47,931 bases of DNA from assembly GCF_030646255.1 (NCBI RefSeq), contig NZ_JAUSNF010000009.1:1-47931 (forward strand). Reading direction: 5' to 3'. The notes under the pieces were generated by a model. The model was not told where the DNA came from and did no database searches. It saw nothing but the letters and a program-made list of their open reading frames with translations. Shown here piece after piece: positions 1-47,931 of this stretch (positions are counted from its first letter, which is position 1; the number at the start of each line of letters is the position of its first letter). Origin of the DNA: Candidatus Burarchaeum sp. Lineage in GTDB: Archaea > Micrarchaeota > Micrarchaeia > Burarchaeales > Burarchaeaceae. The position numbers and the translations under genes were made by a program.

Positions 1-2
1 TG

Positions 3-227
3 CAGATTTATGACCCGTCGGCAATAGGCCGCATAATTGCAGGAGCGCAGGAAAACCCGCAGCTCCTGCTGTTCGCAAACGATGCCGAGAAGGTGTTGTT
101 CGAAGAGTCGCTCGACTCGACCTCCCAGCCGCGCATAATGCTTAAGATGCTCAGCTCATCCGGCAGGCTCTCGTTAGTAACCGTCGACGAGCTCGAGGGC
201 TTCATAAAGAAGGCGTCCCACCATTAA
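3..227 (+). CDS. C-terminal part of an unidentified protein (cut by window start)
   Basis: An open frame runs from the window edge to TAA at 225-227 and gives about 74 residues, ending in a 'FIKKASHH' tail. It is absent from the ORF track because no start lies inside the window. The visible part is soluble and mixed in composition, with no recognisable motif. Its stop overlaps by a few bases the stop of the minus-strand glycosyltransferase, so the two genes converge. Codon usage looks like the neighbours and the frame is open, so I believe it is coding, but the function is unknown. Confidence 0.5.
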   Translation, partial: QIYDPSAIGRIIAGAQENPQLLLFANDAEKVLFEESLDSTSQPRIMLKMLSSSGRLSLVTVDELEGFIKKASHH

Positions 228-931
228 TGTCGTATGTCGTCAAAGTACTTTGTCTTTATGGGCCTGCCCAGCAGGAAGTTGAAGAATGCCTGCACATTCT
301 TCGCGGCCACCGACCAATAGCCCTTCTGCTTGAAGCGCCTGGTCGACGCATAGACTATGAGGTTGGGTTCAATCTTTATCCGGCCGACTTTCTTGGCCCG
401 CATCGAGAGTTCAGTGTCCTCGAAGAAGCTGATTATGGTGTTGAAGCCGCCCAGCTTCTCGAACATGGTTTTCCTGTATGCGCAGTTGTTGCCGTAAAGC
501 TGGTATATGCCGAAGAGCGTGCTGAGCCTGACCCACCAGTCTGAATTGATTTTAAAAACCACATTGTCGAACCAGCTGCCTGCGCGCGGACGGAGCACAC
601 CGCCTACGCCCATAATCTTCTCATCTGTGAAATCCAGCTGTATGCGCTCGAGCCAGTCCTTCTCAGCCTCGCAGTCCGCGTCTATGAACGCAAGAATATC
701 GTACTTTGCATATGCCGCACCTTCATTCCGCGCAGCCGCGGGACCGTGCGCCTTTTTCTTGCATATCTTATCCACATAGGGCTTAGCCCTCTCGACCGTG
801 CAGTCCCTGCTGAAGCCGTCCACCAGGATTATCTCGTATTTTCCCTCGAATTTCTGCTTCCTCAGGCTCTTGAGGCAGGCCTCAACTTCCTCCTCCTCGT
901 TCAATGCAGGTATTATCACGGAAATTGCCAT
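224..931 (-). CDS. Family 2 glycosyltransferase
   Basis: 235 residues with the GT-A fold signature of family 2: N-terminal 'SVIIPALNEE', then 'ILVDGFSRDCT' for nucleotide-sugar binding, and the metal-binding DxD as 'DADCEAEKDW' near residue 95. A later 'FFEDTELSMRAKK' matches the catalytic ED region. No clear transmembrane helix is seen, so it is probably a soluble or peripheral enzyme adding a sugar to a lipid or glycan at the cytoplasmic membrane. Its ATG follows the TAG of the upstream GT4 gene directly, with a GGAGGGAG ribosome site inside that gene, so the two are co-translated. The acceptor cannot be told from sequence. Confidence 0.88.
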   Translation of the reverse strand: MAISVIIPALNEEEEVEACLKSLRKQKFEGKYEIILVDGFSRDCTVERAKPYVDKICKKKAHGPAAARNEGAAYAKYDILAFIDADCEAEKDWLERIQLDFTDEKIMGVGGVLRPRAGSWFDNVVFKINSDWWVRLSTLFGIYQLYGNNCAYRKTMFEKLGGFNTIISFFEDTELSMRAKKVGRIKIEPNLIVYASTRRFKQKGYWSVAAKNVQAFFNFLLGRPIKTKYFDDIRH

Positions 932-2098
932 CTACTCCCTCCGCCCAAATTGGTAGCGCGCTTTCTGATAAACTTCCATAAGCTTTGCCGTGCTCTTGCG
1001 CATCTCGTGCTTCAGCGCGGTCGTGCGCGCCGCAGAGCCCATTCTGCCGCGCCTATTATAAACCCGCACTATCGCGGCTGCGCACGCCTCGGGGTCGTGC
1101 GGGCTGAAAACCGCGCCATTCTTCCCTTCCTCCACAATTTCCTTGAGCGGCTCGTGGTCCGCGCACGCGACCGGCGTGCCGCAGGCCATGGCCTCGAGCG
1201 CCACGAGCCCCAGTGTCTCGAAAGTTGACGGGAAGGCCAACACATCCGCGGTTCCATATGCTGCAGGCAGCTCTTCATCGGGCACAAAGCCCGCGAACCT
1301 GAACGCATTTCCAACCCCTTCTGCCTTCACAAGCGCCCTGTAATGTTTCTCGGCAGGCCCCTTTCCTGCAATCACAAACTTGCAGTCAGGGATTTCCTCG
1401 AGCACGTAGATTGCGGATTTTATCAACGTCTCAATATTCTTTTCGAGCGCAACCCTGCCCACATGCAGTACGACCGGCCCGCTTTCGAGCCCGTGCTTCT
1501 TCCTGAACGCCTTTGCGGCCGCGCCCCTTGCCCGCAGGCTGAACTTTACCGTATCTATGCCCGGATGCACGACATGCACGTTCCCAATCCCTTTTTCCGC
1601 CAATATTTTCGCGACCCACCTGCTGGGCGCAATTACGTGGTCGCACCGGTTGTAATACCATCTGAGATAGCGCCACATCAGCCTCTTGCCCAGCCGCCCG
1701 ATGGTCTTCGATTTCGTCAGGTAGTGCGTTGCATCCGGGACCATCGTGTGGAACGTGCCTACGAGCGGGAGGTGCAGCCTTGCAGATGTGGCTAGCGCGG
1801 CAAGGCCCATCGATGCCATTCCATGCGTGTGCACCAAGTCAATATCCAATCGCTTGACTGTTCTTTCCGCGAAAAACGGGAAAAGCGCAACCCGGTATTC
1901 CGGGTATGGCCTGAACGGCGCCGAAGCATGGTAGAAAACGCGCGGGTCGGCATTCATCTTTTTCTCGCGCCTCGAGCCGGCTGCAAAAATATAGACCTCG
2001 TGCCCTTCGCGCTCAAGCGCGCGCCTCGACTCTAGTATCGTAGTTACGACCCCATCGCGCTGCGGCAGGTACGTGTCGGTGAAATAGGCGATGCGCAT
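932..2098 (-). CDS. Family 4 (GT-B) glycosyltransferase
   Basis: 388 residues of the GT4 type seen in mannosyl- and diacylglycerol glucosyltransferases. The N-terminus 'MRIAYFTDTYLPQRDGV' is the typical acceptor-domain start. The C-terminal domain has 'VGRVALEKNIETLI' and the nucleotide-sugar binding E-x7-E as 'FPSTFETLGLVALEAMACG'. It probably builds a glycolipid or surface glycan together with the GT2 gene that follows it without a gap. The gene appears leaderless: a TTTAAATA box at 2120-2127 lies 22-29 bases upstream and is shared with the divergent regulator gene. Confidence 0.9.
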   Translation of the reverse strand: MRIAYFTDTYLPQRDGVVTTILESRRALEREGHEVYIFAAGSRREKKMNADPRVFYHASAPFRPYPEYRVALFPFFAERTVKRLDIDLVHTHGMASMGLAALATSARLHLPLVGTFHTMVPDATHYLTKSKTIGRLGKRLMWRYLRWYYNRCDHVIAPSRWVAKILAEKGIGNVHVVHPGIDTVKFSLRARGAAAKAFRKKHGLESGPVVLHVGRVALEKNIETLIKSAIYVLEEIPDCKFVIAGKGPAEKHYRALVKAEGVGNAFRFAGFVPDEELPAAYGTADVLAFPSTFETLGLVALEAMACGTPVACADHEPLKEIVEEGKNGAVFSPHDPEACAAAIVRVYNRRGRMGSAARTTALKHEMRKSTAKLMEVYQKARYQFGRRE

Positions 2099-2118
2099 GA
2101 GGCTTTTTCGAGGCAGGG

Positions 2119-2128
2119 GTTTAAATAT
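2119..2128. promoter_or_regulatory. Shared TATA box for two divergent leaderless genes
   Basis: The near-palindromic GTTTAAATAT sits 22-29 bases from the minus-strand ATG (2098) and about 25-32 bases from the plus-strand ATG (2152). No other AT-rich box lies between the two genes, so one TATA element seems to serve both directions. Confidence 0.6.
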
Positions 2129-2151
2129 TCCGCCACGCCTGTTATAGATTC

Positions 2152-2871
2152 ATGAGCACCTTGAAAAAGCACAAGCACCCCCTCGTAATCGAGCTTGAGC
2201 AGCGCCATAACTGCTATACTGTAGATTGTACCGACAAGACTCATGACACCAGGATAAAATGGCTGACAACCCTCGCCATGGAGGCAGACACAGTTTCCCA
2301 TCTGTTTGAGATACATTCAGCCAACCTGGCTCATGTGCTCAAAAAGCTTGCCCGCGACCCGCGTGTAAAGACCATTCAGCTTATACGCATTTCCGGCAAC
2401 CTGGCCCAGGTCATCATAAAACAGAAACGCGACGTTTCCACCTACCGGCATCTTTCCAAAACTGGCACGATTTGGCTTAGCGAGTACAGCGAAGAAGGAG
2501 TGGACAAAGTTGCAATGCTTGCTCCAAGCGAGGAGAACTGGCACGCATTCCTCGATGCAGTGAAGGACGAATACGATATCAGGTTAAAAGCCAAACGCCA
2601 TCTGGAACCAAAGGACCGCATCTCATACGACCTCTTTGGATCCAGCGGTTTCCTCAAGCTAAAGACCGCCAGCGAGCTTCTTACTGAGAGGCAAATGAAC
2701 GTGTTTGAACTGGCATGCAAGCTAGGTTATTATGAGGAACCGAAGAAGGTGAGCATCGAAGAGCTGTCTGCCAAGCTAGGCGTTTCATCCAGCACTGCCG
2801 CCGAGCTTTTGCGCAAGGCCGAAGGCAAGCTCCTGCCGATACTATCGGACATCCTCCGTATGATGCGCTGA
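2152..2871 (+). CDS. Bat-type HTH transcription regulator (HTH_10)
   Basis: 239 residues. The C-terminal part (about 178-232), 'LLTERQMNVFELACKLGYY' followed by 'SIEELSAKLGVSSSTAAELL', is the bacterio-opsin-activator HTH_10 domain typical of archaea. The N-terminal about 160 residues resemble the ligand-sensing part of this family but have no motif I can name. Starts at ATG 2152, about 28 bases from the TATA box, so it is probably leaderless. Targets are unknown; the divergent glycosyltransferase pair and the lipoprotein downstream are candidates by position only. Confidence 0.85.
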   Translation: MSTLKKHKHPLVIELEQRHNCYTVDCTDKTHDTRIKWLTTLAMEADTVSHLFEIHSANLAHVLKKLARDPRVKTIQLIRISGNLAQVIIKQKRDVSTYRHLSKTGTIWLSEYSEEGVDKVAMLAPSEENWHAFLDAVKDEYDIRLKAKRHLEPKDRISYDLFGSSGFLKLKTASELLTERQMNVFELACKLGYYEEPKKVSIEELSAKLGVSSSTAAELLRKAEGKLLPILSDILRMMR

Positions 2872-2882
2872 TTTTTAAGCCA

Positions 2883-2896
2883 CCGCTGTACAGCGG
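2883..2896. promoter_or_regulatory. Perfect 14-bp palindrome upstream of lipoprotein promoter
   Basis: CCGCTGTACAGCGG reads the same on both strands. It follows the stop of the bat-type regulator by about a dozen bases and ends just upstream of the TATA box TATAAATA (2904-2911). It could be an operator for the downstream gene or the stem of a terminator; no U-tract follows, which favours an operator. Confidence 0.4.
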
Positions 2897-2955
2897 GGTC
2901 AGGTATAAATAGCCGGATCAAGATATAGTAAAGCTAATTCTGGAGGATGATTAAG

Positions 2956-3807
2956 ATGGGAATGACCGATAATGCAAAGATGGCCATAGTCGCACTCGTT
3001 GTGCTGGCTTTAGGCGTGTTCGGGTTGGGCGGTTGTCAGTCACAACGCGTTTCCTCAGATGCCACCCGTAAAATCCAAGAAATCGTTGATAACGCTGCCT
3101 CCCAGCTCGAAAACAGCGTTAGGCTCGAAATCGGTGTTAGCGGATTGCCTGCCAGCCGCGACTCAGTCTCTCAGATACGCCATGAAGCTGATGAATTCTG
3201 GCTTTCTGGAATTACTAAAGGACCAGTAGAATTAAAAGAAATACGCGACAGGCACCCCCTTCCTCCTGATCATGCAGAACGCGTTTTCAATGTTGGACGG
3301 AAGACTTTCAATGCCATCTCGTTCGTTCCGAAGGAAGACAAGGCAGTTATATTCGAAAACCTTTGCGATATCACTTCAGTGAGCGGTCTTCATCCCAGTT
3401 ACGGTATGACATATTCACTAAATGACCTTTCCCTAAAGCCGCGTGCAGACATAATTCCGCGGGCATATATTCTCGAAAGTTCTTTCATTGCCTTACCCAA
3501 CAAAGAATATGTCGTAAGGCTTACCTATAAAGACGGCAGCAGCCAAATTCTTCAATTCAAAAGCGGCCTGTATGATAATGGAATGGACCTCCTTGATACC
3601 GCCCTGCGCATAGATGCGAAGTTCGATGCATTCATCGCAGGCACGTTGGAAGGCCAGAAAAGCGCCCCAAGGCCTGTCGAAGCTGATGCTTATGAAATAA
3701 AGAAAACGCATTCAATGGACATCAGGATTCTCAGGAGAAGTGCAGGCCCCGCGCAAGTCCGGCAGCGAGCAGCCGATCCCAAGAATGCACCAAAATTCTT
3801 CCCTTAA
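2956..3807 (+). CDS. Orphan lipoprotein, function unknown
   Basis: The ORF opens at ATG 2947, but that ATG touches the GGAGG at 2942-2946. ATG 2956 has proper spacing and is the better start. The N-terminus is a signal peptide with a lipobox ('VFGLGGCQ'), so the protein should be a membrane-anchored lipoprotein facing outside. The rest (about 250 residues) has no known domain. A TATA box at 2904-2911 precedes it. The last ~30 residues are Arg/Pro/Ala-rich and run beside a decayed gene fragment in another frame, so the C-terminus may be a recent extension. No family assigned. Confidence 0.7.
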   Translation: MGMTDNAKMAIVALVVLALGVFGLGGCQSQRVSSDATRKIQEIVDNAASQLENSVRLEIGVSGLPASRDSVSQIRHEADEFWLSGITKGPVELKEIRDRHPLPPDHAERVFNVGRKTFNAISFVPKEDKAVIFENLCDITSVSGLHPSYGMTYSLNDLSLKPRADIIPRAYILESSFIALPNKEYVVRLTYKDGSSQILQFKSGLYDNGMDLLDTALRIDAKFDAFIAGTLEGQKSAPRPVEADAYEIKKTHSMDIRILRRSAGPAQVRQRAADPKNAPKFFP

Positions 3808-4001
3808 GGACCCAGCGCATAGTCGTGGCAGGGGAAACGGAAATAACCGACGCGCACTCGCTTCTGCGCAATAAGCTCAAAATGAATGTGGAGCCAAGCT
3901 CAGCCGCGGCATTTGTCGCGCTCAACCGGCTGAACTGTAAGTTTGACAAGCACAATGTCGTTGTGGTAGTCAATACCGGCCGCGGCCTTTACTTTGACTA
4001 G
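3808..4001 (+). pseudogene. Remnant of a threonine synthase/dehydratase-like PLP enzyme (C-terminus)
   Basis: One plus-strand frame ending at TAG 3999-4001 reads 'RIVVAGETEITDAHSLLRNK', then 'MNVEPSSAAAFVALNRL', then 'VVVVNTGRGLYFD'. The 'VEPSSAAA' motif and the terminal 'VVNTGRG' match the C-terminal part of fold-type II PLP enzymes such as threonine synthase. There is no start codon and no N-terminal or PLP-lysine part; upstream the frame becomes low complexity inside the lipoprotein gene. It is best read as a degraded gene remnant. Confidence 0.5.
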
Positions 4002-4021
4002 TCCGCAAAACGCGAAACAGT

Positions 4022-4900
4022 TCAGATCAGGCTTTCATCGTATTTTCCTTTTGGAACTATGCTGAAAAACTTCCCAGACCCGCCAACAATCTGGGGATAG
4101 TGCTTGATCCCCGATGGAACAAATGCGGCGGCAGGACTTTCGACCAAGGTCTCTTTCCCGCCAATCACCACCTTGGCTTTTAAACCGCTCAAGTTGGGCC
4201 TGTTTCCGATAAACAAAAAATAACTTGGGCAATTATGCGCATGCAGGTCAACATACCTGGGTTGCGTGGTCTTGACGTCAAGGACATTTCTGACAATTGC
4301 GTAAATGCCCGCTTCCGGGAGCATATTATTGCCTACAAAAACATGGCGTTTTCCAGGGGCCGTGTCGTGGTGGTATCTTATCTCCGAAGACGGCCTGATG
4401 TCCGGGATAACTATGAGTTTTTTGAATCTGTCCGCCTCCTTTTCTCCCCGCTCCAAATCCGGTTCTGCGGGAACGTGGCCGTATTCAGCGCCGCGATATA
4501 GGATGACCACCTTGCCTTTGCCTTTAGAGACCTTATACTGATGAACGAGCCCCGCAGGGATGTATACTGTTGCCGGAGACGCTATTTTGTGAGATTTACC
4601 TTCAAATTTTATCCTCCCTTCCAAACCACCCATATCCGGTTCATCTCCTATAAAAAAGTAAAACTCGTCAACATCGTGGTAGTGCGGAACCTGATAGTCT
4701 CGGACTGCTCCAAGTGATTTTGTAACATGATGCAGGGCAATGTACACCTTGGCTTCGGGCAGAGACTTGCGATCGATGAAGATGTGGCGCGTAAACGGGA
4801 GCCTGGCATTTTTCTTCAAAGGGCGCGCTCCACTTTCAGGGATTTCCGCCTGCCTGGCCTGCACGATGTGCGTCTTGTTTACCATAAAAACTTCCTTCAT
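4022..4900 (-). CDS. Two-domain cupin (bicupin) protein
   Basis: 292 residues with two cupin units. The first (about 55-145) has 'HYHDVDEFYFFIGD' (two His and a Glu for the metal) and the closing 'PAGLVHQY'. The second (about 185-290) has 'DLHAHNCPSYFLFIG' and 'VPSGIKHYPQ', where the metal-binding Glu is replaced, so the second site may bind metal weakly or not at all. No signal peptide. Bicupins include oxidases, dioxygenases and sugar isomerases; nothing fixes the substrate. It is a single gene with its own start and no clear operon partner. Confidence 0.8.
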   Translation of the reverse strand: MKEVFMVNKTHIVQARQAEIPESGARPLKKNARLPFTRHIFIDRKSLPEAKVYIALHHVTKSLGAVRDYQVPHYHDVDEFYFFIGDEPDMGGLEGRIKFEGKSHKIASPATVYIPAGLVHQYKVSKGKGKVVILYRGAEYGHVPAEPDLERGEKEADRFKKLIVIPDIRPSSEIRYHHDTAPGKRHVFVGNNMLPEAGIYAIVRNVLDVKTTQPRYVDLHAHNCPSYFLFIGNRPNLSGLKAKVVIGGKETLVESPAAAFVPSGIKHYPQIVGGSGKFFSIVPKGKYDESLI

Positions 4901-5057
4901 ATGATGCCCGCTCCTCTGCTTAAATCCTTTTCGCAGTTTTTCCTAGAAACAACGCGTCTTCCGTCGCCCAGGTCAAGTGTTGCGCCCTTGGCGGAGCAGC
5001 CGCTTCTGCGCGGAAGTTCGCCCATACTTTAAAATACATTGGCCCCGAAGTCGGCTC

Positions 5058-5789
5058 ATGAGCGTCACAATCGTTGAGACAGAGAAATACGACCTGAAGT
5101 CCCCTTATCTTATTGAAGGCTTTCCGGGCATCGGCCTTGTCGGCACAATCTCCGCCAACTATATGGTTGAGAAGCTTGGCATGGAACCATTTGGCTATAT
5201 CACCAGCGAAAAATTCTCACCCATCGCCTCCGTGCACAACTACATGCCCCTCCACCCTGCCCGCATGTACAAGTCAAAGAAGCACAATCTCGTGGTTCTT
5301 TTTTCCGAGCTCATAATTCCCATGAACACCATTTATTCCCTCTCCTCCGAGATATTCAACTGGGCCAAGAAGCACAAGTGCAGGCAGATAGTCTCGCTGG
5401 GCGGCATAAACATGAAGGGCGAGCAGGACGAGGTTTTCGGAATTGCAAGCCTGCCCGAGCTGAGCCGCATGATTGAGAAAAAGGGCGTGAAGCTCATACG
5501 CGAAGGCGTGACCACTGGTGTGAGCGGCGTTCTTCTGGCAGAGTGCGCCACCCGCAACTTCCCCGCAATTTCCCTTCTTGCCGAGGCCCATGCGGAATTC
5601 ATGGACCCGAAGGGCGCGGCCATGGTGCTTGACATGCTTTCAAAAATAATAAACGTGAAGATAGACACGCACGAGCTGCTCAGCCAGAGCAAGGAAATCG
5701 AGGGGAAGGTGAAGCAGATGCTCGACCAGGCCAAGGACGTGCATGAGGAGTACAAGAAGGCAACCGGCCTCGGGCCGATGTATGGCTAG
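5058..5789 (+). CDS. PAC2-family protein (proteasome-assembly-chaperone-like)
   Basis: The ORF opens at 4977, but ATG 5058 is about 25 bases behind a TATA box (ACTTTAAAAT near 5027), so a leaderless start at 'MSVTIVETEKYDL' is preferred (243 residues). Early 'LIEGFPGIGLVGTISANYMV' and later 'VSLGGINMKG' and 'GVTTGVSGVLLAEC' are signatures of the archaeal PAC2 family. The last 50 residues are a charged helix, probably a coiled coil. In eukaryotes the family helps assemble the 20S proteasome; the archaeal role is not settled. Its stop overlaps the stop of the convergent gene by a few bases. Confidence 0.85.
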   Translation: MSVTIVETEKYDLKSPYLIEGFPGIGLVGTISANYMVEKLGMEPFGYITSEKFSPIASVHNYMPLHPARMYKSKKHNLVVLFSELIIPMNTIYSLSSEIFNWAKKHKCRQIVSLGGINMKGEQDEVFGIASLPELSRMIEKKGVKLIREGVTTGVSGVLLAECATRNFPAISLLAEAHAEFMDPKGAAMVLDMLSKIINVKIDTHELLSQSKEIEGKVKQMLDQAKDVHEEYKKATGLGPMYG

Positions 5790-6586
5790 GCCCGCTTTGG
5801 CACGTAGGTGTCCATCCCCTGCTCAGACATCATCTTCCTAGTTAGCGTCTTCTCTATCAAAAAGTATCCAAAAGCCCAGGGCCAGTCAGTTCTCATGTGC
5901 TCTGCCCCGCACTCCTTCCTCAATATTTCCTTCACACTGCTGTCGATTTTCAGAAGCACAGCATCCGAATAGGCAGACAGGAGCGCCTTCTTATCTATCT
6001 CGGCCATCCTTTCAGCCAGATCAGTTCCATCCTCGCTCCCGGCCGAACCCAGCATCCGTTCAAGCCATTCTGCCTTGGACAATGGCGCACGGTATTCCCC
6101 TTCCTTGCTCTTGGTGAATGTTTCAGCAGGCTTCTTCTCCTCATGCTGGTTGGAAAACACCAGCTTATTGAGCTCTCTAATACTCCTCTCGTCTGCCTTG
6201 TCTATCTCAGTCACTATTACCACAACCTCCTCCAATGAAAGGTCGGGCACGAGCTCGTAAAGTATGTGGGCCACTTTCACAGCAGCGTCTTCCACACCTT
6301 TGTATTCTCCCCCCCTGCCTCTAAGCGTTATTTCAAGGCCGACAAAGAGCTCGCTTCCAGATAACTTCTCAAGTTCCATCCACATGTTCAGTACTTGTAT
6401 ATAGTGGCATTTTTGAATCTCGTCCGCAAGTCTTTTCAAGCGTCCGTCGAGCTGGTCCATCAATCTTTGCTTGTCCGCGGGTTCAAGGTGCCAGGGTAAA
6501 CGGCGAAATTCTGTAGCTTCAGGCGTAGTTTGAACCTTCTTTCCAGGTCCTTTATATTCCACGAGGGTTTTCAGTTGTACAGCCAT
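5786..6586 (-). CDS. Unknown soluble protein
   Basis: The track starts at a GTG (6595); ATG 6586 with GGTGG/GGAG just upstream is the better start. About 266 residues, charged and helical, with no signal peptide, membrane segment or motif that I recognise. A TATA box (GGTTTTTATACCC near 6655-6666 on this strand) would give a roughly 45-base leader. The lower GC than the surroundings and lack of family suggest a lineage-specific gene. Confidence 0.6.
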   Translation of the reverse strand: MAVQLKTLVEYKGPGKKVQTTPEATEFRRLPWHLEPADKQRLMDQLDGRLKRLADEIQKCHYIQVLNMWMELEKLSGSELFVGLEITLRGRGGEYKGVEDAAVKVAHILYELVPDLSLEEVVVIVTEIDKADERSIRELNKLVFSNQHEEKKPAETFTKSKEGEYRAPLSKAEWLERMLGSAGSEDGTDLAERMAEIDKKALLSAYSDAVLLKIDSSVKEILRKECGAEHMRTDWPWAFGYFLIEKTLTRKMMSEQGMDTYVPKRA

Positions 6587-6754
6587 CTCCACCACCGGCC
6601 TTCAACAGTTCCTCAGTTTTCTTTTTCAATCACCTACGTTATATTCTGTGTTCTGGGTATAAAAACCTCTGTGCACATAAGTATACGGACGAGATAACTG
6701 AGCAGTCTTAAGAACTATGGGCACATGTAATTGGAAACGAGTGAGAAACTGCAG

Positions 6755-6797
6755 GCACATTTAAAGGGAGTTCTCAAAAGAACCGTAGGTTCTTTTG
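6755..6797 (+). repeat. tRNA-abutting element, copy A (15-nt motif plus 10-bp hairpin)
   Basis: GCACATTTAAAGGGA (6755-6769) is followed by five bases and a perfect 10-bp stem, CAAAAGAACC / GGTTCTTTTG, with loop GTA (6775-6797). The stem ends exactly one base before the 5' end of mature tRNA-Leu. A second copy, with the same layout and 14/15 identity in the motif, lies in the tRNA-Thr intron (47428-47469). The motif contains a TTTAAA that could also act as TATA box. Confidence 0.65.
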
Positions 6798-6882
6798 GCG
6801 GGGGTGCCAGAGTCCGGAAAATGGGGCGGACTTAAGATCCGCTGGCCTAGCGCCTACGCAGGTCCAAATCCTGCCCCCCGCA
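6798..6882 (+). tRNA. tRNA-Leu (anticodon UAA)
   Basis: 85 nt fold as a class II tRNA: acceptor GCGGGGG/CCCCCGC with discriminator A, anticodon stem GCGGA/TCCGC with loop CTTAAGA (anticodon TAA), a long variable arm typical of leucine, and T stem GCAGG/CCTGC. CCA is not encoded. The T loop reads TCCAAAT instead of the usual TTCAAAT, so position 55 (normally pseudouridine) is C. No intron. A hairpin element directly abuts the 5' end, and a hairpin CATTTGC-GAA-GCAAATG overlaps the 3' end. Confidence 0.93.
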
Positions 6883-6897
6883 TTTGCGAAGCAAATG
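6881..6897 (+). terminator. Hairpin at the 3' end of tRNA-Leu
   Basis: CATTTGC GAA GCAAATG is a perfect 7-bp stem with a 3-base loop that begins on the last two bases of the tRNA. It may help 3' processing or transcription stop, though no T-run follows. Confidence 0.35.
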
Positions 6898-6898
6898 A

Positions 6899-6981
6899 GG
6901 GTGCAATCAAAACGTCGAAACGTTTTGATGCGCAGCGGAATAGCGATTCCGCTTGTGCATCGGCTGCGGCCGATCGCACCC
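6899..6981 (+). ncRNA. Predicted four-way-junction RNA downstream of tRNA-Leu
   Basis: The 83 bases close with GGGTGC (6899-6904) pairing GCACCC (6976-6981). Inside are three adjacent hairpins: ATCAAAACGT-CGAA-ACGTTTTGAT (6906-6929, 10 bp), AGCGGAAT-AGCG-ATTCCGCT (6934-6953, 8 bp, extended by GCGC/GTGC around one bulge, 6930-6958), and ATCGGC-TGCG-GCCGAT (6959-6974, 6 bp). Almost every base is paired and the arms follow one another with 0-1 spare bases. No ORF is present. It is probably co-transcribed with the tRNA. It does not match tRNA, SRP, RNase P or a C/D RNA that I know, so the class is open. Confidence 0.45.
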
Positions 6982-7063
6982 GCATTAACCCTTTTAGGTT
7001 GCTTCAGCTTCCTCTTTCCATCCGCACAGTTTCTTTTTTATTAGTTTGCCGAGAAAGCACCTC

Positions 7064-7459
7064 ATGGCGAGACACTTCTTCAAGTGGGCGGATCTGAAGG
7101 CGGACGAAGAGCGCCTCGCCCATGCGCCGCACATGAAGTTCAGGCTCATTACCACGACATTTCTCATAATGGCCGTGGCGCTTTTCCTCATGCGCGTATC
7201 CTACCTGTCTTCCTCCTCGCTGGTGCTGGCCTCTTCGCTCGCGCTAATGCTTCTGCTAACTGCCTCAGCAGTCTATCTAATTTTCACAACGCGGCTCATC
7301 TTTTCAAAGCTGGTCCTCCTGGCCTCAGTAGTGCTCTTCCAGGCTGTTGAGTTCGGCCAGAGCCCCTACCTGAACCTGGCGCCGATATCCGCGCCGCTGC
7401 TTGCAATACTTGCGGCTAACGCGCTCTTCGTAGCATTCCTGTTTTCAATAAAGGATTAG
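7064..7459 (+). CDS. Small multi-pass membrane protein
   Basis: The track begins at a TTG (7046); ATG 7064 ('MARHFFKWADLK') fits better, behind an AT-rich box near 7035. About 131 residues: a charged 30-residue N-terminus, then about four hydrophobic segments. No known family. It converges on a membrane-anchored protein on the other strand, and the two stops are about 10 bases apart. Confidence 0.7.
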   Translation: MARHFFKWADLKADEERLAHAPHMKFRLITTTFLIMAVALFLMRVSYLSSSSLVLASSLALMLLLTASAVYLIFTTRLIFSKLVLLASVVLFQAVEFGQSPYLNLAPISAPLLAILAANALFVAFLFSIKD

Positions 7460-7469
7460 TGCCCCTGCC

Positions 7470-8180
7470 TCAAATTCCTACTGAATCGCTTCTCGCAATT
7501 ATCTCGCGCGCCAGCGTTGCCCGCACCTCTGCGTGAGGCAGGCTTTTTGCAGACGTTTTAATCCCATATTCCAGCACAATGCGCCCGCCTGCGCGCAGAA
7601 CGGGGATGGTCCAGCGCACGCCCCTGCCTCTTGCATCCCTGCTCTCCCTCGCCCCGTGCGCCGCGCCCCGCGGAAATTCGAGCACCGCGTCCTCTGGCAC
7701 AAAATCAGCAACCTGCACGCCCGCAAGCTCCTCGCCCTGGTTGCGCACCTCTATTTCAACAGTGCCGTTCCTGAACCGCTTCTCCACAAACAGCTTCCTG
7801 CGCGCCCCGAGCCAGGCATATGCAATCACGAGCAGCGCGAGCGCAAACAGGCCGTAGGCCAACGGTTCGGCGTAAGCGGGCAGTGTGAGGGGCGTTTCTA
7901 CAATAATTTCGCGCACCTCCCCTTCATACTCTACCTTCCACACGCCCGCCTCATCAACCTCAAACCGCGCGTAGCCTCCGGCATATTTTTCCTCAGTTCC
8001 CGAGGGCGAAACCACGCCAATCTCCCCCGCAGCCTGCACGCCGTTCACCAGTGCAACCGCTTCAACCTGCTCGCCCAACCTTGCGCGCCCGGGCGCATAG
8101 AGCTCCACTGCGCCGGCTAGAAAAAGCATGGCAAGCAGCAATGCAACTGCGGCCGTCCTACCCACGGAGAAAAGGTGCAT
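7470..8180 (-). CDS. Exported membrane-anchored protein with beta-sandwich domains
   Basis: Starts in the track at 8243, but 'MHLFSVGRTAAVALLLAMLFLAGAV' from ATG 8180 gives a clean signal peptide; the exact start is uncertain. Then come a beta-rich segment (about 28-95), a membrane helix ('LAYGLFALALLVIAYAWL') near residue 110, and a second domain ('VEIEVRNQGEELAGVQVADF') that looks like the DUF11/NEW3-type beta-sandwich found in archaeal surface proteins. No enzyme motif. It is divergent from the PH-domain membrane protein. Confidence 0.65.
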   Translation of the reverse strand: MHLFSVGRTAAVALLLAMLFLAGAVELYAPGRARLGEQVEAVALVNGVQAAGEIGVVSPSGTEEKYAGGYARFEVDEAGVWKVEYEGEVREIIVETPLTLPAYAEPLAYGLFALALLVIAYAWLGARRKLFVEKRFRNGTVEIEVRNQGEELAGVQVADFVPEDAVLEFPRGAAHGARESRDARGRGVRWTIPVLRAGGRIVLEYGIKTSAKSLPHAEVRATLAREIIARSDSVGI

Positions 8181-8217
8181 GCCAACTCTTTTAAATGCAC
8201 AATTCAAAATCACTGCC

Positions 8218-8955
8218 ATGGGCATGCTTCTCAAGTCCTGCAAACCGTTCTATTGGCACTATTTCAGGATGATAAAGTACGCCAGCCTCGTAATAGTGCT
8301 GCTCATTTTTCTTCTGCCTCTCTACTTCGGCCTGGGCATTGACCTCGGCACATTATTGGCGCTCGCAGGCGCCTACCTGCTTCTCGCACTCGCATCCTCG
8401 CTCTACATAAAATTCGTGAACGATGCCATAGTCTACACTGCGACCGACAGCGAGATAACGAAAGACGAGGGCGTGATACAGAAAAAGCACACAGTTGTTC
8501 CGTACTCCAAAGTCTCGAACATGGTCGTGAAACGCGGCCTCCTGGACCGCTTCTTCAACCTATGCACCATCAAAATAGATGCAACGGGCGGCGGGCACGA
8601 ATACGAAATCACGATGGACCGGCTGAAGCTCAAGGATGCAAATGCGATGATGGAGATAATCAAGGACCTGCTTGCGCAGCACGAGCCTCAGCAGGGCCCT
8701 TCCAATATGCCTCCGAGCGAGCCCACGGCGGCTGAAAAAAAGGAGGAAGCAGCAGAAGAGCGCAAGCCAAAGCCCGAGCTGCTTCCGCGCCTCTATGCTC
8801 TGGGCGATATGGGTAAGGACAAGCTCGAAGAGCTTGAGCACATGGCATATTCCCGGCAAAGCGATGCCGGTGCGGATGATGAAACACGCGCGCCTGAAAA
8901 AACAAAAAGGCAGAAGCAGGCAAAAGGCGGGAATGGCAAGGAAAAGCGCAAGTAG
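8218..8955 (+). CDS. bPH2/YdbS-like membrane protein
   Basis: The ORF opens at 8128, but ATG 8218 lies about 25 bases behind the TATA box CTTTTAAATG (8188-8196), so a leaderless start at 'MGMLLKSCKPFYWHYF' is likely (245 residues). Two membrane segments ('LVIVLLIFLLPLYFGLGI', 'LLALAGAYLLLALASSLY') precede a bacterial PH domain with the family pattern 'TDSEITKDEGVIQKKHTVVP', 'SKVSNMVVKRGLLDRFF', 'IKIDATGGG'. The C-terminal 80 residues are a charged, disordered-looking tail. Function of the family is unknown. Confidence 0.8.
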   Translation: MGMLLKSCKPFYWHYFRMIKYASLVIVLLIFLLPLYFGLGIDLGTLLALAGAYLLLALASSLYIKFVNDAIVYTATDSEITKDEGVIQKKHTVVPYSKVSNMVVKRGLLDRFFNLCTIKIDATGGGHEYEITMDRLKLKDANAMMEIIKDLLAQHEPQQGPSNMPPSEPTAAEKKEEAAEERKPKPELLPRLYALGDMGKDKLEELEHMAYSRQSDAGADDETRAPEKTKRQKQAKGGNGKEKRK

Positions 8956-9033
8956 GCAAGCACAGGCGGACTGGAAACTAAGCGCGCGAGCAGGCCTGCA
9001 AGCTCATAAAACTTCCCTGGCATAATTTTAGGC

Positions 9034-10260
9034 ATGGTCGCGGTGCTTCATGAGCGCATCAACGGGCAGCCTCTGCGCGAAGCCCTCAATGTCCAGCGGG
9101 CTAATTTTGATTCTTTGAAGCCGCCAGAGCGGAAAGCATTTATACGGGCGGCGGCAGGCGTTAAGCAAAACTCTCCGTTTTATAGGGCTTTATGCAGCGG
9201 GGAATCGCGCACAAACGCAACAGGCAAGCTTGCGCACGAGCCTGCTGTTGACGAGCTTGCGCCCGTAACCTCGGGCGGCGGAATTGCGCGCGGACATGCG
9301 ACTGATGAATTTGCGCACACGGCTGCGGCTGGCGAAACCTATCTAAGGACAATAATCGCACTCGAACATTCCTGGGGCTGGGCAGTCGACACTGGATTTG
9401 AAATCCCAAAGGCTATTGCCGTTGAATGCGCCAGGCGCCTCGGCGGGGATGCGTTTGCATCATTGGTCGAAGTAAGCACAGCCCGAGAATCGGAGTTTCC
9501 TTCTGCAGTTGAGCTTATGCCCGAGTACCACAAGGTCGTCAAGGCAGTGCCACCTTCCCTTCTCACGGCCTCTCCAAAACTCAAGGAACTGGTTGCCTTA
9601 GCATTTAATGCGCGTGCCCGTGCAATTTATGATTGCGGACATTACGGATGGGCCATACTCGAGCTCAACAAGGCCCTCAAGCTCGCGCTTCACGGCCCTC
9701 CTTTCCCCGACCTTTCCAATGCGGAAAGCACTTTTGCCCTATATGCGCACAAGGCGCAGATACAAATAAACCTAGCGGATTATGAGGGCGCCATGATGAG
9801 CATTGAGAAGGCATTTGAAAAGGACCCTGATGGAAAAATAGCCGAGCCGCATATCTTCGCTTTCGCACATTACCTGAAGGCCAACATCATAGCCGCATTA
9901 GGTTTTCCGCCTGAGGACAGCCTTTTGGAATTCGATGCCGCATTAAAAGCGGATCCAAACTACCCAGAAGCCCTTGTGATGCGTGCATGCACTAACTGCC
10001 GCATTGCAGACAATGCGCAAGGGCCGCACGATGTTGAACTGCTGCTGGAAGGCGCGATGCGGGACGCTGAAAAGGCGCTTGAGCTCGACCCGGAGAATAA
10101 ACAGGCGCAGAGGCTCAAAGAAGGCCTGCGCAAATACAGCGAGCTTCCGCAAGACACGCGCGGTTCGCCTCTTAACATCATAGTTCATGCGCTTTCGGAC
10201 GTGTTTCAGGAGCTCCTTCCATATCTCGAGCCTCCTTCCCTTGAGCTAGGTTCCAATTGA
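9034..10260 (+). CDS. TPR-repeat protein
   Basis: 408 residues. The second half (about 195-360) has helical repeats of TPR type: 'YGWAILELNKALKLAL', 'ADYEGAMMSIEKAFEKDPDG', 'SLLEFDAALKADPNYPEALV', 'AMRDAEKALELDPENKQA'. The first 190 residues match nothing I know. No signal peptide or membrane segment, so it is probably a cytoplasmic scaffold. ATG 9034 is the likely start. The gene stands alone between the PH-domain protein and the zinc protein. Confidence 0.75.
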   Translation: MVAVLHERINGQPLREALNVQRANFDSLKPPERKAFIRAAAGVKQNSPFYRALCSGESRTNATGKLAHEPAVDELAPVTSGGGIARGHATDEFAHTAAAGETYLRTIIALEHSWGWAVDTGFEIPKAIAVECARRLGGDAFASLVEVSTARESEFPSAVELMPEYHKVVKAVPPSLLTASPKLKELVALAFNARARAIYDCGHYGWAILELNKALKLALHGPPFPDLSNAESTFALYAHKAQIQINLADYEGAMMSIEKAFEKDPDGKIAEPHIFAFAHYLKANIIAALGFPPEDSLLEFDAALKADPNYPEALVMRACTNCRIADNAQGPHDVELLLEGAMRDAEKALELDPENKQAQRLKEGLRKYSELPQDTRGSPLNIIVHALSDVFQELLPYLEPPSLELGSN

Positions 10261-10312
10261 CCAGCACGCCAGCCTGCAATCCTTTTATTAACTTCAATCC
10301 AGATTTTCCATC

Positions 10313-10816
10313 ATGTCAAACTGCACGCGCTGCGGGAGCGAGACAGAATCCTGGGACGGTAATTATTTCTCCCGCGGAATGATGTGCATAACCTGCTATT
10401 CCGAGAGCGGCAGGAGGCAGGATGAGAAGACTTCAATCTGCACGCGCTGCGGCCTGCGCATCGCCCCCACGGATGCGAACCTGAAGCTCGGCCGCACTTT
10501 GTGCAAATCCTGCTATGAGGAAACGCTGAAGGAGCAGCGCGAGCACTACTGCGCCTCGTGCCGCAAGCTGATAGAGGGCGCGAGCTTCGAAAGGCCCGAC
10601 GGCTCGCGGCTCTGCCTGACATGCATGCAGGGCCAGTCGCCCTTCGGCGGGGGCAGGCAGGCCATCCGCACATGCGATAAGTGCGGCAAAATGTCAGTCG
10701 TGCACTATATCACGAGCGACGGCCAGAGCCTCTGCCCGAACTGCGCGCCCTCTGCGCACACAAGCAAGGGTCTGCTCCGCTCGCTCATGAATGGGCTGGC
10801 GCGGCTGCGGCGCTAG
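10313..10816 (+). CDS. Multi-zinc-finger (LIM/zinc-ribbon-like) protein
   Basis: 167 residues with four zinc-binding repeats. Paired cysteines appear as 'CTRCG..CITC', 'CTRCG..CKSC', 'CASC..CLTC' and 'CDKCG..CPNC', each pair about 17-25 residues apart. The layout resembles LIM-like treble-clef or zinc-ribbon modules used for protein or nucleic acid contact. A TATA box (CTTTTATTAAC near 10283) precedes ATG 10313 by about 25 bases. Specific role unknown. Confidence 0.75.
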   Translation: MSNCTRCGSETESWDGNYFSRGMMCITCYSESGRRQDEKTSICTRCGLRIAPTDANLKLGRTLCKSCYEETLKEQREHYCASCRKLIEGASFERPDGSRLCLTCMQGQSPFGGGRQAIRTCDKCGKMSVVHYITSDGQSLCPNCAPSAHTSKGLLRSLMNGLARLRR

Positions 10817-10850
10817 TTCTTCTTAGGTAGCACTCGCAACGCTAAGTTTT

Positions 10851-10889
10851 CTTAGGCCGCACGCAGTTCAGCTTTTTTTCTTGCCTAAG
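10851..10889. terminator. Inverted repeat between convergent genes
   Basis: CTTAGGC (10851-10857) pairs with GCCTAAG (10883-10889) around a loop holding a seven-T run. It sits between the convergent ends of the zinc-finger gene and the 135-aa gene and may stop transcription from both sides. Confidence 0.4.
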
Positions 10890-11292
10890 CCGCACTCGCG
10901 CCCGCGCCGCTCTTCTCGAGCCTTATGCGCGGAGGGATGAGGGGCGGCTGCAAATTCACGACGCGCGCCATCAAAGTTCCATGCGCGCCGCACGCGAAGT
11001 TGATGTTGTTGAGCACTTCCTCGGCAAACGCGTCCTCGAGCTTCTTCTTTGTCTTCCAGCCCCTAATAATCTCGTCCCGCGCCTTCTTCTCATCCTCGAC
11101 AAACAATATTCCTGTAATCAGGAGCATGCCCACCTTCTCAGCATAGTCTGCACGGTAGGTGAAGTGTATCTCGATGAGCCCGGCCTCCTCCTTCAACTCA
11201 GTAATCGCCATATTTATGCCGATGCCGCTCGGCATCTCGTTCTTGTCGCGCGTTATTTCCGCCTTCACAATCCGCATACCCGTTATTGCCAT
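10885..11292 (-). CDS. Conserved archaeal-type protein, SecB-like at low confidence
   Basis: 135 residues: N-terminal 'MRIVKAEITRDKNEMPSGIG', a middle beta-rich part 'EEAGLIEIHFTYRADYAEKV', then 'ACGAHGTLMARVVNLQPPLIPPRI'. The long beta-strands and the end pattern of Leu/Pro after a helix remind me of the SecB fold, but this is pattern recognition only and I could not test it. No signal peptide. It shares the minus strand with the MBL hydrolase upstream, 38 bases apart, so they may be co-transcribed. Confidence 0.6.
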   Translation of the reverse strand: MAITGMRIVKAEITRDKNEMPSGIGINMAITELKEEAGLIEIHFTYRADYAEKVGMLLITGILFVEDEKKARDEIIRGWKTKKKLEDAFAEEVLNNINFACGAHGTLMARVVNLQPPLIPPRIRLEKSGAGASAA

Positions 11293-11330
11293 TCAAAACA
11301 CCTCTATTGTGATTCACTTATCATTCGCGC

Positions 11331-11996
11331 CTAGAACTCGAACTCATCCCCAGGCTCCATGACTATGACCTTCGCCTTCTTAACGTCGCGCCTGAACTCA
11401 TCAACATCCTGCATTATCCTGTCATTCGTATTGTAGTGCATCGGCACGGCATACTTCACATTCATCTCGTTGCACGCGGTCGAGGCCGCAAAAGTGTCCA
11501 TAGTGTAAGAGCCCCCGATGGGCAGGAGCGCAATGTCCGCGGAAATGTCCTTCATATCCCTGTACTCGTACGTGTCGCCTGCAAAATATATGCTCTGGCC
11601 GCCCTTCGAGAGCTTGAAGCCGACAGGATATGCCGACTGAGGGTGCACCGCCTTCACCACCTCGACGTTCAGGCCCTTTATTTCAAAACTGTCGCCCTCC
11701 TTCACGTCCACCGTGCGCCTGTCGCTCAGCCCTAGCTTCGCGAGCACGGGCTTCGGCGCAACTACCTGGGCGTGCGTGCGCTCCACAATTTCCTGTATGG
11801 CTGGCACGTCGCAATGGTCCGCATGCTCGTGGCTCACGAACAGGAAGTCGCACTCCCTTACCTCGCCGGGCGCCATGGCGGCCGGTATGAGCCTCGGCCT
11901 GCCCGCGGCGTCATTATTGAAGAACGGGTCCATGTACATGACCAGGCCGCCCAGCTCGACCTTAAAGCACGAGTGTCCGACATATGTAAGCTTCAT
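11331..11996 (-). CDS. Metallo-beta-lactamase-fold hydrolase, UPF0173 family
   Basis: 221 residues of UPF0173 type: 'KLTYVGHSCFKVE' at the start, the metal motif HxHxDH as 'SHEHADHCD' (about 55-60), 'HPQSAYPVGFKL', the metal ligand in 'IYFAGDTYEY', and the final 'AVPMHYNTND'. All metal ligands expected for a di-zinc site are present. Cytoplasmic. Substrate of the family is not established. Starts at ATG 11996; the divergent secreted protein begins about 50 bases away. Confidence 0.9.
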   Translation of the reverse strand: MKLTYVGHSCFKVELGGLVMYMDPFFNNDAAGRPRLIPAAMAPGEVRECDFLFVSHEHADHCDVPAIQEIVERTHAQVVAPKPVLAKLGLSDRRTVDVKEGDSFEIKGLNVEVVKAVHPQSAYPVGFKLSKGGQSIYFAGDTYEYRDMKDISADIALLPIGGSYTMDTFAASTACNEMNVKYAVPMHYNTNDRIMQDVDEFRRDVKKAKVIVMEPGDEFEF

Positions 11997-12049
11997 AGTC
12001 GTAAATTACCTATTCAGCTTTAAAAAGATTCACGAGCCAACTCTCTGCC

Positions 12050-12877
12050 ATGAAGCTCTCGTTTGTGCTGTTTGGCCTGCTGTTCGGCCTTCTGCTGTTT
12101 TCGGCGAGCGCAAGCGCCTCCTTCCAGCAGGTCTACCACAAATTCGACATGACTCTGAACGACGATGGGACGGCGCGCGTGCTCGAGGAATACGAGTTCT
12201 ATATGGACTCGAACGAGTCCTCGAACTTCTATGACCAGGTGATGTCGCTGCAGGACATCTCAGCATGGAAGAACGTCACTGCACTCGAGAGCCTGCGCAT
12301 CCACATGGACTCGAAGTTCGTGAAGCTCGAGAATTTCCGCATACGCGCCGAGCGCAGGCAGGGCTGCAATCCCTGGACCGGCACATGCTATGGAATAGTC
12401 CGGGTAGAGTACACTGCCTCCAACGTCGAGCCGGGCAGCTTCGTGCGCATAGAGCAGTCCAAGCCGCGCACCTACAATTACACGCTCAACCCGCGCGCCC
12501 TTTCTTTCGAGACCTCAGAGACCGGTGACGTGGCGCTGCCTGCGGGCACTGACGTCAAAATCAAAATTCCAGCCGATGCATGCATCACGCGCCTCAATCC
12601 CTTCCCTGAATATTTCACGAACACCGCACTGCCCCTCTGCGGAGTTTCCGAGCTTAGCTGGTCCGGTCCTTCGGTGCTCGCACGCTTCGATCTGAGTTTT
12701 GTGCGCGAGGACGCGCTTGAAACCGAGGTAATACAATTCTTCCGGAATGCGCAGCGCGGGCTGGTGGATTTCATAAATTCAACGCAGGGGCTTGTCGTGC
12801 TCGTGATGGCCGGAGTAGCCCTCTGCTCCCTCGTGCTCCTGCGGCATTACCAGGACACCCAGAAGGAATCGAAATGA
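12050..12877 (+). CDS. Secreted protein with C-terminal membrane anchor
   Basis: 275 residues. A signal peptide ('MKLSFVLFGLLFGLLLFSASASA') precedes a beta-rich ectodomain ('FDMTLNDDGTARVLEEYEF') and a C-terminal helix ('GLVVLVMAGVALCSLVLL') with a short charged tail, so it is a type I membrane protein. The N-terminal ectodomain pattern resembles the beta-rich start of DUF2207-like proteins, weakly. A TATA box (CTTTAAAAAG near 12020) lies about 25 bases upstream, so the gene is leaderless. Confidence 0.7.
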   Translation: MKLSFVLFGLLFGLLLFSASASASFQQVYHKFDMTLNDDGTARVLEEYEFYMDSNESSNFYDQVMSLQDISAWKNVTALESLRIHMDSKFVKLENFRIRAERRQGCNPWTGTCYGIVRVEYTASNVEPGSFVRIEQSKPRTYNYTLNPRALSFETSETGDVALPAGTDVKIKIPADACITRLNPFPEYFTNTALPLCGVSELSWSGPSVLARFDLSFVREDALETEVIQFFRNAQRGLVDFINSTQGLVVLVMAGVALCSLVLLRHYQDTQKESK

Positions 12878-12910
12878 TTCGGCTTTCGCCGTTCTCTAGC
12901 TGTGATTGAA

Positions 12911-14314
12911 ATGCATGAACACGAAATCCTGATACTTAATGCCCTCGACTCGCTTTCAAAAGGCAGCCCGCACGTTTCGGAGTTCAAGCTTGAAACGATT
13001 TCCGAGCGTTCCAGCTTGCCGCTTGATTCCGTGCGCAAAGCGGCGGGTTTGCTCGCGGATAGGCACTATGTTAATGTCCATGAACGCCTTGGGGCATACC
13101 ACACCTCTCCGAGCGCGGAGGGCTCGCGCTTCCTGAAGGACGGCTTTCCCGAGGAGCGGCTCGTGAAAAAGCTTGAGGAAAAAGGCGGCCATGCAGCCAT
13201 GTCTGAGTTGGATGACGAGGAAAAGCGCGTGGGGCTGGGCTGGGCCAAGAAGAACGGATGGGTTGAACTCAGCGGCGGGGAGCTGCACCTGAAGGAAAAG
13301 CCCGTGCTCGCCTCTTATGTGCAAAGAAACCTACTGCAAAAAATTTCAACCAGCAATTCCGTGGCCGCCAGCGAACTCGATGCCGCAAAGCTCCTTCTCT
13401 CGCGCAGCCTCATAAGCGAGCCGAAGCCCGAGAAATCCCACTCACTTGCAATTACAAAAGCAGGCCTTGATGCCCTGGGCGCAGGCCTCAGGCCTTCTTA
13501 CAACCTCACCGCGCCCACGAGCCGCGCCTACCCTGCCAAGCTGCACCCCGTGCAGCGCAGCGCGGACCGGATACGCCAAATATTCTTTGAGCTCGGCTTC
13601 GAGGAGATACGCGGGTCCGCGGTCGAGAGCGCGTTCTGGAATTTTGACGCTCTCTTCCAGCCGCAGGATCATCCCGCGCGCGAACTGGCCGACACGTTCT
13701 ACCTCGAGGGCGAGGAGCCCCTGCCCAAGGGCGAGGTTGTCGAGCGCGTGAAGAAGGCGCACCAGCAGAACTGGAAGTACAAGTGGGACGAGGCATTCGC
13801 GCGCAAGCGCGTGCTCCGCACGCACACCACCGCGGTCTCGGCGCGCTACCTGGACAAGAGCATGCGCGAGAAGCGCGAGTCCGCGAAATATTTCTGCGTA
13901 GGCCGCGTGTACCGCAACGAGGTGGTGGACTTCAAGCACCTCGCGGAATTCTACCAGATTGACGGCATTGTGCTCTGGGAGAAGGCAACTTTCGCAGACC
14001 TGCTCGGCCTTCTGCGCGAGTTCTACCGCAAGCTCGGGTTTGAAAAAATACGCTTCAGGCCTTCATACTTCCCATACACCGAGCCCTCGCTCGAGGTCGA
14101 GGTTTACTTCGAGCAGAAAAAGGCGTGGCTCGAGCTCGGAGGCGCGGGCATCTTCAGGCCCGAAGTGTGCCTGCCTCTCTGGGGCAAATATCCTGTGCTC
14201 GCCTGGGGCCTTTCGCTCGAGCGCCCCATCATGCTCGCGAATGACGTCGAGGACATCCGCTCGCTCTACAGGAATGACATGGGCTGGCTGAGGGACTTCA
14301 AGCTGAAGCAGTAG
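12911..14314 (+). CDS. pheS: Phenylalanyl-tRNA synthetase alpha subunit
   Basis: 467 residues from ATG 12911 (the track uses GTG 12902; either is possible). It forms the catalytic subunit of the alpha2beta2 enzyme that charges tRNA-Phe. The archaeal form carries an N-terminal winged-helix part (about 1-180). The class II core follows: motif 1 region 'HPVQRSADRIRQIFFELGF', motif 2 with 'VGRVYRNEVVDFKHLAEFYQ', and motif 3 with 'LVLAWGLSLERPIML' style 'GLSLERP'. pheT follows after a 30-base gap. Confidence 0.95.
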   Translation: MHEHEILILNALDSLSKGSPHVSEFKLETISERSSLPLDSVRKAAGLLADRHYVNVHERLGAYHTSPSAEGSRFLKDGFPEERLVKKLEEKGGHAAMSELDDEEKRVGLGWAKKNGWVELSGGELHLKEKPVLASYVQRNLLQKISTSNSVAASELDAAKLLLSRSLISEPKPEKSHSLAITKAGLDALGAGLRPSYNLTAPTSRAYPAKLHPVQRSADRIRQIFFELGFEEIRGSAVESAFWNFDALFQPQDHPARELADTFYLEGEEPLPKGEVVERVKKAHQQNWKYKWDEAFARKRVLRTHTTAVSARYLDKSMREKRESAKYFCVGRVYRNEVVDFKHLAEFYQIDGIVLWEKATFADLLGLLREFYRKLGFEKIRFRPSYFPYTEPSLEVEVYFEQKKAWLELGGAGIFRPEVCLPLWGKYPVLAWGLSLERPIMLANDVEDIRSLYRNDMGWLRDFKLKQ

Positions 14315-14344
14315 TGTGGTATTGTGTAGCTGTGTTGTGTTACT

Positions 14345-15928
14345 ATGGCCTCTGTAATATTCGATGAAAAGGAATTGTGCGGGCTCATGGGCAGGAAGCT
14401 GCCTGCAGCCGAGCTGCGCGAGCGCATAGACATGCTCGGCATGCCCGTTGACGCATATGACGGCGGCAAGTTCTCGCTCGACATCACGCCCAACCGCACC
14501 GACCTGCTCAGCGTGGAGGGCATGGCCCGCGCGCTCGCCAGCTTTACAGGCGTGAAGAAGGGCCTGCGCGACTACGATGCAGAGTCCAGCGGCATGAAGC
14601 TTGAAATAGACCGGAGCGTGCGCGGCGCGCGGCCCTACATAGTAATGGCATATGTAAAGGATGCGAACCTCACCGAGGAACTTTTGCTCTCGCTCATAAG
14701 CATACAGGAAAAGATACACGACACTTTCGGCAGGCACCGCCGCAAGGTTTCAATAGGCCTGCATGATGCTGACAAGGTCAGCGCTCCCTTTACCTACAAG
14801 GCAGTGAAGGAATTCACGTTTACGCCGCTCGATTTCGACAGGCCCATGACTATTGCGCAAATTTTGAAAGAGCATCCGAAAGGCAAGGACTATGCGCACC
14901 TCGTGCAGCCCGGCAAATACCCGATGCTGCTCGACAGCAATGCCGAAGTGCTCTCCTTCCCGCCCATCATCAACGGCACAATCACAATGCTCACGCCCCA
15001 GACAAAGAATTTACTCATCGACGTTACCGGCACCTCTGAGTGGGCTATTAGAGATGCGCTCAATGTGCTCTGCTGCCTGCTCGCAGACCGCGGCGCGCAA
15101 ATCTTCACAGTTGAAACCACTGACGGCACAACGCCAGACCTTGCGCCGCGCTCGATGAAATTCGACTACAAGAAATGCAACAGGCTGCTGGGCCTTGCGC
15201 TGACCGAAGCAGAAACAGCCGAGCTTCTCTCGCGCATGGGCCACGAGTACAAGGCGGGCACAGTGCGCAGCCCGTGCTACCGCGCAGACCTTTTGCACTG
15301 GGTCGACCTTGCGGAAGACGTTGCAATTGCGTTCGACTACAACAAGCTGCCGCAGACCCTTCCCTCATTCTCGTCAATTGCAAAGCCCCTGCCCGACCTT
15401 TCGGAAGTGCGCGAGGCCATGCTCGGCCTTGGCTATTCACAGGCCATAAGCTGGACGCTCACAAATACAGAGCTGAATTTCTCCAGGCTCGGCCTCAAGC
15501 CCGCGCCCATGGCATCTGCCATCAACCCGCTCACAACGGACTTCACCTCCATGCGCACCCACCTCCTGCCTTCGCTCCTCTCAATACTTTCGCAGAACAC
15601 GCACCACCCAATGCCCCAGCGCATATTCGAGCTCGGCCTTGTCTATGATGCACAGGGTCGCGAGTCAAGCGAGCTTGCATCTGCAAGCGAGCATGCGGGC
15701 GCAAGCTTCAGCGAGGCCAAGAGCTCGCTCGAGGCCCTTTTGGCCGAGATGAACATTCAGTGCAAGCTCGTGCCCAAGGACTTCCCCTTCCTCGCGCCCG
15801 GCCGCTCGTGCGCCGTGATGCACAACAGCAAGGAAGTCGGTCATGTGGGCGAGCTCGCTGAAGAAGTGAGGCGCAACTTCGGCCTCGAGCTTCCAGTAGC
15901 CGTCTTCTCATTAAGGTTATGGCAATGA
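14345..15928 (+). CDS. pheT: Phenylalanyl-tRNA synthetase beta subunit
   Basis: 527 residues of the shorter archaeal/eukaryotic type of PheT, without the bacterial EMAP and anticodon-like ends. Seen are the B1 start 'VIFDEKELCGLMGRKLP', the pattern 'DITPNRTDLLSVEGMARAL' near residue 45, the B3/4 editing region 'PFTYKAVKEFTFTPLDF' with 'PPIINGTIT', the B5 domain, and the C-terminal catalytic-like 'MRTHLLPSLLSIL' / 'RIFELGLVYD'. It binds tRNA and edits mischarged Tyr-tRNA-Phe. It lies in an operon with pheS. Confidence 0.95.
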   Translation: MASVIFDEKELCGLMGRKLPAAELRERIDMLGMPVDAYDGGKFSLDITPNRTDLLSVEGMARALASFTGVKKGLRDYDAESSGMKLEIDRSVRGARPYIVMAYVKDANLTEELLLSLISIQEKIHDTFGRHRRKVSIGLHDADKVSAPFTYKAVKEFTFTPLDFDRPMTIAQILKEHPKGKDYAHLVQPGKYPMLLDSNAEVLSFPPIINGTITMLTPQTKNLLIDVTGTSEWAIRDALNVLCCLLADRGAQIFTVETTDGTTPDLAPRSMKFDYKKCNRLLGLALTEAETAELLSRMGHEYKAGTVRSPCYRADLLHWVDLAEDVAIAFDYNKLPQTLPSFSSIAKPLPDLSEVREAMLGLGYSQAISWTLTNTELNFSRLGLKPAPMASAINPLTTDFTSMRTHLLPSLLSILSQNTHHPMPQRIFELGLVYDAQGRESSELASASEHAGASFSEAKSSLEALLAEMNIQCKLVPKDFPFLAPGRSCAVMHNSKEVGHVGELAEEVRRNFGLELPVAVFSLRLWQ

Positions 15929-15959
15929 TTTTCAATGCGCAGGGTGCGGGGCTGGGCGC

Positions 15960-16247
15960 ATGATTCTGTGCCATCTTATTGCACGCGGAAACGTCCAGGG
16001 CGTCAACTACCGCTCCTTCGTGCGCCAGCAGGCGCTCGCGCTCGGCGTGAAGGGCTATGTGAAGAACCTGCCAGACGGCTCGGTTGAGATAGTGGCGGAA
16101 GTTGAGTCAAAGGAAGCGCTCGAGCGCTTTAAGGCAGCCGTATCACGAAAGGCAAAGGACTGGGGGCCGCATGTGGCGGAACTGTCCGTGGTGCGCGAGG
16201 CCGAGAACACGGGGCCAGCCTATGCCTCCTTCGAGGTGGCCCGCTAG
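15960..16247 (+). CDS. acyP: Acylphosphatase
   Basis: 95 residues, the usual size. The signature 'GNVQGVNYRSFVRQQALALG' carries the catalytic Arg in a form close to GxVQGVxxR, with Asn-Tyr replacing the common Gly/Phe, and 'GYVKNLPDGSVEIVAE' carries the catalytic Asn. It hydrolyses acyl phosphates such as 1,3-bisphosphoglycerate or carbamoyl phosphate. It follows pheT by about 30 bases and is likely in the same transcript. Confidence 0.9.
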   Translation: MILCHLIARGNVQGVNYRSFVRQQALALGVKGYVKNLPDGSVEIVAEVESKEALERFKAAVSRKAKDWGPHVAELSVVREAENTGPAYASFEVAR

Positions 16248-16280
16248 CCGCACGTCGAAGCAGCGACGGAAAAGTGCGGG

Positions 16281-16290
16281 ATTTAAATAG
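16281..16290 (+). promoter_or_regulatory. TATA box of the 16.3-kb orphan gene
   Basis: ATTTAAATAG, whose core ATTTAAAT is a perfect palindrome, lies about 50 bases upstream of ATG 16337, which would give a leader of about 25 bases holding the GGTGAT ribosome site. Confidence 0.5.
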
Positions 16291-16336
16291 GGGAAAATCC
16301 ATAATAAAACCTAATTCCAATAGGATAGGTGATATA

Positions 16337-16903
16337 ATGACGATGAAAAACATGAATACTAATGCATCCAAGCAGAGCGGCATAAAGCCATTCGGAGTAA
16401 GAGTTCGCAATGCTGCCCTCTTTATTGGTACTTTAACTACTTTCGTAGTTGGCGCACACTGCATACAAAATCACATACAAAATCAAAGACCGATTACTGA
16501 CGGGCCTGTACCTCTGGCAATCTCTGCCCCTCCTAGGGAAAATTCTTACGACTCAGAGCTGACTAAGGACTGGAATGCCATGTTAAACAAGCCGTCCGAG
16601 GAGCACCGTGCCGAGATGGTCAAGGACTGGACAGCCAACGATTGCGCGTTCCTGAAAGAAAAGCTGTGCATTTACGAGCACCCATATACTGCAAAGAACA
16701 AGAAAATAGCAGGGGTCATAGACAAGGCAAACAAGCTCGGCATCTTCGTCAACAACCCAGAAATCTTCCAATATATAACTGCCTATCTTGATATTGACCC
16801 TAAGTTTTTGATAACAAAAGCTAGCGGGCATGCAACTGTAATGGATGGATTGAAGTTTGCCATCACTCAGGCAGAAATTCAGGCAATAGCTAGGCAGAAC
16901 TAA
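16337..16903 (+). CDS. Orphan protein with N-terminal membrane segment
   Basis: The track starts at 16274, but ATG 16337, behind GGTGAT and downstream of a TATA box at 16281, is better (188 residues). A positively charged N-terminus precedes one hydrophobic stretch ('VRNAALFIGTLTTFVVGAH'), so the rest probably lies outside the membrane or the segment is a signal. The remaining part is charged and helical, with no family that I recognise. Lower GC than the neighbouring housekeeping genes. Confidence 0.6.
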   Translation: MTMKNMNTNASKQSGIKPFGVRVRNAALFIGTLTTFVVGAHCIQNHIQNQRPITDGPVPLAISAPPRENSYDSELTKDWNAMLNKPSEEHRAEMVKDWTANDCAFLKEKLCIYEHPYTAKNKKIAGVIDKANKLGIFVNNPEIFQYITAYLDIDPKFLITKASGHATVMDGLKFAITQAEIQAIARQN

Positions 16904-16927
16904 TGCCTTATTGAAACCCCTGAGCCG

Positions 16928-16959
16928 GCCGCATGCCCCGCATCCCTTGCTTATGCGGC
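16928..16959. terminator. Inverted repeat between convergent genes
   Basis: GCCGCAT (16928-16934) pairs with ATGCGGC (16953-16959). It fills the space between the stop at 16903 and the convergent permease stop at 16967. Confidence 0.35.
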
Positions 16960-16966
16960 ACCGCTT

Positions 16967-18190
16967 TCACTCATACCTCAGGGCATCCACTGCCTGCAGC
17001 TCAGACGCCCTGCGAGCAGGGAAATAGCCCGCAACCGTTCCAACGCCCACTGAGAAGAGCAGCGCAAAGGCGCAGAGCTCGAAGGTGACGCTGCTCGGCA
17101 CCCCGACTGCCCCAAGCCCTGCCGAGATGAGCACGCCCAGCGCAATGCCTATCAGCCCGCCTCCCAGCCCTATGATGCCAGCCTCCATTACAAAAATTTC
17201 CAGTATAATGCTTCTCCTCGCACCCACGGCCTTCAATATGCCAATCTCCCTAGTCCTTTCCATCACGCTCATGAACATCGTGTTCGCTATGCCTATCCCG
17301 CCCACGAGCAGGGATATGGCTGCAACCCCGCCGAGGAACGTGGCAAGCAATCCCGTAATCACACCTATTTGGTCCATTATGCTCTTTGACGTCATCACCG
17401 TGTAGTCCTTGTCATCTTCCTTCACCTTCCTCTTCGCCATCAGGCGCTGGTCAAGCCTATCGGCAACTACCTCCGTGTCCGCGCCCTTCTGCGTCCTTGC
17501 CCAGATGAACGTGACCTCCTTGCTCCCGACGCTTGTGCCCAGGATGTCGCGCACATTCTGCAGCGGCACGTAGATATCCGAGTCATATCCGCCGCCCAGT
17601 GCGCTGCCCGAGGGCTTCATTATGCCAATCACCCTGTATCTCTCGCCCGCAATGCTGATGCCCGTATTCAGGCCAATGCTCTCGCCGAACATGTCCTTTG
17701 CAATAGCGCTGCCGATTACGAGCACGTGCGAATCGCCGGGCTTCAGCATCCTGCCCTCGCCCATCGGCAGCAGGTCCTCGACAGCCTTTGCATAAGTGTC
17801 CGTATCTACGCCGCTGATATACGTGCTGACATTCGTATTCTTGTAGCCAAGCGTAAGCTGCGCGACGAGGATGCTCGTGACACGCGACGGGTCCATTCCC
17901 GGCGTCCTCCTGATAACCTCAACATCATTGAGGTCAAGGCTGCCCGACATCGTGGCTCCGCCAGTGAGGCTTATCTGCGGAGTCACCATTATGCTGTCAG
18001 CCCCGAATGCCGCCAGCTCCTTTTTCACCGCGCCATCGAGCCCCTGCGCAATTGCTATGAGCGTGACTATTGCAGTTATGCCGATGATGATGCCCAGGAC
18101 AGTGAGCCAGCTGCGGAGCTGGCGATTCTTCAAATTAGCGAGAACGTAGAGAAACAAATCACGGTGCTTGTCAATTTTGATTTCACTCAT
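16967..18190 (-). CDS. MacB/FtsX-type ABC transporter permease (second copy)
   Basis: 407 residues from ATG 18190, which overlaps the stop of the upstream permease as ATGAGTGA. Layout is MacB-like: one N-terminal membrane helix ('WLTVLGIIIGITAIVTLIAI'), a MacB_PCD periplasmic domain (about 45-270), and three C-terminal helices of the FtsX domain ('ATFLGGVAAISLLVGGIGIANTMFMSV', 'GILKAVGARRSIIL', 'YFPARRASELQAVDALRYE'). It is very similar to the previous gene, so the two arose by duplication and probably form a heterodimer. Confidence 0.9.
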   Translation of the reverse strand: MSEIKIDKHRDLFLYVLANLKNRQLRSWLTVLGIIIGITAIVTLIAIAQGLDGAVKKELAAFGADSIMVTPQISLTGGATMSGSLDLNDVEVIRRTPGMDPSRVTSILVAQLTLGYKNTNVSTYISGVDTDTYAKAVEDLLPMGEGRMLKPGDSHVLVIGSAIAKDMFGESIGLNTGISIAGERYRVIGIMKPSGSALGGGYDSDIYVPLQNVRDILGTSVGSKEVTFIWARTQKGADTEVVADRLDQRLMAKRKVKEDDKDYTVMTSKSIMDQIGVITGLLATFLGGVAAISLLVGGIGIANTMFMSVMERTREIGILKAVGARRSIILEIFVMEAGIIGLGGGLIGIALGVLISAGLGAVGVPSSVTFELCAFALLFSVGVGTVAGYFPARRASELQAVDALRYE

Positions 18191-19391
18191 ACCGCAACGC
18201 CTCAACTGCCTGCAATCTTGCCGCCCTCCTTGCAGGGAAAAATCCTGAAACCGCGCCTATAATGACTGCGAAAAGGAATCCGAAGAGCGCAAGCTGCGGG
18301 CTTATCTTGCTGGGCGCGCCGAACGCATTGATTATGACTGAGATGAGCAGCGCGAGCGCAAGCCCGATGAAGCCGCCTATTGCCCCTATGATTGAAGACT
18401 CGAGTATGAAAATTTCCATTATCGTATTCCGTCTGGCTCCAATGGCCTTCAAGACGCCAATCTCCCTCGTGCGCTCCATCACGCTCATGAACATCGTGTT
18501 CGCGACGCCGACAGCGCCCACGATAAGCGAAATTGCCGCAATGCCGCCTAGGAATGCAGTGAGAAGGCCCGTAATCATGCCCACCTGCTGCTGTATGGAT
18601 TCAATAGTGGTTATCGAGAAGTCCAGCTTGTCCGGCTTAACCTTCCTTTTCGCCATGAGCCTCTGCTCCAGCGCCTTGGCCACCTGGCCCGTGCTCTGCC
18701 CCTCAGCCGCCTTTGCCCATATCGCAGAAACCTCCCTTGCGCCCACAGTATCGCCCAGCAGCCTGCGCGCATCCTCCTCTGGAATAAGTATCTGTATCGG
18801 CGTGCCGCTCATGGCGCCCCCTGCGCTCTTCAGAATTCCGACAATGCGGAAGTCCTCTCCGCCTATTTTCATCTGGTAGCCGAGGTTCACCTTTTCCTTG
18901 AACAGGTTGTAGGCCGGGTCGTGGGCAAGCAGCACCACATGCGAATCGCCGGGCTTCAGCTTCCTCCCGCTCTCTATCTGCAGCAGGCCGCTCAGGACGC
19001 TGTTCTGGAACGTATCCGTATCAATGCCCACAACCCTGCTGCTCGCGTTCCTGTCCTTATACTGCAGGCTCATCATCCCGCCAACGCCATATGTAAGCGA
19101 GCTAGAGTCTATGCCGGGAGTGCCCTTAACTGTCTGCACGTCATTGAAAGTAAGGATGCCTGTGCGCGTGGGCGCGCTGCTCAGCCCTATGTTTATCCGG
19201 GGCGTGACAATGATGGTCTGCGAGCCGAATGCGTTCAGCTCGCTGTTTATGCTCTCGTTCAGCCCCTCGCCTATCGCTATCAGCGTTATGATTGCAGTTA
19301 TGCCGATGATGATGCCTAGTATGGTGAGCCAGCTGCGGAGCTGCCGGTTCCTGAGGTTCTCCATCACGTACCTCAGTATATCTTTGTGCAT
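18183..19391 (-). CDS. MacB/FtsX-type ABC transporter permease (first copy)
   Basis: 402 residues from ATG 19391 (the track's TTG 19406 is less likely). Same architecture as its neighbour: helix 1 'WLTILGIIIGITAIITLIAI', a large extracytoplasmic MacB_PCD domain, then 'GGIAAISLIVGAVGVANTMFMSVMERTREIGVLKAIGARR' split over the FtsX helices. It uses the ATPase encoded upstream to drive mechanotransmission or export across the membrane. Part of the five-gene PadR-ATPase-COG1361-permease-permease operon. Confidence 0.9.
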   Translation of the reverse strand: MHKDILRYVMENLRNRQLRSWLTILGIIIGITAIITLIAIGEGLNESINSELNAFGSQTIIVTPRINIGLSSAPTRTGILTFNDVQTVKGTPGIDSSSLTYGVGGMMSLQYKDRNASSRVVGIDTDTFQNSVLSGLLQIESGRKLKPGDSHVVLLAHDPAYNLFKEKVNLGYQMKIGGEDFRIVGILKSAGGAMSGTPIQILIPEEDARRLLGDTVGAREVSAIWAKAAEGQSTGQVAKALEQRLMAKRKVKPDKLDFSITTIESIQQQVGMITGLLTAFLGGIAAISLIVGAVGVANTMFMSVMERTREIGVLKAIGARRNTIMEIFILESSIIGAIGGFIGLALALLISVIINAFGAPSKISPQLALFGFLFAVIIGAVSGFFPARRAARLQAVEALRYE

Positions 19392-19412
19392 CGCAAACAC
19401 CGGCAACCCGAA

Positions 19413-21005
19413 CTACTTCTTCTTCGCCACGTGCAGCGCAGACTTCACGCCATCCAGCCAGCCTTTCCTGTTGGCATACCAGAGCACGACCGCGAGCACA
19501 GCCAGGCCGGCCAACTGCGCGATGGTCGAAGGCCCTGTCGACCCGCCCGTAGCCAGAGCCGCAATATCTGCGGATACAACGTCGACATAGGCCAGCTTCT
19601 TCACCGTATGCTCCCTATTGTAGGTATCGAAGAAGGTCACGTTCACCTCAATCGCATACCTGCCCGGCGCAAGGCCCGGCTTCACGTAAACGTCGTACTG
19701 CGTGCTGCTGTAGTCGCTTTCCTTCAGCTCTCCTATGAATCCGTACCGCATGCCTATCACATCAACATCATTGCTCGGTATGAGCTCGGTGCTGACCGCC
19801 TTCAGGTCGCCCGTGCCCGTGTTGGACACCTGCACCGAAAGCGAGTACACCCTGCCCGCAGTCACTGGCTTTGGCGATGGCTCGGCCACTACTGAAACAT
19901 CGTACCTTCCAAGCACCTCAAGGCCGAAGAGCTTGCTTACCTTCGTAGCCTCGCCCTGTGCATTCACGAACGTTATAGTCGCATTCAGCGCATAGTAGCC
20001 CGGCGGCGCATTGCCATTCACGCCCATGTGGAACACCTGCCGCATCGCCTCGCCCGGGCCGAAATTCCCAAGCCCTCCTTCGGCAGAGTCAAGGGCCACG
20101 AAATACTGGCCGCTCTTCGAATCTCCTGCTATTGCAATTACTGCGGCGTAGGCAGACTCCACGCCATTGTTCTGCACATCCAGGTAGAGGTCGAACTTGT
20201 CGCCCGGATAAAGGTCCTTGCTGGTGCTCGCCATCAGGCCGAAGTCAGTCGAAATCTTCACGACCAGCACAGGCCCGAGGTTCGCGCCATCTGCATTGGT
20301 GCTTCCCAGCGAGTCCTCGTAGGTTATCTTCACAGGTATGGAGTACGTGCCTCCTGAGAGCGTGCTGCTTGCCGTGAATTCTATGTCTGTCTCAACAACC
20401 CCTTCAGCCGGTATGCTGCCCACAGCCACCTGCGAGGCATCCTTAATCACAAAGTTGGTAGAGTTGGCGCTTATGCGCACGTTGCCAGCTGCGCCTCCCT
20501 TGTTAGTTATTTTCAGGTGCAGCCTCACGCTGCCGCCCGGGCTTACCTGTGCCTTGTCTGCGGTTGAAGAGACCTCGAACGTGGCCGGGTTGCTCACAGT
20601 TACTGGTATGGTGAATGTCCTGGAAGTGATGCCTGAGGATGTGCCGCTGCCGGACGAGAGTATTGTGCTGGCCTGGAGCGTGTAAACGCCCGCAGGCACG
20701 TCGCTCTTTATAATGAATGGGATGGTGACCTGCGTGCTTCCGCTTGCACCAATATCGCCTATGATTATGTGGGCCTGCGGCAGGATGAATCCATAGCCGC
20801 TCGCGTCAAAGGCAAGGCCGCTTATGGTTGCCGTGCCTGTGTTGGTGACAACAAAGCTGGCCGTGCCGCTCACGCCCGGCCTCAACGTGCTGGGCGAGAC
20901 GCTGGATGACGAAAACGCGATGTCGGCCCAGCTCGCGCTGGCTAGCATCAAAAGCACGAATGCAAATACGCCCGCAAACCTTCCAATTCCGTCATTCCCC
21001 ATCAT
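19413..21005 (-). CDS. COG1361-type surface protein with C-terminal anchor
   Basis: 530 residues. A signal peptide ('FAGVFAFVLLMLASASWA') leads into about four repeated beta-sandwich units of the CARDB/NEW3 type, visible as recurrent 'PGVSGTASFVVTNTGTATIS', 'PGGSVRLHLKITNKGGAAGN', 'PGDKFDLYLDVQNNGVESA' and 'AGRVYSLSVQVSNTGTGDL'. A C-terminal helix ('LAGLAVLAVVLWYANRKGW') anchors it. Sitting between the ATPase and the permeases, it is probably the extracytoplasmic partner of the transporter, as such proteins often are beside MacB-like genes in archaea. Confidence 0.85.
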   Translation of the reverse strand: MMGNDGIGRFAGVFAFVLLMLASASWADIAFSSSSVSPSTLRPGVSGTASFVVTNTGTATISGLAFDASGYGFILPQAHIIIGDIGASGSTQVTIPFIIKSDVPAGVYTLQASTILSSGSGTSSGITSRTFTIPVTVSNPATFEVSSTADKAQVSPGGSVRLHLKITNKGGAAGNVRISANSTNFVIKDASQVAVGSIPAEGVVETDIEFTASSTLSGGTYSIPVKITYEDSLGSTNADGANLGPVLVVKISTDFGLMASTSKDLYPGDKFDLYLDVQNNGVESAYAAVIAIAGDSKSGQYFVALDSAEGGLGNFGPGEAMRQVFHMGVNGNAPPGYYALNATITFVNAQGEATKVSKLFGLEVLGRYDVSVVAEPSPKPVTAGRVYSLSVQVSNTGTGDLKAVSTELIPSNDVDVIGMRYGFIGELKESDYSSTQYDVYVKPGLAPGRYAIEVNVTFFDTYNREHTVKKLAYVDVVSADIAALATGGSTGPSTIAQLAGLAVLAVVLWYANRKGWLDGVKSALHVAKKK

Positions 21006-21028
21006 AGTCCCACCTCATTCTCTCAATT

Positions 21029-21919
21029 TCAATTCTTCTCTATCTTCTCAATGCTCCCATCCCGTATCTTGATTATCTTGTGCGCATATTTCGCAATAGC
21101 CGGATCATGGGTCACCATTATTACTGCAATCCTTTCCTGCTCGTGCAGCTCCTTGAACAGCTCCATAATTTCAGCCCCGCTCTTCGAGTCCAAATTGCCC
21201 GTGGGCTCGTCGGCCAGAAGCATTGACGGCCTATTGGCGAGCGCGCGCGCAATCGCAACCCTCTGCCTCTCGCCTCCGGACATCTCGCCGGGCTTGTGCC
21301 ACTTCCTGTCGCCCAGCCCCACGCGCTCAAGTAATTCTGCTGCCCTCTGCTCCCTCTCCTCCTGGCCCACGCCCTCGAAAAGCATGGGCAGCTGCACGTT
21401 CTCCATTGCAGAGAGCGTGGATATGAGGTAGAAGAACTGGAACACAAAGCCAATTTTCTCGCCCCTTAGGCGCGCCAGCTCGTCCTCGCTCAGCCTGTTT
21501 ATTTCCTGGCCGCCTATGCGAACGCTTCCTGTAGTCGGTATATCCAGCAGGCCCAGAATGTGGAGCAGCGTGCTCTTGCCGCTTCCGCTCGGGCCCATGA
21601 TCGCGACAAAATCATCGTCGTTCAGCCTGAGGTCTATGCCCTTGAGCACCTCGAGCTTGTAAGTTCCCATCATGTATGACTTCCTCACTTGTTCGAGTTC
21701 AATGACTTCTTTCTTCGCCCCTCCCGCATTCTTGCCATGGCTGTGCGCTGCCTCGGACTTTCCAGTTCCGCGCGCTTCAGCACCTGCTGCTGTGCGCGCA
21801 GCTTCCGCTTTCCTTGCAGCCCGCGCATCTGCGCTTCCCGCACTGTCCTTCCCGTGCGCAGCTTCAGCCCTTCCCGCAGCCCGCGCACCCGTACTTCCAG
21901 CCCTCACAACAGCAAGCAT
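21029..21919 (-). CDS. MacB/LolD-type ABC transporter ATPase with unusual N-terminal extension
   Basis: 296 residues. Residues 1-70 are low complexity, made mostly of Ala, Gly, Arg, Lys, Glu and Ser, and not part of the family. The ATPase proper starts at 'VIELEQVRKSYMMGTYKLEVLKG' and has Walker A 'GPSGSGKST', a Q-loop, the signature 'MSGGERQRVAIARAL', Walker B 'LLADEPTGNLD' and the switch His in 'VMVTHDP'. It drives the two permeases encoded downstream. No in-frame ATG/GTG that would remove the extension is apparent just before the core. Confidence 0.92.
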   Translation of the reverse strand: MLAVVRAGSTGARAAGRAEAAHGKDSAGSADARAARKAEAARTAAGAEARGTGKSEAAHSHGKNAGGAKKEVIELEQVRKSYMMGTYKLEVLKGIDLRLNDDDFVAIMGPSGSGKSTLLHILGLLDIPTTGSVRIGGQEINRLSEDELARLRGEKIGFVFQFFYLISTLSAMENVQLPMLFEGVGQEEREQRAAELLERVGLGDRKWHKPGEMSGGERQRVAIARALANRPSMLLADEPTGNLDSKSGAEIMELFKELHEQERIAVIMVTHDPAIAKYAHKIIKIRDGSIEKIEKN

Positions 21920-21927
21920 AACAACAC

Positions 21928-22425
21928 CTAAATTTTCTCCAATTCCTCGACGCTCTTCCTTATAATTTCTTTCACCCTTTTGCCCTTCGGCCCGCCCACC
22001 TTGTGCAGTATGAGGTTCCGCGCCCTCATGAGCATCGCGTACATTTCTGCGTCCATGCCCTCGAATACATCGCCTACCATGCCTGCCATCATCCTGTAGT
22101 GCTCGCCCAAGTGTATTGCGTGCTCCCTGAACGCCTTCAGCGCCTTCCTGCCCTGCGCCGAAAGCTCGTATTTCTTCATCCCTCTCTTCCCACGCTCAGC
22201 CACCCTCAGCAGCCCGCTCTTCTCGAGCTGGGTTATGAGCGGGTAGAGCGCGCCCTTACTGGGCTTCCACCTTCCGCCAGTCTTCTCCTTTATCTCGCGC
22301 AGAAGGTCGTAGCCGCTCTTCCTGCCCTTCCCGAAGCTGTGCAGCACGTATGCCCTCAGCATGCCGCGCCTGCCGGCGCTCACAATCTCGGCGCATGCTT
22401 CCGGTGTTTTCCTCTTATCCCCCAT
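21928..22425 (-). CDS. PadR-family transcription regulator of the ABC operon
   Basis: 165 residues. The N-terminal winged helix has the PadR pattern 'LRAYVLHSFGKGRKSGYDLL', 'GRWKPSKGALYPLITQLEKSGLLRV' and 'KYELSAQGRKAL'. The C-terminal part is helical and serves dimerisation. It is the first gene of the operon and only 8 bases from the ATPase gene. Two copies of a palindromic motif lie between its TATA box and ATG (22445-22472), so it very likely represses its own operon until an inducing compound binds. Confidence 0.9.
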   Translation of the reverse strand: MGDKRKTPEACAEIVSAGRRGMLRAYVLHSFGKGRKSGYDLLREIKEKTGGRWKPSKGALYPLITQLEKSGLLRVAERGKRGMKKYELSAQGRKALKAFREHAIHLGEHYRMMAGMVGDVFEGMDAEMYAMLMRARNLILHKVGGPKGKRVKEIIRKSVEELEKI

Positions 22426-22444
22426 GACTGCATTTCCTCCAATA

Positions 22445-22483
22445 GTTCTCTATAGAACCGTTCTGTATAGAAGTATTTAAATA
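22445..22483 (-). promoter_or_regulatory. PadR operon promoter with two operator half-repeats
   Basis: On the minus strand the TATA box is TATTTAAATA (22474-22483, a perfect palindrome). Just downstream lie TTCTGTATAGAA (22461-22472) and TTCTCTATAGAA (22446-22457), 15 bases apart, read on the plus strand. Each is almost a dyad. They cover the expected start site, so binding would block transcription. Confidence 0.7.
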
Positions 22484-22664
22484 GCTATATGTCTTCGCGC
22501 CGCTTGCGCGCCAGTTTTAGGTCGTCCGCCAAAAAGCTTCTTTTTACTGGATGACCAAAACTGACATCTAGACGAAACAGAATCGAGTGCCGACTTTTTT
22601 ACCAATTTCGGCCCCAGGCGCCTTCCTCGGGCCGTGTCCCTGCTTCTAGTCCAGCCAAAACCCG

Positions 22665-22889
22665 CTATTCCTTCCCCTGCTCCTCAGCGCCCCGCTTCTT
22701 CACCACATCCTTCCTTATGTCCTGCGCCACCCTTTCCCGCCTCTCATAGTTGCGCAGTGCCTCGTCCATCGGGGAGCCGGGCGTCACGGTCACAATCTTC
22801 GCCTTCTTCTCATCATAGACCTGCTTCAGCTCGCTAATTGCCTTTTCCATTTCCTTTTTTTGATTCTGCTTCTCTACAGTCGTCTGCAT
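22665..22889 (-). CDS. Small coiled-coil protein
   Basis: 74 residues, highly charged and helical ('KQNQKKEMEKAISELKQVYDE'), with one possible turn 'TVTPGSPMDEALRNYERRER'. No family recognised. ATG 22889 follows AGGGAG with good spacing and an AT-rich box (CTTTTTATTC) lies upstream near 22930. The 170 bases between this gene and the PadR promoter contain nothing I can identify. Confidence 0.55.
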   Translation of the reverse strand: MQTTVEKQNQKKEMEKAISELKQVYDEKKAKIVTVTPGSPMDEALRNYERRERVAQDIRKDVVKKRGAEEQGKE

Positions 22890-23053
22890 GCAACTCTCCC
22901 TGCTAAGCTCATGGTGGGGAAAGAATAAAAAGAAGCGAGAATCAGCCCCTTCCGCAAGGTTTTGTTCCTGCGCGCAATTCCGGACAGCTATCTTAATAAA
23001 GGGGGAGCGAGCGAATATTAGCTACGGATGAATAGTCGTCGGAGTGTGATCAT

Positions 23054-24415
23054 ATGGTACAAAAGCAGGCCGATTCCGCAATTCAGACTATCGATCAGGC
23101 TTGGACTGCCTACAAGTCACTATTCACCCTGCCCACCACTCAATCAACCACTATCCTTGGCAACGGACAAACTCATTCTGGCTTCGGCCTAGCATCAACC
23201 GATGCTCAGCTTATTGAACCAAAAGCCGGATATCTTATGGTTCTCGAGACAATGAAAAACAAGGCAGCGACCGACCCGGTCTTGTTCTGTGAGATGGCCG
23301 AGTTAGTTGTTGCTCATGTAGAGCTCAGGCAAGCCGTTCTGAAGGCATATAACGACGGCACTATAGGCGAGCAAACCAGGGACGATCTGCTCAAGTCGCT
23401 GGCATGGACCTGGAACCGGATGACCACAGATCTTAATGCGGGCAATGCGAACCTTAAAGACATCTATTCGCCGCTTTACGGCGATTATGCCCTCAAGTTC
23501 AACAATGGCGATTATGTAGGCATGAACAAAACATGCACTGATGCATTGGGAGCAATCCCTGGGACCTTGACGCTTCATGGAGATCTGCTCTTGAGCCGCC
23601 CTGTAAGGCAGCCAGCGGGAGCGGAAACGGGCGCCGTACTGGAAAGCGAAATGCCTGTCCTGGAGGATGAAGAGACTGCGCCGCTTACAACTCCCGTTCC
23701 TGCTGGCCCCCAGACTTGGCGCATCCTTCATGGCCCAAGGCAGGATGGCATAACTATCCAGGTGCGGCAGGAAACAAGCCCCGGAACCTTCAACATTGTT
23801 GACCGGACAGACATACATGAGGCAGGCATGAACATACTGCGCAACATACTGCGGGCCGATCCTGCAAGCCTGGGCATAGATAAGATAATCGAGGGAAACG
23901 TGACAACTTACCAAATAAAAATCGGGGAGCAGCTAATCCCAATGGACGTGAATGTTCTGAAATCGCTTTTGAGCATCCTTCCGAAGCCAATGACTATCGA
24001 AGCTTTCGATGCACTTCCGGAAGACGGACAGGTGGCCGCACTCAAGCTAGCGGCGCAAACCGTTTTGAATGCGCCTGTCGAGCAAGTCGCTGACCAAAAC
24101 GGTGCCGTGGTGCCCACCCACAAAAAAAGCTTCTGGGATAAGCTGCAGGACTGGCTGAAGGTCATCCTGGCTGCGGTCGCTCTTTGGGCTCTTGTTTCCA
24201 ATATCTTCAATCTGTTCGGGAACAAGAAGATTGGCGAGCAGGCTGCAAAAGCAGAGGATACGGTTACGGATCTGGTCCAGATGGCCTACTGGATAAACGA
24301 AACGCAGAGGAACTTCTCGCACACCTGGACTCAGATAGGCGGTTTTGTCGACGACCCGAACAATTCCAATGCGCCGAACCCGCCAGGCAATACCGGCCCG
24401 CCGCCAGGCCTCTGA
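23054..24415 (+). CDS. Large orphan protein with a near-C-terminal membrane helix
   Basis: 453 residues. No signal peptide: the N-terminal ~350 residues look soluble and helical ('NKAATDPVLFCEMAELVVAH'), with an acidic linker near 195-215. A single hydrophobic segment ('LKVILAAVALWALVSNIFNLF', about 375-395) follows an amphipathic stretch, and the tail is Asn/Pro/Gly rich. It is probably tail-anchored with most mass in the cytoplasm. ATG 23054 has GGAGTGTGAT just upstream. No family recognised and no operon partner. Confidence 0.65.
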   Translation: MVQKQADSAIQTIDQAWTAYKSLFTLPTTQSTTILGNGQTHSGFGLASTDAQLIEPKAGYLMVLETMKNKAATDPVLFCEMAELVVAHVELRQAVLKAYNDGTIGEQTRDDLLKSLAWTWNRMTTDLNAGNANLKDIYSPLYGDYALKFNNGDYVGMNKTCTDALGAIPGTLTLHGDLLLSRPVRQPAGAETGAVLESEMPVLEDEETAPLTTPVPAGPQTWRILHGPRQDGITIQVRQETSPGTFNIVDRTDIHEAGMNILRNILRADPASLGIDKIIEGNVTTYQIKIGEQLIPMDVNVLKSLLSILPKPMTIEAFDALPEDGQVAALKLAAQTVLNAPVEQVADQNGAVVPTHKKSFWDKLQDWLKVILAAVALWALVSNIFNLFGNKKIGEQAAKAEDTVTDLVQMAYWINETQRNFSHTWTQIGGFVDDPNNSNAPNPPGNTGPPPGL

Positions 24416-24454
24416 GCTTTGCTTTCCGGCGCACCAGCAAACAGCGCCTACAGC

Positions 24455-25195
24455 CTACTGTAGTGTAAAATAGATCCTTCTATTGTCCTTTCCCTTATTT
24501 TCCATCTTCGTAATCACGATCCTGCCGCACTCATTCGTATTCTTCACGTGCGTGCCTCCGTCAGCCTGCACCTCGAACCCGCCAATGTCCACTATGCGCA
24601 GCTCGCTTATTGCAGGCGGCAGCGCATTTGCCAGCTTCACGATGCCCGGTATTTTGAGGGCCTCTTCGCGCGGCAGCGTGTAAATCTTAATCTCAAGCCC
24701 CTCTGCCAGCTTGGCGTTGGCCTGCGCTACCATCCTCTCCATGAGCTCCCTGTCAAAATTATCAAGCGCAAAGTCAAAGCGAGTCTGCTCCGTGCCTATT
24801 TGATTGCCCGTAATGAGTGCGCCCTGCCGAGCCATGAACCCGCCCGCCAGCACATGGGCTGCGGTGTGCATGCGCATGTGCGCATAGCGCCTTGCCCAGT
24901 CTATCGTGCCATGCACAGATGCGCCGGCTGCAAATGTCGGTTGCCTGTCAAGATAATGCCACACCTCGCCCGCCTCCTTCTTCACTTCTTTTACGACGTA
25001 TTCTGCGCCCGAACCATCGCTGCCTTCCGCTCCTTTCACCACTATCTTGCCAGTGTCGCACGGCTGCCCTCCTCCCTGCGGGTAGAAGAGCGTCTGGTCG
25101 AGCATCACCGCGCGCCTCTCGCCATTCACCTCGAGCACCTGCGCGCCGAACTCCTTCAGGTAGGAATCGTCCATGTAAAGCAGTTTTGTTCGCAT
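24455..25195 (-). CDS. alaX: AlaX-type alanyl-tRNA editing protein
   Basis: 246 residues from ATG 25195 (the track's 25240 start overlaps the PIN gene and lacks support; GGTGTGAT precedes 25195). The N-terminal part has 'FYPQGGGQPCDTG', and the zinc motif HxxxH is in 'MRMHTAAHVLAG'. The C-terminal 'GGFEVQADGGTHVKNTNECG' carries another His of the site. It hydrolyses Ser- or Gly-mischarged tRNA-Ala. It lies 11 bases after the PIN gene and may be read through from the vapBC promoter. Confidence 0.92.
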   Translation of the reverse strand: MRTKLLYMDDSYLKEFGAQVLEVNGERRAVMLDQTLFYPQGGGQPCDTGKIVVKGAEGSDGSGAEYVVKEVKKEAGEVWHYLDRQPTFAAGASVHGTIDWARRYAHMRMHTAAHVLAGGFMARQGALITGNQIGTEQTRFDFALDNFDRELMERMVAQANAKLAEGLEIKIYTLPREEALKIPGIVKLANALPPAISELRIVDIGGFEVQADGGTHVKNTNECGRIVITKMENKGKDNRRIYFTLQ

Positions 25196-25206
25196 AAAAT
25201 CACACC

Positions 25207-25620
25207 TCACAAAAGGTTTATCAGCTCCGCAGTCCTCCAAACCCTGACATTTCCTTTCAGCTTCTGGAAATGCGGGTCATCGCTCCAAATTCCGTCATTT
25301 TGGATTGCAAGTGCAAGCGCCACATAGGGAACATCGTCCTTGTCTATCCCGCCCATCAGGAGTTCTGCCTTCCCAAGATGTTTCGCCACTTTCTGTGCCG
25401 GAATTATTTCGATCCTGTCGAATACCAGTTCGAGAACTTTTTTAGCGTCTTCCCGCGAAAGCCTGCTCTTTTCCAGCATTTCCTCGAAATGCCCCTTAAT
25501 TTCTTCAATAATGAACTCCGGGCAGCAGAAGCAGTTGTCAGGCCTGAGCAGGAGCTTTCTGACAGCCGCGTCCCGTATGAACGCGGCAATAATTATATTC
25601 GCATCGACAACAAGCTTCAT
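25207..25620 (-). CDS. PIN-domain toxin (VapC-like)
   Basis: 137 residues. Acidic residues of the PIN nuclease site are present: D6 in 'LVVDANIIIAAF', E in 'CPEFIIEEI' (about 39-42), D in 'GIDKDDVPYVALAL' (about 95), and D in 'WSDDPHF' (about 114). It would be a Mg-dependent RNase held inactive by the RHH protein. Its ATG overlaps the antitoxin stop by 4 bases. Confidence 0.85.
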   Translation of the reverse strand: MKLVVDANIIIAAFIRDAAVRKLLLRPDNCFCCPEFIIEEIKGHFEEMLEKSRLSREDAKKVLELVFDRIEIIPAQKVAKHLGKAELLMGGIDKDDVPYVALALAIQNDGIWSDDPHFQKLKGNVRVWRTAELINLL

Positions 25621-25847
25621 TCAAAGCCCTTCCTGTATCTGGCCGCCAAGCCCCTGTTTATCTTTCTGCCGAGCTCAAGGGCATCCTTGCCAGTCATCTT
25701 GCTGCCCTTGGCAAGCCTGTCCATTACCTCGAGATTCGCGGCATAGCTCCTTATAGCCTGCCTTGCCACTTCGCTCCAGTTCACTTCCTTCCTCCTTTTC
25801 ATAAGCCTGTAAACGTCCTCTGGCACCGCAAGCGTTACGTTCACCAT
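25617..25847 (-). CDS. Ribbon-helix-helix antitoxin (VapB-like)
   Basis: 76 residues. The N-terminal RHH fold appears as 'MVNVTLAVPEDVYRLMKRRK' followed by 'NWSEVARQAIRSYA'; the C-terminal half is the toxin-wrapping, charged part. It would bind its own promoter and neutralise the PIN protein. The promoter region holds a perfect 14-bp palindrome directly after the TATA box. Confidence 0.85.
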   Translation of the reverse strand: MVNVTLAVPEDVYRLMKRRKEVNWSEVARQAIRSYAANLEVMDRLAKGSKMTGKDALELGRKINRGLAARYRKGFE

Positions 25848-25866
25848 GTTGCATCACCCGTGCATT

Positions 25867-25890
25867 ATGTGCATGCACATGTTTATAACC
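25867..25890 (-). promoter_or_regulatory. vapBC promoter with palindromic operator
   Basis: The TATA box on this strand is GGTTATAAAC (25881-25890). The perfect palindrome ATGTGCATGCACAT (25867-25880) follows at once, about 20 bases before ATG 25847. This is where an autorepressing antitoxin would bind. Confidence 0.6.
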
Positions 25891-25933
25891 ATGCCGATTT
25901 CTAATGCAAAGTATTTGCTCCAACAAGCTTCCA

Positions 25934-25947
25934 TTTTATTAATAAAA
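25934..25947. promoter_or_regulatory. Palindromic AT-rich promoter element
   Basis: TTTTATTAATAAAA is a perfect 14-bp palindrome about 60 bases upstream of the PHP gene, and is its most likely TATA element. Confidence 0.4.
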
Positions 25948-26007
25948 CGATAATTCTATATATCAAACGCTCGTTCTATTAGCCGAACGATCAGAAGGTG
26001 AACCCAA

Positions 26008-26667
26008 ATAAAGCTCGACTTCCACGTGCACTCCAACACCTCGCCCGACGGAATCCACAGCGTGCGCCAGCTCGCCGAGCAGGCGCGGAAGATAGGGCTG
26101 GATGGGATAGCAATCTGCGACCACGACAGCTTCCCTAAGGAGCAGTTCAAGCTCAAGGGCCTTCTCATACTGCGCGGCATGGAATGCAGCACTGCAGAGG
26201 GCCATCTCTCAGTCTTCGGCGTCCCGCCCAACTTCGACTTCGTGAAGGGCATGCCCGCTGCCGAGGTAGTGGCCCGCGCGCGCAGGGCTGGCGGCATCAG
26301 CATAGTCAACCACGCCTTCTCGGTCCGCAAGCGCAGGTCCAGCATGGGCTCTGCGGGCCTGAAGCTGGGCGCAACCGCCATCGAGCGCTTCAACGGCAGC
26401 GACTTCGTCCACAACTTCATGGCTTTGCGCAAGATACCCGTGGGCACGGGCGGGAGCGACGCACACTCTTTCTACGAGCTCGCAAATGCCTATACCATAC
26501 TGGACTGCAGGCCGCGCGAGGACGACGTGCTCGAAGAAGTGCGGAAGGGCAGGATGAAGGCAGTACTCTCGCAGAATCCCTTCTCAATATTAAAAAGGAA
26601 GTATGAGCGTTTTTTCATAAAGCGCGCAAGGCGGAAGGAGCATCAGCATGCTGGTGAATTAAGATGA
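26008..26667 (+). CDS. PHP-domain phosphoesterase, apparent AUA start
   Basis: About 219 residues. The track starts at GTG 26026, but that would cut off the first His of the PHP metal motif. In frame, ATA (26008) begins 'IKLDFHVHSNTSPDG', which is the standard PHP start, and AGAAGGTGA ends at 26001 with a fitting 6-base gap. The upstream frame is closed by TGA 25999-26001. Other motifs: 'GLDGIAICDHDSF', 'GMECSTAEGHLSVFG', and 'GSDAHSFYEL'. Likely a phosphatase of small molecules or nucleic acid. It overlaps NAD kinase by ATGA. Confidence 0.82.
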   Translation: MKLDFHVHSNTSPDGIHSVRQLAEQARKIGLDGIAICDHDSFPKEQFKLKGLLILRGMECSTAEGHLSVFGVPPNFDFVKGMPAAEVVARARRAGGISIVNHAFSVRKRRSSMGSAGLKLGATAIERFNGSDFVHNFMALRKIPVGTGGSDAHSFYELANAYTILDCRPREDDVLEEVRKGRMKAVLSQNPFSILKRKYERFFIKRARRKEHQHAGELR

Positions 26668-27386
26668 AGATAAAACGGGTTGCAATAGCGCCGAACCCCC
26701 GCAAGCCCTGGGCGCACAGGATTGCGCGCGAGCTGCGCAGGTTCCTTGCCAGGCGCGGCATTTCTGTAACGCATGCGCGGCAGCATGCAGACTTGCTAAT
26801 TGCAATAGGCGGCGACGGCACCATACTGCACGAAAGGGAGCACTGCAACCTGCCCATCTTCGGCATAGGCAGCAGGACCAGCTATGTATGCCAGGCAAGG
26901 AAGGAGAATTGGAAGCCGCGGCTTTCCGCAGCCCTCGCAAGGCCGCGCCTGGAAAAGCGCATGCTGCTCTCGGGCACCCTGAACGGCAAGAGGCTGCAGG
27001 ATGCAATGAACGAGATTTTCATACGCAACTCCGACTACCGCGTGCTCGAGTTCGGCCTGCGCATAAACGGAAGCCGCTTCAAGTTCACTGCGGACGGCGT
27101 AATCTTCTCCACGCCAACAGGCTCGACTGCGTATGCATACTCTGCAGGCGGCCGCGAGCTCAAGCCGACTGCCAGCAAATACGAAGTCGTGGCGCTTGCG
27201 CCCTACAGGCGCGGCTTCAAGCCCCTGCTTGTTGACGCCAGCCAGCGCTGCACGCTCACCGTGCACACCACCTACCCTGCAATCGCCGTGATAGACGGCC
27301 AGTTCTGCCATGGGTTGAAGACTGGCCGGAATACGCTGGTAGTTAAAACGAGTTCCACTTCCGCACTGCTGCTTCAATCTAGATAG
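26664..27386 (+). CDS. nadK: NAD kinase
   Basis: 240 residues. It has the nucleotide-binding 'LLIAIGGDGTIL' (GGDGT), 'TADGVIFSTPTGSTAYAYSAGG' with the conserved TPTGSTAY motif, and a final 'IAVIDGQ'. It makes NADP from NAD and ATP or polyphosphate in the cytoplasm. The family member is on the short side. Its ATG overlaps the PHP gene stop (ATGA), so both are co-translated. Confidence 0.92.
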   Translation: MKIKRVAIAPNPRKPWAHRIARELRRFLARRGISVTHARQHADLLIAIGGDGTILHEREHCNLPIFGIGSRTSYVCQARKENWKPRLSAALARPRLEKRMLLSGTLNGKRLQDAMNEIFIRNSDYRVLEFGLRINGSRFKFTADGVIFSTPTGSTAYAYSAGGRELKPTASKYEVVALAPYRRGFKPLLVDASQRCTLTVHTTYPAIAVIDGQFCHGLKTGRNTLVVKTSSTSALLLQSR

Positions 27387-27408
27387 GCGTGAGGCCCATC
27401 CTGCCCAG

Positions 27409-27978
27409 TCAGTCCAAATAGGCCTTCGGAGGCTCAGGCATCTGCTGGCCCACGTACTTGCTGCCCTTCTTCGAGTCGTATCCCTCCTGGGCCTTTGTAC
27501 CAAGCCTGAAGAAAGAGAGCTGTGCAATCTTCATGCCCGGGTGCAGGAGCACAGGATTCGGGTTGACTGAGTAGACCTCAAGCGTGAGCGTGCTGGGCGC
27601 CTTGGAGCCGAAACCCGCGTGAATTATGCCCGCAGTCATATGGACTACGATGCCAAACCGACCAATCGAACTTCTGCCTTCAATCTGCGCCGCAATACTG
27701 GAGTCAAGGCCAATGCTTTCCATCGTATTCGCAAGCACGAACTGGTGGTGGCCGAGCATGAACGGCTCGCCTTCCTTCAGGCTCACCTTCTCGAAATAGT
27801 TCGCTTCATTTCTCTTGAGCGGGTCCAAAGTCTTGCCCACATTCTTCGCCAGCAGCATTTCCTTGCCCAGCCTTATGTCCACGCTGTCCGGCCCGAGGTT
27901 TGCCCTGTCAAACGGCTCGATGCGCAGCTCGCCCTTCTTGATGGCCTCGAGAATTTCAATGTCAGACATGAGGGACAT
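27409..27978 (-). CDS. dcd: dCTP deaminase
   Basis: 189 residues. The trimeric dUTPase-like fold is seen in 'NLGPDSVDIRLGKEMLLAKN', 'IEGRSSIGRFGIVVHMTAG', 'TLTLEVYSVNPNPVLLHPGMKIAQL' (catalytic Glu in LTLE), and 'GYDSKKGSKYVGQQMPEPP'. It produces dUTP (or dUMP, if bifunctional) for thymidylate synthesis. ATG 27978 or 27969 may start it. An AT-rich box (TTTTATTC) lies about 25-30 bases upstream. Confidence 0.92.
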   Translation of the reverse strand: MSLMSDIEILEAIKKGELRIEPFDRANLGPDSVDIRLGKEMLLAKNVGKTLDPLKRNEANYFEKVSLKEGEPFMLGHHQFVLANTMESIGLDSSIAAQIEGRSSIGRFGIVVHMTAGIIHAGFGSKAPSTLTLEVYSVNPNPVLLHPGMKIAQLSFFRLGTKAQEGYDSKKGSKYVGQQMPEPPKAYLD

Positions 27979-28076
27979 GCGTTGAATTAAGACGCAAAAG
28001 AATAAAACAAGTCACCCGCTCCCTGGTCTGCCAGCCCTTTTAAACGCCGCGCGCGAACTTCTTTGCGAGGCACAAT

Positions 28077-28108
28077 GTTTATATAGTCGTATATACACAA
28101 ATATAAAC
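28077..28108. promoter_or_regulatory. 32-bp dyad-symmetric operator over the toxin-antitoxin promoter
   Basis: GTTTATAT (28077-28084) and ATATAAAC (28101-28108) form 8-bp arms, and the palindrome GTATATAC (28089-28096) lies exactly at their midpoint. The arms double as TATA boxes. ATG 28126 follows 18 bases after the end. The perfect centring argues for a dimer- or tetramer-binding site, as expected for an autoregulating antitoxin. Confidence 0.65.
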
Positions 28109-28125
28109 ATGGCCTCGGCGAGAAT

Positions 28126-28389
28126 ATGCATACTTGGCGCGGAAGGATACTCCGCTTTACGAATGCAGCATACTGGGAGCTTTACAAACACGGTCTTTCG
28201 CCAGAAGACGTAATTGATGTTCTGGATAACGGTTATGACTTCCCGGGAAAACAACGAAGCGAAGGCATTTATGAAAAATGCCTTCGGAAAGGTTGCGAGA
28301 TTATCAAAGTAGTGGTGGCCGAGTCATATTCGTTTGATATAAAAGAAACCGTGTGGGCGGTCGTCCACGTTATGGTTGTGAGGACATGA
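28126..28389 (+). CDS. DUF4258-like putative toxin
   Basis: 87 residues. The pattern 'FTNAAYWELYKHGLSPEDVIDVLDNG' followed by a basic-strand region 'CEIIKVVVAESYSF' resembles DUF4258/RelE-fold small toxins. The residues of a RelE-like active site cannot be verified. Its stop overlaps the start of the next gene by ATGA. That gene encodes a zinc-ribbon plus AbrB protein, and a strong dyad operator precedes the pair, so a toxin-antitoxin role is inferred. Confidence 0.6.
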   Translation: MHTWRGRILRFTNAAYWELYKHGLSPEDVIDVLDNGYDFPGKQRSEGIYEKCLRKGCEIIKVVVAESYSFDIKETVWAVVHVMVVRT

Positions 28390-28697
28390 AAATTGAGCAT
28401 GATGCGATGAAATGCGTTAAGTGCGGTGGATGGGCGAATCCAGCGAAGCTCAGACTCGACGGTGAGGCTGTGCGCGGCTGGAAATGCGCCTGCGGCGAGG
28501 ACTATATACATGGGGAGGATGCCGACAGGTTGCTGGTTGCGAACAAGGCGCGCAGGGGTCTGCTCAAAACTAAAGTATGCAAGGTTGGTAATTCCTACTC
28601 TATACGAATACCAAAGCCCATAGTTGATGCCCTGAAGCTGAAGGGAAAGACGCTCAGCATACTGCTCGAGCCAAAGCGCCTGGTGCTGGTAGAATGA
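28386..28697 (+). CDS. Zinc-ribbon plus AbrB/MazE-type antitoxin-like protein
   Basis: 103 residues from ATG 28386 (the track's 28353 overlaps the previous gene). Residues 9-37 hold 'CVKCGGWA' and 'KCACGEDY', enough for one zinc site. The C-terminal 45 residues read 'KVCKVGNSYSIRIPKPIVDALKLKGK', a SpoVT/AbrB swapped-hairpin DNA-binding domain. It probably binds the DUF4258-like protein with one domain and the 32-bp operator with the other. Bacteria pair DUF4258 with YgiT zinc fingers; here the DNA-binding part is AbrB. Confidence 0.75.
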   Translation: MKIEHDAMKCVKCGGWANPAKLRLDGEAVRGWKCACGEDYIHGEDADRLLVANKARRGLLKTKVCKVGNSYSIRIPKPIVDALKLKGKTLSILLEPKRLVLVE

Positions 28698-28957
28698 TTA
28701 TCGATGCCGTTGTAAAGCCCAGCTCGCGCAAGTTCGAAGCCAAACTCGGGCAAGGCGAAGGCGGCAAGCCCCTCCTGCGCGTTTCCCTCACCGAGCCGGC
28801 CGAGAAGAACAAGGCCAATCTGGAGCTCCTCAAGGAGCTCTCGCGCCTGCTGGGCTGCGAGGTGAGGCTAGTTGCAGGCGCAAAGTCGAAGAAGAAAAAG
28901 CTCGAGCTGGCCATTGACGAGGCATCTTTTTACGCGAAGCTTCAAAACCATAAATAG
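28694..28957 (+). CDS. UPF0235 (DUF167) protein
   Basis: 87 residues, the family length. Patterns 'DAVVKPSSRKFEAKLG', 'LLRVSLTEPAEKNKANLELLKELSRLLGCEVRLVAGAKSKKK' (split here) are diagnostic: beta-strand, then 'EPAEKNKAN' helix, then 'GAKSKKK'. Function is unknown; no catalytic site is known. It overlaps the antitoxin gene (ATGA), so it is in the same transcript. Confidence 0.9.
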   Translation: MIIDAVVKPSSRKFEAKLGQGEGGKPLLRVSLTEPAEKNKANLELLKELSRLLGCEVRLVAGAKSKKKKLELAIDEASFYAKLQNHK

Positions 28958-28997
28958 TGGGACTTGCGCGAGGAATGCGAACCTATAAATAGTGGGA
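28946..28997 (+). promoter_or_regulatory. his operon promoter with a short direct repeat
   Basis: AACCATAAATAGTGGGA (28946-28962) recurs as AACCTATAAATAGTGGGA (28980-28997). The second copy contains a good TATA box, CTATAAATAG (28983-28992), about 25 bases before ATG 29016, so the operon would start there. The first copy is inside the end of the DUF167 gene. Confidence 0.6.
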
Positions 28998-29015
28998 AGG
29001 ACAGAAGGATAGAAT

Positions 29016-29259
29016 ATGAACGGCAGACTCGGGGCTCTCGAAGGGAGGGAGTTCCTTCATCAGGCTCGATTCAAAGGCGCGCCTAGTTCTGCCGCTGCTT
29101 CTGCGTGAGAGGCTCGGCATCGCGAAGGGCGGGCCAAAGGTTGTGGGGCTTAAGATTGTCAGCATAGCGGACGGGCTGGCAACAGTCACAGTCTCGAAAT
29201 CCGAAGGAGTAGCGGGAGCGCTGCCCATATCAAAAAACTCGAAAGAGGTGCGAACATGA
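29016..29259 (+). CDS. AbrB-like regulator heading the his operon, with an apparent +1 frameshift
   Basis: ATG 29016 is placed at the transcript start expected from the TATA box, but its frame stops at 29108 after 30 codons. The +1 frame from 29020 to TGA 29257-29259 reads 'SSFIRLDSKARLVLPLLLRE' then 'RLGIAKGG', an AbrB/SpoVT-type pattern (compare DSKGR-x-LP-x2-IRE-x-LGI), but has no ATG, GTG or TTG before the domain. One extra base in the run CGGGGCT would join the two. Either a sequence error, a true frameshift, or a programmed one. Its stop overlaps another ATG (ATGA). Confidence 0.45.
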
Positions 29260-29283
29260 ACAAAAAACAGGCGTTGGCAAGGG

Positions 29284-30594
29284 ATGTGCTTCATGCAGTC
29301 CGGCATATTTCCTACTTCCCTCACTTCTACGTCAATTCCTGACTTTATCTCCCTTAGGCGCACAGAGGACAAGAACGCAAGGGAGACTGCGGCGCGGATA
29401 CTTTCAGACGTCCAGTCGCGCGGCTTTTCCGCCATAGCTGCCTACTCGCGGAAGTTCGACGCTTTTAACTTAACCAAGCAAAATTGCCTCATAACGCGTG
29501 AAGAATTTGACGAGGCTGCCTCGCGCGTTACCCCTGGGCAGCGGCAGGCAATGCGAAAGATGAAGGGCAGGTTGGAATCTTTTGCGCTGCTGCAGAAATC
29601 AAAGATGGACGACGTCTCGCAGAAAAGCAAAGACGGCACAACCACATTGAAATTCATGCCCGTGGAACGCGTTGGCATATATGTGCCTGCCGGCCGCGCA
29701 CCGCTATTCTCCTCGCTTTTCATGGCCGCCGTGCCTGCGTGCATAGCCGGCGTGCAAGACTTGGTGGTTTGCACCCCGCCACAAAAGGATGGCAAGGCAA
29801 ATCCATTCATTCTCGCAGCCGCCCGCATGTGCGGCATTGACAAAGTCTGCAAGCTCGGCGGCGTGCAGGCAATCGGCGCGATGGCTTTTGGTGTTGAAGG
29901 GCTTATCAGGCCAGTTGACGTCGTTTGTGGGCCAGGCAATGCTTACGTGAGCGCCGCAAAGCAGATTGTCGCATCTTCAGGTGTGAGAATTGACGTTCCT
30001 GCCGGCCCCTCTGAAGTTCTCGTGATTGCCGACCAATCCGCAAATCCTTCTTTCGTGGCCGCGGATATGCTTGCACAGGCAGAGCACGGAGCCGACAGCG
30101 CGGCAATCTGCATCTGCACATCCATGCGATTGGCCGAACGGGTTTCCCAAGAGCTCGCTGCACAGCTGGCATCTCTTCCTACGCAGAATCCGGCGCGCCA
30201 GTCGATACCAAAATGGGGCCGGATTTTCGTGGTACGGGACATTGACGTTGCGCTGGATGCGGCGAACGCGCTTGCGCCAGAGCACCTTGAGCTGATGGTT
30301 GCGGATGCCCTGAAGTGGCTGCCAAAAATCAAGAATGCAGGTGCGGTCTTCCTCGCGACTGGCGAGGCTTTCTGCGACTACGGGATGGGCTGCGGCAACC
30401 ACATACTCCCGACGAACTCGTCGGCAAGGGCCTGGGGAGGCGTAAGCGTGCAGACTTTCGGCAAGTGGATGTACGTCGAGTCTTTGAGCGCAGGGGCGCA
30501 GCAGAGGCTTGCATGCGTTTCGGCCCTTCTTGCAAGAATAGAGGGCTTGGAGGCGCACGCAAGAGCGGCGGAGAAAAGGGCAGGCGGTGATTAA
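29284..30594 (+). CDS. hisD: Histidinol dehydrogenase
   Basis: 436 residues. It oxidises histidinol to histidine in two NAD-dependent steps, the last of the pathway. Metal and catalytic residues are present: 'MLAQAEHGAD' (Gln, His ligands), 'LAPEHLELM' (catalytic Glu-His), the Asp in 'EAFCDYGMGCGNHILPT', and the His in 'EGLEAHARA'. 'GPSEVLVIAD' lies in between. ATG 29284 is the ORF start; ATG 29293 is a possible alternative. Followed at once by hisC. Confidence 0.96.
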   Translation: MCFMQSGIFPTSLTSTSIPDFISLRRTEDKNARETAARILSDVQSRGFSAIAAYSRKFDAFNLTKQNCLITREEFDEAASRVTPGQRQAMRKMKGRLESFALLQKSKMDDVSQKSKDGTTTLKFMPVERVGIYVPAGRAPLFSSLFMAAVPACIAGVQDLVVCTPPQKDGKANPFILAAARMCGIDKVCKLGGVQAIGAMAFGVEGLIRPVDVVCGPGNAYVSAAKQIVASSGVRIDVPAGPSEVLVIADQSANPSFVAADMLAQAEHGADSAAICICTSMRLAERVSQELAAQLASLPTQNPARQSIPKWGRIFVVRDIDVALDAANALAPEHLELMVADALKWLPKIKNAGAVFLATGEAFCDYGMGCGNHILPTNSSARAWGGVSVQTFGKWMYVESLSAGAQQRLACVSALLARIEGLEAHARAAEKRAGGD

Positions 30595-30595
30595 T

Positions 30596-32338
30596 ATGGT
30601 TTCATGGGATGCAAAAAAAGCGGCAAGGAAGGATATAGTCGAGCTTGCGCCATACGTCTGCGCGAGGGACATCTGCAAAAGCGCAGACGTTTTCCTTGAC
30701 GCAAATGAAAGCCCTTACGGTGATGGCGGGCTCAACCGCTATCCAGATTCAGACCAGCTGGAGCTACGCAAGGAACTTGCAAACTATGTTGGCAAGGGCG
30801 TGGAACTGCAAAACGTCCTTGCAGGCAATGGCTCGGATGAGATAATCGACATGGCCATCCGGACTTTTGCAGGGAAGGGCTGCAACGTGCTCTGCGCCTA
30901 TCCTGATTATTCCATGTATGCGATAGCTGCAGCCATAAACGGCGTGGAGGCAAGGCAGGCGGAGCTTGGCAAAGGCTTCGCGCTTCGCGCAGACAAGTTT
31001 CTCGCGCGCGCAGATGCGCGCACGAAAATAATTTTCCTCTCCTCGCCGAACAGCCCTACCGGGCGGGAGCAGCCGCTTGCGGAGATTGAAAAACTGGCAG
31101 CCAGCACGCAGGCACTGGTTTTTGTAGATGAGGCGTATTTCGAATTTTCAGGCAAAAGTGCAGCGTCGCTAATCAAAAAATACAAGAACATACTTGTCAG
31201 CCGCACGTTCTCCAAGGCCTGGGGCCTTGCGGGAATCCGACTTGGCTATGCCGTTTCGTCCCCGGAAGTGATTTCGCTTCTTAGAAAAGTCAAGATGCCT
31301 TACAACGTCTCGCGGCTCGCCGAGCGGGCTGCCCTTTCGGCCCTGAGGTTTGACAAAGCGAAGATGCGCATGAACGTACGGAAGATGCAGCGCGAGCGCC
31401 AGCGGCTTTCGGACGCGCTGTCGTGCCTCGGCTTCTCAGTTTTTCCATCAAGCACAAACTTCCTTCTCTGCCGTTGCCCGACAGGCACGAGCGCACCGAG
31501 ACTTCAGAAGCGCTTGATGGCCCAAGGCGTCATCATCCGCGATTTTTCTGCGAAACGCAGGCTTGAAAACTGCGTCAGGATAACCGTGGGCAAGCCAGCC
31601 GAGAATTCCCGCCTTCTTTCAGCCATGCGTAAGCTAGCCGGCCTGCAATTCGATGCAGTCATATTCGACATGGACGGCGTGCTCGTCGACGTCAGGCGCT
31701 CGTACCAGGTGGCAATAAGGAAAACGGCAAATGAACTGCTTGGCAAGGATGCGATTCGCGCATCTGATGTTGCTTCAATAAAGTCAAACCCCTGGTTCAA
31801 CGATGATTTTGACGCAACATTCCGCCTCGTAACCCTTGCGCGCGAGTGCAGGCTTTCTGCTGCAAAATGCGCAACAAGGGTAAGCGCGCGAGAGCGGAAC
31901 AGCAAGGAGTATGCGCGCGCAGTCGAAAAATTCCAGTCCCTGTACCTGGGCAGGCGGTTCACCGGGCTGATACGGAATGAAAAGCCGCTAATCTCCTTGG
32001 CAACACTTGAAAAGCTCAGGTCTGCGGGCCTGGCGCTTGGAATTGCGACAGGAAGGTCGAGGGCCGAAGCCCTTTTCGCAATCCGCAAGAACGGATGGTC
32101 CGAATACTTTTCAGCAGTGGTGTGCGCCGAGGACCGCGGCCGCAAAAAGCCGTTCCCCGACTCGCTCCTCCTGGCGAAGAAACTGCTCGGAGCAAAGAAT
32201 CCGATTTACGTGGGCGACAGCCCTGCGGATGCGCTGGCTGCAAGAAATGCCGGCATGCCGTCTGCAATGATTTGCGACCTTAGCGGAGATTTTGCACTTG
32301 CGAAGACGGACGCAATAGTTGGCGTGGTGATTGGATGA
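30596..32338 (+). CDS. hisC: HisC-HAD fusion: histidinol-phosphate aminotransferase with C-terminal HAD phosphatase
   Basis: 580 residues from ATG 30596 (GTG 30587 is less likely). Residues 1-350 are a fold-type I PLP aminotransferase: 'LDANESPYG', 'AGNGSDEIID', 'SSPNSPTGREQP', 'VFVDEAYFEF', and the PLP lysine in 'VSRTFSKAWGLAGIRLGY'. From about 355, a HAD domain starts 'VIFDMDGVLVDVRRS' (nucleophile Asp and acid/base Asp), with 'GIATGRSRAEAL' (motif II Thr) and 'IYVGDSPADALAA' (motif IV). The HAD part probably removes phosphate from histidinol-P, a step with no other gene here. Confidence 0.93.
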   Translation: MVSWDAKKAARKDIVELAPYVCARDICKSADVFLDANESPYGDGGLNRYPDSDQLELRKELANYVGKGVELQNVLAGNGSDEIIDMAIRTFAGKGCNVLCAYPDYSMYAIAAAINGVEARQAELGKGFALRADKFLARADARTKIIFLSSPNSPTGREQPLAEIEKLAASTQALVFVDEAYFEFSGKSAASLIKKYKNILVSRTFSKAWGLAGIRLGYAVSSPEVISLLRKVKMPYNVSRLAERAALSALRFDKAKMRMNVRKMQRERQRLSDALSCLGFSVFPSSTNFLLCRCPTGTSAPRLQKRLMAQGVIIRDFSAKRRLENCVRITVGKPAENSRLLSAMRKLAGLQFDAVIFDMDGVLVDVRRSYQVAIRKTANELLGKDAIRASDVASIKSNPWFNDDFDATFRLVTLARECRLSAAKCATRVSARERNSKEYARAVEKFQSLYLGRRFTGLIRNEKPLISLATLEKLRSAGLALGIATGRSRAEALFAIRKNGWSEYFSAVVCAEDRGRKKPFPDSLLLAKKLLGAKNPIYVGDSPADALAARNAGMPSAMICDLSGDFALAKTDAIVGVVIG

Positions 32339-32946
32339 AAACGAAAACAACGAAAATAGCACGGACAGCAAAAATCAAAAGAAAAACCGGCGAGACCGAC
32401 ATAGCGCTCGCGCTAACTCTGGACGGCAGCGGCAGGTCCGAAATCGCAACGGGCATCGGCTTTTTCGACCACATGCTCTGCTCGTTTGCAAAGCACGGCC
32501 TTTTCGACCTGGAGCTCTCGGCAAAGGGCGATTTGCAGGTCGACCAGCACCACTTGGTGGAGGACACTGGCATAGCGCTAGGCGAGGCATTCGCAGCAGC
32601 GCTTGGCGACAAGAAGGGCATAGCGCGCGCAGGCAGCTTTGCCTTCCCGATGGATGAAACTCTTTCGCTGGTGTCCGTGGATTTCGGCGGGAGGTCTTTG
32701 CTCACGTTCGACGCCAAATTCTCCCGCGGGTTCATCGGCCGCCTGCAGTCGGACCTCGTGCGGGAATTCTTCGCGGGCTTTGTGCAGGGTGCGCGCTGCA
32801 ATGTTTGCGTGCGGCTCCTGTACGAAGGCAATGACCACCACAAGTGCGAGGGAATATTCAAGGGCTTTGCCCGCGCGCTGGCGCAGGCTTGCGAAGTCAG
32901 GGCACGCGCAGGGGCTGCGGTGCCTTCGACAAAAGGGGTGATTTGA
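32335..32946 (+). CDS. hisB: Imidazoleglycerol-phosphate dehydratase
   Basis: 203 residues, the single-domain IGPD form. Mn-binding motifs are present: 'GFFDHMLCSFAKHG', 'QVDQHHLVEDTGIALGEA' (HHxxED), and 'GNDHHKCEGIFKGFARAL'. It dehydrates IGP to imidazole-acetol phosphate. No HAD phosphatase is attached here, unlike E. coli HisB; that activity seems to be on HisC. Overlaps hisC by ATGA. Confidence 0.96.
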   Translation: MKTKTTKIARTAKIKRKTGETDIALALTLDGSGRSEIATGIGFFDHMLCSFAKHGLFDLELSAKGDLQVDQHHLVEDTGIALGEAFAAALGDKKGIARAGSFAFPMDETLSLVSVDFGGRSLLTFDAKFSRGFIGRLQSDLVREFFAGFVQGARCNVCVRLLYEGNDHHKCEGIFKGFARALAQACEVRARAGAAVPSTKGVI

Positions 32947-33806
32947 TGGAAGAAAAATTCAGATTGGTGATACCGAACAAGGGCGTGCTGTACGAGCCCA
33001 CGCTCCGGCTGCTCGAGTCCGCCGGCGTGAGCGTAGGCCGGAACGGCAACGGCGGCCTTTTCTCGAAGAGCAAGGACGGGAAGCTGTCAATACTCTTCGC
33101 GCGGGCGCAGGACGTGCCGCTCTACGTGGAAACCGGCGCCGCGGACGCAGGGATAACTGGGGAAGATATGGTGTATGAGAAAGGAAAGCGCGTGAAGGTA
33201 GTGTCCAATCTCGGCTACGGCAAGTGCCGCGTATCTATTGCCGTACCCAAATCATCTCGAATAACTTCGGTCTCGCAGCTCGCGGGCAAGCGCATAGCAA
33301 CAAAGCTTCCCAACATCGCGCGCGAGTATTTTGAAAAGGAGGGCTTGAAGGTCGAGCTGCTCGAGCTGGCCGGTGCAACCGAGCTGGCGCCAAACATTGG
33401 CCTCGCGGATGCGATAGTGGATCATGTGAGCACGGGTGCCACCCTCGAAGCCAACAACCTCAGGGAGCTCAGCACAATTTTGGAATCCGAGGCTTGCCTG
33501 ATATCGCGGCCGGAGGCTGCAAAAAAACCGGAATTGCAGGAGCTGCAAATCGCGTTCGAGGGCGTGCTCCGGGCCAAATCTTCGCGGTACCTCATGCTGA
33601 ATGCGGCCAGCGATGAAATACTGCGTAACGTTCTGTCGTGCCTGCCCTCAATGGAAAGCCCGACCGTGCTCAAGCTTGCCAGGGCGGGTGAGTATGCTGT
33701 GCACTCAGTAGTGAAGGCTGAGGAACTGGGCGTGCTAGTGCCCAAACTCAAGCGGGCAGGCGCAAAGGACATTCTGGTCCTCGCAATGGAGCGGGTGATA
33801 TTGTGA
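32946..33806 (+). CDS. hisG: ATP phosphoribosyltransferase, long form
   Basis: 286 residues from ATG 32946, which overlaps the hisB stop (TGATG); the longer 32844 start lies inside hisB. First enzyme of the pathway. 'LVIPNKGVLYEPTLRLLESAG' at the start, 'VETGAADAGITGEDMV' and the PRPP loop region 'GLADAIVDHVSTGATLEANN' are present. The C-terminal 75 residues ('SPTVLKLARAGEYAVHSVVK') are the regulatory ACT-like HisG_C domain, so it is feedback-inhibited by histidine without HisZ. Confidence 0.95.
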   Translation: MEEKFRLVIPNKGVLYEPTLRLLESAGVSVGRNGNGGLFSKSKDGKLSILFARAQDVPLYVETGAADAGITGEDMVYEKGKRVKVVSNLGYGKCRVSIAVPKSSRITSVSQLAGKRIATKLPNIAREYFEKEGLKVELLELAGATELAPNIGLADAIVDHVSTGATLEANNLRELSTILESEACLISRPEAAKKPELQELQIAFEGVLRAKSSRYLMLNAASDEILRNVLSCLPSMESPTVLKLARAGEYAVHSVVKAEELGVLVPKLKRAGAKDILVLAMERVIL

Positions 33807-34393
33807 TAGGGCTAGTGGATTTCGGCAGCGGGAATTTCCGCAGCGTTTCGCTGGCTGTGCGCAGATGCGGAGACCGCGCAAAAGTGGTCCGCCGGGAGCG
33901 CGAGCTGCAGAAACTCAATGCACTCATCCTGCCGGGCGTGGGCTCTTTTGAGGTGTTGAAGGGCCAAGATGCGCTGGTGCGCGGCATACGGAAATTCGCG
34001 GCGAGCGGCAGGCCTGTACTTGGTATATGCCTGGGCATGCAAGCCCTGTTCGAGCGCAGCGAGGAATGCGCTGGCGTAAACGGCCTCTCGCTAATTCGGG
34101 GTGCAGTGAAAAAACTCAACGCTCCGCGCCTGCCGCAGATGGGCTGGAACCAGCTCCGCATAATCCGAAACTCGCAGTTGCTGGACGGGATTGCGGATGG
34201 CACCCATTTCTATTTCGCGAATTCCTACGCATGCTTTCCTGAGGAAGATGTCGTTTCGGCAGCATGCGATTATGACGGCGAGTTTGCGGCTGTCGTGGAA
34301 AAAGAAACTTTCTTCGGCGTGCAGTTCCACCCTGAGAAGAGCGGGGAGGCGGGATTGCGCGTGCTGAAGAATTTCGTTGAAATGTGCGGGTGA
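33803..34393 (+). CDS. hisH: Imidazole glycerol-phosphate synthase, glutaminase subunit
   Basis: 196 residues. It starts at GTG 33803, inside a GTGA overlap with hisG. Class I amidotransferase triad: Cys in 'VLGICLGMQALFERS', His and Glu in 'FGVQFHPEKSGEAGLRVL'. The oxyanion loop is seen as 'LPGVGSFEVL'. Partners HisF to make IGP and AICAR from PRFAR and glutamine. Confidence 0.95.
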   Translation: MIGLVDFGSGNFRSVSLAVRRCGDRAKVVRRERELQKLNALILPGVGSFEVLKGQDALVRGIRKFAASGRPVLGICLGMQALFERSEECAGVNGLSLIRGAVKKLNAPRLPQMGWNQLRIIRNSQLLDGIADGTHFYFANSYACFPEEDVVSAACDYDGEFAAVVEKETFFGVQFHPEKSGEAGLRVLKNFVEMCG

Positions 34394-34397
34394 TGGG

Positions 34398-35111
34398 ATG
34401 CGATTGATAGGGGCATTAGACTTGTCAGATGGGATGTGCGTGCGCCTTGTGCGCGGAAGGCTAGCTACAGCTAAGGTTTACTATGCAAACCCGCTTGACG
34501 CGCTGGCGGCGCTTGAGAAAGCGGGCGCGGATTCCGTACATGTCATTGACCTTGACGCGGCCATCTTAGGGGAGCGGCGGAATGCAGGCGCAATCTTTGC
34601 AATTCTCAAGCAGGCCTCCCTGCCCGCGCAGGTTGGCGGCGGGATACGCTCTTTGGCCACTGCAAGGGAACTGCTAGATGCTGGCGCAGAGCGTGTGGTC
34701 GTTTCGAGCGCGCTCGCCGAAGACACCGGGCTTGTACGGACAATGTGCGAAGAGCTTGGAGGTAGGCGAATAGCCGCGGCCATAGATGACGATAAAGGCA
34801 GGACTATGACTCGGGGCTGGACTTCAAATGCAGACAGCAGCGCGGGCCATCTTGCCAGAAAGGCTGCTTCATTGGGCGTTTCCGAAATAATTTACACAGA
34901 CATCTCGCGGGACGGCTCGCTCGAAGGGCTGAATGAAGAAAATGCAAGAGCTTTCATACGCGGAAGTCCCCTGCCCGTTGTCTTGGCGGGAGGCGTGGCT
35001 TCAACAGCTGACGCACTCAGGGCAGAGCGCGCAGGCGCAGCGGGGCTCATAGTGGGCAAGGCATTCTACGAAGGAAAATTCAACTTCATGGAGGCGAGGC
35101 GATGCTTGTGA
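34398..35111 (+). CDS. hisA: ProFAR isomerase
   Basis: 237 residues from ATG 34398 (the track start 34377 is within hisH). TIM barrel with catalytic Asp in 'GALDLSDGMCVRLVRG' and second Asp in 'AAIDDDKGRTMT', and phosphate loops 'AQVGGGIRSLATARELLDAG' and 'VVLAGGVAST'. Isomerises ProFAR to PRFAR. Overlaps hisF by 10 bases. Confidence 0.95.
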   Translation: MRLIGALDLSDGMCVRLVRGRLATAKVYYANPLDALAALEKAGADSVHVIDLDAAILGERRNAGAIFAILKQASLPAQVGGGIRSLATARELLDAGAERVVVSSALAEDTGLVRTMCEELGGRRIAAAIDDDKGRTMTRGWTSNADSSAGHLARKAASLGVSEIIYTDISRDGSLEGLNEENARAFIRGSPLPVVLAGGVASTADALRAERAGAAGLIVGKAFYEGKFNFMEARRCL

Positions 35112-35869
35112 AACGTATAATTCCATGCCTCGACTGCACCTTCGTGCGCGGAAAGCCGCAGGTTGTGAAGGGCACGCAGTTCAGGCGCCTGAAATATGCT
35201 GGTGTACCTTGGGAACTAGCCGAGCAGTATTATGCAGCTGGCGCGGACGAAATAGTCTTGCTCGACATAAGCGCATCAAACGAGGGCAGAAAAACAATGG
35301 CCGACATTGTGCGCAGGACCACGGAAAATGTCTTCGTGCCCGTGTGCATCGGAGGCGGCATACGCTCAGTCAACGATTTTAGGCGCATGCTGAATGCTGG
35401 CGCGGACAAGTGCGCGATAAACACAAGTGCAATATTGAATCCTGCGCTCATACGCAATGCGTCAAAAATATTCGGCAGCAACTGCGTCGTGGTCTCGATA
35501 GATGCCAAGAAGTTCGGGCAGCGCTACGAATGCATGATTTACGGAGGCAGGAAAAGGGCGGGCCTGGATGCGATTGAATGGGCTAAAAAAGCCACTGAAC
35601 TGGGCGCAGGCGAAATACTTCTCACATCCGTGGATGCGGACGGCACAAGGGCAGGCTATGATTTGGAGCTCTTGCGCAAAGTATGCGATGCCGTGGATGT
35701 GCCCGTAATCGCAAGCGGCGGATGCGGCTCGCCCAAGGATATGCTGGCCGCATTGAAGCAGACCGACGCGAGCGCAGTTCTTGCGGCAGGCATCTTCCAC
35801 TACAAAAAATACTCGATTCGGCAAGTGAAAAAATATCTTGAAAAAAATGGCGTGGAGGTGAGGCTATGA
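35102..35869 (+). CDS. hisF: Imidazole glycerol-phosphate synthase, cyclase subunit
   Basis: 255 residues. TIM barrel with catalytic Asp11 in 'RIIPCLDC' and the second Asp in 'CVVVSIDAKKF'. Phosphate-binding loops 'CIGGGIRSVNDFRRMLNAGADK' (split) and 'VIASGGCGSPKDML' present. Ammonia channel partner of HisH. Ends with ATGA overlap with hisI. Confidence 0.96.
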   Translation: MLVKRIIPCLDCTFVRGKPQVVKGTQFRRLKYAGVPWELAEQYYAAGADEIVLLDISASNEGRKTMADIVRRTTENVFVPVCIGGGIRSVNDFRRMLNAGADKCAINTSAILNPALIRNASKIFGSNCVVVSIDAKKFGQRYECMIYGGRKRAGLDAIEWAKKATELGAGEILLTSVDADGTRAGYDLELLRKVCDAVDVPVIASGGCGSPKDMLAALKQTDASAVLAAGIFHYKKYSIRQVKKYLEKNGVEVRL

Positions 35870-36498
35870 AACTGAACAAAAGGGCTGCCGTTGAATTTGC
35901 AAAAGGCATGGACTTCAAAAAGCAGGGCGGCCTCGTGCCCGCAATAGTGCGAACGCCGGAATGCGAGGTGCTGATGCTTGCCTACATGAACCAGGAAGCG
36001 CTGATGCGTACGCTCACCACTGGCAAAATGTGGTATTACAGCAGGAGCAGGCGCAGGCTTTGGAGGAAAGGAGAGGAAAGCGGCAACACGCAGAAGCTCC
36101 TTGCAGTCGCAAAGGACTGCGATTGCGATTCGCTTCTCTTTACAGTTGAGCAGAAAGGGCCTGCGTGCCACACGGGAAACAAAACCTGCTTTTTTCCAAC
36201 CAACTCCACGCCGGAGCCTTTCTCGCTAGCCGAGCTCTTCTCGCTAATCGAGGAAAGGAAAAAATCCGGAGACAAAAAATCCTATACGCGCAGGCTTTTG
36301 GACGACAAAAACCTCCTCTCATCAAAAATCTACGAGGAGAGTGCCGAGCTTGTCGAGGCATCCAGGAAAAAGGAAAAGAAGGAAGTCGTGTGGGAGGCCG
36401 CAGATTTGCTGTACCACATGTTCGTGCTGCTGGCCTCGAAAAATGTTTGCCTTGGCGACATCGAGCGGGAGCTGGCGAGAAGGCGGAAAGAGAAGTAG
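35866..36498 (+). CDS. hisIE: Bifunctional phosphoribosyl-AMP cyclohydrolase / phosphoribosyl-ATP pyrophosphatase
   Basis: 210 residues joining HisI and HisE. HisI part (1-115): 'LMLAYMNQEALMRTLTTGKM', the metal triad 'CDCD' in 'VAKDCDCDSLLFTV', and 'GPACHTGNKTCFF'. HisE part (about 120-205): helical MazG-like 'KIYEESAELVEAS' and 'VWEAADLLYHMFVLLA'. Opens PR-ATP to ProFAR. Last gene of the operon. Confidence 0.95.
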   Translation: MKLNKRAAVEFAKGMDFKKQGGLVPAIVRTPECEVLMLAYMNQEALMRTLTTGKMWYYSRSRRRLWRKGEESGNTQKLLAVAKDCDCDSLLFTVEQKGPACHTGNKTCFFPTNSTPEPFSLAELFSLIEERKKSGDKKSYTRRLLDDKNLLSSKIYEESAELVEASRKKEKKEVVWEAADLLYHMFVLLASKNVCLGDIERELARRRKEK

Positions 36499-36534
36499 GA
36501 TAAAAAACTTGCCTACGAACCTCCATCGGTAATC

Positions 36535-37800
36535 ATGCGCCTCATAGCCGACCTGCACCTGCACTCCAAGTATGCGCGGGCCACGAGCCCGAACATGAAC
36601 CTTGAAGGCATGAGTGCGGGCGCGAAGCTCAAGGGCATTGACATAGTGGCTACTGGGGATTTCACGCATCCGGTGTGGTTTGCGGAGCTGAAGGGAAATC
36701 TGAAGGAAGGCGAAAGCGGCACCGGCCTCTACAATTACAACGGCGTGAAATTCATCCTGCAGAGCGAGGTCAGCAACATCTTCTCAGTGAACAAAATTGT
36801 GAAGAAAATCCACCTCATTCTCCTCTCGCCCTCGCTCGAGATTGTCGCGCAAATCAATGAGGCGCTTGCAAAGAAGGGCAACCTCGAGGCCGACGGCAGG
36901 CCCATCTTCGGCATGAGCGCAGCCGAGACTGTCGAACTGGTGATGGGCATCTCGCGCGAGAATGTCGTAATTCCGGCCCATGCATGGACTCCCTGGTTTT
37001 CAATTTTTGGGAGCATGTCTGGATTTGACACTGTCGAGGAATGCTTCGGCGACCAGGCAAAACACATCTTCGCATTGGAAACCGGCCTCTCGAGCGACCC
37101 TGCAATGAACTGGAGGTTAAGCAAGCTGGATAAATATGCGCTCGTGTCGAATTCCGATGCCCATTCACCACAAAAAATGGGCCGAGAAGCAAACGTATTC
37201 GAACTGCAGAAGCCAAATTATTTCGAGATGATTAAAGCAATACGAGAGAAAAATGCAAAGAAGTTCCTCTACACAATCGAGTTCTTCCCCGAGGAGGGCA
37301 AGTACCACTATGACGGCCACCGCGACTGCGGCGTGTCCCTTTCTCCTGCCGAGAGCATAAAACTCAACAACATCTGCCCTGTCTGCAGGCGCAAGCTCAC
37401 CATTGGCGTGATGCACCGCGTTGAGGCTCTTGCGGACAGGCCTGAAGGTACAAGGCCGGCAGGTGTCATACCCTACAAGAGCATCGTGCCCCTGCACGAG
37501 CTCATAGCAAAGGCCATTGGCAAGAGCGAGGTCAGCACGAAAGTAAGTGAGCTCTATTCGGGCCTCGTGCCTGCACTCGGTAATGAGTTCGCGGTTTTGC
37601 TTGACGTGGATGTGGGCACGATAAGGCGTGCAACATGCGACGAGGTTGCAGATGCAATCCAACGCATGCGCGAGGGCAAGGTAGGTATGAAACCTGGCTA
37701 CGACGGAGTTTTCGGCGAGCTAGTGCTGGATGAGAAAGAAAATGCGGCGGCGGGAAGAGGTGAGCAGGCCCGCCGCCAGAAAAAGTTGGACGAATTTTAG
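36535..37800 (+). CDS. Endonuclease Q (PHP-family DNA repair nuclease)
   Basis: 421 residues matching archaeal EndoQ. N-terminal PHP: 'IADLHLHSKYARATSPNMNL' (HxH), 'KGIDIVATGDFTHPVWF', 'FILQSEVSNIF', 'VIPAHAWTPWFS', 'VSNSDAHSPQKMGREAN'. Then a zinc site 'CGVSL...CPVCRRKLTIGVMHRVEALADRP' (four Cys), typical of the family. EndoQ cuts 5' of deaminated bases (hypoxanthine, uracil) in DNA. Own TATA box (GGATAAAAAAC near 36500). The tail after 395 is charged and disordered. Confidence 0.88.
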   Translation: MRLIADLHLHSKYARATSPNMNLEGMSAGAKLKGIDIVATGDFTHPVWFAELKGNLKEGESGTGLYNYNGVKFILQSEVSNIFSVNKIVKKIHLILLSPSLEIVAQINEALAKKGNLEADGRPIFGMSAAETVELVMGISRENVVIPAHAWTPWFSIFGSMSGFDTVEECFGDQAKHIFALETGLSSDPAMNWRLSKLDKYALVSNSDAHSPQKMGREANVFELQKPNYFEMIKAIREKNAKKFLYTIEFFPEEGKYHYDGHRDCGVSLSPAESIKLNNICPVCRRKLTIGVMHRVEALADRPEGTRPAGVIPYKSIVPLHELIAKAIGKSEVSTKVSELYSGLVPALGNEFAVLLDVDVGTIRRATCDEVADAIQRMREGKVGMKPGYDGVFGELVLDEKENAAAGRGEQARRQKKLDEF

Positions 37801-37906
37801 TCAGCTATTGGCTGGCCGCCCGCGGGTCCGCTAGGTGGCGGGTTGAATGGGAACGGAATGGGCGTTCTCTCCTGCCCTGGCCCAATCAACAGAAGCTTGA
37901 GGAGGT

Positions 37907-38293
37907 TCATACAACCTCCCCGTCTTCAAGGAAGGACTTCAGCTTCTTCCGCGTGCTTTCCTTCTTCTGTGCAATCTCTTTCTTCTGCGCGCCCTCCTCA
38001 CCCATCACTTCCACGAGTGCGTCGGCAAGCGCCTCGAGCTCCTTGCCATATTTCTTGTCGAGCTTGGCCTTCACCTTTTCCTTCAGGAGCTCTGTCTTGG
38101 CCCAGTTCAGGAGCATCTCGCGATAGTCCATGCGCCCGCCTCCGAAGCCGTGCATGCGTATGTATAGCGTCCTGCCGCCCGCGCCGCCGCCCATTACGCT
38201 TCCAGAGCAGCAGCCTCCTTCCCTACCGCCGCTCCCGGCGCCGCAGCAGTCCTCATCGCCCTCGTCTGCATCGAATCCAATTCCCTGCACCAT
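37907..38293 (-). CDS. Cys/Gly-rich small protein divergent from a PadR gene
   Basis: 128 residues from ATG 38293 behind GGAGTGAGAGA (the track's 38341 start lies over the promoter). Residues 10-30 are 'DEGDEDCCGAGSGGREGGCC' with two CC pairs, then a Gly/Arg region, then a charged helix 'LLNWAKTELLKEKVKAKLDK'. No membrane segment. The CC-x(11)-CC pattern suggests metal or redox binding. It is under a TATA/operator shared with the PadR gene on the other strand. Confidence 0.65.
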   Translation of the reverse strand: MVQGIGFDADEGDEDCCGAGSGGREGGCCSGSVMGGGAGGRTLYIRMHGFGGGRMDYREMLLNWAKTELLKEKVKAKLDKKYGKELEALADALVEVMGEEGAQKKEIAQKKESTRKKLKSFLEDGEVV

Positions 38294-38316
38294 TCTCTCA
38301 CTCCGACGTCCTAGTT

Positions 38317-38355
38317 GGACATCCCATATTGGGTATGCCATATAAATATTTAAAT
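38317..38355. promoter_or_regulatory. Divergent promoter with an inverted-repeat operator
   Basis: An imperfect 23-bp inverted repeat GG-n4-CCCA-n3-TGGG-n4-CC lies at 38317-38339. It is followed by AT-rich TATAAATATTTAAAT (38341-38355), with TATA elements for both directions. The repeat lies over the expected start of the minus-strand Cys-rich gene, so PadR binding there would repress it. Confidence 0.55.
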
Positions 38356-38383
38356 GTATTGCTCATCCAATAGTCTTCGAGGT

Positions 38384-38707
38384 ATGCTAATGGCCAAATC
38401 CTGCTTTGACATGTGCGACATGGAGATGAAAGGCTACCTCTCGTTCATGATGCTCTGGCTGCTCTCGAAGCAGGCAATGAGCGGCTCCCAGCTCGCCGAC
38501 GAGCTGGCCCGCAGGCGCGGCGGCCCGAGGCCCAATCCCGGCACAATCTATCCCGCACTCAAGGTGCTGCGCATAAGGCGCGCCGTAATCGTGCACGTGG
38601 AAGGCCGGCAGAAGGTCTACAAGCTCACAGACTACGGGCAGCAGGAGCTCGACAGGAATGTGCAGCAATTCTGCAAGATGTTCTACGACGTGTTTGCGCA
38701 GGAATAA
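38384..38707 (+). CDS. PadR-family regulator with N-terminal cysteines
   Basis: 107 residues from ATG 38384 (ATG 38390 also possible). Short PadR core: 'MEMKGYLSFMMLWLLSKQAM', 'GSQLADELARRRGGPRPNPG', 'TIYPALKVLRIRRAVIVHVE', 'KVYKLTDYGQQEL'. A Cys pair stands before the core ('SCFDMCDMEMKG') and a third Cys lies in the last helix ('FCKMF'). The cysteines and the Cys-rich divergent protein suggest metal or redox sensing. Confidence 0.82.
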   Translation: MLMAKSCFDMCDMEMKGYLSFMMLWLLSKQAMSGSQLADELARRRGGPRPNPGTIYPALKVLRIRRAVIVHVEGRQKVYKLTDYGQQELDRNVQQFCKMFYDVFAQE

Positions 38708-38989
38708 TCAGGCCTCTAAGCCAAGCTTCTCTTTTATAGTGTTTTTTATTTCCTGCGCTCTTCTCGGATTGAGTGAAACCTGCAAGCCGTAATGCGTCTG
38801 CTTCTTCAGGATAAGCCCGTCTTTCACGAGGCCATCCGCCGCCTTTTCCGCCCGCTTCATGCCTTCCCTTCCCATCGCGGCGGATTTGAACTGCCTGAAC
38901 AGGTGCTCGTACGCCGTATGACTTTCGCCCCAGTTCCTGCGGCGGGCGAGGGCCAAGAGCAGACGTGCACGAATTTCCTCATTATCCAT
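38708..38989 (-). CDS. Small helical protein, winged-helix-like
   Basis: 93 residues of charged helices ('ARLLLALARRRNWGESHTAY') ending in a possible wing 'GLILKKQTHYGLQVSLNPRR'. It resembles a small winged helix but I cannot assign a family. It starts at ATG 38989, directly at the expected transcript start of the shared TATA ATTTAAAT (39010-39017). Its stop adjoins that of the PadR gene (38707/38708). Confidence 0.6.
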   Translation of the reverse strand: MDNEEIRARLLLALARRRNWGESHTAYEHLFRQFKSAAMGREGMKRAEKAADGLVKDGLILKKQTHYGLQVSLNPRRAQEIKNTIKEKLGLEA

Positions 38990-38992
38990 AAT

Positions 38993-39017
38993 TTTACATT
39001 GAAGTAAAGATTTAAAT
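38993..39017. promoter_or_regulatory. Divergent promoter with inverted repeat
   Basis: The palindromic TATA ATTTAAAT (39010-39017) serves both 38989(-) and 39051(+). Next to it TTTAC (38993-38997) and GTAAA (39004-39008) form an inverted repeat that overlaps the start site of the minus gene. Candidate operator for the wHTH protein. Confidence 0.45.
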
Positions 39018-39050
39018 AATAGTTAGTTGCACATCTTGACGGAGACGACA

Positions 39051-39383
39051 ATGGAAAAATCAATACTTCTGTCCACGATCGGCGACACGCCCGCGAACCG
39101 CATAGCAGACTTCTTCATCGAGGGCCGGGGTATAGACTACACTAAGACAGACGTTGCAAATGCCTGCGGCATTTCGCGGCCTACGGCATACAAACTCATG
39201 GCCGTGCTTGCAAAAGACGGCTTTGTGAAAAAAACCCGCACGATAGGCCGCGCAGTCCTTTATACCCTCAACTTGGAAAACACGCGCGTCAAAGCACTGA
39301 TGAAACTGGAAACACTGCTGCTGGCGCAATCCTTCGAGGAGGTTGGGGCAAAGCCGAAAATACGCACAGCTGCCTCGGCATAG
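39051..39383 (+). CDS. Winged-helix transcription regulator
   Basis: 110 residues from ATG 39051 with GGAG upstream (the track uses TTG 39027). The helix-turn-helix pattern is 'TKTDVANACGISRPTAYKLMAVLAKDG' (split) and wing 'FVKKTRTIGRAVLYTLNLEN'. Similar to the ArsR/MarR-type small archaeal regulators. Divergent from the 93-aa gene with a shared TATA and inverted repeat. Confidence 0.8.
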   Translation: MEKSILLSTIGDTPANRIADFFIEGRGIDYTKTDVANACGISRPTAYKLMAVLAKDGFVKKTRTIGRAVLYTLNLENTRVKALMKLETLLLAQSFEEVGAKPKIRTAASA

Positions 39384-39408
39384 TCCTTCGGCTAGGGTTA
39401 GTAAAAGT

Positions 39409-39521
39409 GTCAGCAGCAGCGCGCGTTCCCGCCGCAAGGCAGTACAGGCAACGCCGTAAGCGGTCTTAGCTTCCGAGTTCGGAATGGGATCGGGCGTTTC
39501 CCCGCTCCTATGGCCGCTGAC
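39409..39521 (-). rRNA. rrf: 5S ribosomal RNA
   Basis: 113 nt on the minus strand. The ends GTCAGC and GCTGAC pair, and the internal GATCCCATTCCGAACTCGG and 'GGAACGCGC' blocks are standard 5S. On the minus strand TTTAAAAA lies 24-31 bases upstream as TATA box. A TTTT run follows the 3' end. It is not next to 16S or 23S rRNA in this window. Confidence 0.92.
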
Positions 39522-39542
39522 AAGGCATATTATGGACTAACT

Positions 39543-39554
39543 GGTTTTTAAACC
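39543..39554. promoter_or_regulatory. Shared TATA box of 5S rRNA and DUF211 gene
   Basis: GGTTTTTAAACC is nearly palindromic. It is 24-31 bases upstream of the 5S rRNA (minus) and about 30-38 bases upstream of ATG 39583 (plus). Confidence 0.5.
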
Positions 39555-39582
39555 TAATCTGCAGAAACCCATTCGTGATTCA

Positions 39583-39855
39583 ATGGCGGGATTGAAAAAG
39601 CTTGTACTTGACGTACTAAAGCCTTCTGAGCCTACGATAGTGGACATGATAAAAAAGCTGTGCGACATCGAGGGCGTTGAGGGCGTGGACATCACCGTGC
39701 GCGAGATTGACAGGCGCGTCGAGACCGTGAAAATAAAGATAGAGGGCGACAACCTTAACTTTGACAAGATAAACACCGCGCTCGACAGGTACGGCGCGAC
39801 GATACACAGCATAGACCAGGTGGCTGGCGGCAAGAAGCTCATCTCAGGTGACTAA
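39583..39855 (+). CDS. DUF211 family protein
   Basis: 90 residues, full family length. Ferredoxin-like fold with 'LKKLVLDVLKPSEPTIVDM', 'GVEGVDITVREIDRRVETVKIKIEG', 'LNFDKINTALDRYGATIHSIDQVAGGK' (split). DUF211 is an archaeal family without known enzyme activity; structures form oligomers. Followed by a VIT-like membrane gene 40 bases on. Confidence 0.9.
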   Translation: MAGLKKLVLDVLKPSEPTIVDMIKKLCDIEGVEGVDITVREIDRRVETVKIKIEGDNLNFDKINTALDRYGATIHSIDQVAGGKKLISGD

Positions 39856-39894
39856 GCTGAGCAGCCAGCGCCAAACTTTTTCCGGGCGGTTTGA

Positions 39895-40515
39895 ATGACA
39901 TCAAGGATATCGAATTTCATAGGCAGCTTCAGACGCTATGAGCGGATAACTGGCATGAGCGAGATTGCGCGCCGCTATTTTGTGATGAATGCCTTTGACG
40001 GCGCGCTCACGATGTTCGGCCTAGTAACTGGCTCATATCTTGCAGGCGTGCGCGCCCCGATGCTTATTTTCTCAGTCGGCATAAGCACTGTACTGGCCAT
40101 TGGAATTTCAGGCCTCTGGGGCGCATTCCTCACCGAGACGGCGGAGCGCAACAGGGCGCTCAAAAGCCTGGAGAAAAAGATGCTCAGGAAGCTCACGGGC
40201 TCCTACCAGAGCGAGGCCTCTAATGCGGCCATTTATGTGACTGCTGCAGTGGACGCGCTCTCGCCCATGCTCGCGGGCTTTGTAATCCTACTTCCCTTCT
40301 TGCTAGCAGAGAAAGGAATGTTTGACATCTCAGAGGCCTACACGCTGGCCCTGGGGCTCAGTTTTGCAATCTTCTTCGGCCTCGGCGCCTTCCTGGGAAA
40401 AACCTCGAAGGACAGCTGGTGGCTCTACGGGCTCAAGATGCTTATGGCGGGCCTGCTGGCTGCGGTGCTGACTTTCGCCCTAAGCTATTCCGGCATCGTG
40501 GCTAGCACTGCGTGA
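39895..40515 (+). CDS. VIT/CCC1-like membrane protein
   Basis: 206 residues with about five membrane segments. The N-terminal 'RYFVMNAFDGALTMFGLVTGSY' is the typical first helix of the VIT1/CCC1 family of iron/manganese transporters ('N-x-FDG-x2-T-x-FGL'). ATG 39895 is used by the track; ATG 39955 ('MSEIARRYFV') may be real. Cytoplasmic loop with charged helix between helices 2 and 3, as in the family. Metal specificity cannot be told. Confidence 0.75.
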   Translation: MTSRISNFIGSFRRYERITGMSEIARRYFVMNAFDGALTMFGLVTGSYLAGVRAPMLIFSVGISTVLAIGISGLWGAFLTETAERNRALKSLEKKMLRKLTGSYQSEASNAAIYVTAAVDALSPMLAGFVILLPFLLAEKGMFDISEAYTLALGLSFAIFFGLGAFLGKTSKDSWWLYGLKMLMAGLLAAVLTFALSYSGIVASTA

Positions 40516-40565
40516 TTTTGGCATTGGCCTGCGCCGTTGCCCTCTTTCCTCGCTTCCCAATCTGC

Positions 40566-40886
40566 CTACTCGAGCATGAGCAGCTTGATGGCGCGCTCGA
40601 GCGCATGCTTCACTTCCGCCTCGCTCTTGCTGCCTGTGCAGATGACCTTGCCGTTCTTGAAAAGAAGCAGCGAAGCCTTGGGGTCCTTGAGCTTCAGGAT
40701 GGCGCCCGGGAACTGCTCGGGCTCGTACTCAACGTCTGTAACCTTCTGCGCTATGGAATAGAGATCGAGCTCAACGCCAAGGTTGGCGCTCGCGACAATA
40801 TTTTCAATCTTGAACGTCGGCTGAATCTTCCGCTTCTTGCCTGCGGGTGCCGTTGTCATTCTTGCAGCCTTTGCCTTTTTAGCCAC
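40566..40886 (-). CDS. TATA-binding protein with a single TBP repeat
   Basis: 106 residues from GTG 40886 with GAGGTGGT upstream; ATG 40859 is another option. After a basic tail, 'FKIENIVASANLGVELDLYS', 'VEYEPEQFPGAILKLKDPKA', 'SLLLFKNGKVICTGSKSEAE' match one TBP repeat, including the two Phe (in FPG and LLLF) that wedge into DNA. Normal archaeal TBP has two such repeats in about 180-190 residues. The stop TAG at 40566 is followed by only 50 bases before the VIT gene ends, so there is no second repeat. It would bind as a homodimer. A TATA (TTTATAAAGG) lies upstream at 40905-40914. Confidence 0.88.
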   Translation of the reverse strand: MAKKAKAARMTTAPAGKKRKIQPTFKIENIVASANLGVELDLYSIAQKVTDVEYEPEQFPGAILKLKDPKASLLLFKNGKVICTGSKSEAEVKHALERAIKLLMLE

Positions 40887-40943
40887 GCTACCACCTCGGT
40901 ACCTTTATAAAGGGTTTTTAAAGGGTATATTAATAAAAGCTTA

Positions 40944-41510
40944 CTATGCATGCAGCCGTTTCCTTACCATCTGCTCAAGGACCTTGTCTATTCGAAGAAG
41001 TTTGCAAAATCCCTGCGCTATCAACATCCAAAGCAGACCAGACAAAACTATGCGAAGTTCGGAAGACTCTATCATGTTTAGTGTGAATATATTCATGAGC
41101 GAATCAAACAGTTCAGACGGAAATAGCATGCTGAGCCGCCACGCAGATATTATGAATATGCTTGATAGCACAATGCCGAGTCCCAAATAAATGGTGTAGA
41201 TCGCAATAGCGTCGACAAAAAACCAATCATATAGTTTCGAAGTCTTGTTCGCCAGCCAGTCAAAGCTTTCGCTTTTCTCATTTTTGTTCGCGCCTGAAGA
41301 GCGCCTAGCAGCTCTAAATGCAAAATATGCCACGATTATGAGTAATACGACAAAACCCAGGCGTTCGTTCCATTCGTTTCCTCCGTCAAAACCGCCCCCG
41401 AGAATGCGAAGGGTCCCTGATAGATTTTTTCCAAAGTAGATCACGATTACAAAAAAACTTAGGACGGCATAGATGATGAATGCTAGCCAAAGGGACCATT
41501 GACCTTTCAT
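40944..41510 (-). CDS. Multi-pass membrane protein of unknown family
   Basis: 188 residues from ATG 41510 (the track's 41606 lies inside the previous gene). About four membrane helices: 'WLAFIIYAVLSFFVIVIYF', 'LGFVVLLIIVAYFAFRAA', 'AIAIYTIYLGLGIVLSSIFIIS' (near), and a last one. No known family. Low GC. Probably co-transcribed with the transglutaminase-like gene that precedes it. Confidence 0.6.
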   Translation of the reverse strand: MKGQWSLWLAFIIYAVLSFFVIVIYFGKNLSGTLRILGGGFDGGNEWNERLGFVVLLIIVAYFAFRAARRSSGANKNEKSESFDWLANKTSKLYDWFFVDAIAIYTIYLGLGIVLSSIFIISAWRLSMLFPSELFDSLMNIFTLNMIESSELRIVLSGLLWMLIAQGFCKLLRIDKVLEQMVRKRLHA

Positions 41511-41553
41511 ACAGTGGTTATTTGGAAATGTATTATTATGGCTTAGCAATATC

Positions 41554-42375
41554 TCAAACCCTGTCTGTCGGGCGCCTGTAGTCCCACTGGATTTCATTTT
41601 TATCAAACTTCAAAGCAGCCTGCTCTAAAGGCAGAAGGACGTTCTCCGCCACATCTAGGACGAATACTTTCCCTTCAGTGTTGGTATATCTGCACGAGAG
41701 GTAAGCACTCTCATGCTCATTTTCCTCCACGCTCACGGTGCCCATTTTCGTTCCTTTCCAGTTTTCCTTGAAAAGCTCAAAAAGCGCGGCGCATGCTAGC
41801 GTAAAATGCCTGGCCTTGCCGGCCTTATTTTTGATGAATCTGTCAAGCCAGATTGGTTCGCCGTCGTTAACCCTATTTGCTTCAATTATCGCGTCAGCCA
41901 TCTTTTGACCATTTTCGGATCGCATTTCTTTTCCGACTGTTTCATAAATCGCCCGCATAACCAGTCCCTCGGTCATCTTTTTATTTGCTGTGGCGTTTTG
42001 CACAACTTTTTTCTTTGCTATATCGTAAAGCCTCAGTATCTCAGACGGTTTATAGTTCAAATCTACTATGATGGTCTCCCAGTGGGCCGTAACATAAATT
42101 CCATTAAGTATGGGCGAATCGGGGCCGATATTTCGATGTGCATATGGCTTAGATGACGGCAAAAGCGTGCAGTTAGTCTCGGGTATCTTCCCGCCCTTCA
42201 TGTTCATGTCTGACGGATGTGACGGCAAAAGTCTGCAGTTGTCCGAGCCTGGCTCGGGCCTCACCTTATTATACTCACCTGCAATGAGCTCCTTTAGCCT
42301 TTTGGCCGCCTCTGGCTTCATGCCTGGCGGTTTCCCTGGACGTTCCCCTCCTTTCATTGCGCCCTTAGGATTCAT
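41554..42375 (-). CDS. Protein with possible transglutaminase-like domain lacking Cys
   Basis: 273 residues from ATG 42375, 21-31 bases behind the TATA box GGTTTTTAAGT (42396-42406); the 42549 start of the track crosses the L21e promoter. N-terminal half charged and Pro-rich. Residues in the last third read 'GKARHFTLACAALFELFKEN', then 'ENEHESAYLSCRYTNTEGKV' and 'FVLDVAEN', like the G-x-C-R-x3-A, H-A-x, D of transglutaminase-like folds, with Ala where the catalytic Cys would be. This is a weak pattern match. Confidence 0.55.
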   Translation of the reverse strand: MNPKGAMKGGERPGKPPGMKPEAAKRLKELIAGEYNKVRPEPGSDNCRLLPSHPSDMNMKGGKIPETNCTLLPSSKPYAHRNIGPDSPILNGIYVTAHWETIIVDLNYKPSEILRLYDIAKKKVVQNATANKKMTEGLVMRAIYETVGKEMRSENGQKMADAIIEANRVNDGEPIWLDRFIKNKAGKARHFTLACAALFELFKENWKGTKMGTVSVEENEHESAYLSCRYTNTEGKVFVLDVAENVLLPLEQAALKFDKNEIQWDYRRPTDRV

Positions 42376-42436
42376 ACTTAACTTCCTCATCCAGGACTTA
42401 AAAACCCACCACCCGCCGAAGCGCGCATATAAACCC

Positions 42437-42446
42437 TTTAAATAGT
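42437..42446 (+). promoter_or_regulatory. TATA box of the L21e-rpoF operon
   Basis: CTTTAAATAG lies about 40-48 bases before ATG 42485, giving a leader of about 20 bases with the ribosome site GAGGAGGGG. Confidence 0.5.
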
Positions 42447-42485
42447 TAGCGTGCAGAATAACAGGCGAGAGGAGGGGCAGATTGT

Positions 42486-42764
42486 ATGCGACGTTCACTT
42501 GGAAAGCTATCGAAGAGGACCAGGCTTCTGCGCAGGCGGAGCCGCACATCGCTCAGCGTGAGTCAGAGACTCAAGCAGCTGGCGGTTGGAGATGAGGTGC
42601 ACTTGACTCACATGACGAGCAGGAGCATGCCGCACCCGCGCTACCGCGGGAGGACGGGCACGATCGTCGGCAAGCAGGGCAGTGCGTACTTGGTCAGGAT
42701 CGCGGACCACAACATGATTAAGAGGCTCGTCATAGAGGGCGTGCATCTCACAAAGGTGATATGA
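42486..42764 (+). CDS. rpl21e: 50S ribosomal protein L21e
   Basis: 92 residues. Starts 'MRRSLGKLSKRTRLLRRRSR', then 'VGDEVHLTHMTSRSMPHPRYRGRTG' (SH3-like beta-barrel of L21e) and ends 'GVHLTKVI'. Part of the large subunit. First gene of the typical archaeal L21e-rpoF-DUF655-ksgA operon, overlapping rpoF by ATGA. Confidence 0.95.
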   Translation: MRRSLGKLSKRTRLLRRRSRTSLSVSQRLKQLAVGDEVHLTHMTSRSMPHPRYRGRTGTIVGKQGSAYLVRIADHNMIKRLVIEGVHLTKVI

Positions 42765-43285
42765 TGATTGGACGAAATATTGCGTCGGCAAGGCCGGCAA
42801 CAATTGCAGAGGTCGAGGCGCTGCTGCAGGCGCAGAAGGACGGGCGCGAGCTCTCATTCGAGCAGCAGACCACGCTCGACTATGCCAAGAAGGTCGCGAA
42901 GACCTCTTCAAAGAGCGCGCAATCGCTCGTGAAGGAGCTTGTGAAGCTGGAGAAGCTCACTCCCGAGGTTGCGTGCAAGCTCGTGGACCTGCTGCCTGTG
43001 AACAAGGAGCAGCTTACGGCCATAGTGTCAAAGGAGCGCTACACTCTGAGCGAGAAGGAGATTGAGCAGGTTCTTTCAATGCTTGCAAAGGCCGCCAGCG
43101 AGAGGCCGAGGTACAAGCCCGAGGAGCCTTCAGTTGACGAGGTTGGCTTGGCCGTCGATGTCGTCTCCGCAGCCGAGGCCCCGGAAGCAGCAAGCACCGA
43201 ACTCGAGAAGGAAGCGAAGAACGAGAAGAAGGAAGATGAGAAGGAAGCAAAGGGCGAGAAAAAATCAAAGAAGAAGGAAGACTGA
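42761..43285 (+). CDS. rpoF: DNA-directed RNA polymerase subunit F (Rpo4)
   Basis: 174 residues. The core is the usual Rpo4: 'RPATIAEVEALLQAQKDGRE', 'QTTLDYAKKVAKTSS', 'LEKLTPEVACKLVDLLPVNKEQLTAIVSKERYTLS' (split), with the HRDC-like end 'IEQVLSMLAK'. After residue 115 it has an extra tail of about 60 residues, Glu/Lys rich, that normal Rpo4 lacks. It forms the stalk with Rpo7. Confidence 0.93.
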   Translation: MMIGRNIASARPATIAEVEALLQAQKDGRELSFEQQTTLDYAKKVAKTSSKSAQSLVKELVKLEKLTPEVACKLVDLLPVNKEQLTAIVSKERYTLSEKEIEQVLSMLAKAASERPRYKPEEPSVDEVGLAVDVVSAAEAPEAASTELEKEAKNEKKEDEKEAKGEKKSKKKED

Positions 43286-43317
43286 GTTCGTGAATGTGTT
43301 GTACGGGGATCAGGTGG

Positions 43318-43911
43318 ATGAAAATGTTGCAGCTCGAGGAGAAGGCAGTTGTAATCGACTACCTGCCGCTTGGCAAGTCCACTGACATGACCAAGCAATC
43401 CATAGCGCAGCTGCTGGGCATGAGCTACTTCACGCTGCTCGAGGCCACGCTGAAACCCGCGAGCTCGCTTTCCATAGGTGAAGTCGTGAATGTGGGCAAG
43501 GAGAACCGGGACAAGGTGGAGCACATAAAAGGCCGCATAACTTATGACCAGCTTACCACGGGCGCCAAGAACGAGCTCAAGACTGCCATCAGGATTGTCA
43601 TAATGTCGCGCGAGCCTGACTTCGTGAACTTCTACAACAAATCGGGCGCGATTACGATGCGCGTAAACCAGCTCGCGCTCCTGCCAGGGATAGGCAAGAA
43701 GCACTTGGAAGCCATAATAAACGAGCGCGAGCGCAAGCCCTTCGAGTCCATGGCTGATATAACCAAGCGCGTTTCATTGCTGCCAGATCCCGCTAACTTG
43801 CTCGTGCAGAGGATAGAGCAGGAGCTGCACGGCGATGAGCAGCACTACCTGTTCGTAAGGCCTCCTTCGCACGCAATGGATCAGCCATACGGATCATTTG
43901 GAAGATACTGA
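43318..43911 (+). CDS. DUF655 RNA-binding-like protein
   Basis: 197 residues from ATG 43318 with AGGTGG upstream. N-terminal S1/OB-like part 'EEKAVVIDYLPLGKS' and C-terminal helix-hairpin-helix 'NQLALLPGIGKKHLEAIINERERKPFESMADI' (split). The family is found beside rpoF and ksgA in archaea and is thought to bind nucleic acid. Confidence 0.92.
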   Translation: MKMLQLEEKAVVIDYLPLGKSTDMTKQSIAQLLGMSYFTLLEATLKPASSLSIGEVVNVGKENRDKVEHIKGRITYDQLTTGAKNELKTAIRIVIMSREPDFVNFYNKSGAITMRVNQLALLPGIGKKHLEAIINERERKPFESMADITKRVSLLPDPANLLVQRIEQELHGDEQHYLFVRPPSHAMDQPYGSFGRY

Positions 43912-43951
43912 TGGGGACGGGCAAGCGGGACTAACAGGAACGGCTGAGCTC

Positions 43952-44707
43952 ATGGAGCGGCGCGCAAAAAAGCTCGGGCAGTGCTTTCTTTCAGACTACA
44001 GGGTTATCGACCGGGAGATAGATTATGCCGCGCCCGAGGGCAAGACCATTCTTGAGATTGGTGCAGGCGACGGCAGGCTTACAATGCGGCTCGCCGAGAA
44101 GGCCAAGCACGTGATTGCGGTTGAGAAGGACGACCGCATGCTCGAGTTCCTGCTGCCCCTCGTAACACAATACCGCAACCTCGAAATCCTGCACGGCGAT
44201 TTCCTCGAGCTCGACTTTTCGGACAAGCGCTTTGACGTAATTTTCTCCAACGTGCCCTATGTAATTTCCTCTCCCTTGCTATTCAAGCTCGCAACCATGA
44301 GGTTCGACCGCGCGGTTCTCTGCCTGCAGAAGGAGTTCGTGGACCGCATGCTGGCAAAGCCCGGTGACAAGAAGCGTTCAAGGCTGTCAGTCATGAGCCA
44401 GCTGCACTTCGACGTGTGGGGCCTTGAGAGCGTGCCGCGCACTGCCTTCAAGCCCAGGCCCAAGGTGGATTCCACGATAATTGAGCTGCACCGCAGGGAC
44501 TTCCGGGCAACCGAATTCCAGTCAGAATTCATCAACAAGCTCTTCCAGCACAAGGTGCGCACTGTGCGCAGGGCCCTGCGCGATGCCTACGGCCGGCAAG
44601 TTTCAGAACTGAAGACAAACTTAGACGAGAGGCGCGTATTTTCACTAACCAATGAGGAAGTTCTGAAGCTTGCAAAGGAACTGGAACCGCTGCTTACTTT
44701 GACGTAG
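43952..44707 (+). CDS. ksgA: 16S rRNA dimethyladenosine transferase
   Basis: 251 residues from ATG 43952, in place of the TTG 43898 of the track, which lies inside DUF655. 'KKLGQCFLSDYRVID' is the family start; SAM motif 'ILEIGAGDGRLT', 'VIAVEKDDRM', and the NxPY motif as 'FSNVPYVISSPLLF'. It dimethylates two adenines in the helix 45 loop of 16S rRNA. Last gene of the operon. Confidence 0.94.
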   Translation: MERRAKKLGQCFLSDYRVIDREIDYAAPEGKTILEIGAGDGRLTMRLAEKAKHVIAVEKDDRMLEFLLPLVTQYRNLEILHGDFLELDFSDKRFDVIFSNVPYVISSPLLFKLATMRFDRAVLCLQKEFVDRMLAKPGDKKRSRLSVMSQLHFDVWGLESVPRTAFKPRPKVDSTIIELHRRDFRATEFQSEFINKLFQHKVRTVRRALRDAYGRQVSELKTNLDERRVFSLTNEEVLKLAKELEPLLTLT

Positions 44708-44708
44708 A

Positions 44709-45320
44709 TCACTTCAGCTCAAATTCGTCAGAGTAGGCAAAAGCCTCTCCTTCCATCCCATACCCGACAATGTCGCTCTTTCCTTCCCACTCATCGCCTA
44801 CAAAATATCTGAAGCGCATCTTGTAATCTCCAAGAACCCGTGCATATCCGCCGCCCTCAGCTATTTTCTGATCCCACTCATCCAAATCCATGCTCTCACC
44901 AGGGTTAATCTTAACAAATCTAGACGGGCCTGTGCAATATACTCGGCCAAGATACGCAAGCTGTAGCTCGCCGTCCCTCACAGTATAGACTTGGTATAAC
45001 TCCGTGCATCCTTTTGCGTAGTATATTGTTTCATCAAGGTTGTTCGAGACAGTTATTTTCACGCTTTCTCCTGCCGTATACTCTTCCTTGTCAGTATAGA
45101 CAAAAACTCCCTCCTCGCCCGGCGGCTGTTCTGCGGGCGGCGTTACTTCAGGCGGTTGCGTGGAGGGCGGCGGATTTACCGGTGGCGTAGTGCTTGGCGG
45201 GGTTGTAGCCGGCGGCGTAGTAGTTGGAGGCGTTTCGCCAGGCGGTGTTTGAGCTGGCTGCGCGCATCCGGCAAGCAGCAGCATTGCAAAAATCATGCAG
45301 ACGAAAGCAAAAGTTCTCAT
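44709..45320 (-). CDS. Lipoprotein with Pro/Thr-rich linker and Ig-like domain
   Basis: 203 residues from ATG 45320 (GGAGGGAGTGTA upstream). Signal peptide with lipobox 'FAMLLLAGCAQP'. Next 45 residues are a repetitive Pro/Thr linker ('TPPGETPPTTTPPATTPP'), probably glycosylated, then a beta-sandwich domain 'DKEEYTAGESVKITVSNNLD' resembling Intracellular proteinase inhibitor/BsuPI or CARDB folds. Anchored outside the cell. TTTAAATAAG at 45354-45365 is its TATA box. Confidence 0.75.
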   Translation of the reverse strand: MRTFAFVCMIFAMLLLAGCAQPAQTPPGETPPTTTPPATTPPSTTPPVNPPPSTQPPEVTPPAEQPPGEEGVFVYTDKEEYTAGESVKITVSNNLDETIYYAKGCTELYQVYTVRDGELQLAYLGRVYCTGPSRFVKINPGESMDLDEWDQKIAEGGGYARVLGDYKMRFRYFVGDEWEGKSDIVGYGMEGEAFAYSDEFELK

Positions 45321-45389
45321 TACACTCCCTCCGAACAGCTTCTCGGCGCCCACTTATTTAAACCCGTCGCATTCTTTTCGGCTCGCGGC

Positions 45390-45962
45390 TCATTTCTTCG
45401 CAAACGTCAGGTAGCCCGTATGCCACAGCCCTTTCGTATCCGGCCTGAAGCCGCGCTCGCGCACGAGCATCTCGCGCACCATGTTTTCAATCGTGAAAAT
45501 CTCTTCTTCCTTAAAACCAGACTCCTTGCATGCAGCCACAAACTTCTGCACCTGCTCTGCGTGGGGCAGATAGCCTACAAGCGAGCCGCCCTTCTTGAGT
45601 GCCGCATACGCATGCGCAACCGCCTTCTCGGCATCCGCCAAGTCCAGAACCACTAAATCAACATCCTGCTCGTCGATTCCTGCAAACACGTCCTTCACCT
45701 TCACCTCGACATTCTTCAGCCCCGCCCTTTCCGCATTCTTGCGCGCAATCTCAGCAAAATCCTCGCGCCACTCGTAGCTCACAGCCTTCTTGCAGATATT
45801 GCCCAGCATGCATGCGAGCCAGCCGCTGCCAGAGCCAGCATCCACGCACACGCTCTCATGGCCTACGCACGTGAATGCGGCAATCATGCCAAAGTCCTTT
45901 GGCAGTATGACCTGCGGGCCGCGCTTGAGCTTCCTTAGGAATTCAGGATATTTCATGCACAT
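45390..45962 (-). CDS. trmI: tRNA (adenine-N1)-methyltransferase, TrmI family
   Basis: 190 residues from ATG 45962, about 27 bases behind a TATA box (GTATAAG), or ATG 45956. The region 'KRGPQVILPKDFGMIAAFT', SAM motif 'VDAGSGSGWLACMLG', 'VLDLADAEKAVAHAYAALKKGGSLVGYLPHAEQVQKF' (split) and the end 'GLWHTGYLTFAKK' are TrmI signs. It probably makes m1A at positions 57/58 of tRNA. Shorter at the N-terminus than bacterial TrmI because the beta domain is missing. Confidence 0.85.
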   Translation of the reverse strand: MCMKYPEFLRKLKRGPQVILPKDFGMIAAFTCVGHESVCVDAGSGSGWLACMLGNICKKAVSYEWREDFAEIARKNAERAGLKNVEVKVKDVFAGIDEQDVDLVVLDLADAEKAVAHAYAALKKGGSLVGYLPHAEQVQKFVAACKESGFKEEEIFTIENMVREMLVRERGFRPDTKGLWHTGYLTFAKK

Positions 45963-45984
45963 AAGCGGACTTCGAAAATACTTA

Positions 45985-45997
45985 ATACTTATACTCC
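45985..45997. promoter_or_regulatory. Shared promoter of trmI and purA
   Basis: The AT-rich block around TACTTATACT lies about 27 bases from trmI ATG 45962 and about 20-25 bases from purA ATG 46009. Both genes seem leaderless and diverge from one short region of 46 bases. Confidence 0.45.
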
Positions 45998-46008
45998 AAT
46001 AGCCCCTC

Positions 46009-47301
46009 ATGCCAGGCGCAGTTGTAGTTGGGCTCCAGTATGGAGACGAGGGAAAGGGCAAGGTAGTGGACTATTGTGCGCAGAAAGCCGACATAGTCGT
46101 GCGCTTCAACGGCGGCGCGAATGCCGGCCACACCGTGATTGTGAAAGGCGAGACGCACAAGTTCCACCTGATGCCGAGTGGCGTGCTCTGGGGCAAACGC
46201 GTGATGCTCGGTGCGGGCACAGTAATAGACCCGAAGCTGCTTCTTGATGAGATTGCGCAGGCGCAGAAGGCCGGCATAAAGCCGAAGCTTCTGGTGGACT
46301 ACAGGGCGCACGTTGTTACTCCCTGGCACAAGCTGCTCGACGGAGCCTCAGAGGTGCTCAAGGGCAGGCAGAAAATAGGCACCACGGGCAGGGGCATAGG
46401 GCCTGCATACGCTGACAAGGTTTCGCGCATAGGCATAAGGGTGGGCGATTTACTTGACGCGGGCAAGCTGCGGGAGAAGACAAGGTTCCTGAACGAGTTA
46501 AATTCAAAAATTGCCAGCCGGGTTTACTCAATAGAGGAAGTGCCTCAGGATTTTACCGCTGAGTATGCGGAATACGGGCGGCAGCTTGCGCCATATGTCG
46601 GCATGCTTTCCATCGAGCTCAACATGGCTCTGAGCGAGGGCAGGAAGGTTCTTTTCGAGGGCGCGCAGGGGGCGCAGCTGGATGTCGACCTGGGTACCTA
46701 CCCCTACGTCACTTCCTCAAACACAACCGCTGGCGCGGCCTGCGCCTACTGCGGAGTCGGGCCCAAGCACATAAAGGAGGTCTTGGGCGTTGTCAAGGCA
46801 TACACCTCCCGGGTCGGCGAGGGGCCTTTTGTGAGCGAGATAAACGGGCATCTTGCAGACAAGCTGCGGGAGAAGGGGAAAGAGTATGGCACAACAACAG
46901 GAAGGCCCCGGCGCATCGGATGGCTGAACCTTGTAGCTGTGCGTTATGCAGCAATGATAAATGGGACCACGGGTCTCGCGGTCACGAAGCTCGACACACT
47001 CTCCGGCCTTGAAAAAATAAATGTGTGCAAAGAATACGAGTGCGAAGGCAAGATGGTAGGACAGCATAAGGCGGACGCTGAGTTTCTGAAGCGGTGCAAA
47101 CCTGTTTATATCGAGCTCAAGGGCTGGGAGGACCCTGGCCCTGCGGGCTGGCGCGCGATGGTAAAGAACGGCTACAATGCGCTGCCAAAAGAATGCAAGA
47201 ACTACCTCAAGCTGATTTCCGAGTTCTGCAACGCACCCATATATATGGTAAGCATCGGGCCTGGCCGCGAGGATACCATTCTTCTTAAAAACCTGTTTTG
47301 A
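46009..47301 (+). CDS. purA: Adenylosuccinate synthetase
   Basis: 430 residues. GTP P-loop-like 'VVVGLQYGDEGKGKVVDYCA' with catalytic Asp and His ('GGANAGHTV'), 'IGTTGRGIGPAYADKVSR', 'FEGAQGAQLDVDLGTYPYVTSS', 'GVGPKHIKEVLGVVKAYTSRVGEGPF' (split), and 'TTTGRPRRIGWL' are all intact. It joins IMP and aspartate to adenylosuccinate in AMP synthesis. Ends 40 bases before tRNA-Thr. Confidence 0.97.
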   Translation: MPGAVVVGLQYGDEGKGKVVDYCAQKADIVVRFNGGANAGHTVIVKGETHKFHLMPSGVLWGKRVMLGAGTVIDPKLLLDEIAQAQKAGIKPKLLVDYRAHVVTPWHKLLDGASEVLKGRQKIGTTGRGIGPAYADKVSRIGIRVGDLLDAGKLREKTRFLNELNSKIASRVYSIEEVPQDFTAEYAEYGRQLAPYVGMLSIELNMALSEGRKVLFEGAQGAQLDVDLGTYPYVTSSNTTAGAACAYCGVGPKHIKEVLGVVKAYTSRVGEGPFVSEINGHLADKLREKGKEYGTTTGRPRRIGWLNLVAVRYAAMINGTTGLAVTKLDTLSGLEKINVCKEYECEGKMVGQHKADAEFLKRCKPVYIELKGWEDPGPAGWRAMVKNGYNALPKECKNYLKLISEFCNAPIYMVSIGPGREDTILLKNLF

Positions 47302-47376
47302 TTAAAGGAGGGTGAACGTCAGGGAACTTGGGTTTCCTACGCCTCAGTAGCTCAGTGGCAGAGCGCGTCCTTGGTA

Positions 47377-47470
47377 AGGCCCTTTTCTTTCGCGAAAGAA
47401 AAGCCCCTTGGGAAAAACCGTTTCCGAGCACATGTAAAGGGAAGGTATCGGAAACCGCAGGTTTCTGATT
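47377..47470 (+). other. tRNA-Thr intron
   Basis: 94 nt. The first half has a perfect hairpin CTTTTCTTT-CGCG-AAAGAAAAG. The second half holds copy B of the element found before tRNA-Leu. No ORF. Confidence 0.75.
47428..47469 (+). repeat. tRNA-abutting element, copy B
   Basis: GCACATGTAAAGGGA (47428-47442), four bases, then the 10-bp stem ATCGGAAACC / GGTTTCTGAT with loop GCA (47447-47469; one G-U). Compared with copy A the 15-nt motif differs at one base. The loop-proximal ACC-GYA-GGT is constant. The outer stem differs but remains paired. The stem ends one base before exon 2 of tRNA-Thr. Confidence 0.65.
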
Positions 47471-47540
47471 AGGACGAGGCCGCGAGTTCAAATCTCGCCT
47501 GAGGCTTTTGACAGCAGTCAAGAAGCCCCTGGTTGCAAAC

Positions 47541-47558
47541 TAGGCACGAAAGTGCCTA
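47541..47558 (+). other. GNRA hairpin between tRNA-Thr and integrase
   Basis: TAGGCAC-GAAA-GTGCCTA is a perfect 7-bp stem with a GAAA tetraloop. It lies 35 bases after the tRNA and 47 bases before the integrase ATG. It may end the tRNA transcript or be part of the attachment region. Confidence 0.45.
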
Positions 47559-47604
47559 ATTCGGCACCAAGAAAGATAAGGAGTTTGCCTCAGAGGTGCA
47601 AGAC

Positions 47605-47931
47605 ATGGAACCATTCGACATACACCACCAGAAGCGAACGCTAGAGGCAAAGCTCAGGTGGCTCAATGAAACAAAGGAAATAGGTCCACAGGACAAGCGG
47701 CTAATGCTAGACTTCTACAAGGACGGCGTGGCCAGGGGCCTCTCAACGGCAAGGAACATCAAGTACCTCCTCTTCCTTTCGCAGCTCTCCAAAATGCTCA
47801 AAACCGGCTTCAGGAACGCCACCAAGGAGAAAATCACAGATATCGTTATCAAAACGGAGCAAAGCAACTACTCTGAGTGGACCAAAAAGGACTTCAAAAT
47901 CGCCATCAAATTCTTCTACAAGTGGCTCAAC
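47605..47931 (+). CDS. Tyrosine recombinase/integrase, N-terminal part (runs off the window)
   Basis: 109 residues from ATG 47605, open to the window end and missing from the track because no stop is included. 'KRLMLDFYKDGVARGLSTAR', 'NIKYLLFLSQLSKML' and 'YSEWTKKDFKIAIKFFYKWL' match the SAM-like N-terminal DNA-binding domain of archaeal phage-type integrases. The catalytic R-H-R-Y part is not visible. Placed 98 bases after tRNA-Thr and reading away from it, the usual position for an integrase at the end of an integrated element. Confidence 0.8.
   Translation, partial: MEPFDIHHQKRTLEAKLRWLNETKEIGPQDKRLMLDFYKDGVARGLSTARNIKYLLFLSQLSKMLKTGFRNATKEKITDIVIKTEQSNYSEWTKKDFKIAIKFFYKWLN

Follow-up and report, generated by a model that had tools for sequence, protein, structure and literature searches.

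The TATA-binding protein (TBP) of well-studied archaea and eukaryotes is a single chain of about 180 residues built from two tandem repeats, and in the resulting saddle S1 is the central strand of each lobe, lying beside the S1 of the other lobe. The two-repeat archaeal proteins from M. jannaschii (2z8u), P. woesei (1pcz/1ais) and S. acidocaldarius (1mp9) have much in common with the protein described here – about 44–49% lobe identity in structural alignments, a shared fold, the intercalating Phe residues, the YEPEQFPG stirrup, the TATA box and the TFB context – but they carry two lobes per chain rather than one, and lack the FPGA and FKNGK motifs, which are limited to the present clade.

Other systems also depart from the standard TBP layout. 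The TBP–TFIIB-like factors VITF-3 and VETF of poxviruses, which likewise belong to a multi-subunit RNA polymerase system, have a bipartite TBP fold within fused or heterodimeric factors, whereas here the lobe is single and free (PMC12917281). The TBP-like lobe of bacterial RNase HIII (DUF3378) is also single, but acts as the substrate-binding domain of a nuclease; our protein matches DUF3378 at an E-value of only 0.037 (14.6 bits against a cut-off of 27) and has no nuclease domain.

In a comparison of 34 species, Adachi et al. 2016 (PMC4910066) found that the first and second repeats (R1 and R2) separate cleanly into two clades, and the duplication was taken as a single event; reviews and surveys of DPANN archaea give TBP as two repeats or merely as present. 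A sentence in the Methods of Ravarani et al. 2020 (PMC7221094), citing Brindefalk et al. 2013, mentions single-lobe archaeal TBPs, which are in all likelihood proteins of the same type as the 106-aa TBP described here; that one sentence does not say which archaea carry them, nor whether they are the sole TBP, in what copy states they occur or whether they were ever re-duplicated. While the existence of such proteins was therefore known before, the open-licence literature returned no account of a phylum-wide single-repeat state, of a two-gene state or of a re-duplication. Since TBP is the standard textbook example of an ancient lobe duplication that happened once, the Micrarchaeota would provide an instance in which the lobe works singly and the duplication was redone.

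A single-lobe TBP gene and its locus

The window – the whole stretch of 47,931 nucleotides that was analysed, from Candidatus Burarchaeum sp. – contains the following features:

40566–40886, minus strand: single-repeat TATA-binding protein gene (GTG start, 106 aa; the end includes the stop codon)
40578–40814, minus strand: TBP repeat (PF00352 positions 2–82 of 85)
40890–40896, minus strand: AGGTGGT, a likely ribosome-binding site 3 nt from the GTG, read directly
40904–40911, minus strand: palindromic box TTTATAAA, 25 nt upstream of the TBP start codon
40915–40922, minus strand: box TTTAAAAA, 36 nt upstream of the TBP start codon
39895–40515, plus strand: convergent gene for a VIT1-family membrane protein, with 50 bp between its stop and the TBP stop
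42486–44707, plus strand: eL21–Rpo4–DUF655–KsgA cluster, a conserved neighbour of TBP in the phylum

In place of the two tandem repeats in a chain of about 180 aa that define a standard TBP, the 106-aa protein has a basic tail of about 20 aa followed by one S1-H1-S2-S5-H2 lobe. The sequence-only reading of this DNA had claimed one clear TBP repeat and no space for a second, and both points hold: there is a single PF00352 match (residues 25–103, E-value 1.5e-29, 102 bits against a cut-off of 22.9), and a second repeat has no room because the stop of the VIT1-family gene is so close. The two intercalating Phe residues (F59 and F76), the minor-groove residues N29 and V31, and a YEPEQFPG stirrup (residues 54–61) with the TFB-contact pair E55/E57 are all there; the roles of the wedge Phe, the minor-groove Asn and Val and the TFB-touching Glu-Pro-Glu stirrup we take to be those seen in established TBP structures. 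Among 95 distinct single repeats, the alignment columns N8, V10, E34, Q37, F38 and F55 are kept in every one and E36 in 94. At the level of sequence, every protomer thus retains the positions for the DNA wedge, the minor groove and TFB contact.

The predicted structure of the lobe, of moderate confidence (pLDDT 78), overlays half of M. jannaschii TBP (2z8u) with an rmsd of 0.8 Å over 76 columns. S1 is broken in the model of the single repeat folded alone (pLDDT about 66–80); in a fused cousin with two very similar halves, it is predicted as one continuous strand (pLDDT about 97–98), within what is modelled as a normal saddle (overall pLDDT 94, TM 0.86 to 1mp9). The NCBIfam TBP equivalogs (PRK00394) match the lobe at 98 bits, so far under their cut-off of 270 that pipelines relying on equivalog cut-offs would miss it; annotation pipelines that demand 180 aa fail in these archaea, as do methods based on the distance between R1 and R2.

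A whole-genome search at E≤10 found no other TBP (PF00352) match in the organism's own genome (1.21 Mb in 61 contigs, 84% complete). The same single-repeat gene is present in a genome of the same genus (87% identical), which is 91% complete and has one TBP gene only, and in one of the same family (83% identical), and relatives at the level of the order likewise carry it. Recurrence of the gene at the same locus in these independent genomes rules out a misassembly, as well as a frameshift or deletion confined to this one assembly. The two observations that the sequence-only reading had named as fatal to its proposal – a two-repeat TBP encoded at another place in the genome, or a misassembled locus – were accordingly not made, the former neither in the organism's own genome nor in about 25 more complete relatives. 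Contig records that come from named public genomes are mostly from Micrarchaeota; searches of plasmids and phages returned haloarchaeal TBPs only, and no close relative.

In most genomes checked of the window's order, TBP adjoins the eL21–Rpo4–DUF655–KsgA cluster and is transcribed away from it. The same TBP/eL21 arrangement is found in single-repeat Micrarchaeota of other families, in fused Micrarchaeota and in fused Iainarchaeota. It is common to single and fused forms, so that one orthologous gene has switched between one and two repeats. TBP usually adjoins eL21 directly in relatives; the window's genome has two extra genes in between, namely two minus-strand ORFs (40944–42549) without a Pfam match over the cut-off.

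Promoters, TFB and the predicted homodimer

The genome encodes two normal TFBs, each with a zinc ribbon and two cyclin repeats, and full 8-bp TTTWWAWA boxes occur 30 times in 167 upstream regions, compared with 1.7 expected from gene interiors; an A-rich element lies 3–4 nt upstream of these boxes. Of the two boxes in front of the TBP gene itself, TTTAAAAA is the one nearest to the usual box position of this genome (about -34). The gene therefore has the setting of a general factor, as the sole TBP found, alongside TFBs and TATA promoters. Our main reading, to which we assign a probability of roughly 80%, is that it encodes the general TBP of this organism, made of one repeat, which is predicted to form a homodimer that rebuilds the saddle and works with a normal TFB.

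A dimer is the simplest reading because one lobe would cover half of the 8-bp box, judging from known structures. Two identical chains would pair over their central S1 strands, the site at which R1 and R2 meet in a normal TBP, to give a two-fold symmetric saddle that would bend the 8-bp TATA box with two pairs of Phe residues. TFB could then dock on either stirrup. With two equal docks, the direction of transcription would not be set by an asymmetric TBP; it would fall to TFB and to the A-rich, BRE-like element preceding the box, which agrees with established archaeal promoter work. A phylum served by a single lobe would let one ask whether TBP has to be asymmetric in the first place, and whether direction comes from TFB and BRE or from TBP.

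Palindromic TATA boxes were considered as proof of a symmetric TBP and dropped. A first comparison seemed to favour more palindromic boxes in single-repeat genomes, but with cleaner pooled controls the asymmetry was 0.034 in the singles, compared with 0.027 in two-repeat Micrarchaeota and 0.035 in a nanoarchaeon. Archaeal TATA boxes are near-palindromic anyway, and because those of two-repeat relatives are equally so, box symmetry gives a symmetric TBP no specific support.

Two other readings of the protein have to be set against the homodimer. Its half length might point to something other than a general TBP, whether a TBP-lobe regulator or remnant or an artefact of assembly or a frameshift, yet it lies where the phylum normally carries its TBP, no other TBP was found in the genome, its functional residues are kept across 95 singles and it recurs in independent assemblies, so that such a reading is scarcely credible. 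The repeat might instead be half of an obligate heterodimer, pairing with a distinct TBP lobe from another gene, an arrangement suggested by the genomes of family f9 (family codes are ours), which keep two diverged single-repeat genes, and by family f6, with up to three in a genome such as G010. We regard this as very unlikely for the present protein, given that only one gene was found in its own genome (at E≤10) and in the same-genus genome and many others (at E≤0.001).

Copy states and the origin of the fused proteins

A survey of 295 Micrarchaeota genomes, with TBP searched at E≤0.001 as in all genomes other than the organism's own (E≤10), found exactly one TBP match in about 25 genomes that are at least 90% complete and represent more than 10 family codes. 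All one-match genomes with a place listed are single-repeat, with frames of 97–182 aa; they include G062 (family f13; one contig, 93% complete) and G023 (three contigs, 97% complete). Single-repeat genes, one to three per genome, characterise families f1, f2, f3, f5, f6, f8, f10, f11, f13, f14, f16, f19 and f24; most genomes of f9 have two diverged single-repeat genes of two recognisable types; and fused two-repeat TBPs are found in f7, f12, f15, f17, f18, f20 and f23. Beyond this phylum, TBP is fused in almost all Iainarchaeota, in 60 of 60 Nanoarchaeota genomes and, save for probable fragments at contig edges, in the Thermoplasmatota sampled.

The fused Micrarchaeota TBPs sit at the orthologous locus and belong to the same repeat clade as the single-repeat protein, each of their halves being 60–80% identical to it; they differ in joining two near-identical lobes, apparently from a secondary duplication, in one chain. 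Identity between their R1 and R2 reaches 83% at the amino-acid and 87% at the nucleotide level, compared with 39–55% in standard TBPs. In a tree of 84 repeats (82 columns), all Micrarchaeota and Iainarchaeota repeats – single, R1 and R2 – form one clade with support of 98/94, rising to 100/99 once long branches are removed. A topology in which Micrarchaeota R1 joins standard R1, and Micrarchaeota R2 joins standard R2, is rejected (AU p 0.015; p 0.0056 without long branches), and so is one that sets every R1 apart from every R2 (p 0.023); applied to Iainarchaeota alone, the test does not reject standard descent (p 0.13). Two residues tell the same groups apart: Ala after FPG (FPG-A-I) is found in 95/95 singles and 131/132 R1 and R2 repeats of Micrarchaeota and Iainarchaeota but in 0/56 standard repeats, and Lys after the second Phe (F-K) in 94/95, 132/132 and 1/56, respectively. 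The fused Micrarchaeota TBPs are, on this comparison of sequences, of secondary origin.

The present repeat consequently falls in neither the standard R1 nor the standard R2 clade. The mixture of R1 and R2 hallmarks remarked on in the sequence-only reading is explained by the separate clade formed by the Micrarchaeota and Iainarchaeota repeats rather than by membership in either standard type. As for the number of duplications, a first FastTree analysis had paired R1 with R2 of the same protein, as if many independent re-duplications had taken place, but these are not required: in the careful tree, one re-duplication inside Micrarchaeota is not rejected (AU p 0.29, with only 82 columns). Root placement among the repeats allows an origin from the R1 side as well as from the R2 side.

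History of the locus and atypical TBP genes

On a tree of RpoB (601 columns, 30 genomes), single-repeat lineages are the successive outer branches of Micrarchaeota, with support of 95–97, and the fused families fall in a 97/95 clade together with the singles of f9, f11 and f13. Three changes are needed on this tree, and the single state is limited to Micrarchaeota. Since standard fused TBPs lie outside, early loss of one repeat followed by re-duplication is the simplest account. An ancestral two-repeat gene would have lost one of its repeats early on, either in Micrarchaeota alone or in Micrarchaeota and Iainarchaeota together; in later lineages, the gene would have been duplicated into two diverged single-repeat partners, as in f9, or two copies would have been re-fused. 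It is, in our judgement, reasonably likely that a single-repeat homodimeric TBP was the founding state of Micrarchaeota and that their standard-looking two-repeat TBPs were rebuilt from it by new duplication, with homodimer, two-gene and fused states now coexisting at one orthologous locus; the TBP duplication would in that case have been reversed and then made again. The phylum would then be a natural test of how a homodimer turns into a heterodimer or a fused protein.

The sequence-only reading had left the choice between a form like the presumed ancestor and a reduced one. A primitive state, descending unbroken from the pre-duplication TBP ancestor through Micrarchaeota that never had the standard two-repeat protein, would agree with the basal position of single-repeat lineages on the RpoB tree and with a repeat clade that stands apart from standard R1 and R2 and can be rooted on both sides. 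It is quite improbable all the same, and the reduced form likelier: fused TBPs of the standard kind, with R1 and R2 of distinct types, are found in Thermoplasmatota and in Nanoarchaeota, which are DPANN too; the Iainarchaeota, which lie outside Micrarchaeota on the RpoB tree, are almost all fused; and Micrarchaeota and Iainarchaeota would have had to branch off ahead of every other archaeal group, unless the standard duplication occurred several times. The likeness of R1 and R2 within a protein is also what gene conversion would produce, had the ancestors always been fused and the single forms arisen by several late losses; families f9/f13 and f11, single forms inside the clade that holds the fused ones, fit such a course. 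We consider this concerted evolution unlikely, because conversion and loss take more events when the singles form successive outer branches with support of 95–97. Early loss and later re-duplication remains our preferred history.

Several TBP genes encountered in the survey deserve mention in their own right. The two types of f9, in pairs such as L167/L168, L169/L170 and L177/L178, are each kept family-wide and are candidate obligate TBP heterodimers; G010, from family f6 in the window's order, has three single-repeat paralogues (L135, L136 and L137) that may form combinatorial dimers, and G011 has two (L138 and L139). Longer frames with one TBP repeat are L174 (G036; 274 aa) and L020 (G024; 182 aa). 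A two-repeat TBP of Diapherotrites (L072:4955-5590) has its frame broken in repeat 2, by sequencing error or decay. The two-repeat TBP L101/L166 of G092, from family f9, groups with S. acidocaldarius TBP and is probably due to contamination or transfer, while TBPs of the Micrarchaeota/Iainarchaeota type in records titled Chloroflexota (L073), Marsarchaeota (L064) and Euryarchaeota (L069) are likely misbinned or misnamed. Finally, some Iainarchaeota (for example G301:C1:420110-420310 and G402:C46:71835-72029) and a member of the window's order (G004:C12:19300-19539) encode short separate proteins that each contain one TBP-like lobe of strongly diverged sequence; these lobes score about 24–42 bits, accompany a normal TBP and may perhaps be TBP-derived regulators.
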